DNA of 64,000 nt from assembly GCF_026210795.1 (NCBI RefSeq), contig NC_089440.1:2542001-2606000 (forward strand), given 5' to 3'. Position 1 is the first letter of the stretch. Each line of letters starts with the position of its first letter. The translations under genes and the position numbers were made by a program. Below the pieces are notes generated by a model, which was given only the letters and a program-made list of their open reading frames with translations, was not told the DNA's origin and did no database searches. Source of the DNA: Rhizophagus irregularis (Eukaryota > Glomeromycota > Glomeromycetes > Glomerales > Glomeraceae). Shown piece by piece: positions 1 through 64,000 of the stretch.

Positions 1-1588
1 ACCAGTTATTTATTACAATAACAATTTTAATTACAGATAAAGTATACATTAGTTTAAATATTATATAACAGATAAAAAAAAATATCAATAAATCTATAAT
101 AAACTAATTCAATAAATTAGAATTATGAGTTAAATTGGTGATGTAAGTCAAAACATTATGCCTTAATACTCCAGAATCATGCTCATTCAACCCAAAGTTG
201 AGGATTAACCGGGTACCTTGCTTTAGGTTCAGCGACACTGCCCAAGTTGGATGGGGTGTCACAGGTACGCTTTAAGAAGACTCGCTACGACTCTATTGCA
301 AAAAGGATAAGTATATTCGAAAACACCAGACATAAATTCACCTCAGAAGTTTGGCGGGAAACCCCTGTAAATAACTGCAGTTTCATCATTACCAAAATCA
401 TTGAACTTAGGGATACAATGAAAAAGTTCATGAGAATGACGGCTTTAAAAAAAAAATACAAATATATTCTCAACTTTGACAATTCACCCTTATTCTTTGG
501 CCTGGAATTCTCATATGACTGCATTATTGTTGTTTGTAATTTGATCCATTAAATCCACCATAAATTGCCTGGCAAAGTGAACTTTTATTAGACAACCATA
601 GCTTCATCAACAAATGTTGCAATGTGTTTGGACGAATGACATCCTGTTTAATAAATTTTAAATGGGTAAACATGGACCTAAAACCCATTAAAGATAGGCT
701 GCAAGAAGTGCAAAGCAACCTACTAACCCACGAGTGGGTCTAAGGGTTAGAGAATAAAATATACGCCAAACACACACAAGTTGGTATAGAGTTAAAGTCT
801 TACAAACTAAAAATTATTTTTGCCACTTAATTCTCCAATAATCAATGTTATAAAAAAGTTACTTACAACTTAAGCCTACTTAATTATATATAAAACGACA
901 CTTCGAACAGACAGAGCTCATGATATATGAGAATATCGCATCATGCCTATTTTAACCCTTAATTAAAGGATTTTCATTGCGTTAATTATATAAGCTTTAC
1001 GCCTATATAACATAAGCTTACACCTATATAATTCAAGTCCGCCTTTTCCTATAACACACTATGCACGACGGCAAACGGTATAGGAGGCAGACTCTACTTT
1101 CAGAAAGAAAGTTTTTTTTTTCAAAAAAAAAAGCGTACAAATAAAATAAATAGCGGTTAAATAAAATGGTAGTTGAATTGACTTTTTAGAAATTAATAGG
1201 TCTTATACGTGATCATTTAATATATGCGATCATTTAATATACGTGATCATTTAATCAGACAATTTTATAAATTTGGTATTATACGAACTTGATCAACCAA
1301 TAATTGTTTAGGTAATGCACGGATGAGTTCTTTATAGGTGGATATTACTCAAAATAGAGCCAAATTAACTTTACACAGTTTATACAGATAATTGATTACT
1401 TAATGGTAATAACACAACAAGTTAAAGAAATTCAAATATGATTGAATCTCAACAGATATTTAAAACTTTTAAAACTTTTTGTGATTTTTCGATTGAAGCT
1501 AATTATTATTAAAATCTATATCATTAAAAGAATAATAATTAAATAAACTAAAAAGAAATACTCAATAAAACTCAATTTTATTTTTTTA
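1..1588. other. AT-rich region without a supported gene
   Basis: I see no convincing gene. Short open frames between 247 and 718 overlap on both strands and show no family resemblance. The sequence at 723-750 can fold back (CTAACCC with GGGTTAG around a GAGTGGGT core). At 1205-1258 an 18-nt unit containing GTGATCATTTAATAT is repeated three times. Confidence 0.5.
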
Positions 1589-2931
1589 TTAAAATTTTAT
1601 AAAATCATTTATTAATGATTCTTCTTCGTCATATAATTTTATAAGAACGCACCTAAATCTATAATTTAATTTTATTAATATATTATTATCAAAAGCGTAA
1701 TGTGCGAAATAAATAAAATAATTTACTTGTTTTAGGGTATTTACTATATCACTTCCACTTCGGGAAGGGATAATTAAATTTTTAGTCATGGTATCCAACT
1801 CCTTTATACCAGATAAGTTTTTACCGTCCCAAGAAATGTGGACGGCTTCCTTAACAAACTCAACTAACGTATCAGTTCCTCCATTATTTGTTAATTCCAA
1901 AATATTGACAGCTGCGAGTTGACGGTTTAAAAGTTTTTGCATCACATTTTCATCAACGTATTCTTTAATTTCTTTTTGTGAAAGATTTCCAGTCGTACCC
2001 CTATAATTAATTAATTAATAATTATACAAATAGCACTATTTTGTTGACTATAAAACAATAAAATAAATAAATACCTGCTCTTTCTTATTTTTTTGTATTC
2101 CTCCACTAAATTTAGAATATTTTGGTTGAATTTATTTCGAAAGTCAATTAAAGATTTACGAGTTTTTTCTAAATAGCTTCTGGCTTCACTAGTATAAATT
2201 TTAAACTGAAAAATTTTCACAACCAAATCATCAAGTGCTTCACTACTCAGATTCCTCGCTCGTAAAAATAAGCACTTTACCGACTCATCCCAGAGTCGTA
2301 TTTTATCCTAAAATATTATGAGATACGTTATTTAAAGATTTAGACATAATAAATATTACCATATTGTATTAATACTAACTTCAGTATTCTTTGAACTAAC
2401 GACATAAGATGATTCATTCATCTCATTTGCTAATCGTAAAATGTCTGGATTTTTTAAAAGCCAGTTACATATATCTAATTTTGTACAAAACTGAAACAAA
2501 TCCAGAACTGTTTTAATCGCGCCTAACTTGTCGTTATCATTATCATCATCTTCATCTTCTTCATCTTCTTCATCTTCATCTTCACTTTTATCCCTTACAT
2601 CATCTTCTACTATTACTTCTTTTTCTATATAATATCAGATATATCATTTCAATTATTTCAATTAAAATTAATAGAATAATATCAAAGAGCTAAAGCCTAT
2701 ATAATTAATATTTACCTAATAATAATTGATTAGTTTCTTCGATATTCATTTCTCTCTTCTTTTTTGATAAAGTCCTTGGATTTTTTTTCGTTCCTATCAT
2801 ACATATTTTTGGTATTTTACTATTTATTTTCCTTACATATAAGCAAAAATATAATTATATTTACAAAAAGTTATATAAATACCTGTTTCAACTTCTACTT
2901 GATTATTATAAACTGCTTTACGTTTAGACAT
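1589..2931 (-). CDS. Five-exon hypothetical protein, 338 aa, acidic N-terminal third
   Basis: I do not recognise the family. Exons on the minus strand are 2931-2883, 2793-2716, 2624-2380, 2307-2075 and 2000-1589. The introns are 89, 91, 72 and 74 nt, all GT-AG, and the phases join without a stop to give 338 codons plus stop. The protein starts MSKRKAVYNNQ, has a basic patch rich in Lys and Arg, and then a run of about 20 mostly Asp and Glu residues near residue 55. The remainder is helix-prone, with leucine-rich stretches. No signal peptide or membrane segment is apparent. The basic-then-acidic N-terminus suggests a nuclear or chromatin-associated protein, but that is inference only. The five coherent splices argue for a real host gene rather than a chance frame. 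The exact start and splice sites need transcript support. Confidence 0.62.
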
Positions 2932-4050
2932 AATATAAATATTAGTGAAAAAAAATATAGAAAAATTCGATTAAGAAAAATAAGCGAAAAAAAAGTAAAA
3001 TAAATATGTTTACCAAATTAAAGTTCTTTATATTAATTTTGAAACCGGACATTCTCATCTCGCGAGATCACACATTCACACAGTACATAATGTATGTATT
3101 CCAATTTTATACTGTAATCATAATTCTAAATTCTAATAACTGAGTTCTCGTACTCCATCTCCTATTTTTTGATCCAATGTCTCATTTTTGAAGAATATTA
3201 CATAACAATGGAATTTATTATCTATTGTCAAAATATAAAATGACTATCATAAGATAAAAATAAATGTTATGAATTTCTGTTTAAAGAAATGAATGATGAA
3301 ACAATAATGTTAAACTTTCTTTTACGATTAAGCACAGCCTTTTACAGCCACAATTGCTATATTATTCTGACACTGTATGACATATCAACTCGCATGGTCA
3401 AAGAAAAAATCAAAATTTAATGATATCGGTATTATTTATGTTTCACAATTAAACATAAGTAAGGGTTAATATTATAATATTAATATAATTGGCATGTACA
3501 AATGTAGTTAGATTATTATATCCAGCGAATTTAATCATTTTGAAACTCGTCAAACTCGAGTTGAATTCGAGTTTGAATTTGCGTTGATGAAATTGTTAAT
3601 TTTTGTTAGATTTGACTTGATTAAATATGATTTAATTTTACAATTAGAAAAAATAAACTAAACGATTAAAATTGTAAATAAAAAATAGTATAATAAATTC
3701 ATAATATCTAGTGAAATAAATTAGTTCGTGTGAACTCAAATTGAACTCGAGTTGAACTCATATTTGACGCGATTGAATTCGTTCGATGTTTTAGATAATA
3801 ACTTATTATTTGTAATTGTCTGATATAAATATATTGCAAGGGTATCTTAATCTCATTGCCTGCATATATTATTTTTAATTTTTAAATAAAAAAGAAATTT
3901 ATTTTTGCAGATATCTTAAACATATTACTTGCATATATTATTTTGAATGTTAACTAAAATAAACAGAATTTCAAACTAGAGAAAATATTTATAAGGGAAG
4001 TATACGTCTTTTTTTTTAAAAAAATAATCATTTCTCAACAAATTTTAAAC
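2932..4050. other. Intergenic region between divergent genes
   Basis: This is the shared upstream region of the minus-strand orphan gene and the plus-strand small gene. It is AT-rich. It contains a possible small inverted-repeat element at 3547-3790 and a loose direct duplication at 3835-3955, in which a GCATATATTATTTT motif occurs twice. No clear TATA box or other regulatory site was identified. Confidence 0.4.
3547..3790. mobile_element. Possible MITE with CTCGAGTTGAA-type inverted ends
   Basis: The left end contains GTCAAACTCGAGTTGAATT. The reverse complement of the right end contains GTCAAATATGAGTTCAACTC followed by a second CTCGAGTT motif. The two align imperfectly and flank an AT-rich core of about 150 bp. 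No coding capacity and no clear target duplication are visible, so the element type is left open. Confidence 0.35.
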
Positions 4051-4641
4051 ATGCCTATAGAATGGACCCGTGCGGCTACTGACCATTTGATAAGACAAAA
4101 AAGGTAAAATAAAATATCTTTCTAGATGTCTTCTTTCTTTTATGTTACTTACATTATTCTTTTATCTAATAATTCAATAAATAACAATAATGTAAAGACG
4201 TGGTAATGAGCGCTACCACGATATGGATGGTAGAAGTAGGGTCTCCTTCTGGGAAACAACCGCAAGACGACTCTACCAGGACCTACAATTTAGTTGCTCT
4301 GCAAGACAGTGTGAGCAACGATTCCGAAATTTAATTCAGAATTTCAATGTTAGTAAAGCAATAATAAAATAAAGATAATAAAAAAAAATGTATTAACTGT
4401 ATTGATATTTTTAGGATTTTGTTGAGTGGAGAAATGAAGGAAGTAGAGGTCGCTGGACCAGAACAGGCCAGCGTTACTATCGGTCTTTCAGAAGCAGATT
4501 CTGGAAGCAGCCCGGTAATTATTAGAGATCTTTTAATTAATTCTTATATTTATTTATATTAAATTTATTTTATTTACATTATTAGAAACGTGGCATAGTA
4601 GGAGACGCCAACGTAACAGGAGGCACCTACGGCGACTTTGA
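4051..4641 (+). CDS. Small Myb/SANT or trihelix-like DNA-binding protein, 119 aa
   Basis: Four exons (4051-4103, 4198-4348, 4415-4514, 4586-4641) join in phase across GT-AG introns of 94, 66 and 71 nt to give 119 codons plus stop. The start ATG is the first in frame. The protein is strongly basic. Residues about 3-70 show the spaced tryptophan and basic-helix pattern of Myb/SANT or trihelix domains: an N-terminal W-T-R-A-A-T-D-x-L-I motif, a central F-W-E-T-T-A-R-R-L helix, and a C-x-A-R-Q-C-E-x-R-F-R-N-L recognition-like helix. The tail is Arg-rich and could bind nucleic acid or act as a nuclear signal. Domain family by pattern is moderately sure; function is unknown. Every exon is too short to stand out as a long open frame, so ORF-based annotation would miss it. 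Confidence 0.62.
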
Positions 4642-4649
4642 GCTTGAGA

Positions 4650-4985
4650 TTTAATTTATATTTTTTTTTATTTTATATTTTTTTTATTTTATATTTTTTA
4701 TTTTTATGTTTTATTTTTATGTTTTATTTTTATATATTTTAATTTTATATTTTTTAATTTTATATTTTAATTTTATATTTTTATATTTTAATTTTATATT
4801 TTTATATTTTTATATATTTTATTTTTAATTTTATAATTTTTATATTTTCCCTTTCCCTTTCGTCTTCTCCCTTCCCTTCGTCTTTTTCTTTCCCCTTTTC
4901 ATTTTTTTTTTCTCTTTCGTTTCCCCCTTCCCCTTCGTCTTTTTCTTTTCCCTTTCCCTTTCCCTTTCGTTTCCCCCTTCCCGAT
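4650..4985. repeat. Low-complexity TTTTATATTTT tract followed by pyrimidine-rich tract
   Basis: Positions 4650-4850 are imperfect iterations of TTTTATATTTT. Positions 4850-4985 are almost purely C and T with repeated CCCTTTCCCTTTCG. No gene is seen. This lies directly 3' of the small trihelix-like gene. Confidence 0.8.
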
Positions 4986-5235
4986 CAATGTTGCTGCACC
5001 TCAACGTGGTGATCAGGTGACAACAAGTTTTTTTAAATGACTTGGCAACAAATTGTGGCTGTGATAAATTATATTACCTAATTTGACGCATTTGAATCAT
5101 ATAGTCATTATCATTAAAATAAAGTAAATAATTTTTTATGAAAGGTGCTGTACAGTTTAATTTTCATAAATTCCATAAAGTTCTTGCTAAATTGATTTTT
5201 TAATTTAAATTGAATAATTGAATAAAGTTTTTTAA

Positions 5236-8200
5236 TTATAAGACGACGATATACTTATTCTAATTCTATAAAACCATTTCGAATTCACAATCGGTTTTCT
5301 CATGACAGTTGTAATGAGGCATTACCTGATAATGTTTTCAATAACGTATTATCCGAAGATGTTAACATGGAAGACATTAATCATGGGGATAATGATAATA
5401 ATGAGTTGATATTATTGGAAGATGGTGTGGTTACCGAATCATCAGATGATGATAATGAAGAGGAAAGTAGTGGCGAAGAGGAAGATAATAACGACAAAGA
5501 GGAAGGTAGTAGTTATGAAGAGGAAGGTAGTAGTTATGAAGAGGAAGGTAACAATAATGAAAAGGAAGGTAATAACAACGAAGATGACTGTAACAATGAT
5601 GAAGAGGAACATAATTACGACGAAGAGAAGGGTGATGGCAACGAAGAGGAAGCAATACATTAAATTGTCGAAGTTTTGGATGAAGATAAGATACCATCCT
5701 GTGATGGCGAATTTGCTCCTTACTTTGATAATTATACAACTACAGCACTGTTCTGTTGGCTTCAAAAACATAATGTTTCTACAAAAGCATATGAAGATCT
5801 TGTTGATATCATTCACAATCCTCAATTCGAACCTACTCATGTAGTAAAAAATATCTGTAGATTCCAATCATGGAGAAAACGTCTTCCTTTCCTACCAATA
5901 ATAACAAATCCTATTCAAATTTTACCAAAAAAAACTCTGTCAACTTCGTGAGGTTCGAAGCTTTCATATCAACTCTCAATTAGTGATATTATATGGCGTG
6001 TTCTCAACAATCCAATGCTGATGAAGCATATGTATATCGGATCCGGTGTTAATTCTGAAACAAAATCAGAATATTGGCATGGAACTTTATGGGGAGAATC
6101 ACCACTTTTTGGACAACATGAAATAATAATATCAGAAGGTAATAGGACAATATACTTTGATATAATTATGATTTGTTAACATTAAAATATTTATTTTAAT
6201 AAAATAGTAATATATCAGTCTGGTGATTTTGTCTACTATCATGATAATGGTCTTCAAAAACTTGGAAAGTTGAGAGCAATTCTGAAAGATGAAAATGGAA
6301 ACTATGAGTTACGAGTTCAACTAATTTTAAATTATGATGATTTACCTGGAAATCTAAAAGGGCTATCAAGACGACGTCGTTCTCTAACTGGGGAAGTATA
6401 GTTTCAGGATGAACCATTTATAACCATAATGACCTCTCAAATTTTAGAGAAAGTAACTATAATGACGACGTATCAACACCAAATTATTCCAGAAGGTTCA
6501 TTACGAATTACTGAAATAATTTATAAATCTAATGACCGTTGGCACATTCGTGATGCAAAGCTTTCATACCAACATCCTTCAGATTACATTTCTGTCAGAA
6601 ATCTACCATTGTCTATGCCAGTTTATAAGCTGTTTTTAGATCTTTACTATGATGATTTTGGTACATTTAGAAATGTATACCATTCCTTAGGTGACGTCTA
6701 TATACAGTTTGGTAACATGCCAACGCATCAAAGAAAGCTAATCAAGAACCATTTTGTTCTTGGATTTATTCCATTTGGCGGAAATTTTAATGAGTTTATA
6801 GTACCATTTGTTTCAGAAATAAAAAAATTTGAGAAAGGAAAGATTATGACCGTTCAAGGACAAGATGCATGGATAATTGCTGGGTTGGGCCTTGTTACAG
6901 CAAATCTACCTCAAGGTAATGATATGGCAGGAGTACTGAGGTATTTTTCAATTTAATTATTAATCTTAATAATATATTTTCGTAACAACTATTAAAATGA
7001 TTTAAATTTAAAAATCAATTTAGACATAATGCAAATAAAAGTTGCCGTACTTGTACAACTAAAAAGGAATCATTGAGTACCTATAATCAGGATAGTGTGA
7101 CAACATTACGTTATCATCATATCACAGATGAAGAAATTTCAAAAATTTCTCAAGAATCTGTAAGTTCAAAAAGAGGACAACTTTGTACAGAATATGGTTT
7201 AAGATCATTACCTAGTATTTTGGATAAATTAAAACGTGAGAGATATTTACAGATGCCACAGGATATTTATCATGCCACCGCAGGAAAGATTGGACGGCTA
7301 CTAAAACTAACCTGTGAATTATTTTCACAAGAAGGAGAGGATGATTTTGTTAAAATTTGGAAAAATTTTGAAATTCCAAAAAAGTGGTCTCGTCTACCAA
7401 ATCCAATTAGTCATTACAATAGCTTTATGATGTCTGATCTTCTTAGACTAGCTATGATTATGCCATTTTTATTAAATCGATTTTTAAAGGAATCAAGCCT
7501 CAAAAATAATGAAGCAGCCACTATTCGACAAAGGATTGATGTGGCTCGAATTAGCTTAGTGCTTAAAAGCTATTATATCTTGTTGGGTACAAGTTGCAAA
7601 GACTATGAAAGCAGTTTTTAATAAGGAATTTACGTTAGATAGCTATGAGGAATTACAGCTATGTCTTAAAGAAGAGTTTTTAATTCTTCCAAAGGTATAA
7701 TTATAAATTTGAAATTCAGAACATGGAATAATTCAATAATTAACAATATTTTGTTTTTTTATAGGTTTTTGCAAGTTTTGTTAACTTACCAAATATACAT
7801 ATTAATATGCATCTTTTGATGCATGCTAAAACTTTTGGTACACTTGTCAACTCTCAGGTTGGTATAAAAGAGATGGTTCATCGTATCTTTAAAGGAATGG
7901 TACCAAAAACTAATTGCAAAACTATAGACCTGGATTTATTAAAACGTTATAATACTTTATTTGCAATTCGACATTTAGCAGATGGAGGTATAGATCCAAG
8001 ATTAAATAGATCTTGTACTGGGTTCGCAAGTTCAAATTTTGATCAATTATTTTCGAATTGGTATGTTACAGAAGATAAATATTTAATTGAGGAACAAATT
8101 CAAAATGATGACGTAAAAGGTAAGATAGCAAAATATTATAGTACTTCATATTTATTTTTTTACATATGCATAATATTTACTAATCTTTTAATTTAGTTAT

Positions 8201-8768
8201 TTCACCAGTAAATTTTATTTCCAATATTTCCTTAAAAAAAAGAATGTCAAAGCAGGAACATGATAAACTTCTCTTGACTTTGCATAATTTTAAAATTGAA
8301 TTGTTTTTATCTTATGTGGATATGAAGTTTGAGGCGGCACTTATAAATTCTTCAATTAGTTGGTACAAATTAGCATCATATACAATTGAAGAAAAAAATG
8401 GTATTCTTTCAAAAGTTTACCTACATCTCGGTGATTTTATCACAATTTATGAAGAAGATCATGAAGAATCTTATGCAATAATCAAAGGTATTTTTCAACA
8501 TAAGGGTAATAATAACAAATATTATGCATTTATTGTTGTAGATTGGTTTGAAGATACTATGGTTGAACATTCAGTATTAAAATGTCCACTTTACCGTCTT
8601 CAAGCAACAGGAGATAAATGGAGACGTATTTTTCCAATTACTGTAATAGATAATGTTCAAAAAGTACACTTTATTCATAATTGTAATTCAGAAAGGTGCC
8701 AACTACCAAATCATGATACTACAAATAGAATTTGGATAAAAAATAATTTTTATTTTACAGCCATATAA
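5236..8768 (+). pseudogene. Broken Plavaka-like (CACTA/CMC-related) transposase gene
   Basis: Joined exonic pieces read as one long transposase-like protein. An acidic N-terminal region (5367-5660, repeats of SSYEEEG and NNNEKEG) is followed by a region with QSWRKRLPFLPI and YWHGTLWGESPLFG, then DDFGTFRNVYHSLG, NHFVLGFIPFGGNF and ANLPQGNDMAG, then HNANKSCRTC. The C-terminal part ends with a VHFIHNCNSERC motif. The DDFGxxRNxYxSL, PFGxNFxxxxxPF and LPQGND order is typical of Plavaka-type transposases. Likely introns lie near 6139-6208, 6935-7023, 7696-7764 and 8120-8197. The gene is dead: in-frame stops occur at 5661-5663, 5949-5951 and 6399-6401 (the last in GEV-stop-FQD, likely a lost Trp), and there is a frameshift near 7600. 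The frame stays open upstream of 5367 to a possible acceptor at about 5242. Terminal inverted repeats were not found. Confidence 0.65.
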
Positions 8769-10077
8769 TTATATTAATTATATAAATATAATAAAATAAT
8801 TATTTAATTTGTATCGTATAAAATTTTGGTTAAAATTAACCAATAAAATCATATGCATGATGTAATAATAAATTAAAATTAACCAATTAAAATCACTTTA
8901 ATTACATGCATGTGATATCTAAAAATAGCTAAAATTCACGTTTATTAATGAGATTTTTTTTGTTTATTTTCAAAAATACACTTTTCTCTTGTCTTTTATA
9001 TTAACACTTTACGGTATTTTGTTCGTCTCTTCTTTTCTCTTTTTAAAGTATACTTTAATTATCTTTTTACAATATTAACAATACTTTGGGACATTTTATT
9101 TTATATATTCAACATAGTAAAACACCCACATACGAAAAGCAAGAATAAAAAAAGAATAAAGAAAAGAAAATGTACCCACCACTCACATACGAAAGAAAAG
9201 AATAAAAGAAAGGAAAAATGTACCCACTTAAGTACATACAAAAAAGAAAAAAGCCGTTTTTTAAATAAATAGTGGAGCTGTTAAGCAAGGTATGAAAATA
9301 GGATATACGCGTATTTTTCATATTTTTTTTACAATATGTTGTGGTTTGAGTATTTTTTTGTTAGACTGTGGTATAAATGTGAATATATTTTTCAACGGCC
9401 ATGTATCTATTGCTTGTTAAATATATTTGCAATTTCTTGGTATTACAATATGAAGTGTGAATATATTTTTCAATGGCCATGTATTTATTGCTTGTTAAAT
9501 ATATTTGCAATTTCTTTTGTAATATTTGCTTTAGCCTGGAAGAAAATGTTGTAAAATAGGGCTGGATATTTATGGCATTTTCCGCCTTCCAATTACTTTA
9601 TCCGGGGGTAGCCTGACAATTTGTCGTTGTCCGTCAGTCGTAGCAACCAGCATTTTTTTACAATATTATGATTTTAAGAAACAAAACACTCTCAAAAAAT
9701 TTAAAGAAAGAACTAACTTAAAAATATTATCATTTTTATTATTCTTTACAAAATTCCAGAATTACCTGCTCTAACTATTATCCCAAGGTTATGGATTAAA
9801 TTTTAAATATATTTTACAAAGAATATATTTTATTAATCATGATTGTTTTTTATATATATATATATATTTTTTAAAATTGAAAATGACGTATCCATCCACT
9901 CACATACGAAAAGAAAAGAATAAAAAAGAGAAGAAAAGAATAAAAAAGAGAAGAAAAGAATAAAAAAAAAGGAAGAAAAGAAACGTATTCCACTCACCCA
10001 TAATAATCCACTAATAAAAAATTATTATCATTAATGTATAATAAATAATAAACATATATTACAATAAAAATATTTTT
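8769..10077. other. Gene-free AT-rich region with simple repeats
   Basis: No gene is supported. A motif containing CACTCACATACGAAA followed by purine-rich AAGAATAAAA runs occurs at 9120-9250 and again at 9890-9995, as though one short repeat were present twice. A separate tandem duplication lies at 9378-9516. Confidence 0.5.
9378..9516. repeat. Tandem duplication, period about 78 bp
   Basis: A segment starting TGTGAATATATTTTTCAA and ending TTTGCAATTTCTT occurs at 9378-9438 and again at 9456-9516 with few differences. The intervening linker is ATATGAAG-like. The short open frame running through both copies is a by-product. Confidence 0.8.
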
Positions 10078-10705
10078 GTGATGTTAATTCAGTGTTGATA
10101 TAATATCATTACGATGTAGTTACGATATTAAATAAATGTAAAACATTTTTTGTAATATTAATTCGATATTAATATGATATTATTATGATGTAGTTACAAT
10201 ATCAAATAAAATTGTAATATTAATTCAATGTTAATACGATATCACTACGATGTGGCTACGATATCAAACAGATGTAAAATATTTTTGCAATATTAATTCG
10301 ATGTTAATATGATATCACTACGACATGGTTACGATATCAAATAAAATGTCAAATATTTTGTAATATTAATTCAATGTTAATACGACATCACTACGATGTG
10401 GTTACGATATCAAATAGATGTAAAATATTTTTGCAATATTAATTCGATGTTAATATGATATCACTACGATGTGGTTACGATATCAAATAAAATGTCAAAT
10501 ATTTTGTAATATTAATTCAATGTTAATACAATATCACTACGACATGGTTACGATATCAAATAAAATGTCAAATATTTTGTAATATTAATTCAATGTTAAT
10601 ATGACATCACTATGATGTGGTTACGATATCAAATAAATGTCAAATATTTTTGTAATATTAATTCAATGTTAATACGACATCACTACGATGTGGTTACGTG
10701 ATAAT
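10078..10705. repeat. Satellite array, about nine units of 62-74 bp
   Basis: Units begin AATATTAATTC(A/G)ATGTTAAT, contain GATATCACTACGATGTGGTTACGATATC, and end in a T-rich linker (AAATATTTTTGC or AAATATTTTGT). About nine copies run head to tail. Two unit types alternate in the middle: those ending AGATGTAAAATATTTTTGC and those ending AAATGTCAAATATTTTGT. This gives a dimeric higher-order period of about 146 bp. The array degrades after 10700 into irregular GATATCGTAATGATATC motifs. Confidence 0.85.
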
Positions 10706-10879
10706 ATTTACATCGCATAATGATCGCAGCGATATCGCAGAGATATCAAACTAATCAATATTGAATAAATACAGTTACGACTAACTTAACAATGTTGAAT
10801 CTATTTTTTATCAAAATATCGTAATGATATCGTAATGATATCATTGCGATATCCAATCAATATCGATTGTAAACTCCAA

Positions 10880-11452
10880 GTTTCAGCAAAGTAACCAACT
10901 CAGTTACCCAGGGATCACCCACCAATACGTCAAATTTACTGAGGAATCGAACCTCACCTTAGAACCTTATATACCTGTAAGTCTACGAACGTCTCCAATC
11001 ATCCTAAACCTATTAGAAGGTAAACTACTGCTAAGACATTGCACTTGAGACTTTACCATCTATGAGGACCATCTAGCATAGTAAACCCTACAGTAAAGTT
11101 TACTACACCTTTAGTGGTATCATAGAGTGATCACCAAGATAAAAGCTCACCCAAATGGTATGCAAGCAGTGACCATCCAGACAGGACAATAGGCTTCCCA
11201 ATGGCCTCATAGGGAACGCTAGGAGGATATCATGACCCTTTGTTGAAATATGCTGCCGACCGGTACATACTAATTTACCATGATGCAGTCCAACTTACAC
11301 TAACCCTGTACCTTCACACTATTGGTAGTAGTGTCTGCAGTAAAATTCTTTTAATTTCTGTGATCAGCAGAATCGAACCTGCGACCTCACCATACTCAGG
11401 CTTCACAAGGGGACTCACAGACTAACCAATGAGCCAAGGGTGATCAACCCTC
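10880..11452 (-). mobile_element. Old copy of a tRNA-derived SINE
   Basis: Read on the minus strand, the head lies near 11452. It shows a tRNA-like A box (GGCTCATTGGTTAGTCTGTG, around 11421-11435) and a B box (AGGTTCGATTC, around 11370-11380) at normal pol III spacing. The same sequence, diverged, recurs at 20487-21466, including a CAATGGCCTCATAGGGAACG block here around 11200. This copy is shorter at its tail and more decayed, and no target duplication could be seen, so the tail end is approximate. Confidence 0.7.
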
Positions 11453-13088
11453 TAGGTTTGTATTTTTTATTTCCAATTTTTTTTATATATAAAATATTAC
11501 TTTTATAATTATTTTATTAGTTATAAATATAATTATATTAATTGTTAGTCTTGTATTATATAAAATTCTTCTTGCATAAACATATAAATCATATAATTTG
11601 ACGAAATAACCAATAAGATACATATTATGTAGTTTGCATTCTGAACTTAGTAGTAGAGAATGTTTTCATTTTCACAAATAATTTTAAGTATATTTTATAT
11701 TTACAAATTTATATATTGCAAATTAATTATATTCATATTTTTAACCACATTTTTATTTACTTTAAAATAAATTTATAATTATATAAAACACAATAAATTA
11801 TCAATATATTTCAAATTAAAAATTTACAAAATCATATGATTGAATTAATGTTGATTTTTAATTAGAAAAATTAATGGTTTATAACATTTATAACATAATA
11901 TATATTTAAAAAATATATATAAAACACGTAAATTTATTCTGCAATATAATATTTAATACATGATATTTAGTATATAATATTTATAATATTTAATATGATA
12001 TTTAATACATGATATTTAGTATTTAAAAAAATATCAATAATAGATATAGATATTTATTCTAATTTATGATAAATTTGCTATGATAAATTACCCTTTCCTT
12101 TAAACTTAGAAATTAAATCACAATTAAATAACTATTTAAATTGATTAATATTTATTAAAATTTCTAATTGTTAATTTATATCAGTTAAATATAATGGCTT
12201 TTTTAGAGAATTTTATTGATTTTTATAAAATACTAAAAAAATAAATTAGATAAATTAATAAGTTATAAAATAAAATAGATTAATTACCTTCTTTTGTAAT
12301 TTTAAAATTATTGTTTTCTTTTCCCATTACTTATTTATTATATGAATTTTGACCATTTAATATTTCTGGTACTTTTAATTTATCTAATAAATAAAAATTA
12401 AATATTTAATATATTTAGTTAAAACAATAAGTAATTATAATAATTGAATAAATTCTATATACTTAAAGTTAATTTTCCATGAATTTTTTCTATAAATTTT
12501 CCAATAATCTCATTTTTTTTTATCATTAGAAATAAGATGTATGATAATAATCTAGCATTTGAGAAAGTAATTTCATTTCTTCTTTAGGAATGTCTATTAA
12601 TCTTCTAAATCTTATATGTTTTAATTTATACAGTATTTATACCAAATTCCCATTTTCAAAGCTAAAATAATAAAGTATATTAATTCTTTATTAATATTTA
12701 TAAATATTACTATTAAAATATATTATCAAATTTTCTTCAACTTCCAAGGTAAAAATTAGAATCTGTATTATAGAAATATAATGATAAATATTTATCAAAT
12801 CTAGCGAATCTGCTTCTTTAGTTTTACTTTTTTTATTTTTAGACAAATATCTAATTTTTCCATCAACAACTTTTTTTATAGCTTTAAAACAAGAATTATT
12901 ATATAAGTTAATATTTTTAATTTTTGATTTTTTTTAAAAAAAATGGTTAATAGTTGTAAAAAGAAGTTCTAATAATAGAATTAATAGAATAATTGGCACC
13001 ATTTTTTTTCTTTATATTAGTAAAAAAAGAGCATAATTGTTTAATTAAATCTTATTTAGATTTCACTTTCTAAATTTTTCCTATATAT
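11453..13088. other. AT-rich region, no feature seen
   Basis: Very AT-rich sequence with homopolymer runs. I found no splice-consistent coding exons, RNA gene or clear repeat boundaries. Confidence 0.5.
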
Positions 13089-13243
13089 GGGGTCTTTGCA
13101 ATAGAAAGGTACGAAACTCAAAAAAAATTTTAATTTTACTTTATATGCTAATTATGTTTTTTTTTACTGAAATAAATGCAAATTTAATATTAATTCAATT
13201 TTTGATATTTTTTGAGTTTCGTACCTTTCTATTGCAAAAACTC
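13089..13243. mobile_element. MITE with about 30-bp near-perfect terminal inverted repeats
   Basis: The left end reads TTTGCAATAGAAAGGTACGA and onward. The right end is its exact inverse (ending CGTACCTTTCTATTGCAAA), with identity extending through GAAACTC and an A-run. The outer bases are imperfect (GGGGTC against ACTC). Both flanks are TATATA-like, compatible with a TA target duplication. The element is about 155 bp with an AT-rich core and no coding capacity. Confidence 0.75.
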
Positions 13244-13475
13244 TATATAACAAACTGTTCTTCTTAAAACTTTTAATAAATTTATCTAAATATCTGTTAT
13301 TTTAACTGTATTTTTTACTTTTAAAAATTCATAATAAAAGTCAACTTTGTCTTTACTGCTAGAGTAATAATAGTCTCTTCTAATTTTTTTTTAAAAAAAA
13401 ATAATACAAAATATTATTATAAAGAAAAAAAAATAAAGCAAATAATATTAATAAATGAATAATATTTTATATTAC

Positions 13476-13617
13476 AGAAACTTAATTTTCTTAATATGTA
13501 GTACTGTAACTGCATATTTATAATATTTTTACTATGCAGTTACTATTGCACTATATAGTTAGTACTGTATGATTATAATGTAGTTACAATACAGTTACTG
13601 AAACTGGTTTCTGTAAT
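13476..13617. mobile_element. Possible MITE with TTACAGAAAC ends
   Basis: The left end TTACAGAAAC is the inverse of the right end GTTTCTGTAA. Inside are several forms of the short motif GTAACTGCAT and its inverse TGCAGTTAC. The ends are short and the internal similarity is imperfect. Confidence 0.4.
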
Positions 13618-15085
13618 GTATTATTTGAACTTAATTATGGCATTTTATTTGAATATAAGTGAAAAAAATAAATAAAAAAAAGATAAAAAAATGCATCATG
13701 TTAAACTGAAAATAATTTAATAATATTATATTTATAAATAGAAAGAGGAAAAATATTTTAAAAAAGACTAAAAAAACATGTTAAACCAAAAATAATTTAA
13801 TATAGTATGATCATCAGTGGTTGTAGAATAATACAGTTATTTAATAGAGAGGTTAGAATATCACTAAACTTTAAAGCAGTTCAGATGATATTTTAACCCT
13901 CCTATCAAATAACTAATATATATCAATTATCAATTATGTTACATAATATATCAATTACTAATTAAAAAATTGTACTGCAAAAATAATCTGTATAAAGTTA
14001 CAAATATTTCAAAAAGTAAAAACTTTACAAATCTTAGTAAACTTTTATTTTATAGGATTTTGCCTACTTATTTTAGCTTTTTATTTATTTATTTATTTTA
14101 TTTGCAATGCATTTGATAGTTTACTAAAATCATTATTAGAAAAAATTACATAAGTAACTAAAACTCTAAACTATCATCTAATATTATTAACTACCAAACC
14201 ACTCGTTATACTGAAAAACACCTTACGTGTATATTGTCAGGTGATACGTTTTGCTCAGAAGGTAAGGAATATTTAGAATATTTTATCTTAGCATAAATGC
14301 CTCTCTTTTTTTACAAGGCAATTACAGGACCCACTTAACTTTTTATTTAACAAAATAATATTAATTTAAAAAGTTTATATTAAGCTAATTTTTCCTACTT
14401 TTAAGATTTCAACTCTAAGATGCAAGTTTGTACATTTTGTATAAAAACTAAATTTTATTTTAAATACTTAAACATAGTAATTTTTTACAAGAAATCATAA
14501 AAAAAAGGTTAGTTTAATAAAATTATTAATAAATCCATAATTTTTATTTTTTTTATTTAGTTTATTTATATTAATATTACCAAAAATTATATATATAAGT
14601 TTAATTTTAATAGCATAAAAAGAATATTTGATACTGTAATCAAATAATAAATAAGTATTTTTATTTTATAAAATAGTAGATCTAAAAATAATACAAAAAT
14701 TGTTAAAACAAATAATTAGGAAAATTATTTTAGATTTTAAAATATTGATCTGAAAATATAGGAATGAATTACAATTAGCAATAAAGACAAAAAAAAGAAG
14801 TCAAAGTCGAATAGTAAAAAGTGTGATGAGAAGCACATTATAATAGAATAGTTAAGTAAAACTAATTGGAATAAATGGAATGATTTAGCATTTCATTAGA
14901 AAGGTCATTGGGCAAATTTTTAGGTAGATCTTGACAGTCTTCTAAAATTTTGGTTGTATCATTATTTATAATAGTGATATAAGCATCTAGATGACAGGTT
15001 GACTTTTTCTTTGGAGAAGTAGGTTTTTTTCATAATACTTAATTCTTATATATATTATGTTTTTCTTATTTTTATAAGTTTAGTA
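13618..15085. other. AT-rich region, no feature seen
   Basis: No supported gene, RNA or bounded repeat was found here. Confidence 0.5.
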
Positions 15086-16578
15086 TATGTTAGTGCTCTA
15101 CACGACCTAAGTGGCTCATGAATAGCTCGGCTTTTCAAGTTGCTGTCCGCCAACCAATAATTAAATTGGCTTGGCCATGGACGGAAGCGTTTAAGAGCTG
15201 AGCCAGATTATTAGGTCAGCTCAAAAGCTCGAAACTCAACAGATTTGGCTCAAAAAGCTCGAGCTGGCTCACGAGCCAAATGAGCTATTATACAAAAAAT
15301 GTTGCGAAATGTTTTTATATAATAATGCATGCATAAACGAAACGTTTTCGCAACTTTTTTTCATTGTTTATTAAAAAACGTTGCGAAAATGTTTATTTAA
15401 GTTTTTACATGTAAAATTGAAAAAAAAAATGCCGGAACTAATGATTCTAGCGTTTTTACATGTAAAATTGAAAAAAAATGCCAGAACTAATAGTTTCGGC
15501 ATTTTTACATGTAAAATTGAAAAAAAACACCGGAACTAATAATTCCGGCGTTTTTACATGTAAAATTGAAAAAAAAACGCCAGAACTAATAGTTTCGGCA
15601 TTTTTACATGTAAAATCAAAAAGAAGCTACCGGAACTGATAATTCTGGCGTTTTTACATGTAAAATCGAAAAAAAATGCCGGAACTAATGATTCCGGCAT
15701 TTTTACATGTAAAATTGAAAAAAAAACGCCGGAACTAATAGTTTCGGCATTTTTACTGTAAAATCAAAAAGAAAAATGCCGGAACTAATTATTCCAGCGT
15801 TTTTACATGTACAATCGAAAAAAAAATGCCGAAACTATCTGTTTCGGCGTTTTTACATGTAAAATTAAAAGAAATACGCCAAAACTATCAGTTTCGGCAT
15901 TTTTACATGTAAAACCAAAAAGAAATATGCCGGAACTAATTATTTCAGCGTTTTTACATGTAAAATCGAAAAAAACGCCAAAACTATCAGTTTCGGCGTT
16001 TTTACATGTAAAACCAAAAGGAAATACGCCGGAACCAATTATTCCAGCGCTTTTACATGTAAAATCAAAAAAAATGCTGAAACTATCAATTTCGGCGTTT
16101 TTTTACATGTAAAATCAAAAACGCCAGAAACTATCAGGTTTTCAGGCGGTTTTTAAATGTAAAACCAAAAGGAAAAATACTTGTCAGGAACCATTATTCC
16201 AGCGCTTTTACATGTAAAATCGAAAAAAAGTGCTGAAACTATCAGTTTTGGCGTTTTTACATGTAAAATCAAAAGGAAAAATGCCAAAACAAATAGTTTC
16301 AGCGTTTTATATAAATATAAAAGTAAAAAACGTTTCGCAACGTTTTTTTTAATAATTTAAAGTAAAAACATTGCGAAAACATTTTTATGATAAAGCTCGA
16401 GCCAGCTCGAGTCCAGCTTGGCCTGCCTAAGCCAAGGATTTTCATGGCTCAGCTTGGCTTCGAACTGAGCTGAGCCAAGATTTTACGGCTCAGCTCATTT
16501 CAGGCTTGGCTTGGCACTGATCTTCAAGCCAAGCTAAGCCAGAACTGTAGCTTCATCGAGCTACTCACGTAAAGCAGC
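15086..16578. mobile_element. Inverted-repeat element with a central palindromic array
   Basis: Two GC-richer arms full of AGCTCGAGC, GAGCTGAGCC and TTGGCTTGGC motifs lie at about 15100-15300 and 16385-16575 in opposite orientation. Inside them a second inverted pair occurs: AACGTTGCGAAAATG-like motifs at 15300-15410 and their inverse at 16320-16390. The core is a tandem array (15401-16315). No transposase is encoded, so this looks like a non-autonomous DNA element of about 1.5 kb. The outer ends and target duplication are not resolved. Confidence 0.6.
15401..16315. repeat. Array of about 18 palindromic units, period about 50 bp
   Basis: Each unit carries two dyads. One is TTTTACATGTAAAA, a perfect 14-bp palindrome. 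The other is a hairpin of the form GCCGGAACTAATAATTCCGGC, varied as CGGAACTAATGATTCCGG or CGAAACTATCAGTTTCGG, in which arm changes are often paired so that base pairing is kept. An A-rich linker separates them. A few units are damaged: ACTGTAAAA near 15755 and TAAATGTAAAA near 16156. Confidence 0.85.
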
Positions 16579-17439
16579 TAGTATATGTAAGTAGGTGTAG
16601 TTATATTAAGATAAGATCACATCTATAGAAATTAATAAAAAAAAATAAAATAAAATAAAATAAATAAGTATTTTTCAAACTTAAAATTTTTTATATATTG
16701 AATAAAATGTGAAAGTTATTTCTAATAAAAGTTTTTTAATATTTGTCTAGCTAATATTAATAAAAATTAACACATAAAGGCTTTAAAGTATTTTGAATTT
16801 ATGTAAAATTTCAGTACGTATATATTATTATATAAAACAGAACAAAAAATTACCATTATACAAATTTTTATAGTAAAAACTTTTTATGCTGATCTGTAAT
16901 ATTTCTGTGTTTGATATAGTATATATTTAGTATTTATTAGATATATATCTTAAATTATATATAATAATTATATTATTTATCATCTCTAAACTGATTAATA
17001 TTTTTTTATAATTCTAATTAAAATTATAATTTTAGCTAAAATTAAGATTTTATTTTAAGATTTTTATATTTCAGCTAAAATTACCATTTCAAATCTAAAA
17101 ATTATAATAATTCCTGAATTTTACAAATTAATAACTTTTAATTTAAATACTGCTTTTTATTAGATATTCTGTATATATTAATTTCTGCTAAAGAATGATG
17201 TTCAGAAAATGCTATAATTTGCTATATATTAATATTTTAATTATTTAAATTCTAAATAGCAGATTTTTTTGTAGAATGATTTAAAAATTTTTTTTATTGA
17301 TAATATCAATTTCAGTTTTAGTAACCAGTATTTGATTTAGTTTATTCTGACTAAGATGAAGAGAAAATACTATAGGTTTTCATTAATTTCTAAAATTAAA
17401 TGAGTAATTAATTATAGAATAAAATCAGACTAAAATAAT
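16579..17439. other. AT-rich region, no feature seen
   Basis: No supported gene, RNA or repeat boundary was found. Confidence 0.5.
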
Positions 17440-18880
17440 ATCAATCACCGCGCATGTAATATGCAAATCATTTTTATATTAAAAAAAATTCATGTAACCA
17501 TATTTGAGTCACTTCATTTTATGATAAACCGTCAATTTTAATATGTAACTCCCATACAAATTAAGTAATTTGATAGAACATCATGTGCTTTACTAGTCTC
17601 TGAAGTTAATTTTCCATTTTTGAAATTTTTTTTTTTCTCTTCGCATGTACAAGAAGTTTACGTTAAAAAATGAACTTTTTTTGAGATCCTTTTAAAAGTT
17701 TGGACAAATATATAGTTTTAATAGCAAAAATATATGTAATTTTGCAAGAGAAAAAAGATTTTCTAAGGGTTTAATGGTAGTTATTCAGGTAGTTTTTGTA
17801 TAAACACAAAAAAATTGATTTTTTAATAAAAAAAAGAATTTTTACTTCAATAAATTTTAATGAGAATCCTTTAACTAATAATAAATATTTTATTTTTAGG
17901 TGTAACTTTTCAAAAGAAACAGCTTTTATTAAGTTAATAAGGTCGGTCACCCAATAAGAATTTTGTTTATTATTGAATTTATCAAATTTTCTCTATTTTT
18001 TAATATGAAATAATAATAAAATTTTATTTATTATAGGAAAAAAAGAAGGGAAGAGTATTATTAGATTTATTTTTGAATAATATATTTGTTTTAAATTAAA
18101 AAAAAACTACAAAATTTTCATTATTTTTAGTAAATCCACTTTTGTCCAATCATGTTTTAATATTAGATTCCTATTTATTTCATCACGAAATTTTTTTATT
18201 TTAATATTCAAATTGTTTTTTAAATTAGAAAATAGTTTGTTTTGTAATTAAAACCATTGAAATAATAAAGAATTTATAATACTATATTACTATTATACAA
18301 ATATAATGAAAAAAAGGGAAATTTTTCTTTATAGATTCTGGGTTTATTTGAAAATTTATTTGAGTTAATATTTTTTTTAGCTTTTTTTTTTGTTATAAAA
18401 TTATATAAAATACTTTCTGTCTTAATTTGGAGTTTAAATTATTTACTATATTTGACAAATTTCAAGTTTTTCTCATTATTCCTTATTTTTAGCAAATAAA
18501 ATGTATCAACTTCTAGTTAAGATCCACCTTAAAAAACAAAAAGTATTTGAAGAAATTTTTCAACACACTCTTAGATGTTGTCAAGAAGTATTATTTTCTA
18601 TATTTAGTTTGAAAGTTATTTTATATAAATGTGATGTTACATTTGAACTGCATTTTTCAATTTTTATAAAATTTAGGCCGGCATTATAAAATTGGCCGGA
18701 ATTAAGCAAAATTTGGCCAGAATTATGGATTCGAAAATCATCAATTTTAACCAATAAAATTTATTTTAGCCGATTTTGATCTACATACATAAGTCTATAT
18801 AATTAATAACTATACGGCACCATAATTTTTAATATGGCTATCATAATAAGAAAAATTTGCCCTTAAATTTTATTACATGC
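17440..18880. repeat. AT-rich dispersed repeat, copy A (uninterrupted)
   Basis: This stretch matches, in order and orientation, 19290-20187 followed by 39196-40270. Shared blocks include GGGTTTAATGGTAGTTA (about 17768), TTTAGTAAATCCACTTTTG (about 18127), TTTCAAGTTTTTCTCATTAT (about 18461) and AATTTGGCCAGAATTATG (about 18708). It contains no coding sequence. The 62-codon frame at 18501 is accidental. Copy A is useful as an empty-site reference for insertions in copy B. Confidence 0.65.
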
Positions 18881-19289
18881 GTAGTGATTGATATACAATA
18901 AAAAGATTACTTTTTATATCATTAATAGGCTATAATTCCTATAAATAAAAGTTGGGTTTTACATTTTCAGGTTCATAAATATAAATATTTTGATATGTCA
19001 TGGTAATTATAAATAGAATAATTTTAATATTATTTTGTAGTTTTAATCAGTATTTATTAAACTAGAAAACGAAAACCGTTATAAATTTGAAGTGAAATAT
19101 TATAATAAATAAAGATATTAACATATATTAAGAATGGTAGCGATATTCTTTTAATTAACAGCATAATGCCTTAGAATTCTGAAACACATAATTGATCATT
19201 TTTTATAGTACGTAAACATATAAAATCCTTTGTATTTACTCCAGACAATTTATATTAAAATATTTTAAATATATTAATTATCATATATA
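18881..19289. other. AT-rich spacer, no feature seen
   Basis: A spacer between the two repeat copies with no recognisable content. Confidence 0.45.
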
Positions 19290-20188
19290 TAATATAAAAA
19301 TCATTTTTATATTAAAAAAAAATTGGGTAAAATCATATTTAAGTACTTTATTTTATAATAAACTATTAATTTTAATATGTAGTTTTTATATAAATTAAAT
19401 AATTTAATAAATATTATATACTTTACTAATCTTTAAAATTATATTTTCATTTTTAAATATTTTTTTTTCTTTTTATATATATAAAAAGCTTACTAATATA
19501 TATTGGTTAATATTAATTTTATGAGAAGTCTTATTCTTTACTTTCAAATAAGATTTTTTTTAATTTATTATAATATTTAATTATATATATAATATTAATT
19601 TAACTAATAAAAAATATTTAATTTTATATTATATACTCTTATTTTCTAAAATATTAGCTAATATATGTTATAATAGCCTTTTAAAAATGAACTTATTTTA
19701 AGATTTTTTTAAAAGTTTGAATAAATATATAGTTTTAACAGTAAAATATATGTAATTTGTAAAAGAAAAAAGATTTTCAAGGGTTTAATGGTAGTTAGTT
19801 ATTTAGGTAGTTTTTATATAAATACACAAAAATTGATTTTTTAATAAAAAAAAGAATTTTTACTTTTAATAAAATTTTAATAAAAATCCTTTAACTAATA
19901 ATAAATAGTTTATTATTAAATTATTAAATTTTCTTTATTTTTTAATGATAAAATTTTATTTATTATAAAAAAGAAAAAGAAAAAAGTATTATTAAATTTA
20001 TTTTGAATAATAGTATATTTATTTTAAATAGGATTTTGGATATCTAATATATTGACTTTTTACCAAAATTAATTTTTATTAATTTTTATTTTTTAGTATT
20101 TTAGTAATTTAATTTGAATAAACTTTTTTTATTTTATAGAGCTTAATATTAACTACAAATTAAAAAATTGTTTATTACTAAATATATA
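19290..20188. repeat. AT-rich dispersed repeat, copy B left half
   Basis: This is homologous to the first part of copy A (17440-18100). It carries local differences, including an extra AT-rich block around 19500-19680, and is interrupted at the TA dinucleotide 20187-20188 by the pogo-like element. The homology resumes after 39195. Confidence 0.6.
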
Positions 20189-20441
20189 CAGTCAACTCCT
20201 TCTATAGTCACTCCCGTTATAGTCACATTCTACTATATAGTCACACCAGTTGAATGTTCAAAACACTTTATTATTAAAATCTATCCTATATAGTCACAAT
20301 CTATCTATAGTCACTATCACACCTATCCTTAAAAATCTTATATTAAAAAAAACCGTTTATAATCACAGTTATATAAAAAATATATTAAATAACTTGGCAA
20401 CTAATAATCGACAGTACGAATATCATATGCTTGTTAGAATT

Positions 20442-21985
20442 GTCTCACCTAGGACGAATCGAATGGTGGTAGTTTTATCCTTTTCCTTTGCTAGTGTTTA
20501 CGGCCAGACCACCCATTGCCTCTTATGAGACTAATCTCGGGTCTGTGTCCTATCATCTTCAATAGGCAACCATTAAACCGAAGACTTAATTAATTCGTAA
20601 CAACACCATGTAGAAGACATCCCCCATCGAGCCATTTTAGGCTGATCTGAAGCTAGGTACACGCCGCCTACTCATCCTTAATCCATTGCATGATAATGGT
20701 ACTCAATTTATTTTACGACCTTTGAGAGCACCTACTTTCATGGAGGACTTTCGACAGGTAACATCAACTATCTATACCCTTCCATACCACCATATTAGGT
20801 ACTAAGTCTCACTTAAAGGCCACTATAGCCCGCGATTACCTAGCACCGATAGTACAGTTGTTTACCCCAAGTGGTATACTTTTGTAGTGACCACTTGAAC
20901 AGGAAGTAGCAGGCATCTGTCCAGGATCACCCCCACAGCGTATCAACCACCTGCATCACCAACCCAAGCACCTTAACGAGTAGGGACCGAACCCCATAGC
21001 CACGCTACCTGTTCTCGCGCACGAACACCTTGGTTGGTCTAAGACCTAACAGAAGGTCTAACTACCACTAAGACATTGCACCCTCAGCTTTACCATCTAG
21101 GACGACCATCTAGCCATTACTGACCCCAAAAGCGGTATCGTAGAGCCGACCACCCGATACAAGCCCCCCCGAGGTATAGTAGCGACCTCATGGACATGAC
21201 TGCGCACATGCCAATGGCCTCATAGGGAACGTTAGAAGGACACTACGACCCTTAGGGCTGAAATGTGCGGCCTAACCATGTACACACTAATTCACCATGA
21301 TGCAGTCCAACTACACTAATCCCTGTACCTTCACGCTATTGGTTGTAGTGTTCGCAGTAAAATTTTTTTTATTTCCGTGGTCATAGGAATCGAACCTGCG
21401 ACCTCACCATACTCAGGCTTAATGAGGGTCTCAGTGACTAACCACCGAGATAGGGTGACCAACCCTGTTTTATCCTTTTCCGATTACTGGCTGACGAGTT
21501 ATTCAACAAAATGTTAAACATCGGCATTATAATATTTCTTGATTTACGTTTACTGCGCCATTTAACATTTTGCTAGATTTCTCAGTACCTAGTGATTGTA
21601 AAAAGATGATCGATTTATAGCTCGTTGGAATCGCCTCATCGAGACGAATTGAATGGTGATAAGCTCATCTCTCTGTGATCAATATTGACGGAGTTATTAC
21701 TTAAAAACCATTTAATATTTTTTAATTTTGGAAATTGATCTAGTGATTGATTTCGATGTATCATATACCATTAGATTCGTCTCATCAAGACGAATCGAAT
21801 GGTAGTAAGATCGTCTTTCTAGGATCAATATTGACAGAGTTATTACACAAAAACCATTAGTATTTTTTTTAATTTTGGAAATTAATCTAGTGATTGGATT
21901 TCGACGTATTTTATACCATTAGAACCGTCTCATCAAGACGAATCGAATGGCGGTAAGATCATCTCTCTACGATTAATATTGGCGA
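20442..21985. repeat. Internal tandem repeat of the pogo-like element, period about 147 bp
   Basis: Motifs of the form GTCTCATCAAGACGAATCGA, themselves partly palindromic, occur at 21633, 21779 and 21927. A diverged copy lies at 20442, beyond the SINE. Each is followed by AATGG(T/C)(G/A)GTAAG and then a GATCAATATTGACGGAGTTA-like segment. The spacing of the last three is 146 and 148 bp. Confidence 0.75.
20487..21466 (-). mobile_element. Long tRNA-derived SINE with perfect 15-bp target duplication
   Basis: On the minus strand the head begins at 21466. It has an A box (GGTGGTTAGTCACTG, 21446-21432) and a B box (AGGTTCGATTCC, 21397-21386). A second tRNA-like block lies further in: TTAGTGGTAGTTAGACC near 21060 as an A-box-like motif and GGGTTCGGTCCC near 20995-20984 as a B-box-like motif. 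The flanks are identical 15-mers, GTTTTATCCTTTTCC, at 20472-20486 and 21467-21481, showing insertion by target-primed integration. It encodes no protein. At 980 bp it is long for a SINE. A second, older copy is at 10880-11452. Confidence 0.78.
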
Positions 21986-22096
21986 AGTTACAATACAATA
22001 AAGTTTTAAGTATGATTCTGGCTAAAATTATGTTAATTTTTGGCTGGAATTATGATATACAAATATAAGAAATTTTTTATATAGTCACATCTCTTT

Positions 22097-22111
22097 ATAA
22101 TCACCAAATAT
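22097..22111. repeat. LINE target site ATAATCACCAAATAT (first of four)
   Basis: The identical 15-mer ATAATCACCAAATAT occurs at 22097-22111, 23110-23124, 31131-31145 and 39140-39154, that is, at the outer edge or junction of every LINE copy. The first and last sit in pogo-element sequence, with TATAGTCAC-type motifs just upstream of the first and GGACTGTCCC just downstream of the last. It therefore acts as the target-site duplication shared by all three insertions. Confidence 0.85.
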
Positions 22112-23109
22112 AGTTTTGTGGTTTCCGTATCAAGCTACTTTTAGATATGCTTCCAACGCTTACAACTCTTCAGAGACGAAAGCCTCATCTTTATAATCCA
22201 AGTTGTCTTTGTCCTCAATGTAATTCCTTCCCTGAGACTTTAGACCACTTGTGGACTTGTCCTTATATTTTACCTGAATTTAGCCCTTTACAAACTTTTA
22301 AAACATTACTATTGGCTCTTCGGACTACTTATCTTGATAATTTCCTTTCCGCGTCATCTTTAATCCCTTTACCGGACTCTTTTGCTGCTGAATTTATGGC
22401 TCTTAATTGTTGGGATTGTGACCCTCCTTCAATTTCCTGCCTGCGACTCACAAGAGGACTTATACCGAAATTTTTGACAGAATTTCTTGGAACTTATTTT
22501 TCTTCACCTACCATATGGTCTATCTTGGATACACCTTTGCATGACTTTCATTTTGACCTTTATGTTCAAATCTGGTTGTGCCGATCCATTTTCTTTCATC
22601 ATTGGGAATTAGCTCAAGGCATTACAAAAAAAATGAAATCGTCAGCTCTTGGGCCTTCTTCTATTCTTCGACCTTCCTCTAACATTCCTCTTGACTCTTC
22701 GACACCTTCCTTGGCGACAGCTTCCTTGGATTCCTGGGTTTCTTGGGTTTCCTCTTCTATAGTCCGTGGGGGATCTTGGATTTCACATTTGGATTTTTGG
22801 CGCCGCTTAACAGTTCAGCCTCTACTTAGGATTTCTTTTTGGTAACGGATTGGATCTTAGGACATGCTGGATAGTTGACTCACACTGGCCTTCGGGTAAA
22901 GATGGGGTATGCGTTTCTGTAATAGTTTAGTTTTTCTTTACTTAATTTTATTTTGTTTAGATTTCTTTACTTGTATGAATCGTGAAGCTAGTTCTTTTAT
23001 TTTTTATGTTTATTTTCTATATTTGATATTTGTAATATTGTTCGATCTGTTTATTGTACTTTTCGTTTGAATTTAATAATAAAAGATAAAGTCATAAGAC
23101 TGTTTGCTC
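22112..23109 (+). mobile_element. LINE copy 1, 5'-truncated
   Basis: This holds only the last 1.0 kb of the element. The truncation point corresponds to about 30135 in copy 2. It retains the C-terminal part of ORF2 and the 3' UTR ending AAGACTGTTTGCTC, and is followed directly by the shared target 15-mer. 5' truncation is the usual outcome of incomplete LINE reverse transcription. Confidence 0.85.
22113..22845 (+). pseudogene. C-terminal fragment of LINE ORF2 (copy 1)
   Basis: An open frame matches the last 240 or so residues of the full-length ORF2 at 33394-38874. It keeps the zinc-knuckle CPQCNSFPETLDHLWTC (C-x2-C-x8-H-x3-C) and the conserved C-terminus ending LLRISFW. It lacks endonuclease, RT and RNase H and cannot act alone. 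No nonsense codon interrupts the fragment. An internal ATG at 22147 is not a biological start. Confidence 0.8.
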
Positions 23110-23267
23110 ATAATCACCAAATATGGGAGGATCATCGCAACTCTTTCCTGAATTTTTGAAAATACTAATAAAAATTTATTTTTGAAATTTTCGTTCGAAA
23201 TTTCTAAGTGCTCGTTCAAAAATATTAATATTTCCACAGTTGCTTTCCTCTTTACTGAGCTTCTACT

Positions 23268-25389
23268 ATGTCTACACCTCCAGCTCCTTCTGTTATTAAC
23301 CCGGATATTCCGCCGCCACCGCGTCCTATTACTTCTACTCCCTCCGGAGACCGACCTTTGTCTCCCACGACTACCGCTGGCGCGTCTAATAAACGTTCAC
23401 GTATTGTCACTGATGATGCTATGAATGTTGATATAACTTCGCCTTCTGCTCCTGCTCCCACCCTTACTTCTTCCGTTCCTTCTGGTCTTCCTGTCAACAA
23501 AGTCCAAGTGCTTACCTCTCCTCAAACCACTACTACTCCTGTTGAAACTGTTGACGCTTCTATACATGCTCCCACTAACACCAATGGTAAAGGCAAATCT
23601 GTTGCCTTCGATGTCCCTGAACGATGACCATCCCCTGATGGTAACGCTGCCGCTATCAAATCCGCTCCATCTCGTTACTATGCTGCGGCATATTTACGCG
23701 ACGCGCCTGACGCGTTCAAAACCAAATTTATCACCAATCGCTCCATGTGTGAAGAAGTGGATTGCTCACTCTCCCGATATTCCTCATATGGTACCCGCGC
23801 ACGCTGCGATGGATCAGGCGATAATAAAAAAATCCTTGTCTTCTTCTTTGATCAACATGATTTTACCGATTGTGTCAGTTCCCCACGTGCCGATCTCCTC
23901 GATTTGGTCTTCAGTCATTATTCCCCTGCAGACGCCAAACTCAGTGACGAAATGAAGTCTTTGTTCGTCACTGATATCCCACTTTTCCTTACTGAGACTC
24001 AAGTCCGTCAAGCATTTTCCCGATATGGTACTGTGGTTAAATGCAAACTCACGCCTAAAAAACATTATTACAATGGACATATCCAGTTTTCCTGCGCGGA
24101 TGCAGTTACCCAATTTAATGATATTTGGGCAATCATTTGCCTTGGTAATTCTTTACGTGTTTGCCCAGCATCTTTTTCGAAATCCCAACGCGATAGCCGC
24201 AGAGAACATGTTGCTATCCTTGCCGGCATCCCTAAGAACATTAAAGAAGCTGATCTACTAGAAATTGCCACTCAAGTCAATGCTAAGGCCCTTAACGTTC
24301 CATTATCTATCAATTCCTACAAGCCTAAACCATATGTATATTTGAATTTCTCCTCATTCGAATCTCTTGAAGCTGCCAAAGAAATGACCGTGGCTTTCCG
24401 CGGTAAAGGATTAACATGGCACTCTCCTAACGATGCACAAACTCTATGTCATGTTTGTAGGCGTCCTGGTTGTTCTCCCTCTATATGCAATCCCCGTAAC
24501 ACACGCAAAGTGGACGATCGCCTTAACAAACTTTACTCTCGCTTCAATGCTGGCCCTAGACGTGGCCGTCAGGATTCACGACAGTCACGTGACAATTCTA
24601 ATTCCCGTTCAAGATCGCGTTCCAATTCTCGATCTCGCAATAATAATTCCTCTTCATCCCGCTCTAATATTAGCAATAATAATCCTAACACTTCTCGTCC
24701 CAATACTTCTCGAAGTAGCAACCGGCCCAACAATAATAATAATAATCCCAGGAACAATGAAAATACTTCTGGACCTACTCAACCTCCGCACAGACCTCAT
24801 CATAACATTTCTACAACGCCTACTCCTTCATCCGTCAATCCTGCCCCTACGCTTCCTCAGCATGTTATTGATGAATTAAAGGCGCAGATCAAAGAGATCG
24901 CTAACACTCTCCATACTTTGGAAGAAACTGTCTCTTGGATGAATGATACTATCACGTCTCATGAGTATAGGTTATCTGAACTGGAATCCATGATGAATTA
25001 TGATGCCCCTGGCGACTCGGATTTGCATTCGCCTCAGGATGCTCATGAACATTATAATCGTTCTTAGCGATAATGGATGGGATGATGCCCCAACCCAAGA
25101 CACGAATTCTGGTTTCAATCTTCCTCCCCATACTTCCTCTTCTCTTATGGACGTTTCTCCTGATGCTTCCTTCTCAGCCCTGGATCCTAGCTCCATCCTA
25201 TCAAGAAGACATGTCCCCTTACCTGCCTCCCGACCTACTAATATTGCCCCCGACGCCAATACTTCCCGTTTGCAATCAGAAATTTTTAATGTTACTAATA
25301 CACAAAAGAATCTTTCTGCCCAACTTGGTTCGATTATGGAAAAATTGGACTCCTTCTCCCCCTCAAAACCCTCCCCTTCCAATGATTGA
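23268..25389 (+). pseudogene. LINE ORF1, RNA-binding protein (copy 2), broken
   Basis: ORF1 proteins of LINEs coat the element RNA. Here the N-terminal 150 residues are Pro, Ser and Thr rich. An RRM-like domain around residues 230-305 has VTDIPLFLTETQVRQAFSRY and the NGHIQFSCADA strand. A second possible RRM begins near VAILAGIPKNIKEADLLE. A Cys-rich knuckle CHVCRRPGCSPSIC follows. Then comes an RS-rich basic tract (SRSRSRSNSRSR), an Asn/Pro-rich linker and a coiled-coil-like C-terminus. Lesions: a CGA to TGA stop at 23625-23627 and a 1-nt frameshift just before 25065, so the normal C-terminus lies in another frame to 25389. The ORF1 stop overlaps the ORF2 start (ATGATTGA). Confidence 0.82.
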
Positions 25390-28300
25390 ACACCAATCTA
25401 CATCGGGTGTATCACAGGGATTTCACCCCCCTATTAGTGCGAAACTTAATAATAATAGTTTTAATAATCCTTCCTCTTCCTCCCTTCCTTCCCCTCTTAT
25501 TAACTTTGGACAAATCAATGTTAATGGTTTGTGTTCTCCTGTTCGACAATTACATCTTTTAAATTATTTCCTTCATTCTTCTTTTGGCATTTTATCTTTA
25601 AATGATACTCGTCTTACTTCTTCTGGTGCTAAATTTATTTATCAAATTGAACATTCCCAACATAATTTTAAGTCCTATTGGGCTCCTTCCCCTTCTAATT
25701 CACGTCCTCATGATGGTGTTGGTCTTTTACTTCGCCATCCTTTACATAAACATGTTCAGAAAATTGATCCTTGGAAAGGTCGTCTTTTAAAATTAGATCT
25801 TTTCTTTCATCAAACTAAAATTTCTATCATTTCTGTTTACATTCCTCCTTATCACTCCATTCATTATAAAGAACGTGATGCTATTTTTGATCAACTTAAT
25901 TTATGGCTTGATCAAGCCCGTTCTAATAATTATCATGTAATCATCGTTGGTGATTTCAATGCAGATGAAATTTCACATTCACATCTTCCTCAACATCATT
26001 TGAAAATTTTGCGATCGCTTTCTTCTCGATATTTTACGGATCATCAATCCCATATTTCTTCAATTTCAGGTCCTAGTCCAACTTTTTATCATCAGAATGG
26101 TTCTTCAAGACTTGATTATATTTGGTCATCCCCTGGATTTCCTGCTCCTGGTCTTTTCTCTCAAGTTGCAACTTGTCCTATGCTGAATAATAATCAATTT
26201 ACTGATCACCGTGTACTTATAACGGCCTTTGATTTTAGCTCCTGTTTCGCTACTTTATCCAAAGCTAGATTAAAGCAGAAAAGCGAACAACGCACCATCT
26301 TTCTTTACAGAAATTTGAAAGATGATACTTGGGACAAATTTTCCAATGAAGTAAACTCACGTCTCGAGTTATACTTGACCACACATCACCCTTCAATATC
26401 TTCACTTTCAGCTCTTTCATTGGACAAACTTTGGCACGCTCTTAAACGTTCTATTCTTGGAGGTGCCATTGATTCCCTACCATTTCAACATGTATCTAAT
26501 ACTCACCATCATAAATATCCTCCCGAGCTTACCATGCTTATTGCTATCAACAAATTTTTGGATAGATTATTGTTTAAATTGACCACATCTAGGCCTGGTC
26601 GTCCTGCTCAAATTTCACAAATGATTAATTCCTTACCAACCCAATTAATCCTCCTTAAGTCTCTTTTAACAGATTATACTATACCTTCTTATAGTACAGC
26701 ACCACTTCCTACTTTTGTCAAATTTTTACGTTCACAAAAAGCTTTGGTCTCAGCTTATCTTTCCACGCAATTTCATCAACATCGTGCAGATTCCATTGAA
26801 TATTATACTGCTCTTAGAGATGAACATTTCTCTACGTCTCTGGGCTCCTTTATTTCTTCAGCCCTATCAGTAGAACATCGTTCTATCGTTCTTGACAGAG
26901 TTTTGGTCGTTATTGACTCCAAGACCACATTACTTACTGATCCTTCAGATATCAAACAAGCTGCTATTAAACACTTCCAATCGGTTGTTACTCCTCCTTT
27001 GGTCCAGTATTCTTCTATGGATTCATTTCCTCCACGATGGCAAAGAGCATATACTCCTCTTTCAGATATTGATTCATCGTTATATATCTTGGTCATGTCT
27101 CCTATTTTGGAAGATGAATGGAAAAACATTCTCAATTCTATGCCCAATAACAAAGCCTCTGGTCCTTCAAAAATTTCTTATGAGATGCTTAAACATTTAA
27201 CTGGAGATGCTTTCAATTTGTCCCTTACGTTAGCCAATGCTTGTCTCATTCATGGCGATATTCCTGCTGACTGGCGTGAAGCGCTTGTTTATCCCATTCC
27301 AAAGCCTCATGAATTTGACGCCCAATTGAAGAATACGCGCCCTATCACTCTATTGGAAACAGTACGAAAATGTGTGGTTAAGGTCGTTACAACTCGACTT
27401 TCAAAAATCTTAGCTGACAACCAAGTGCTCCAAGGTGGTAATTTTGCTGGATTGCCAGGCGGTTCCACTGACGTCCCTATTAAGATGCTTGATGCTATCA
27501 TTCATCAACGACGCTTTGACAAAACTGATGACCAAGAATTATGGATTGTTTCTCAGGATATTTCCAAGGCCTTTGACTCAATTGATTTAAACATGCTTAG
27601 ATTGGCTTTACTCCGTCTGCATTTACCGTCTTTGTTGATTAAATTTATCATTAACCTTTTTACAAGACGTAATAATAAAATTATTACTTGCCATGGTGAT
27701 ACTCCTGGATACAGAGTTAGAATTGGTATAGACCAGGGTGAAATTATTTCTCCGTTATTATGGGTAATTTATTTAGATCCTTTGCTCACAACACTTAATC
27801 GAGAAGCTAGTGATCCTTTTATTTTGAAATCTTCTGTATTATTGGATTATTCTCCAATTGAATATGAACAACACAATTTACCTGTTTCACATATTACATT
27901 TATGGATGATTCTACTTTGATCGCTTCATCTAAACGAGGAATTGAAGATCGCCTTTCCATTACTGCTGAATTTTATACTTTAAATAATATTCAAGCAAAT
28001 TCAGCAAAATATATCCTTCTTTCTTCTGAACAATTTTCTTAAACTATAGAGTTTGCTCTTTCTTCCTCTTTTTTAATTTCAAATCCTACTCTTACTTTAA
28101 AAGCGTTAGCTTTATCTACTTCTTTCCGTTTTTTAGGTGTTTGGTTCTGTCTTTCGGCTTCTTCTCGTTTTGTTTATAACCAAACTGTTTCCATGGTCAA
28201 AGATATGGCTGCTTTACTTAGTCCTAAAAAACTTTTGGCACAACATGTGGCTTATCTTTACAATATTGTTTTACTTCCGAGGCTAGAGTTTCGCCTACAA

Positions 28301-30864
28301 TCCACATTATTTGCTGAATCCACCATTAATCGCATTAGGTTTCTCCAATGCTTTCCCTTATTCGTCAGAAGGCTGGTTTGGCCTCAGTCACTCCTCTTTC
28401 CGCGCTTTTCACATTGTTGCCCTTTTCTATTCAACAAGCATTTGGTCGATTTCTATCATCCCATGTGGCTTCATGGCAGAAAATTTTTTCTCACCCTTCA
28501 TATAAGCTCTTTGCCAATTATATGATTACTTATCTCCAAGGTTTTTTGGACTGTGATGCCTGTCCTTCTACTATTGACCTGGAACCATGGTCCCATACCT
28601 TTCCTTTACGAACACATTCTTTATTTAATTCTTTATTGTTCTCTTCTCGGTTAAATATCACGTGGTCTTTATTGTTCAGACCTCCGAGGAAAGATTTACG
28701 TCCGGCGATACCACTCCGGTCTATTTTACCAAAAGATTTATTTACTTCCATGAAAAATGTTCGAAAAAATCTCAACACTCGTTTTCTTGCTCAACTGATT
28801 ACGCCGTGTGGCTCTCGACTTCTCTCATGGAAAGATTTACGCTTTCTTAAACGAGTATCGAACAAAGGATCTGTGCCTGCTTGGTTTAATTATTTGTTCA
28901 ATCTTATTATTATTCCTAATTCACCTTCTTTTTTTATTTCACAACAATTTAGAATTCCTAGTTCTCATACTGTAGCTTCTATTTCATTTATAGACATTAG
29001 TCGTAATTATTGGTTTAACCCTCAATGGGCTATTTCTTTTAATCGTATTACTAACTCTTTTCTTGTTGGCCGTGTGATTACTACCTATCCTGCTCCACGT
29101 AATGAAGCTCTTATTTCACATTGGATTGCGTCTTCGGTTGATGACTTGTTTTCTGATTTTACTGCATGCCAAGGTTGTGCCTCTGCTCTTTCGCGATCCT
29201 CTACCTCTAAGACATTGCTTAAAAGATGTCCTTCTGAAAAGTGTTTTTCCTATGTGTCTTTATCAAATCTGATCCGTTATCCGACGAAACCTCGTACTTA
29301 TATACATGCGGATACTCGCTCGGTTTCACTTTCTGCCTCGTTAGGCTATGCCAAATCTCTTTTACTTTTTCATCTTTTTGCTCCAGTTCGATTACCTTTT
29401 ACGAGTAATCAAACGTCTAGGATTTCTGATATCCAACTTCCTTCTTCGGTGTTTACACTTTATATTGATGGTTCCTTCCTTTCTCCTCCTAATCATCCGA
29501 CATCGTCAATGGCTTATGCATGGACTGCTATAGATCCTGATGGATTTATTTTGGAATCTCACTATAATAATATTTCTTCCATTTTTCCTTCTGCTTTACG
29601 ATCAGAAGCTTTTGCTTTATTGCACGGATTGGACTCCCTCCCTCGAGATTCAAAGATTACTGTCGCCACTGATTGTGCTCAATTACTTTCTTTATGGTCT
29701 TTGTATGGGGATGCTCCCTTTATTCCCAGAATGCTTAAAGAATCCAACCACCTTTTGTGGTCCTCCATACGCACTATAGTGTTGCAAAAGAATTTGGATG
29801 TTACCTTGATCAAGGTTCCTGCTCATGCTGACGACCCTTTGAATAATCATGTGGATGCATTAGCCAAAGCCGCTCATACGGACTCACATCTTTCTTCTTA
29901 TCCATCATTGGAATTACTGGCTCCTTGTATTTTACAATTTAATTCTTTGCCTGTGGATATGAATATCTGGAAATTTATTAGAGATATTTTTGACGCTAAG
30001 AGTCTTTTAACTCTTGCTGTATTGCCAAGATTTAATTCCTCTTCTTCGACTTCCGATATTGATTGGGCTTGCACCAAATTTTGTCTGACTAACAATAAGC
30101 GCTTTGTCTCCCATCGGAATGGCCATACCGAGTTTTGTGGTTTCCGTATCAAACTACTATTAGATATGCTTCTGACGCTTACAACTCTTCAGCGACGAAA
30201 GCCTCACCTTTATGATCCGAGTTGGCTTTGTCCCCAATGTAACTCTTTTCCTGAGTCTTTAGACCACCTGTGGACTTGTCCTTATATCTTACCGGAATTT
30301 AGCCCTTTGCTTACTTTTAAGACACTTTTATTGGCTCTTCGAGTCAATTGTCTTGATAAATTTATTTCCGCGTCACCTTTATCACCCTTACCGGACTCTT
30401 TTGCTGCTGATTTTATGGCTCTTGATTGTTGGGATTGTGACCCTCCTTCTTTTTCTTGCCTGAGACTCGCACGAGGACTTATACCGATATCCCTTACAGA
30501 ATTTCTTGGAAATTACTTTTCTTCACTTGCCATATGGTCTATCTTAGATACACCTTTGCACGACTTTCATTTTGACCTTTATGTACAAATCTGGTTGTGC
30601 CGTTCCATTTTCTTTCATCATTGGGAATCAGCTCAAGGCATTACTAAAAAAATGAAATTATCAGCTCTTGGGCCTTCTTCTATTCTTTGTCCTTCCTCTA
30701 ACATTCCTTTTGACTCTTCGACACCTTCCTTGGCGACAGTTTCCTTGGATTCCTGGGTTTCTTGGGTTTCCTCTTATATAATCCATGGGGGATCTTGGAT
30801 TTCACATTTGGATTTTTGGCGCCGCTTAACAGTTCAGCCTCTACTTAGGATTTCTTTTTGGTAA
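25382..30864 (+). pseudogene. LINE ORF2, endonuclease-RT-RNase H (copy 2), broken
   Basis: Domains are in order: APE-type endonuclease (INFGQINVNG, VGDFNADE, SRLDYIW, TDHRVL), reverse transcriptase (PIPKPHEFD, QDISKAFDSI, GIDQGEIISPLLW, FMDD), RNase H (LYIDGS, SEAFALLHGLD, VATDCAQLL, HVDALA) and a C-terminal zinc knuckle. The ATG at 25382 overlaps the ORF1 stop. An in-frame TAA at 28040-28042 replaces a glutamine present in copy 3. A 2-nt insertion near 28335 then shifts the frame, and the remaining protein reads on from about 28348 to 30864. The conserved Trp in the RT region (PADWREAL) is retained here, unlike in copy 3. Confidence 0.85.
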
Positions 30865-31288
30865 CGGATTGGATCTTAGGACATGCTGGATAGTTGACTC
30901 ACACTGGCCTTCGGGTAAAGATGGGGTATGCGTTTCTGTAATAGTTTAGTTTTTCTTTACTTAATTTTATTTTGTTTAGATTTCTTTACTTGTATGAATC
31001 GTGAAGCTAGTTCTTTTTATTTTTTATGTTTATTTTCTATATTTGATATTTGTAATATTGTTCGATTTGTTTATTGTACTTTTCGTTTAAAAATTAATAA
31101 TAAAAGATAAAGTCATTAGACTGTTTGCTCATAATCACCAAATATGGAGGATCATCGCAACTCTTTCCTGAATTTTTGAAAATACTAATAAAAAATTTAT
31201 TTTTGAAATTTTCGTTCGAAAATTTCTAAGTGCTCGTTCAAAATATTATTTTTCCACAGTTGCTTTCCTCTTTACTGAGCTCTAAACT

Positions 31289-33401
31289 ATGTCTACAACT
31301 CCAGCTCCTTCTGTTATTAACCCGGATATTCCGCCGCCACCGCGTCCTGTTGTCTCTACTCCCTCTGGAGACTGACCTTTATCTCCCACTAGTACCGCTG
31401 GCGCGCCCAACAAACGTTCACGCGTTGTCTCCGATGACGCTATGAATGTTGATATAACTTCACCTTCTGCTTCAGCTCCCAACCTTATTTCTACCACTCC
31501 CTCAGGTCTTCCTGTCAACAAAGTCCAAGTGATTACATCTCCTCAAAATACTACCACTCCTGTTGAAACTGTTGACGCTTCTATCCATGCTCCCTCTACC
31601 ACCAGTGGTAAAGGCAAAGCTGTCACCTTTGATATTCCAGAACGACGACCATCCCCTGATGGTAATGCTGCCGCTATAAAATCCGCTCCATCTCGTTATT
31701 ATGCTGCGGCATATTTACGCGACACACCTGTCGCGTTCAAGACTAAATTTTCCACCAATCGCTCCATGTTTGACGAAGTGGATTGCTCACTCTCCCGATA
31801 TTCCTCATATGGCACCCGCGCACGTTGCGATGGATCAGGCGATAACAAGAAAATCCTTGTCTTCTTCTTTGATCAACAGGATTTTACCGATTGTGTCAGC
31901 TCCCCACGTGCCGATCTTCTTGATTTGGTCTTTATTCATTACTTTCCTGCAGACGCCAAACTTAGTGATGAAATGAAATCTTTGTTCGACACTGATATCC
32001 CACTTTTCCTAACTGAGACTCAAGTCCGTCAGGCATTTTCCCGATATGGCACTGTAATTAAGTGTAAACTTACTCCTAGAAAGCATTACTACAATGGCCA
32101 TATCCAGTTTTCCTCCGCAGATGCAATTACCCAATTTAATGACATTTGGGCGATCATTTGCCTTGGTAATTCTTTGCGTGTCTGCCCGGCATCTTTTTCG
32201 AAATCCCAACGCGATAGCCGCAGAGAACATGTTGCTATCCTTGCCGGCATCCCTAAGAATATTAAAGAAGCTGATCTGTTAGAAATCGCTACTCAAGTCA
32301 ACGCTAAGGCCCTTAACGTCCCTTTGTCTATCAGTTCCTACAAACCTAAACCTTATGTATATTTGAATTTCTCCTCATTTGAATCCCTTGAAGCTGCCAA
32401 AGAAACGACCGTGGCTTTCCGCGGCAAAGGATTACGGCACCCTCCTGAAGCACAAACTTTATGCCATGTTTGTGGGCGTCCTGGTTGTTCTCCCTCTGTA
32501 TGTAATCCACGTCCTACTCGGAAAGTGGACGATCGCCTTAACAAACTTTATTCTCGTTTTAATGCTGGACCTAGACGTGGTCGTCAGGATTCACGCCAAT
32601 CACGTGACAATTCCACTTCCCGTTCAAGATCGCGTTCCAACTCTAGATCCCGCAATAATAATTCCTCTTCATCCCGTTCCAACAACAACAATAATACTTC
32701 TAACACTTCTCGTCCCAATACTTCTCAAAATAACAACCGGAACAATACTAATAGTAGTAATCATAGGAACAATGAAAATTCTTCCGGTTCTACTCAACCT
32801 CCACACAAACCTCATTCTGTCAATTCTACATCACCTACTTCTCCATCGGATAATCCTGCCCCTATGCTTCCTCAACATATTATTGATGAATTAAAGGCGC
32901 AGATTAAAGAGATCGCTACTACCCTTAAATCTCTTGACGAAACTGTTTCCTGGATGCAGGATACTATCACGAATCATGATTATAGAATTTCTGAGCTTGA
33001 ATCAATGATGAATTATGATTGCGGTAATCCCGATGACTCAGATTTGTACCCACCTCATAACGATCAAGAAACTCATTCCTATAAACATGGATGGGATGAT
33101 ACTCCAACCCAAGACCCGAATTCTGGATTCAATCTTCCCCCAATACCTCTTCTTCTCTTATGGACGTCTCTCCTGATGCTTCCTTCTCAGCCCTGGATCC
33201 TAGCTCCATCCTATCAAGACGACATGTCCCCTTACCTGTCTCCCGACCTACTAATACCACCCTGATGCTAACGCTTCTTGTTTGCAATCAGAAATTTTTA
33301 ATGTTACTACTACACAAAAGAATCTTTCTGCCCAACTTGGTTCGATTATGGAAAAATTGGACTCCTTCTCTCCTTCAAAACCTTCCCCTTCCAATGATTG
33401 A
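31289..33401 (+). pseudogene. LINE ORF1 (copy 3), broken
   Basis: The layout is as in copy 2: Pro/Ser-rich N-terminus, RRM-like domain (LFLTETQVRQAFSRY), Cys knuckle (CHVCGRPGCSPSVC), RS-rich tract, Asn-rich linker. A TGA at 31373-31375 replaces a CGA Arg codon near residue 29, so translation could restart only at 31442 (MNVDITSPSAS). Downstream, single-base deletions near 33140 and near 33260 relative to copy 2 throw the C-terminal coiled coil out of frame, and the open frame ends early at 33265. The expected stop overlaps the ORF2 ATG at 33394. The protein could not be made intact from this copy. Confidence 0.82.
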
Positions 33402-36400
33402 ACACCAATTTATATCGGGTGCATCACAGGGATTTCACCCCCCTAATAGTGCGATACCTAATAATAATAGTCCTAATACTCCCTTTTCTCCTTTTTTTTC
33501 TTCCCCTCTTATTAACTTTGGACAAATCAATGTTAATGGATTAAGTTCCCCTGTTCGACAATTGCATTTGTTAAATTATTTTCTCCATTCCTCTTTTGGC
33601 GTTTTATCTTTAAATGATACTCGTCTTACTTCTTCTGGTGCTAATTTTATTTATCAAAATGAACATTCACAACATAATTTTAAGTCCTATTGGGCTCCTT
33701 CCCCTTCTAATTCACGACCTCATGATGGTGTAGGTCTTTTACTTCGCCACCCTTTACATAAACATGTTCAGAAGATTGATCCTTGGAAAGGTCGTTTATT
33801 AAAACTAGATCTTTTTTTTCATCAAACAAAAATTTCTATTATCTCTGTTTATATTCCTCCTTATCATTCTATTCATTATGAAGAACGTGATGCTATTTTT
33901 GCTCAACTTAATTTATGGCTTGATAAAGCCCGCTCCAATAACTATCACGTAGTCATTCTTGGCGATTTTAATGCAGATGAAATTTCACATTCACATCTTC
34001 CTCAACATCATTTAAAAATTTTACGATTACTTTCTTCTCGATATTTTACGGATCATCAATCCCATATCTCTTCAATTTTAGGTCCTAGTCCTACCTTTTA
34101 TCATCAGAATGGTTCTTCAAGACTTGATTATATTTGGTCATCCCCTGGTTTTCCTGCTCCTGGTCTTTTCTCTCAAGTTGAAACTTGTCCTAAGCTGAAT
34201 GATAATCAATTTACTGATCATCGTGTACTTATAACGGCCTTTGACTTTAGCTCATGTTTCGCACTTTTATCCAAAGCTCGTTTAAAGCAGAAGAGCGAAC
34301 AACGCACCATCTTTCTTTACAAATACTTGAAAGATGACACTTGGGATAAATTTTCCAATGAAGTAAACTCGCGTCTTGAGTTATACTTGACCACGCATCA
34401 TCCTTCAATATCTTCAATTTCAGCTCTTTCATTGGACAAACTTTGGCACGCTCTTAAACGTTCTATTCTTGGTGGTGCCATTGATTCTCTACCATTCCAA
34501 CACGTATCCAACACTCATCACCATAAATATTCTCCGGAACTTACTATGCTTATTGCTATCAACAAATTTTTGGATAGATTATTATTCAAATTGACCACTT
34601 CTAGGCCTAGTCGTCCTGCTCAAATTTCACAAATGATTAATTCTTTACCTACCCAATTAACTCTTCTCAAATCTCTTTTAAAAGATTATACTATACCTTC
34701 TTATAGTATAACACCACTTCCCACTTTTATCAAGTTTTTGCGTTCCCAAAAAGCTTTGGTCTCAGCTTATCTTTCCACGCAATTTCATCAACATCGTGTA
34801 GATTCCATTGAATATTATACTGCTCTCAGAGATGAACATTTCTCTACGTCTCCGGGCTCTTTTATTTCTTCAGCCCTATCAGTGGAACATCGTTCTATCG
34901 TTCTTGATAGAGTTTTGGTTGTTATTGACTCCAAACCCACATTACTTACTGATCCTTCAGATATCAAACAAGCTGCTATTAAACACTTCCAATCGGTTGT
35001 TACTCCTCCTTTGGTCCAGTATTCTTCTAAAGATTCATTTCCTCCACGTTGGCAAAGAGCATATACTCCTCTTTCTGATATTGATTCGTCATTATATGAC
35101 TCGGTTATGTTTCCTATTCTGGAAAATGAATGGAAGAGCACTCTCACTTCTATGCCTAATAATAAAGCCTCTGGTCCTTCCAAGATCTCTTATGAGATGC
35201 TCAAACATTTAACTGGCGAAGCTTTTACTTTGTCTCTTGTTCTAGCTAATGCTTGTCTTATTAATGGAGATATTCCTGCTGATCGGCGTGAAGCGCTTAT
35301 CTATCCTATACCAAAACCTCATGAATTTGACGCTCAACTAAAGAATACACGACCTATCACTTTGTTGGAAACTGTACGAAAATGTGTGGTTAAGGTCGTT
35401 ACAACTCGACTTTCAAAAATCCTAGCTGACAATCAAGTGCTCCAAGGTGGTAACTTTGCTGGATTGCCAGGTGGTTCTACTGACATTCCTATTAAGATGC
35501 TGGATGCCATTATTCATCAACGCCGTTTTGACAAATCTGATGACCAAGAATTATGGATTGTTTCTCAGGACATTTCTAAGGCCTTTGACTCAATTGATTT
35601 GAATATGCTTAGATTGGCTCTAATCCGTCTACATATACCTTCTTTATTGATTAAATTTATCATTAATCTTTTTACAAGACGTAATAATAAAATTATTATC
35701 CATTATGGTGATACTTCTAAATACAGAGTTAGAATTGGTATTGACCAGGGTGAAATCATTTCTCCACTATTATGGGTTATTTACTTGGATCCTTTGCTTA
35801 CCACACTTAATCGAGAAACTTGTGATCCCTTTATCTTGAAATCTTCTGCATTATTGGATTATTCTCCTATTGAATATGAACAATACAATCTTCCTGTTTC
35901 ACATATTACATTTATGGATGATTCTACTTTAATTGCCTCATCTAAACGAGGAATTGAAGATCGCCTTTCCATTACTGCTGAATTTTATACTTTAAATAAT
36001 ACTCAAGCAAATTCAGCGAAATATATCCTTCTTTCTTCTGAACAATTTTCACAAACTATAGAGTTTGATCTTTCTTCTTCTCCTTTAATTTTAAATCCTA
36101 CCCTTACTTTAAAGGCGTTAGCCTTATCTACATTTTTTCAGTTTTTAGGTGTTTGGTTTAACCTTTCAGCTTCTTCTCGTTTCGTTCATAACCAAACTGT
36201 CTCCATGGTTAATGACATGGCTGCTCTACTCAGTCCTAAAAAACTTTTAGCACAACATGTAGCTTACCTTTATAACGTTGTCCTACTTCCGAGGCTAGAA
36301 TTTCGCCTACAATCCACATTATTTGCTGAATCCACCATTAAACGCATGGTTTCTCCAATGCTTTCTCTTATTCGTCAGAAGGCTGGTTTGGCCTCAGTCA

Positions 36401-38874
36401 CTCCTCTGTCTGCGCTTTTCACACTGTTGCCGTTCTCTATCCAACAAGCGTTCGGTCGATTTCTATCATCTCATGTGGCTTCATGGCAAAGAATTTTTTC
36501 TCACCCTTCATATAAGCTTTTTGCTAATTATATGATTACATATCTCCAAGGATTTTTGGATTGTGATGCTTGTCCCTCTATTATTGATTTAGAACCATGG
36601 TCTCATACCTTTTCTTTACGAACACATTCTTTGTTCAATTCTTTATTGTTCTCTTCTCGATTGAATATCACGTGGTCTTTATTGTTCCGACCTCTGAGGA
36701 AAGATTTACGTCTGGCGATTCCACTCCGGTCTATTTTACCAAAAGATTTATTTACTTCCATGAAAAATGTTCGAAACAATTTTGGCACTCGTTTTCTTGC
36801 CCAACTGGTTTCTCCGTGTGGCTCTCGACTTCTCTCATGGAAAGATTTACGCTTTCTTAAACGAGTATCGAACAAAGGATCTGTGCCTGCTTGGTTTAAT
36901 TATTTGTTTAATCTTATTGTTATTCCTAATTCGCCTTCCTTTTTTATTTTACAACAATTTAGAATTCCTAGTTCTCATACTGTAGCTTCTATTTCCTTTA
37001 TAGATATTAGTCGAAATTATTGGTTTAACCCTCAATGGGCTATTTCTTTTAATCGTAATACTAACTCTTTTCTTGTTGGCCGTGTGATTACTACCTATCC
37101 TGCTCCACGTAATGAAGCTCTTATTTCACATTGGATTGCGTCTTCAGTTGATGACTTGCTTTCTGATTTTACTGCATGCCAAGGTTGTGCCTCTGCTATT
37201 CCGCGATCCTCTACTTCTAAGACTTTGATTAAACGATGTCCCTCCGAAGGATGTTTTTCTTATGTTCCGTTATCAAGTTTGATCCGTTATCCTACGAAAC
37301 CTCGTACTTATATACATGCGGATACTCGCTCGGTTTCACTTTCTGCCTCGTTAGGCTATGCCAAATCTCTTTCATTATTCCAGCTTTTTGCTCCGGTTCA
37401 ACTACTTCCTATAACTGATCAAGTGTCTAGGACTTCCGATATCCAACTTCCTTCTTCGGTGTCTACACTTTATATTGATGGTTCCTTCCTTTCTCCTCCT
37501 AGTCATCTGACATTCTCGATGGCCTACGCATGGACTGCTATAGATCCTGATGGATTTATTTTGGAATCTCACTATAATATTATTTCTTCCATTTTTCCTT
37601 CTGCTTTACGTTCAGAAGTTTTTGCTTTATTACATGGATTAGACTCCCTCCCTCGGAATTCTAAGATAACTGTCGCCACTGATTGTGTTCAATTACTTTC
37701 TTTATGGTCTTTATATGTGGATGCTCCTTTTATTCCCAGAATGCTTAAAGAATCCAACCACCTTTTGTGGTCCTCCATACGCACTATTATGTTGCAAAAG
37801 AATCTGGATGTTACCTTGCTCAAGGTCCCTGCTCATGCTGACGATCCCTTGAATAATCATGTGGATGCATTAGCCAAAGCTGCTCATACTGACTCACAGC
37901 TTTCTTCTTGTCCACTATTGAATTCGATGGCTCCTTGCATTTTACAATTTAATTCCCTACCTGTGGATATGAATATCCGGAAATTTATTAGAGATATTTT
38001 TGACGCCAAAAGTCTTTTAACTCTTGCTGTATTACCAAGATTTAATTCCTATTCTTCAACTTCTGATATTGATTGGGCTTGTACCAAATTTTGTCTCAAT
38101 AACAATAAGCAGTTTGCCTCTCATCGGAATGGCCATTCCGAGTTTTGCGGTTTCCGTATCAAATTACTTTTAGATATGCTTCCAACGCTTACAACTCTTC
38201 AGAGACGAAAGCCTCATCTTTATAATCCAAGTTGGCTTTGTCCTCAATGTAACTCCTTTCCTGAAACCTTAGACCACTTGTGGACTTGTCCTTATATCTT
38301 ACCAGAATTTAGCCCTTTAAATACTTTTAAAACACTATTATTGGCTTTTCGGACTAATTATCTTGACAAATTCCTTTCCGCGTCATCTTTAATACCTTTA
38401 CCGGACTCTTTCGCTGCTGAATTTATGTCTCTTGATTGTTGGAATTGTGACCCTCCTTCAATCTCTTGCCTAAGACTCGTACGAGGACTTATACCGACAT
38501 CCCTTACAGAATTTCTTGGAATCTATTTTTCTCCACTTACCATATGGTCTATCTTAGATACACTGTTGCACAACTTTCATTTTGACCTTTATGTCCAAAT
38601 CTGGTTGTGCCGTTCCATTTTCTTTCATCATTGGGAACTAGCCCAAGGCATTACAAAAAAAATGAAATTATCAGCTCTTGGGCCATCTTCTATTCTTTAC
38701 CCTTCCTCTAACATCCTTCTTGACTCTTCGACACCTTCCCTGGCGACAGCTTCCTTGGATTCCTGGGTTTCTTGGGTTTCCTCTTCTATAGTCCGTGGGG
38801 GATCTTGGATTTCTCATTTGGATTTTTGGCGCCGCTTAACAGTTCAGCCTCTACTTAGGATTTCTTTTTGGTAA
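33394..38874 (+). CDS. LINE ORF2 polyprotein: APE endonuclease, RT, RNase H, zinc knuckle (1826 aa)
   Basis: This is the catalytic protein for target-primed reverse transcription. Endonuclease: residues about 40-275 with INFGQINVNG, LGDFNADE (about 189-196), SRLDYIW and TDHRVL. RT: about 640-910 with PIPKPHEFD, QDISKAFDSI, GIDQGEIISPLLW and FMDD at 840-843; Met at the second position of the catalytic box is unusual against FADD or YADD. RNase H: YIDGS at about 1360, SEVFALLHGLD, VATDCVQLL and HVDALA near 1490. Zinc knuckle: C1616, C1619, H1628, C1632. The start is chosen at the ATG overlapping the ORF1 stop; the frame is open further upstream to 33160, but that part is frame-shifted ORF1. One likely damaging change is PADRREAL, where copy 2 has Trp. 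No stop interrupts the frame. Confidence 0.9.
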   Translation: MIEHQFISGASQGFHPPNSAIPNNNSPNTPFSPFFSSPLINFGQINVNGLSSPVRQLHLLNYFLHSSFGVLSLNDTRLTSSGANFIYQNEHSQHNFKSYWAPSPSNSRPHDGVGLLLRHPLHKHVQKIDPWKGRLLKLDLFFHQTKISIISVYIPPYHSIHYEERDAIFAQLNLWLDKARSNNYHVVILGDFNADEISHSHLPQHHLKILRLLSSRYFTDHQSHISSILGPSPTFYHQNGSSRLDYIWSSPGFPAPGLFSQVETCPKLNDNQFTDHRVLITAFDFSSCFALLSKARLKQKSEQRTIFLYKYLKDDTWDKFSNEVNSRLELYLTTHHPSISSISALSLDKLWHALKRSILGGAIDSLPFQHVSNTHHHKYSPELTMLIAINKFLDRLLFKLTTSRPSRPAQISQMINSLPTQLTLLKSLLKDYTIPSYSITPLPTFIKFLRSQKALVSAYLSTQFHQHRVDSIEYYTALRDEHFSTSPGSFISSALSVEHRSIVLDRVLVVIDSKPTLLTDPSDIKQAAIKHFQSVVTPPLVQYSSKDSFPPRWQRAYTPLSDIDSSLYDSVMFPILENEWKSTLTSMPNNKASGPSKISYEMLKHLTGEAFTLSLVLANACLINGDIPADRREALIYPIPKPHEFDAQLKNTRPITLLETVRKCVVKVVTTRLSKILADNQVLQGGNFAGLPGGSTDIPIKMLDAIIHQRRFDKSDDQELWIVSQDISKAFDSIDLNMLRLALIRLHIPSLLIKFIINLFTRRNNKIIIHYGDTSKYRVRIGIDQGEIISPLLWVIYLDPLLTTLNRETCDPFILKSSALLDYSPIEYEQYNLPVSHITFMDDSTLIASSKRGIEDRLSITAEFYTLNNTQANSAKYILLSSEQFSQTIEFDLSSSPLILNPTLTLKALALSTFFQFLGVWFNLSASSRFVHNQTVSMVNDMAALLSPKKLLAQHVAYLYNVVLLPRLEFRLQSTLFAESTIKRMVSPMLSLIRQKAGLASVTPLSALFTLLPFSIQQAFGRFLSSHVASWQRIFSHPSYKLFANYMITYLQGFLDCDACPSIIDLEPWSHTFSLRTHSLFNSLLFSSRLNITWSLLFRPLRKDLRLAIPLRSILPKDLFTSMKNVRNNFGTRFLAQLVSPCGSRLLSWKDLRFLKRVSNKGSVPAWFNYLFNLIVIPNSPSFFILQQFRIPSSHTVASISFIDISRNYWFNPQWAISFNRNTNSFLVGRVITTYPAPRNEALISHWIASSVDDLLSDFTACQGCASAIPRSSTSKTLIKRCPSEGCFSYVPLSSLIRYPTKPRTYIHADTRSVSLSASLGYAKSLSLFQLFAPVQLLPITDQVSRTSDIQLPSSVSTLYIDGSFLSPPSHLTFSMAYAWTAIDPDGFILESHYNIISSIFPSALRSEVFALLHGLDSLPRNSKITVATDCVQLLSLWSLYVDAPFIPRMLKESNHLLWSSIRTIMLQKNLDVTLLKVPAHADDPLNNHVDALAKAAHTDSQLSSCPLLNSMAPCILQFNSLPVDMNIRKFIRDIFDAKSLLTLAVLPRFNSYSSTSDIDWACTKFCLNNNKQFASHRNGHSEFCGFRIKLLLDMLPTLTTLQRRKPHLYNPSWLCPQCNSFPETLDHLWTCPYILPEFSPLNTFKTLLLAFRTNYLDKFLSASSLIPLPDSFAAEFMSLDCWNCDPPSISCLRLVRGLIPTSLTEFLGIYFSPLTIWSILDTLLHNFHFDLYVQIWLCRSIFFHHWELAQGITKKMKLSALGPSSILYPSSNILLDSSTPSLATASLDSWVSWVSSSIVRGGSWISHLDFWRRLTVQPLLRISFW

Positions 38875-39360
38875 CGGATTGGATCTTAGGACATGCTGGA
38901 TAGTTGACTCACACTGGCCTTCGGGTAAAGTTGGGGTATGCGTATTCTGTAATAGTTTAGTTTTTCTTTACTTAATTTTATTTTGTTTAGATTTCTTTAC
39001 TTGTATGAATCGTGAAGCTAGTTCTTTTTATTTTTTATGTTATTTTCTATATTTGATATTTGTAATATTGTTCGATTTGTTTGTTGTACTTTTCGTTTAA
39101 AATTAATAATAAAAGATAAAGTCATAAGACTGTTTGCTCATAATCACCAAATATGGACTGTCCCAAATGTGTGACTATAAAGAGAGTTGACTGTACTGAA
39201 AAAATTACAAAAAATAAAAAAACAGAAAAAGAGCAAATTTTATTAAATCACTAGTATGAATTATTTTAAAGATATCTGGGATTCTTTTTAAACTAAAAAA
39301 AATTACAAAATTTTTATTATTTTTAGTAAATTTACTTTTGTTTAATCATGTTTTAATATT

Positions 39361-39487
39361 ACTATACTATTTCAAAATTAAAAAACTACTAAAAATAAGT
39401 AACCTTAACCTGCATTATGGAATTATGACTGCTTTAGCTGGAATTAAGTTCAAAAAATAGTTGTTTAATTTTATAATAGTACAGTAG
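39361..39487. mobile_element. Small MITE-like insertion in copy B
   Basis: Copy A reads straight through here (CATGTTTTAATATTAGATTC into ATTTCATCACG). In copy B about 127 bp intervene. Its ends resemble each other in inverse: CTATACTATTTCAAAATT on the left, and CTACTGTACTATTATAAAAT as the reverse complement of the right. Confidence 0.5.
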
Positions 39488-39615
39488 ATTTCTTTTATTT
39501 CATTATAAAAAATTTGTTTTTTAATATTCAAATTATTCAATTAAAAAATACAAATAAAATAAAAAAAAAGAAAATATTTTCTTTATAAATTTGAATTTAT
39601 TTATTATAAATTATA

Positions 39616-39836
39616 TAAAAAAAATTTCTAATTTTATACGGGGTGTTTGTACACAGGTTATATAGCTACTGACATTATACTCTTTTACTTTTTATTCTTA
39701 TTATATTACAGATAAATATATATATTTTCACCTGCTTTGCAAGTTTACTTAAGACATTAAAGGAGGTTTTGAATGCCGTTTTTAATCTACTAATATGACC
39801 CATGTTTAAACATCCTGTGTACAAATAGAAATTGCC
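39616..39836. mobile_element. MITE-like insertion with GTTTGTACACAGG ends
   Basis: The left end contains GGGGTGTTTGTACACAGGTT and the right end contains CATCCTGTGTACAAATAG, an inverted match of at least 12 bp. Copy A lacks this segment: it reads TTATATAAAATACTTTCTGT, which matches both sides of the insertion. A TTATATAAA-like sequence flanks both sides in copy B and may be the target duplication. Confidence 0.6.
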
Positions 39837-41340
39837 TTATATAAAATACATTTTATCTTAATTTGAAATTTGAAATTATTTATTATATATATTTGACAAT
39901 TTTCAAGTTTTTTTTATTATTCCTTATTTTTAGTAAAAAAATGTACCAACTTTTATCTTAAAAATAAAAAGTATTTAAAAAAATTTTTTTATATATTTTT
40001 AAATATCATTAAGAAGTATTATTTTTTATATTTAATTTAAAAGTTATTTTATATAAATGTAGTATTATATTTGATTTGCATTTTTTAATTTTTATTATTA
40101 GCTAGAATTAAGAAAAATTTGGCCAGAATTATGAATTTGAAAATAAATTTTATTTTAGCTGATTTTTAATTTATATACATAAACTATATATTATTAATAA
40201 TTATATAATATTATAATTTTTAATATAATTATTATAATAAAAAAAATTTGCCTTTAAATTTTATTATATATACAATAATTGATATGTATTTGAAAAATTT
40301 TTAATTTATTTGATGAATTGTTATATTTTAAATTGGATCATTTTAACGCTCACCAGTGGTGAAATTCACCAGGGGTAAATTCACCAGTGGTGAAATTCAC
40401 CCAAGGTAAAGTTCACCTATATTACATAATTATTAAAATTTAAATTGTTTTGTTTTGAAAAAAATAATAATTTTATTAATAAAAATATTTATATAAAATA
40501 TATGGGGTGAGTGCTGGGAAAAGGGACCAAATTGACATTTCAGTGAAAATTTATTTTTTATTACAAATGGATAAAGATTTATCTAAGAAACATTTTTTAC
40601 TTAATATTGAAGGGTCATTAGCATAATAAAATGTTGCGCTACGGCCTTGTAACACTTTGTTACCCTATATCTGGTTTAGTTGTTTTTAAATAAGGAGATG
40701 CAAATGTCAATCAATTTTGCAGATCACTTCCAAAACAGTACTACAACATTTATGAGTGCTGAGAAAAGGGACCAAATTTTACAACCAATTAAAAGTTTTT
40801 GTGCACTGACTCAGTGTACGATTTTTTTTTTTTATTAATAAGGAATTCGCGCCTCGCAATACAACCTTTACACGTCAAGCACCGAACTCGATATACGTTA
40901 AATAAAGTATCTATCTAAAATACATGATAAAACAATAAACACAGCAAAAAAATAAAGAGCACGCTATATGAAATATTAACGTATTCATGTCTACATCGCA
41001 CGATACTATTTGACTAAGTAGCCCAACTAAACTAACGAACGCGCCTGCATAAAGCCAATGCCATTTCGCTCCCCTCCCAGTGCGCTTAACGCCACCGATG
41101 TCTTTTACTAATTCCTATAAATAATTTTAAACATCACTAAAACTCCCTCCCAATAAAGACCTCTGACAAGCCCAAATAGTAGAGTTTTTCCATAACTACT
41201 TTATTGGGATTTTTAATTATAAATGCTTCTTCGATAATTGCTCCTTAGTAGATAATTGAAACCAACTGGAAACTAAACTAAGCGGTCAACGGGTCAAGGT
41301 ATATTCATTTGCTTGTTTCCCATTTCGTTTTATTTATTCT

Positions 41341-42165
41341 AATGCTTCTTTTCTTTTATTTTAGGTTCTTCGGCTCTCCCGGGTTTGCGATCAAGGTATT
41401 TTCCTTTTTTTTCGTTTGTTTATTTCTTTGTTGTTCCATTTCGTTTTAATAATGCTTTCTTTTCTTTCTTTTTAGGTTCTTCGGCTCTCTCGAGTTTGTG
41501 ATCAAGGTATTTTCCTTTTTTTTTCATTTGTTTGTTTCTTCGTTGCTCCATTTCGTTTTAATAATGCTTTCTTTTCTTTCTTTTTGGTTCTTCTTCTCTC
41601 GGATTTGTGATCAAAGTATTTTCTTTTTTTCATTTGTTTGTTTCTTCGTTGCTCTATTTTGTTTTACTTTGTTCCTAAACTAATGCTTTCTTTTTTTTCT
41701 TTTTAGGTTCTTCGGCTCTTTTCGGTTCTGCAGTCAAGGTATTTTCATTTTTTTCGTTTGTTTGTTTCTTCGTTTCTCCATTTCATTTTAATTTTGTTTC
41801 TAATGCTTTCTTTTCTTTTTAGGTTCTTCGGCTCTCTGGGTTTGCGATCAAAGTATTTTCTTTTTTTTATTTGTTTGTTTCTTCGTTGCTCTATTTTGTT
41901 TACTTTTGTTCCTAAACTAATGCTTTCTTTTTTTTTCTTTTTAGGTTCTTCGGCTCTTTTCGATTCTGCAGTCAAAGTATTTATTTCATTTTTTTGTTTC
42001 TTCGTTCCTCCATTTCGGTTTAATTTTGTTTCTAATGCTTTCTTTTCTTTCTTTTTAGGTTCTTTGGCTCTTTTGATTCTGCAGTCAAGGTATTTTCATT
42101 TTTTTTTCGTTTATTTGTTCCATTTTATTTATTTTGTCTCTGCTTTATATTTTAGGTTCTTCATA
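41341..42165 (+). repeat. Left array of mini-exon-like units, period about 110-122 bp
   Basis: Seven units and a degenerate eighth. Each has a polypyrimidine run ending TTTTTAG, then a 29-32-nt core of the form GTTCTTCGGCTCTC...GATCAAG or ...GCAGTCAAG, then GTATTTTC. Cores start at 41365, 41476, 41587 (acceptor AG lost), 41707, 41823, 41945 and 42059. The pattern mimics acceptor, short exon, donor, repeated toward the gene that starts at 42656. Confidence 0.75.
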
Positions 42166-42655
42166 TCTAATTATTTTTCATTTCATTTCATTTACAGTTC
42201 GTTTTATTTTGCCAACATTGGTTTTTGTTATTATTATTCATAATTCGGTTTATTATCATTATTAGCCTTATTATCATCAGTGTAGTGTATTATTTTAACA
42301 AAAATGATAATTTTTTTGGTATTTTGCACTACGGGAAATTTGTAATGTGAATTTTCAACGAAAATAATGAAATTTCTGTATTAGTCTAAAATCTTTTTTT
42401 GGTATTATGTTGCAAATTTTGGGAAATTTATTTGTTATATATCGTTATCTATCGTTATCATCGTTATTTTATCATTTTCATAAGACTATATATGGCTAAT
42501 GGCGTTGACATCTCATCAATTTAAGTGTTGTATTATGTTACCAATCCTGTATATTTAATGTTTTTATACAATAAATCTTTTTTTTTGGAGGTATTTTATT
42601 TAAATAAATAGAATTTGCATTAATTTTTTTTTCATTCTTCTTATCCTTCTTACTA

Positions 42656-44986
42656 ATGGAGTCCACTCATGAAATATTTTATCCTACAATTATAGAAGCC
42701 CATTCAATAAATTCATTATCTAAAGAATTTGAACAACTTAAAGCATTATATCAAAATGATGGTGAATTAGAAATTAATGACAAACCGGAATCCACTCCAA
42801 TTCCTGATGAAAGTGATGCATATTCCGTAGATGAATTATCAGAAGATGAAGGAAATGAAATTTTAACTTCAGCTCAAAAAGAAAAATTTCAAAAATTATA
42901 TGATATAATGGATGTTGATGATGATGATGAACAAAAAGAGCAAAGTAAAATGGAAAAGCTTTTAAATGAACAGGATGAAAAGGCATTTAAGCTTATTCTT
43001 CATTCTGACTGTTGTAATAAAAAATGTTATACAACCAAAATCAATCATGATAATGCTCTTCTTTCTTTCTTTTCAAACAATAAAATCACTTCCAAAATCT
43101 GAGTTAAATATGTTTTTATTAGGATTACTCCACGCTATGAAACGTTCAGATCAAACCCATCATAGTAAAACTGAAAAAAAATATTTAACTATTAAATATA
43201 TCTTTGATGAAATTGAAATTTGTGAAACAGCTTTTCTTCATATTTATTCACTAAGTATAAAAAAATGGAAGATGATTCGAAGTCATTATCAAATAAATGG
43301 GTTTAAACCTATATTACATGGAAATAAAAGAAGAAAAAGTAGTCATGCTTTAACATTTGAAACAATTTTACATATACTTACTTTTATTATTAATTATGCC
43401 AATATTCATGGATTACCTTCTCCAGGTATAATTTATTGATTTTTAATCAAATAACTTATTTTACTTAATAAATATATTAATAAGTTATTTAATTTTATAG
43501 GACGTAGTTTTCGTGATGATACAATGGCTATAATTTTTCTTCCAGTTAGTGATAGTTATATAGGATTATATCGACTGTATGAATCAAGTTTAAAAATTGA
43601 TTCTGAACATTATATAAGTCGTTGAACCTTTTTAAGAGTTTGGAAAAAATATATTCCAGAAATTAAATTTTTATCTCCTAGAAGTGATTTGTGTTTTCAT
43701 TGTAAAAATATGAGGTTCAATACACAATTTTGGAATCAAGATGAAAAGGATGATAAAGTAAAAGAATGGCATGAACATATTACATGGGCTAATCAAGAAA
43801 GAGATTATTATAGGTTAGTAACTTATTAATAATAAATTCTTTACAATTTTGTATATTAATTTATATTTTATATTTATTTAAGAAACTGTATAAAAAATTC
43901 TAAAGATCAATTAACAAAAATTGATAAAGAATTAATAATACGTCCTGGAGTTTCAAATTCTTTAGAATTTGAAAATCATATTTCATGGGATTTTGCTGAA
44001 GGTGTTCACCTTCCCTACTCCTCACAACAAGAGGTAAAAGTTTAAATATTAAATAATTAAAAACTTAGCATTTTTATTATATATTAATATTATTAATATT
44101 TTTAGGGATCAATTTACTTTAAATCACCATGGAAAGTTTCTATTTTTGGAATTTGTGAAGAAGCCTTTCCCCAACAGGTATAGTTTAATTATATAAACTA
44201 AAAAAAAATATATAAAATTAAATTAATTAATAATAAAATTAATAATATATTTTATAGAAAAATTATTTAATACAAGAAAATGAAAATGTGGGAAAAGGTG
44301 CAGATGCTGTAATTTCTTTGGTCCATCATTATTTTAAAACCCATGGTCTTGGAGAAAAATACCTAATCGTTCATGCTGATAATTGTTCAGGTCAAAACAA
44401 AAATAATGCCATGATTCAATATTTAACATGGAGAGTAATGAATGGTTTACATGATCGGATTAAATACTGCTTTATGGTAGCTGGTCATACAAAGTTTTCT
44501 TCAGATGGATTTTTTGGATTAATTAAATTAAAAATGCGAGTTTCAGAAGTTCAAGATCTTTCTGATATGGTAGAAGTAGTTCATAATTCTACTACTGGAG
44601 GATTTAATACAGCACAAACAATTTATGGTTTAGGTGGAAATCAAAAAGTTCTTTTTTATAAATGGACTGAATTTTTAAATAAAGAATTTACTAAAATACC
44701 ACAAATCCTTCAGCAGCATCATTTTGAAATTTCAAATGAAAAAAATGGAATAGTAAATGTTCAAACAAAAGTTGATGGAGAAAAAATAGAAATTTCAATT
44801 CTTAAAAAAAATATAACTCCTTTAATTAGTTTTCCAAATATATTGTTACCAAAGAAATTATCTGCAGAACGACAATGGTACTTATATGAGCAAATCCGTG
44901 AACATGTTACTCATCCAGATAAAAAAGATCAATATTGTTCAAAACCACTTATACCAAAACCTAGTAAAGACAAATCTGAAAATTAG
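42656..44986 (+). pseudogene. Broken DUF7869-type gene, probable transposase
   Basis: Exons can be joined from MESTHEIFYPT (42656) through introns at about 43428-43500, 43813-43881, 44032-44105 and 44180-44257 to the stop at 44986. The N-terminal 140 residues are acidic. The middle has GLPSPG, SFRDDTMAI and a cysteine pair (DLCFHCKNM). The last exon carries IVHADNCSGQNKNN and VAGHTKFSSDGFFGLIK, the hallmark of DUF7869 proteins; its spaced acidic and His residues fit an RNase H-like catalytic fold, though that role is inference. Two lesions: a 1-nt frameshift in the CTTTCTTTC run near 43065, and an in-frame TGA at about 43623 (SR-stop-TFLRVW, probably a lost Trp). It lies between the two inverted arrays. 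Confidence 0.7.
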
Positions 44987-45015
44987 ATAGATATTTAAGA
45001 CTGTTGCTAATTTGC

Positions 45016-45051
45016 ATTCAGGGTGAAATCACCTAAGGGTGATTTCACTCA
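45016..45051. repeat. Palindromic GGGTGAAATCACC cluster
   Basis: Positions 45016-45051 contain GGGTGAAATCACC, TAA, and GGGTGATTTCAC, a hairpin-capable pair resembling the end motifs at 40349 and 48971. It lies just 3' of the DUF7869-type gene and could be a terminator-like hairpin or a leftover end motif. Confidence 0.5.
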
Positions 45052-45124
45052 TGATTAATTTATTAAATAAAATTCAATATTTCTCACTTCGTAATTTGCA
45101 TATAAATCCCCTGTAAATTTTTTA

Positions 45125-45900
45125 AATTTTTTGATAGGAATTATAAAAAAAATGAGTCGCAACGATAAATAAAAGAGAATAAGTGAATGAAAAAGGAAAA
45201 AAGAATGAGGGTGAATGAAAAAAATAGGGAGAGTGAAAGGGAATGAAAGAAACGAAGGGGGAGCGAAGGAGGAACGAAATGGAGCAAAGGGGAGTAAAAG
45301 AAACGAAAGGAACGAAAAAGAACAAGTGGGAATGAAAAAAAAATGAAAAGAATGAAGGGGGACGAAATGTAGTAAAGGGGGAATAAAAAAATGAAAGGAA
45401 CAAAGGGTAGTGTAAAGAAATGAAAAAGATGAAGTGGGAATGGAAAAAAAAAATGAAAATAATGAAAGGTAGTGTAAAGGAACGAAAAAGATGAAGTGGG
45501 AATGGAATAAAAATGGAAGGAACGAAGAGTAGTGTAAAGGAATGAAAAAGACGAAATGGGAACGAAAAAAAAAGAAAGGAACGGAAAAAACAAAGTGGAA
45601 ACAAAAAAAATACGAAAGTAACAGGTGACCAAGTGAAAACCAAACCCATAAAATAAAAGAAGAAATAAAGTTAATAGGGAACGGAAATTACATGTAATAA
45701 ATAAACGAAAACAAAAAAAAATAAAAAACATACCTTAGTAGTTGCAGAGAAGAACCGAAAGACCTAAAAAGAACGAAATACAAAATGTAAGAAACGAAAT
45801 ATAAGAATGAAATAAAAAAATAAGAAGAAACGGCCATGTAGTGCTGGACATATCTTAATTGCAAAACCGAAAGAGCCAAAGGACCTAAAAAAACGAAATA
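45125..45900. repeat. Purine-rich degenerate tandem array, period about 62 bp
   Basis: The plus strand is nearly all A and G across about 500 bp, with units containing AGTGTAAAGGAATGAAAAAG followed by (A/C)GAA(A/G)TGGGAA. The minus-strand frames rich in Phe and Ser are a consequence of composition, not genes. Confidence 0.75.
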
Positions 45901-46059
45901 AAGTTAGTAGGAAACAAAATGCAAGAAGCAAAATGAAAAAAAAGACATACGATAAATTTTGTGGCCGAAAGTTGAAATGAGATTATATTAGTAGGGAAAC
46001 AACATATAATCGATTTTTGATTAATATCTCATTGCAACCATCGTGTGTACTTGATAATA

Positions 46060-46805
46060 CCCATCAGAGCCGAAGAACCTCAAAAAGAAAAAAAAGAAAG
46101 CATTAGAAACAAAATGGAGCAACGAAGAAACAAACAAACGAAAAATAATAAAAATACCTTGACCGCAGAACTGAGAGAGCCGAAGAACCTAAAAAGAAAG
46201 AAAAGAAAGCATTAGAGACATAATCATAATTAAAACGAAATAGAGAAACAAACGAAAAAATGAAAATACCTTGACTGAACCAAAAAAGAGTCGAAGAACC
46301 TTAAAAGAAAAAAAAAGAAAGCATTAGAAATAAAATTAAAACGAAATAGAGAAATGAAGAACGAAAAAAAATGAAAATACCTTAACTGCAGAACCGAAAA
46401 GAGCCAAAGAACCCTAAAACGAAAAAAAAGAAAGCATTAGTTTAGGAACAAAAGTAAACAAATAGAGCAACAAAGAAACAAACAAATAAAAAAAAAGAAA
46501 ATACTTTGATCGCAAACCCGAGAGAGCCGAAGAACCTAAAAAGAAAGAAAAGAAAGCATTATTAGAAACAAAATTAAAACGAAAGGGAGAAACGAAGAAA
46601 TAAAACAACCGAAAAAAAATGAAAATACCTTGACCAATGACCACAGAACCGAAAAGAGCCAGAGAACCTGAAAAGAAAAAAAAGAAAGCATTAGAAACGA
46701 AATGGAGCAACAAAGAAACAAATAAACGAAAAATAATGAAAATACCTTGACCGCAGAACTAAGAAAGCCGAAGAACCTAAAAAGAAAGAAAAGAAAGCAT
46801 TAGAA
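46060..46805 (-). repeat. Right array of mini-exon-like units, inverted relative to the left array
   Basis: On the minus strand six full units and a partial one repeat the left-array pattern: T/C-rich run, TTTTTAG, a core such as GTTCTTCGGCTCTCTCGG and onward to GATCAAAG, then GTATTTTC. Cores lie near 46745-46775, 46628-46663, 46504-46534, 46379-46411, 46269-46300 and 46158-46188. Related but weaker units continue to about 45733. Confidence 0.75.
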
Positions 46806-47054
46806 TATATTTTTTTTATTCAGATTTTAAAATAAAGATGCGGTTACCAGTATTTATTCTAAAACTGTGTATAAATAAATAACTCATCAAATGATCAGAT
46901 ATAAAAACTGGATTTCGTCTTGTAATAAACTGGTTTTTGTCTTGTGATCCGAATATTTGGAATTTACGTCAGAAATCACAAAATCGCATTTATCTCAAAA
47001 AGTATAAAATGTCGATTTGGTCCCTTTTCCCAGCACTCACCCCATATAGTTTAA

Positions 47055-47661
47055 GGGACAAATCGCCACTCAACCGGAGAATTTTAATAATGCCGATTTA
47101 TGCAAATTATCGCTAAAAATGGCTAATACTCCTTTTTTACCAGATTGTCATATCATCATGTGATATGATACACAAATTTTAAAGACGGTAATTAATAGTG
47201 ACAATCCTAGCTAAGCCACTTGCAAAGTTTGAAATCGCTAGAGTTTCGCGTCTTTGACTTTTCTATGTAGGAACGCAAGATTCCGACAGTAAATTTCCTA
47301 TTAACCCAAATATTGGATGAAAAATTTTTGAACATTTTTCACTGTAACTAAGCTATATTTGGTTTTTTATTTAGTTTTTAAATCTTTATTTAGTTTTATT
47401 TGGATCTTTTTAATATTCACATTCTTTGTTAAACTTGTACAGTTTCTACTAAAACTACATATGTATACCGCATAGTGCAAGTTTATGAAATATTTTTTTT
47501 GGACATGAAAGTTATTGTATACTGTTTTTTTTCACTTATTGGAAAAAAATTTATAGTAAAGAACAAGAAATTCCAAAAAATTTTTTTTTATTAATTACAA
47601 AGCCCGTAAAATTAATTATAGAATGTCGATCATTTTCTCCGGTTGAATGACAATCTGTCTC
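47055..47661. mobile_element. TTAA-flanked MITE, about 607 bp
   Basis: The left end after TTAA (47051-47054) reads GGGACAAATCGCCACTCAAC and continues CGGAGAA. The reverse complement of the right end before TTAA (47662-47665) reads GAGACAGATTGTCATTCAAC and continues CGGAGAA. A TTAA target is typical of piggyBac-like elements, but nothing inside encodes protein. It sits a few bases from the right end of the 6.5-kb transposon. Confidence 0.6.
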
Positions 47662-47689
47662 TTAAATATAATAATATATTATACAATAA

Positions 47690-48835
47690 TTTATAATTTA
47701 GTATTATTATAAAAAATAGATAAATCCTATAAGTATTAAGTAGATTTTATACTGCTAAACAACTTTCAATTAATAAAGGAAGTAAATTTCATTTGACTAA
47801 AGTGGTGAAATTACACTCTAAAGTTAGTAAATGGAAAAAAGAAAAATTCGAAAGTTAGTACCATGATGAAAAACGTAGATTTCTCCATATGTATTATATC
47901 TATACCCATAATAATTAATATATAAGTAGTTTCGACCTTGCTGAACAATTTTCAATTAAGTTAGAAAGTCGATTTCATTTGACTAAAGTGGTGAAATTAC
48001 GCGCTGAAGTTAATAAACAGAAAAAAAAAAATTCGAAAGTTAGTACCGTTATGAAAAATGTAGATTTCTCCATATGTATTATATCTACACCCATGAAAAT
48101 TAATATACAAGTGCTTTCGACCTTGCTGAACAATTTTCAATTAATTTAGTAAGTCGATTTCATTTGACTAAAGTGGTGAAATTACGCGCGGAAGTTAATA
48201 AACAGAAAAATATTTCAAAAGTTAGTACCGTTATGAAAAATGTAGATTTCTCCATATGTATTATACCTACACCCATGAAAATTAATATAAAAGTAGTTTC
48301 GACCTTGCTGAACAATTTTCAATTAATTTAGAAAGTCGATTTCATTTGACTAAAGTGGTGAAATTACGCTCTAAAGTTAGTAAACGGAAAAAAGAAAAAT
48401 TTGAAAGTTAGTACCATTATGAAAAATGTTGGTTTCTCCATATATATTATACCTACACCCATGAAAATTAATATACACGTAGTTTCGACCTTGCTGAATT
48501 AATTTAGAAAGTCGGTTTCATTTGGCTAAAGTAGTAAAATTACGCTCTGAAGTTAATAAATGAAAAAACAATTTTGAAAGTTAGTACCATTATGAAAAAT
48601 ATGGGTTTCTTTATATGTATTATACCTACACTTATAAAAAATAATATACAAGTAGTTTTGGCTCTGTTGAACAACTTTTAATTAATAAAAAAAATTGATT
48701 TCATTTGACTCAAGTAGTGAAATTACACTCTAAAGTTATTAAATAAAAAATATAAAACTTTAGGAGTTAAACAGTTAGTAGTGTTATAAAAACACAAATT
48801 TCTCTATAAATTTCATTTCTAATTTATGAAATTGA
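47690..48835. repeat. Satellite array, six units of about 182 bp
   Basis: The motif TGACTAAAGTGGTGAAATTA recurs near 47796, 47981, 48165, 48347, 48523 and 48706. Each occurrence is followed by GAAAGTTAGTACC, ATGAAAAATGTAGATTTCTC, an ACACCCATGAAAATTAATAT stretch and CGACCTTGCTGAACAATTT. The central units are most alike and the edge units more diverged. No coding frame persists. Confidence 0.85.
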
Positions 48836-49218
48836 GTTGTATGGGTTTAATAGTATGTTTGGAAAAAAAAGTTACAGTTTAAAAAAATTCATAAAAAAAT
48901 TTTTATTTACGTGTATAAAATTGTAAAACGTAATACAAACAAAATTAATATAAAACTAAAATTATCATATTACTGGTGAATTTCACCAGAGGTAAATTCA
49001 CCCCTGGTGAATTAATTTTAAATTAACCACTGGTGAATATAAAATTAATCCTTTTAAATTATAAAATTAAAAATAATTTTTAAAATAAATAAAAAAATAT
49101 TGAAATATTAAATATTATATTATCATTTATTTTTTTAAAATTTTTAATTAAATTTTTATTTGCAATTTTTATAAAAATAAATTTTTAAAATAAAGTATTA
49201 TTATTATTTAATTGATAT

Positions 49219-49351
49219 CAGAATATTTTACCAAAAGCCATTTCGTTAAAAAATAATCTCTGGCCTAAATTATTTATAATTCTGCATAATGTTGATACTA
49301 TTTTTTGGCAAAATATTCTTTTGATGAAATGGCTTTTGGTAAAATGTACTG
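49219..49351. mobile_element. MITE with CAG...TTTTACCAAAAGCC ends, 133 bp
   Basis: The left end is CAGAATATTTTACCAAAAGC and continues CATTTC. The reverse complement of the right end is CAGTACATTTTACCAAAAGC and continues CATTTC. CAG termini next to TA are typical of Tc1/mariner-derived MITEs. The core has no coding capacity. Confidence 0.7.
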
Positions 49352-50600
49352 TAACCCATTTAATTTTAGTCAAATTATAATTTTGGTTAGAATTAAAATT
49401 AAATAATTTAAATAATATTTTTTTAATAAAAAGAAATTTTTTAAAGTAAAATGTAATTTATTTATAAAAGTCAAATTTTTATATTTTAAATATTTAAATA
49501 ATAATCTTTTTATAGCACTTTTTAAAATTCTGTTACTTTTCATATAAATTATTTAATAAAAAAGATTATCAGATTATCAGTTATTAGATTATTAGATTAT
49601 TATTTAGATTACTAGATATTTATTAGTTTATTGATTATAATCTTTAATTTGATAATTTGATAATCTGATAATTTTTTTTTAGATAATTTATACAGAGAAT
49701 ATAGAATTTTAAAAAGTATAATAATATAAAAAAAACTAACTAAAAATAATATATTTAAATTTAAATTAATATTTTAATTTTAAAATCGAATTCTAAAACT
49801 TAAAATTTATTAAAATCCAGTTGTATATAAAAAATATAAAAATCAATTTTAATTTTATTAATAAAAAAAGCAAATTCAATTAAATTAAAAATTTAAAAAT
49901 TAGTCTTTTGCAATTATTTTATTATTTAATAATTTAATTCAACTGATTTTTATTAAATTATAGCTATTAATAAACTTTATAAAAATAAAAAAATTTTATT
50001 TAGATTTAATTAAAAAATCAAAAGAATAAAAAATATTAATTTAATATAAAATTATAAATCAATTATAAATTATATATTAAATATTCAGAATTTTAAATAC
50101 TATATAAATTATGAAAAAAATTAAAAATTTTTAAATTGGTAACAGTTACTATTAATAATATTTAGTAATTTTCTATTGATAAAATATTTAAATTTTTTTT
50201 ATATTGATTATTAGTGGTGAATTTATAATGTAATATTAACCAGTATTTTAATAGATTTTTAATTCTAATTAAAAATATATCATTTAATGCTAATATATTA
50301 CTGGCTATTGGTAAGTTTTAGCAATTTTCTATTAAAAATATCCTGAAATAATAAAAATAAAATATGTAATATTAATACAAGTTTGCTATTTATCGCCTTA
50401 GGTGTCCACCGCTAGTGTCACGTGATAATGTTAACACGTGATTCTCATTTAAATGTTTGTAGCAATTGTTAATGTAAATTTATAATTTATCGTTATACAA
50501 TAATACAATAAATACAATTCTAATGCTAATAATTTATATACTGTTTTACTCTAAGACATAAATGCAAATAATTAAAAATTTTAGTTTTGCTACAATGCTC
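49352..50600. other. AT-rich region, no gene seen
   Basis: Mostly A and T. A loose inverted repeat built of GATTATCAGATTATCAG and its inverse lies at about 49563-49680. Around 50418-50445 two CACGTGAT half-sites face each other. Neither can be tied to a gene. Confidence 0.5.
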
Positions 50601-53364
50601 CTAACTATTAATATTATGCTGATTAACATTTTCTTTATCAGCTTTATGTTTAACACACCCACAAATATTATATTCTCTACTTAAATAATAACTACAAGTT
50701 TTAAGACCACCTTCATTTGATTTTGCCATAGTTTGATTATTATCTTCTACTGATAATTTATAACACTTAGGAGGGTGCCCTTTTGCCTTGTGGTATTTTG
50801 GATTAGATAGTATCTGAATATTATCCAAAGGCTGTTGTGTATTATTGCAAATTTCAATATTAATATGTAACTCTTGCAATACATTGTTTTATAATGAACT
50901 AAACTGATAAACTTCTTCAATGTCTAAACCTGTATTATTATGATACTTCATAATAAATTGCATCAAAATTCCAATCAATTCTGCAGTAGTACTTTCTGCT
51001 ACAGCTAGTATTTGAATACTTGTTTTAGCCAAAGACATTGTATTCCCATATTAAACTTTTTTATTAACACGTTTTCTTGCAGCTGGTGTATAAAAATTAT
51101 TAAGTCTAATTTGATTAATATAATGTAAAGGTGTAGCTGTTTTACTTGTTTTTCCTTTGACAATTGTAATATTTAATGATTCTGATGGAATTGATTCAAA
51201 TCAACGACTATAAATAAGAGATAAATGAAATACTGCTTTTTCTGATTGGATTAAAATTCGGTACTGATGTTTACATAGCATTCCCTGATTTATAATATAC
51301 ATACAAGTACAAAGTGATAATGAATCTTTCAAAATAATGACATAGTATGGTCTAAAAGGCTTATCTGAAGCAGGTACAATGCTAGATACTTCCCAAAGTT
51401 CTTGAATATCGTCAGATAGTATGCCAGATAGTAATTCTTTTAAACGAATTTGTGGTACATTATATAATTGTTCAATTATACCATCAGGTGCATTATTGGA
51501 TTCTTTAGTTTAAAAATAAAAAAAATAACGAAAGAATTAGTTTCTTTGTATAATTAGCATAAAGGCTCGTAAACTAATCAAAATAATCCTACCTTAACCT
51601 AACTAATTCTGACTCTAATCCTAACAAACCCTAACTTAATTAACCCTAACCCTAACCTTAACAAACCCTAACCTAACCCTAACTAACTCTAACCCTAACT
51701 CTAACTAATCCTAATAGTTCTCAATAAACTTATTTGATTAATAGAAATCATCATTCCTTGATATAGCAGTACTTGTTTTATTTGTGCTCTTTGAAGAGAT
51801 AAAGAAATAAGAGCTAAATAACTTTTAATACATTATCAATCTCCTTAAATATACTGTTATAGGTTGATGAAAGTCTAACAGATGGATTTGATCCATAATA
51901 ATCTTTAATACGAGTATATAAAGCTTCTTTTTCTAATTCATATTCAATTGCTATTACTAATTCCTTTAATAAAGTACTACGATCAACATGTTTTTTCAGA
52001 ACCTCATTAATAGACTCTATATGTTGAGTAGATTCAACTCCTGCTGTAAAAATCTTTGTAATTGAATATCTTGCCCAAGCAGTCCGATTAAGATAAAGCT
52101 TATTTTCAAGATAAGAATGACAAGGTTCATATCTTATTAACATATTTTGATATCTTAACTCAAATTTTTTTTGGCTATAGCTGTTTCGCATATGATAAAA
52201 ATCTTCAACAAATCTTTTTACTGAATTACCATGTAATTTTGACTTAGCCTTCTTTTTAACATTCTTAACAATATAATAAATACATAACAAATATTGTGTT
52301 TGAAGATAGATAATACGAATAGCAGCAATTACTGCAGAATCACCATCTGTAAAAATTACTTTAGGTGAAACATTATCAACTGATTTTAACATACATTGGA
52401 AAATCCATTCATAAGCAGCTTGGGTTTCATATTTAATTAAGGTTTGTCCAACAATTCTCGTTTTGAAATTATTATCAATACAAACAAATAAACTTAATGC
52501 CATATCATAACGATTTGTCTTTGCTGTATTATCATGGATAATCACGTCATGATATTTTGGCCATAAATCATTATGCTATTGGCTAGTCATCCAGAAAAGG
52601 CCTGTAAGTTTATTATTTGGACCCTCCAAATATGATATAACTATATAATCTTGATCTATATCACGCTGTTTCAGAAGATATGATAACATTTCAGCAGCAT
52701 CAAATTCATTATGGATTCGTACACCTTTAAATTTGCTAATTGCATTATATAAATTCTTCTTTTTAATATGATGTTCTGGAAATTCTTTAGTCAGGAGATA
52801 TTAAATCAAATCTAAGTTAGTCTAGTATAGTAGACTATATAAAAATATCATACAAAGCAAATTATAAATTAGATTATTAACTGTTGAGACCAGCTCCTAA
52901 ATGATCAAAAACAGTATAATGCTTAATCTTACTCAAGATAACATGTGGAAGTTTTAAAATTTTCAGTGCTAAGTAATTAATTTCTGAATTATATTGATGA
53001 TTATGATAATTTGAAAGTTGAGTGAGTTTTATAGCACTTGCACGTTTTCCAAAGTAAAAATTAACATGCCAGGCAATTTATTTTGCCTGAAACAGTATCA
53101 CGATGAGTATTAATATCCTTAACTTTCTTAGTTTAATTTATTCCAAATTTCAAACAGACATATTCTTAGTGTTGAATAATGGACTTACTTGTCAATAGAA
53201 TCAAGATCCTTGTGGTATTTATTAGTGACAAAACCCTGCTATTTTGCATATGCTTCAACTGCAATATGAACAGAATTCCAATCATCAAATAAATCACCAA
53301 CCTGAAGTTTTATTTTATATATATCATCTTGGTTGGTATTATTTAAAACAATTTTACTATTCAT
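50601..53364 (-). pseudogene. Decayed FAR1/MULE-type transposase gene
   Basis: On the minus strand it begins MNSKIVLNNTNQDDIYK (53364). A FAR1-like N-terminal domain follows (LFDDWNSVHIAVEAYA, then HVNFYFGKRASAIKL). The MULE transposase core (52545-51814) has HDNTAKTNRYDMAL, VIFTDGDSAVIAAIR and STQHIESINEVLKKH, consistent with D, D and E catalytic positions. A SWIM-type zinc finger lies near 51300 (C-x-C...C-x-H). It is dead: stops include those after MTSQ (about 52580), after AYAK (about 53245) and at several points between 51210 and 50880, plus frameshifts near 53060. An intron of about 310 nt (about 51817-51507) is far longer than the others here. Terminal inverted repeats were not identified. 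Confidence 0.75.
51590..51720. repeat. Telomere-like degenerate CCCTAA tract
   Basis: About 130 bp of CCCTAAC, CCTAACC, ACTAACTCTAACC and similar repeats lie inside the long intron of the MULE pseudogene. The unit is close to the CCCTAA telomere repeat common in fungi but interrupted by AACT, TTAA and TTCT variants. Confidence 0.75.
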
Positions 53365-54429
53365 GATATGTATATTATGAGTTAAATTTGAAAGGAAAGG
53401 ATAAAAACAAATGAGTGTAATTATAATGTTAAATGGAAAGAAGGAGAGAGGATAGGTGGTTAAGAAAGTTTAATGAAAGCTTAATTTATTATCAATTTTA
53501 CATCAGTATTACATCATATCGTAGAATTCTACAGCTATATATGATACTGGCAGTGTAACGCCAGTGGTGATACGTATCAATTTTATAAATAATATAATAA
53601 TTATTTTACAGAAAATTATAAATATTAATAATTTTTATAATATTATAATATTTATATAATACATGAAATAATTCTTTTATTTTATAGAAATTAACATTTA
53701 GTAATATTAAAAAAAATATTAAAATAAATCAGTGCCAAAATTGTGGATAGATTAGGTAGTGACATTTATTACATAATATTTTAGGGGTGGAAGGGTATTT
53801 GAAGGTTATATAACATATAAGTTTAACATAAAATTTTTCATATTACATGAGGATGGGTGGGTATAAGTTTATAGTAAATAGATATTATATAATAAATGTC
53901 ACTGCTCTTACTGTGAAATTACAAAGAGGATTGTACAGTATGTTATATAAACAGATTATAAAAAAAATTGATGATGAATCAGATTCAACTGTACAGTTGT
54001 AAGCTTTAAGTTTTATTAAGGATAAATTAATTCAGATTAAAAAAATACGTAAGTATAAAAAATATTATTAGGATATGAATATATTATTAAAAATATTACA
54101 GGTAATTAATTAGTAAATATAAAATAAAATTTAATTATTTAAAATATTACTTAAAATATTTTTAATTTAAAATACATTTAAAATATATTTAAAAGTATAA
54201 ATTAAATTAAATATAATTTAAATAAAATTTTACACAAATTTGATTTTCAATATATTTAATTCTTAAATTATTTAAAATTCTAATATATTAAAATTCTTAA
54301 AATATATTTAAGAATTTTAAATAATTTTAAGTATAAATATTTTTTATAAATAATATTTTAAACAATTAAAGTTATATAAAAAAAAAAATAAATTAAATTA
54401 AAATAAAGAAAAAAAAAATTTATTAAAAA
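53365..54429. other. AT-rich spacer with one MITE-like element
   Basis: No gene is supported. The only structured element is the inverted repeat at 53758-53903. Confidence 0.45.
53758..53903. mobile_element. MITE-like element with AGTGACATTTATTA ends, 146 bp
   Basis: The left end AGTGACATTTATTACATAAT and the reverse complement of the right end AGTGACATTTATTATATAAT differ at one base. The middle contains a G-rich stretch (GGGGTGGAAGGGTA). No target duplication is certain. Confidence 0.65.
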
Positions 54430-55490
54430 GTTATATTTTATAAGTTTATCAAAAAGTTATTTAATAAGTTTATTAAAAAACTATTTAACAAGTTTATCAA
54501 AAAGTCATTTAATAAGTTTATTAAAAAGTCATTTAATAAGTTTATTAAAAAGTTATTTAATAAGTTTATTAAAAAGCTATTTAACAAGTTTATCAAAAAG
54601 TCATTTAATAAGTTTATTAAAAAGTTATTTAGTAAGTTTATCAAAAAATTATTTAGTAAGTTTATCAAAAAGTCATTTAATAAGTTTATTAATAAGTTAT
54701 TTAATAAGTTTATTAAAAAGTTATTTAATAAGTTTATCAAAAAGTTATTGAATAAGTTTATTAAAAAGCAATTTAAGAAGTTCATCAAAGTTATTTAATA
54801 AGTTCATTAAGGTTCATTAAAAAGTCATTTAATGAGTTTATTAAAAAGTTATTTAGCAAGTTTATTATAAGTTTATCAAAAAGCAATTTAAGAAGTTCAT
54901 CAAAAAGCTATTTAATAAGTTCATTAAGGTTCATTAAAAAGTTATTTAATAAGTTTATCAAAAAGTCATTTAATGAGTTCATTAAAAAGTTATTTAGTAA
55001 GTTTATCATAAGTTTATCAAAAAGCAATTTAAGAAGTTCATCAAAAAGCTATTTAATAAGTTCATTAAGGTTCATTAAAAAGTTATTTAATAAGTTTATC
55101 AAAAAGTCATTTAATGAGTTCATTAAAAAGTTATTTAGTAAGTTTATCATAAGTTTATCAAAAAGCAATTTAAGAAGTTTATCAAAAAGCTATTTAATAA
55201 GTTCATTAAGGTTCATTAAAAAGCAATTTAAGAAGTTCACCAAAGTTATTTAATAAGTTCATTAAGGTTCATTAAAAAGTCATTTAATGAGTTTATTAAA
55301 AAGTTATTTAGCAAGTTTATCATAAGTTTATCAAAAAGCAATTTAAGAAGTTCATCAAAAAGCTATTTAATAAGTTCATTAAGATTCATTAAAAAGTCAT
55401 TTAACAAGTTCATTAAAAAAGTCATTTAATAAGTTTATTAAAAAGATCAAAAAGTCATTTAATAAGTTTATTAAAAATTATTCAATTATT
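54430..55490. repeat. 24-bp minisatellite with higher-order structure
   Basis: The unit is AAGTTATTTAATAAGTTTAT plus AAAA, varied as AAGTCATTTAATAAG or AAGCAATTTAAGAAG. The first 350 bp are regular. From about 54780 a longer unit of about 140 bp recurs (AAGCAATTTAAGAAGTTCAT at about 54882, 55022 and 55163). Because 24 is a multiple of 3, frames stay open on both strands: KKLFNKFI repeats on plus, LLNNFLIN repeats on minus. Confidence 0.85.
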
Positions 55491-58010
55491 AAATTTTTAA
55501 AAAATTTTATTAAAAAGTAACTAATTTTTTAAACAACCAATTTTTAACTTTTTTTAAAAAAAAAAATTATTGTTTTATTTAAATAGTTAGGTTAAAATAT
55601 AGAATTATTGTTTTGATTTATTTATATAAATATTTTTTTTTAATGCAAAATTTATTAAGAATTTTTACTATATTTTAAAATAGTTAACCTTATATTTATA
55701 AGTGTCAAAAATTTATTTTTAGTAACAAAAAATTTCACAAGCCTAATATAAAAATGGATTAGATTAAAAAAGATCTTTATTAAAAAATCAAATTTCAAAT
55801 TTTTAAACTATACTTTATAAAGAAAAAAAAAGAAAACCTGAAAAGAAACTGGTTTTTTTTTTATATTATAATAAATTTAAATAAGGTTTGTTTTCATTTA
55901 ACTAAAAATAAGATTTTTATATAGACAAAAAAAGCAAAAACAAGTTTTTTCCTTAAAAAGAAAATTCTCTTTCAATAAAAAAAAAAAAGAATTGATATCC
56001 GTTTTTGAAAGTGATTTTTTTAATTTCCCTCTACATAAAATTATTTTATTTTTTGTAAGCCGTTAAACAAGAAGTTTTTATTATATTATTTTGGACGTTA
56101 TTAATAAAAATATATAAATTTTTTTTTTGCGCCCATCTCTTAACACAAATAAATGATCGATTATTATCTAATATAAATTGGGGATAAAAAATGATTAATG
56201 TTAGATCACGTGATATGGAACATATTTTATTTTTCTATTTTTCTAGAAGAATAAAACCAGGCAGTAACAACTTTTTAAACACGTTTTCGTTCATCATTCT
56301 TTTGAGAAAAAAATTAAATAATAAATGTTTACATAAACAAAAATTTTCCCAAGGAATTTTCTCGCTTACCAATTTATTAATCTTTTTTTTTTTTAATAAT
56401 AATTGCTTGTAAATCTTATGTTTTCTAAGAAAGTCTTTTAAAAATTCCAAATTTGTAGGAAATGTAATGTAAATCCCGATAGATAAGCTTATAAAAAATT
56501 GGGTGTTTTTAAACGATTGGTTCGTCAACGACCGAAATTCTGCAGGGTGAAAGAAAAAATTCGTTATTTAACGTTCATAAATGAATTTTCCGATGCAAGT
56601 GTTTTTCACACACTTGGATATTAAAAGACTAAAACAAGAATTTATAGTTTGTTGGGAAAGAAATTTTTTTCTCTATAAAGTTTTTCCCTTTGACTTTAAG
56701 TTTGGTCTCGTCAAAATTTTTATCATTAAATAGTCATATTCTTCCAAAAATAGAAACTTTGTACTTTTCATTAAAGTTAACAAAAAAATCGATAATAGTT
56801 AAATCAGGTTTTTCACTGACATATTTGTCGGCCTATCAAAATTCATCAAATTAAAAAGAAAAAGGTTTAATAAATGATGCAATCTTAAACTTTTTTTATT
56901 ACATTCACCCCCTCGAATTCTATTATTTTATACAATGTAAAAATTTTTTGGCTTTTGAATGAGGATCATATGAACATGGGAATATCAATTTTGCTTGGCG
57001 GGAATATGACGGGTTTTTAGCGGGGTTAATAAAGGTTTTTTAATAATATCAAGTTAAATAATGGAATAATATATAGGCTGTGTGATTATCCAATGGGGGT
57101 GACAGATTATTCCGAACTTGTATAAAATTTTCATGATGTAATGTGTAACAGATGTAATCTGAGCTTAAAATGTTGTGATAAGCAATATTAAAAAACGCGT
57201 CGAAACTCGAAAACTTCGCCTCGATTTTTTCTTTTATAAGAAATAAATGAGATAAATTTTAAAACAAATGATGAAATAATTTTTTAAAATAAAAAAAAAA
57301 TTAATTAAAAGATAAAAAAATATTTTTTTTTTTTGTTTCCTGGATTATAAATTATTTTCGTCGTACTGACCAAATATACCCAAATAAATAATAATAAATA
57401 AAACTTCAATTATAGACAAAAAGAATAAAAAAAAATTTTTTTATTTATTACAAAGTTCATAATTATTATCGAACCTTTTTATATTTCATATTGTCATACA
57501 TTAAGGAAGGAGGTAAAGGGAATGTGGGGTAAAAGATTGTTTGTAACCGGGGCACGAAATGGCGAGATTTAATTGACACAAATGTTACGCCAAACTAAGC
57601 TAATAACGGAATTTTTTTCCGTAAATTGCTGGCGCAGGCTAGTAATAATTTGGTTATGATTTTTTGATGCTCATCGCAATCAAAGCTTTTCTAAATTAAG
57701 ATAAAATCTGCAATTATTTTACTAAAGTAAAATCTGAAAAAAATATCAAAAATATCATATATAAAAAAAAAGTATATCAACAAGTGAAAATCCCCGCACG
57801 CCCACAAAAATTTTTTTTGAAAAAAAAAAAAAAACAAATAATTTTTCTTCTCACTCACACACTATTGCACTAAGAGGAAAGGCTAAATTCTTTTGACCAA
57901 AAAAATAAATAATAACATCATTTTTTTTTAAAAAAAAACCAACCAAAGAAAAATTTCTTTACCTTTTTTTTTCGCGGTCTTTTGGTAAACCTTTACTCTT
58001 AGTGTTATAA
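55491..58010. other. Upstream region of the ECL1-family gene
   Basis: AT-rich host DNA with poly-A and poly-T runs and no supported coding exon. The overlapping short frames at 56191-56528 on opposite strands are not convincing. The last few hundred bases are likely promoter and 5' leader of the gene at 58098. Confidence 0.45.
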
Positions 58011-58020
58011 TATAAAAGGA
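58011..58020 (+). promoter_or_regulatory. TATA-box-like element upstream of the ECL1-family gene
   Basis: TATAAAAGGA starts 87 bp before the ATG at 58098 and is followed by a T-rich leader. This is the best TATA match near the gene; its use as a promoter is inferred. Confidence 0.45.
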
Positions 58021-58097
58021 GTTTTTTAAAAAATTTTAAATTTTTTCTTTATTTCGAGATCTTTTACACATTTTTTTTCGATAATAATAATAATAAA

Positions 58098-58597
58098 ATG
58101 GATCTTGACTGGTGTCTTACTTGTTCTCAACATACCTCGGTAAGATATCAAATAGATGATGATAAGCAAACTCATACAGACATCGAGAAATTAATGAAAT
58201 TAACGTTCCTTTGTTTTTTTAATTTATTTTTTAGGGTGCACTTTATTGTTCAGATGAATGTCGCCGGGAAGATATTTCTTATTCTATAAAATTAACAACT
58301 TCACCAACTTATTCTTTTTATTCCAAACCAATCTCTCCCCCTCTTTCACCAACTTTTAATTATCGCTACACAAAAGCAACAAAAATTGTGAGTGGGTCTG
58401 CCTCAACTTCATCTTCAACTTCTCCTGCACCTTCACCTACATCACAGATTTCAGCAGCCATATTGGACGAACCACAAAGTCAAGATAGTTCTTATCAATC
58501 TTCCGATGATGAAAATGTAATTACATCTAAATATACCAAAATTCATCCATGGATTAATCAGAGACGGCAACAACGGAGATTATCTATAATTATTTGA
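58098..58597 (+). CDS. ECL1-family protein (extender of chronological lifespan type), 134 aa
   Basis: Two exons, 58098-58139 and 58235-58597, are joined over a 95-nt GT-AG intron in phase 0. The N-terminus reads MDLDWCLTCSQHTSGALYCS and continues DECRRED, matching the short zinc-binding signature of fungal ECL1-family proteins (DWC-x2-C...LYCS-x2-C). The four Cys fall at residues 6, 9, 19 and 23. The intron falls between the two Cys pairs, so unspliced message would lose the motif. The rest is low-complexity Ser, Thr and Pro with a conserved-looking C-terminal YTKIHPWINQRRQQRR basic end. Family members in yeasts extend chronological lifespan and respond to stress; the role here is inferred from the family. 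No transmembrane segment. Reliable family call, unknown specific function. Confidence 0.78.
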
Positions 58598-61500
58598 TTG
58601 TTAGTTAGGTGAAAATTTAATGAAGATACGCCGAGTACGCGAATTTTTATAAATCTCTAAAAAAAAAAAAGTATTATCTGTTAAAAAATCACACATTCGT
58701 TTATTGTTTTATTTTATTTTGTGCGGACGTTTTCTACCAATAATGAAACAATTAACAAAAAATCAAAAATTTTTTCTTTTCGTATTTTACTAAAAAAAAA
58801 AAAGACATTTTATTTTTCATTTTTATTTTATTTGTACAGAATTTATAAAAACTTTTTAAAAAAACTTTTTTAATTTAACGCATTAAGAAAAAAAAATTCA
58901 CACGGTATATAAAAAACCCCCCAAAAAAGTAACATTTATGAAAAAAAACAAAATTATATATGTAAAAAAAAAATCTTTTTTACTACTTTTTTTTTAAAAA
59001 AAAAAAATTCGAGAGAAGAGGGAAAAAAAAATTTTTTTATTTTGATGTTAAATATGAAAAAAAAAATAAATTATTTTTTTTTTCTTTTTGAATTACTTTT
59101 TCTTTTCTCTATGTAAATTATGAATGTAAATTAATCATTTTATTATTGTAATAATATCATGTACGTGAATGTAACTATTAAAAGAAAAGATATTTCATTT
59201 TGTCTCTTCCTTTCTTCATTGTGCGTGATTAGATAATCTGTTTATGGTAAATAAAATTTAAAAATTACTTCTTTCAATGACATAAAATTCGGGCGCAAAT
59301 GCAGTGGCGCAGAAGGTGATACGAAGCCACAGAAAGTTAAGGTTACACAGTTTCAGAATTTACAAATGATGATAAAATTTTTATCTCTTTAAGCAGGTAA
59401 AAAATTGCTTTTGCTGATGATTTTCATGTATATAAGAATTTCTTTTATTCGCATTGATCAAGATTCACAACATGTATTGATCAATGAACAAAGAAATATT
59501 TTACTCTTTTTTGCAAAAGAATCGAGAACATTTTTTAACAGAACCTTCCGAATTTGATTTGGGCTGAATAACTTTAATAAATTTGTCAATTGAATAATTT
59601 CTCTTTTTGATTCTTTTTAACGCATAGATAACGTCCCTGCAATAAATGCGTACAGGGATCTGCGATGTACGGTATCAATAATTTATAAATTTTTAATGAT
59701 TTGCAAAGTTATGTAATGTAATGTTGCAAGGTAATGTGCAATGTATGGTTTAAAGTAATGAAGAAGCAAGAAGCGGGTGGGCGGCATTTTTTTGTTCATT
59801 TTGTTATCAATTTTTGAATCTTATTGTACTTTAATAAAATTCCTTTTTTCTTCGTAATAATAAAAAATATTTGTTCTAAATTCATTTCATTACTTTTTTC
59901 CATATTTTGAACTTTCTTTTTTTCTTTTAACGGTACCGATCCACCGGGGAGGTTTTTTTTTTTCTTTTCTTTTTTAATATAATATATTTAAATAAGATAA
60001 TTTTTCCGTTAATAGTAATTCGGCAATTTCTAACATTAATTGATTAATATGGTTAGTTTTAAAAATAGATAATCAAATCTTTATGGGCTTGGTTATATAA
60101 CATCTCCGAAAATATACACGATAAAAACCGATGTACAATAATATGTATGAGTTGTATGAGTAACAGTAATCAATCTACTAATATATAAAACAAAAAGAAA
60201 TTTTAAAAAGAAATTCTTCGAATTTTTCATTAAAAATAACGCCATTTTTTTTATTTATTTTCTTTCTGAAATTATTTTTCACATATTGTGATAAATAAAA
60301 AAAAAATTTTTCCAATATATTACCATGTTTGAAACTTTAAAATCACATGGCTTTTAAATCATCTAAAAAAAGGTCCTTTTAAAAAAAAAAAATAATAATT
60401 TGATTGGATAATCTTTTTACAAAAAAAATCATTCATATCTAAATTTAATATATTCATTCATAAATGAATTTATTAATCTTAATAAAGTAATTAATAATTA
60501 AATTATAAATAACTGATTTAACGTTTCTTTAAAGAAAGAATATTTAAAAACCGGTTAAATAGGATGTGTACCGGTTTTAGATGATCAATGAAATTTTGTA
60601 CTGCAAAGTTTCGTTTATCTGTTATTATTTTTAATTAATCAAGTATCAAAAGAGATTATGCTCGATAATCTACAGTTGTAACGTTGGTAGAATCAGATAA
60701 ATTAAAATATTTTTAAAAATCCTGGTAAAACTCAATTTCAGCCAAATGAAAGAGACACGTCGTACCTGTTGAACATTTTGTATTAACTAAATAAAGTTAA
60801 AATATTTTGACCGTTTTAGATTTTATTGATGGTAAATATTTCTTGATTATTTATTCTGCGTCCAATTAAACATGTGTAAGATTAACGTTTTTATTTTTTT
60901 CGCAACGCGAATCATGTGATTTCTGTGATTTCCGGTCGTGTACTCTCATTAATTACGATTTAATTGGTTGATCCACAAAAAAAGTTACGAGAATTAAGAA
61001 TGAGTAATTGGGATAGAATCCCGATAGATAGATAATAATAATGTGAATATCGCCAACAATTTCCACGTTTTCAACTTGTTTTAGTATAAAAGTTTATAAA
61101 GTTTAGTAATGACTCATTAATCTCATTATATCATGTGAAAAATAAACAGTTAGTTATTGTACTAGTATTAGTATATACAAAATGATTATTTATTTGGTTT
61201 TATTTATTTTCCTTGTAATGAATATTTAAAAAATATTTGTGAAATTATCTGAAACTTGGATTTTGTATATTTTAGCCAGATTTGTATAATTGTAAACGTT
61301 TTTAAAACGGTTTATTTTTTCTGATTAGATATAAGATTAAAAGATAACTGGAAAAACTATTTCAATCATTAAGTTTATAGATAGAAAAAAGTACGTGATT
61401 TTTCTTTGCGATAGATAATTAGGATAAGCGGAATAAGCGGAATATGCAGATTAAGTAATAAATAGAATAAGTAACATTACGAATCACTTAATTCACACAC

Positions 61501-62515
61501 TACTATTTCTTTTTAAACGTGAAAGAAAAAAAATTTTCTTATCAATATACTGTGATCTTGAAAGTAACCAATCAAAATTTTAACATATGAGTAATCAAAC
61601 CATAGAAACAAGATCCCCGACGATGAATCTAAAATTAGAATGGTTTAATTATCAATTTAAAAAAAAATAATAATAATAATGATAATACAACAATTTATTT
61701 GTATTATTGAATTATACAAGAATCAATCAAATACCGGCAATCTTTTATTATATTATGTTCCGGGAACGATAATATATTTGCATTTAATAAGTTACAAAAA
61801 TAGTAGTGATCCGTGTCAACTGTATGAGTCGGTGCAATAAGAAAATGGGAATCTGGCGTTACGTGAAATAAATTGTGTAAATGTCGTCATATAAGACTCG
61901 GATAACACAAATATTTACCAATATTACCAATATTACCTAAGGAATGGTATTAGAAAGAAAATATTAGTTGATCGACACCGAAATTATCGAAATTATATAT
62001 GAATGAATTCACTATCTACCTTACAGATCAGAATTAGTCATTTATTCGAAATGATAAATATGAAACATTTATTTTGGTGGGAATTTTTTTTCTTCATATC
62101 TTTCTTCTAGGAAATACTTCTAGGAAATGCTTACCTCAAATTCTTTAGGTAATTCCTTCTGGGAAATGCTTCCCTTTGGTGAGAAAGCTTAAATTCTTTT
62201 AGGTAAAACAGTGGTAAAGCATAAAACAATAGCAGATCATTATGATTCGCTTAATTGTTTGATTAGGTCAGGTGTTGGATCATAATAATACAAGATCATC
62301 CGCTTACTGATATCTGAGCCAATAATATAATGCCAGTTCATCTCAAAAACCATTTAAAGAAACTATGGTAATTTTATATCTCCCATTTCATTCAAACTTA
62401 ACTCATTGTATAATGTAATCCAATTCTCTCTTTCCCCTTTTCAACCATAAATAATTTTCTGACTTATCAATCGTAAATAATTCTTTACTCACATCATTTT
62501 TATCATTTTTTGATC
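58598..62515. other. Intergenic region between the ECL1-family gene and ALG10
   Basis: About 3.9 kb of AT-rich host DNA. The first 600 bp are A/T homopolymer runs and probably hold the 3' UTR of the ECL1-family gene. I saw no RNA gene, repeat or coding exon. A locally duplicated TTCTAGGAAATACTT / TTCTAGGAAATGCTT / TTCTGGGAAATGCTT motif lies at about 62105-62170. Confidence 0.5.
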
Positions 62516-64000
62516 ATGAAGTTGCAATATTTGTTTTTGATTATACATACAATTATACTTATAATCGTTGCATATTTAGTAAATGATTATGTTCCGGATC
62601 CGTATATGGTAAATATTGAAGAATTGGCTTGATCGATTTTGGTTGATTTGAATTAATACCTTATTAATAATAGGATGAAGTATTTCATGTTTCACAAGCA
62701 AAACAATATTGTGAAGGGAATTATTATGATTGGAATCCAAAATTAACAACTCCACCAGGATTGTAGGTGATTTGATCTTTTTAATATGAGTTCTTTTTAT
62801 TTCTTTTAGTTTAATGCAACTAAAAACCTTTTACTTAAAATTTAGATATTTAATAAGTAATTTAATCCTAAGACCATTATCATTATTGTCTACACGATAT
62901 TTCTGTTCAACAAATTTTCTTCGAGCCACAAATGTATTATTTGGTATTGGATTGTATCTAATATTATGGAAATTGACGATAAAATTACATCCATTTCAAG
63001 ATAGAGACTTATTGTCATTTAATACATTGACATTAAGTATATTTCCTGTTGGGTGGTTTTATAATTTTTTATATTACACTGATTCTGGATCAACTTTTTT
63101 TGTGTTATGGAGTTACTTATTATCTATTGAAGAAAGATATTGGATGAGTGCATTAGTAAGTGGTTTTTCTTTTCTTTCAAAGTATATTTTATATAAATTT
63201 TTAATTTAAACTTATATTTATAGGTTGGAGGCATTAGCGTATTATTTAGACAAACAAATATTATTTGGGTTTGTTTTATTTTAGGTACTTCCATGTTAGC
63301 ATTATTGTCCTCTAGTAATAAAAGATCAAATGTCCGGGGGAGAAAAATGACATATTACAGAGGAATTAATATTAGACCAAGTGAGGAAAAAATTCTATTT
63401 GTTAAGATTTTAATATTCGTCTACTAATAATTTATCTCGAAAAATTTATAAAATTTACAGATATTGCAATTCAAGAAATAAGTGGTTTCTTAACATTAGT
63501 TTCAAAAAATTTTATAAAACTATTGACTATACTCTGTTCATATTTTTTGATCCTATTGAGCTTTGTCATTTTTCTTAAATGGAATGGTGGAATTGTATTA
63601 GGTAAATAACTTTAAATAATTTTTTTAATACGCGTTATTATATATTTATATTTATATATTGTTTTATTTAGGTGACAAATCGAATCATGTAGCAGTTTTA
63701 CATATACCACAAATCTTTTATTTCATTTCATTCACAACAATATTTTCTGTACCAATTATATTAAAAGTTGAGCATGTTGAAAGATTATTCAATGGCATAT
63801 TGAATCTAAGATTAAACAGGTATTTTTAAATTAATTTATAAATATAAATATGATAACTAGATTATACTAATTCAAATAATTCAAATAATTCAAATAGAAA
63901 AAGATTATATTTGTTTATAATCGCGATTATAATGATATTTGTAATTAATAATTTCACGTAAGTTTACCAATTTTTTTTTTGATTTGTTTGTTAAGTATTA
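62516..64000 (+). CDS. ALG10: ALG10 dolichyl-phosphate-glucose alpha-1,2-glucosyltransferase, 5' part
   Basis: This ER multi-pass enzyme adds the last (terminal alpha-1,2) glucose to the dolichol-linked N-glycan precursor. Seven exons are visible: 62516-62608, 62674-62762, 62810-63155, 63224-63380, 63461-63601, 63672-63819 and 63898-63957. They join in phase over introns of 47-81 nt, and the gene runs off the window after a GTAAGT donor. Family marks include VNDYVPDPYM followed by DEVFHVSQAKQYC, LTTPPG, a YYTDSGSTFFVLWSYL stretch, FRQTNIIWVCF and GDKSNHVAVLHIPQIFYF. The first 24 residues are a hydrophobic membrane segment. The fourth intron appears to use a GTGAGG donor at 63381 with a CTACTAATAA branch-like motif, the only choice found that keeps frame. 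The call is secure; the C-terminal part is not in the window. Confidence 0.88.

Follow-up and report, generated by a model that had tools for sequence, protein, structure and literature searches.

The targets of known site-specific LINEs of the APE type are mostly genes for rRNA or small RNAs, telomeric repeats or microsatellites. One of them, Tx1L, has its target inside the Xenopus DNA transposon Tx1D, and we know of no head-to-tail arrays or SINE-like partner of Tx1L. Target-specific APE LINEs are said to fall into the Tx1 and R1 clades (PMC4640811), and 'other TEs' are named among known LINE targets (PMC8869645). In Drosophila 28S genes, tandem copies of R1 (ancestral type) are separated by a 14-bp target-site duplication, and newcomers are thought to go into this duplication on the 5' side of a copy already in place, with variable 5' joins (PMC2718515). 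Furthermore, R2 and R2/R1 SIDEs represent deleted LINEs with ribozyme heads (PMC3414825). For the arbuscular mycorrhizal fungus Rhizophagus irregularis, the strain genomes of which average 147 Mb, a repeat library with LINE/L1-Tx1, LINE/L1-R1 and SINE entries has been described (PMC11075540).

In the stretch of R. irregularis DNA analysed here (64,000 nt; the window), one copy of a pogo-type MITE is swollen to 19 kb by four retroelements. Its parts are given below in window coordinates, where site A denotes the 15-mer ATAATCACCAAATAT, site B the 15-mer GGAAAAGGATAAAAC, and LINE-A the family that occupies site A.

20187 to 39195, plus strand: pogo-type MITE, about 965 bp when empty and 19 kb here, with terminal inverted repeats; left end TACAGTCAACTCC.., right end ..GAGTTGACTGTA
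20472 to 20486, minus strand: site B copy, 3' flank of the SINE-like element (503 exact copies of site B in the genome, control 0)
20487 to 21466, minus strand: SINE-like element of family B, 980 bp, tail type B; head tRNA-like by eye only
21467 to 21481, minus strand: site B copy, 5' flank of the SINE-like element
22097 to 22111, plus strand: site A copy 1, preceded by MITE sequence
22112 to 23109, plus strand: LINE-A copy 1, 5'-truncated, 998 bp
23110 to 23124, plus strand: site A copy 2, LINE-to-LINE junction
23125 to 31130, plus strand: full-length LINE-A copy 2 (8006 bp) with ORF1 in frame 23628-25067 and ORF2 in the two frames 25058-28042 and 28339-30864
31131 to 31145, plus strand: site A copy 3, LINE-to-LINE junction
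31146 to 39139, plus strand: full-length LINE-A copy 3 (7994 bp) with ORF1 in frame 31376-33265 and ORF2 in frame 33100-38874
39140 to 39154, plus strand: site A copy 4, followed by MITE sequence GGACTGTCCC

Site A is exact at all four positions (22097, 23110, 31131 and 39140, all on the plus strand), and the truncated and the two full-length LINE-A copies occupy the intervals between them, just as a sequence-only reading of the window had described it. Since matches to site A with up to three mismatches are not enriched in the window (11 vs 12.15 expected), only the exact matches carry weight here. The same reading had placed the outer two 15-mers in pogo-element sequence, and the ends TACAGTCAACT at 20187 and 39195 indeed put both within one DNA transposon. 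The further retroelement in this MITE copy, at 20487-21466 on the minus strand, lies between two copies of site B, which is found about 625 bp from site A and in opposite orientation.

LINE-A is an APE-type non-LTR retrotransposon. ORF2 of copy 3 (1924 codons) encodes an APE endonuclease, a reverse transcriptase (RT), an RNase H and a C-terminal zinc-finger-like motif, while its ORF1 encodes an RRM and a CCHC-like knuckle. In Pfam searches one LINE-A frame matches Exo_endo_phos (9e-13), RVT_1 (1.5e-15) and RNase_H (4e-6), and in the PDB the RT matches solved R2 (3.5e-19) and L1 (7e-17) proteins, with neither score deciding the clade. Self-comparison of the window yielded only whole copies and the 15-mers, and no long terminal repeats. 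Apart from window copy 1 with its 998 bp, 5' truncation is seen genome-wide, as 13 of the 89 LINE-A 3' ends described below align over less than 650 bp.

The carrier is a pogo-type MITE, as judged from the TA duplication and the CAGT.. inverted ends of a short element. Five copies without an insert at site A (L168-L171, L176) measure 955-966 bp including the TA, three of them 965 bp. Both ends carry TACAGTCAACTC next to the TA duplication, a pogo-type combination. The pogo label is also in keeping with transposase loci: the MITE ends in TA plus CAGTCAACTC, and two of 14 excised loci with a DDE_1 match (from at least 163 such matches in the genome) are bounded on both sides by the same outer end, with TACAGTCAACTC on either side at a distance of about 2.2 kb, and five of the 14 contain CAGTCAACTC at least once. 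Because the inner parts of their ends differ from the MITE, the DDE_1 elements are relatives and not a proven source of it. Site A itself sits in a near-palindrome at the right end of the MITE, where TCTTTATAATCACCAAATATGGAC is similar to TCTTTATAGTCACACATTTGGGAC, the terminal stretch in inverted form (window 22092-22111 and 39155-39195; likewise in L168). This terminal stretch lies tens of bases from site A and was not seen occupied in the junctions read.

To place the window in its genomic setting, we searched the genome (146.7 Mb in 32 contigs), with control patterns alongside. Site A has 646 exact copies, compared to one for the reversed control, which rules out chance for the exact matches. 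A word at the LINE-A 5' start occurs 68 times (control 0), and all 68 exact words were read, 66 elsewhere and two in the window; starts mutated within the word fall outside this count. Site A precedes every one of the 68 starts, exactly in 60 cases and with one mismatch in eight. Further to the left, 38 cases show MITE sequence, 19 a LINE-A 3' end (two of these in the window) and 11 a SINE-like 3' end. All 38 flanks that hold no other retroelement show the same MITE end. At the other end, a 13-mer from the LINE-A 3' end has 120 copies (control 0), 100 of which were listed and 92 of these read (89 elsewhere, three in the window; the other eight of the 100 lie on contigs C25-C27). By BLAST, 89 of these 92 belong to LINE-A. 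The other three (L085, L086 and L102), the words of which lie off site A, were removed from the LINE-A count, as BLAST finds no LINE-A there. Site A directly follows 88 of the 89 LINE-A 3' ends (76 exact, 12 with one mismatch), and in the single shifted case, L082, it begins after 6 extra bp. The expectation that genomic LINE-A copies adjoin the 15-mer on either side thus held for 68/68 starts and 88/89 ends. In a rough sort of what lies beyond the first 15 bases, the 92 words are followed by MITE sequence (39), a LINE-A start (25), a SINE-like start (11) or other sequence (17). This last group includes the three non-LINE places, the shifted L082 and what look by eye like truncated pieces of LINEs or SINE-like elements.

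Unoccupied targets are abundant as well. The undisturbed MITE context of site A is found 297 times exactly (control 0), the left flank joined to site A 423 times and site A joined to the right flank 398 times. Twenty solitary site-A 15-mers on C1-C2, picked for having no LINE word adjacent, all lie in the MITE; 19 are empty and one has a SINE-like insertion. LINE-A is a target-specific LINE, with nearly all copies examined residing at one target of which empty versions are present.

The 15-mer could in principle be the LINE's own terminal sequence instead of a target, since it flanks the copies read and separates the units of arrays. Against this stand the 297 empty MITE sites without a LINE and the 20 of 20 solitary sites located in the MITE, as well as the flanks themselves. 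Among 37 LINE-A copies outside the window for which both junctions were read, 36 have identical 15-mers on their two sides, including four which share a variant target; the exception is a copy on C23 (L055/L138) with unequal 15-mers. In an array on C5 (1.81-1.84 Mb) the variant AAATAA is present at all four junctions read, and in another on C12 (3.79-3.82 Mb) ATAATCAACAAATAT recurs at all five. Variants are hence common to both flanks of a copy and differ between loci. A sequence that follows the locus cannot belong to the LINE, and a 15-mer that is the same on both flanks, shared variants included, establishes a true target-site duplication. Truncated copies such as the first one in the window also keep the 15-mer on both sides, and this applies even to a copy reduced to its last 34 bp (L013). 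The empty sites and the locus-specific variants refute an origin of the 15-mer from the LINE terminus, to which we assign virtually no chance.

The duplicated target may be slightly longer than the 15-mer, at 16-17 bp, as site A and the LINE-A start are usually separated by one or two G; the sequence-only reading had overlooked this, and likewise the element at site B. One to five bases separate site A from the LINE-A start word, and as these are mostly GA or GGA, the duplication may span 15-17 bp. At one locus (L020, C28 at about 603 kb) a LINE-A 3' end is followed by site A, the last stretch of the MITE, a short LINE-A tail, site A again and a new LINE-A start, which represents a rearranged or read-through junction.

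Arrays such as the one in the window are frequent, with 17 LINE-A to LINE-A junctions visible from coordinates alone. Head-to-tail arrays with near-constant spacing would also be expected if a single insertion had later been duplicated in tandem by unequal crossing over, with either the 15-bp or the LINE repeats as partners. In that case neighbours should be close relatives. The neighbour is, however, the nearest relative in none of 24 adjacent array pairs, and adjacent copies are sisters in none of 21 pairs in a tree of 76 LINE-A copies with at least 650 bp aligned (13 shorter ends were excluded, so that the tree covers 14 of 17 arrays). Identity between copies 2 and 3 of the window is only 90.3% (8006 vs 7994 bp), whereas over its last 255 bp copy 3 matches a copy on C1 without a single difference and one on C19 almost perfectly. 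Moreover, LINEs, SINE-like elements and truncated copies alternate within arrays. We therefore reject crossing over for the sampled LINE-A arrays, in which neighbours are not nearest relatives, and regard it as extremely improbable as a general explanation; the units of an array arrived separately. The sequence-only reading had likewise argued against a recent tandem duplication and for a target-specific APE-type LINE which re-enters its own regenerated target, a proposal that the flank census and the relatedness of array units now support.

The order of units within arrays is informative, too. Using the identity to the nearest relative and the terminal branch length over 700 bp as age proxies, the upstream copy has a closer relative elsewhere and a shorter terminal branch in 17 of 21 pairs, for which shuffling the order within the 14 arrays gives p values of 0.0014 and 0.0010. 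By the same proxy the downstream copy is the younger one in the remaining four pairs, among them window copies 2 and 3. Statistically, LINE-A arrays thus grow mostly at their 5' edge, with most insertions entering the upstream copy of the site, and array order can serve as a rough record of the order of arrival. Entry at the upstream copy suggests that the upstream MITE flank may help recognition. Since one native flank is always present in arrays that grow from one edge, we do not claim that the 15-mer alone is sufficient.

Site B hosts a second system of the same kind. Among the first 100 site-B matches listed, spacings cluster near 1 kb and near 7.85 kb, and five units of 7835-7864 bp between site-B copies represent a sister family, LINE-B. 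Between LINE-A and LINE-B, protein identity is 74% for the endonuclease domain, 84-86% for the RT domain and 37% for ORF1. At the DNA level the last 400 bp are 82-84% identical, the endonuclease-RT part about 71% over 3.2 kb, and most of the other alignable sequence 64-66%. That the 3' ends resemble each other more closely than the remainder of ORF2 (about 64-71%) although the targets differ argues against the 3' end setting the target. When the site-B places among the matches listed were compared with 42 site-A places, 31 opposite-strand pairs no more than 1.5 kb apart were obtained, and 24 of the 31 are spaced by 621-633 bp.

A LINE-B 3' word has 151 genome copies (control 1), 32 of them on C1-C6. 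Exact site B follows 15 of these 32, and ten of the remaining 17 were read, revealing eight variants of site B and two further cases, L194 and L196. Site B or a variant is therefore present at 23 of the 25 LINE-B 3' ends checked (of 32 on C1-C6 and 151 in all). L196 is located in other sequence and may not be LINE-B. In L194 (C3, about 403 kb) a LINE-B 3' end sits elsewhere in the same MITE, at a sequence that partly resembles site B; this is possibly an off-target event, and it could show which target bases matter. On the 5' side, a LINE-B start word occurs 60 times (control 0), and site B or a variant precedes all 15 starts checked, seven following exact site B and eight variants of one or two bases. 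One of these eight (L185) has non-MITE sequence upstream of its B-like 15-mer. Variants are common to both flanks in four LINE-B intervals, namely L178/L189, L179/L190 and L184/L197 of about 7.8 kb each, and L181/L193, which extends over 10.3 kb and may include an additional insertion. Tandem copies occur for LINE-B as well: on C14 and C22 its 3' word is followed by a new LINE-B start after 27 and 30 bp, respectively. Taken together, these junctions establish a site-B system parallel to that at site A. Between site B and the LINE-B start, a second, partial copy of site B is visible in four of the 15 junctions read (L178, L183, L163, L173) and differs from the local target in L178, L183 and L163. 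Transcription of LINE-B may begin ahead of the element, so that the RNA would bring target sequence of its donor locus with it.

The LINE-B insertion in L194 and the use of one-base variants of site A (8 of 68 starts) could indicate that the endonucleases are only loosely selective and that the MITE simply provides the commonest matching sequence. Yet none of the 68 LINE-A starts and 89 LINE-A 3' ends lies away from the site, and the similar stretch at the MITE end was not seen occupied in the junctions read. We consider a merely loose preference very unlikely. The census demonstrates target specificity of LINE-A, but the original picture of a single LINE at a single MITE site was too narrow: it holds for LINE-A at site A, while in extent the system comprises a pair of docking sites, each with a LINE family and a SINE-like family of its own.

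The SINE-like elements measure 1000 bp at site A, and 968 and 980 bp at site B. Between the site-A element and the site-B element of the window, the bodies are 87% identical over about 760 aligned columns, whereas the tails (47%) are unrelated. In a non-random sample of loci matching a tail, tail A leads into site A every time (22/22) and tail B into site B (10/10), hence the tail agrees with the site in 32 of 32. The head contains GGTTCGATTCC, by eye a B-box-like motif, and its predicted fold has no clear cloverleaf. Neither ARAGORN nor Rfam detected a tRNA in the head, and BLAST returned no significant match of the tails to the ends of LINE-A or LINE-B (best E 0.16). Because the tails are unlike the LINEs and the head is not confirmed by ARAGORN or Rfam, we use the label 'SINE-like'. 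A diverged relative of the SINE-like head is found in the window at 11450-11245 on the minus strand (84% over 207 bp), with no exact site A or B alongside.

As BLAST does not significantly link the tails to the LINE ends, it is the shared site that speaks for a partnership with the LINEs. The same lack of a BLAST match would be expected if further LINE families, having the same targets and SINE-like tails, had moved these elements. Nonetheless, the SINE-like elements share the exact duplicated site with LINE-A or LINE-B and are interleaved with them in the same arrays, and no additional LINE was recognised among the flanks read. We regard such further families as rather unlikely. From the shared site and the mixed arrays we infer instead that the SINE-like elements use the proteins of LINE-A and LINE-B.

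These data lead to the following proposal, which we consider highly probable as a whole. LINE-A, by means of its APE endonuclease, would insert by target-primed reverse transcription at the 15-17 bp starting with ATAATCACCAAATAT, located in the right terminal region of the pogo-type MITE, an abundant element of about 965 bp. The first strand would be cut at the left boundary of the 15-mer and the second strand 15-17 bp further downstream. As the whole target is duplicated, the site would be renewed on both sides of the insert, and as each landing copies the site, later arrivals would line up head to tail. Later LINE-A copies and the 1-kb SINE-like element would enter mostly at the 5' copy, to which the left flank of the MITE is still attached, so that head-to-tail arrays tend to be youngest upstream. 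LINE-B and its own SINE-like element would do likewise at the second site of 15-17 bp, about 625 bp away on the other strand. The involvement of the element's own endonuclease in target-primed reverse transcription, the positions of the nicks and the need for the upstream flank are the predicted parts of this scheme, while a MITE docking system as such is well supported at the sequence level. A more far-reaching version would be a three-tier system, for and against which we see the balance as about even. Here, the MITE would be the almost exclusive home of sister LINEs, the endonucleases of which have split to two opposite-strand sites; the non-autonomous elements would have switched site by exchanging only their 3' tail, target choice thus travelling with the RNA tail that a LINE protein accepts; and arrays would be time-ordered strata growing from one edge.

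Two sister LINEs that share 74% endonuclease identity and use different 15-bp targets within one element offer a natural experiment on target choice, and LINE-A and LINE-B could provide compact enzymes for site-specific insertion. With empty and occupied sites in the hundreds, strains can be compared for target use, for array growth and for the way in which autonomous and non-autonomous elements divide the work. Moreover, the system suggests a way for a retrotransposon to settle on a safe harbour which is itself mobile and spreads on its behalf, and fixed docking in the MITE may keep the LINEs out of genes.

The LINE/L1-Tx1, LINE/L1-R1 and SINE entries of the R. irregularis repeat library may include LINE-A, LINE-B and the SINE-like families; the main text of that study does not contain the terms 'insertion site', 'target site', 'nested', 'tandem' or 'pogo' (PMC11075540). 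In the open-licence literature searched we found neither a report of LINE-A or LINE-B target specificity in R. irregularis nor a small DNA transposon with two docking sites for sister LINEs, partners whose tails predict the site, and age-ordered arrays. Like R1, LINE-A is a target-specific LINE with arrays split by the duplicated target, entry from the 5' side and variable 5' joins, but the R1 target is a host rRNA gene, whereas that of LINE-A lies in a mobile element. While the entry side of R1 was inferred from junctions, that of LINE-A is supported by relative ages; furthermore, the accessible text on R1 describes no second sister system in the same target carrier, whereas LINE-A has LINE-B (PMC2718515). 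The SINE-like elements resemble SIDEs in being non-autonomous and occupying the exact site of a target-specific LINE (PMC3414825). They differ from SIDEs in their length of about 1 kb, a head that is tRNA-like by eye and tails unlike the LINE ends. Compared to Tx1L, LINE-A likewise has its target inside a DNA transposon, yet Tx1L belongs to an animal host and uses one site, whereas two sites are used in the same element here. By analogy, the system would work like R1 in the formation of arrays and like Tx1L in taking a DNA transposon as target.
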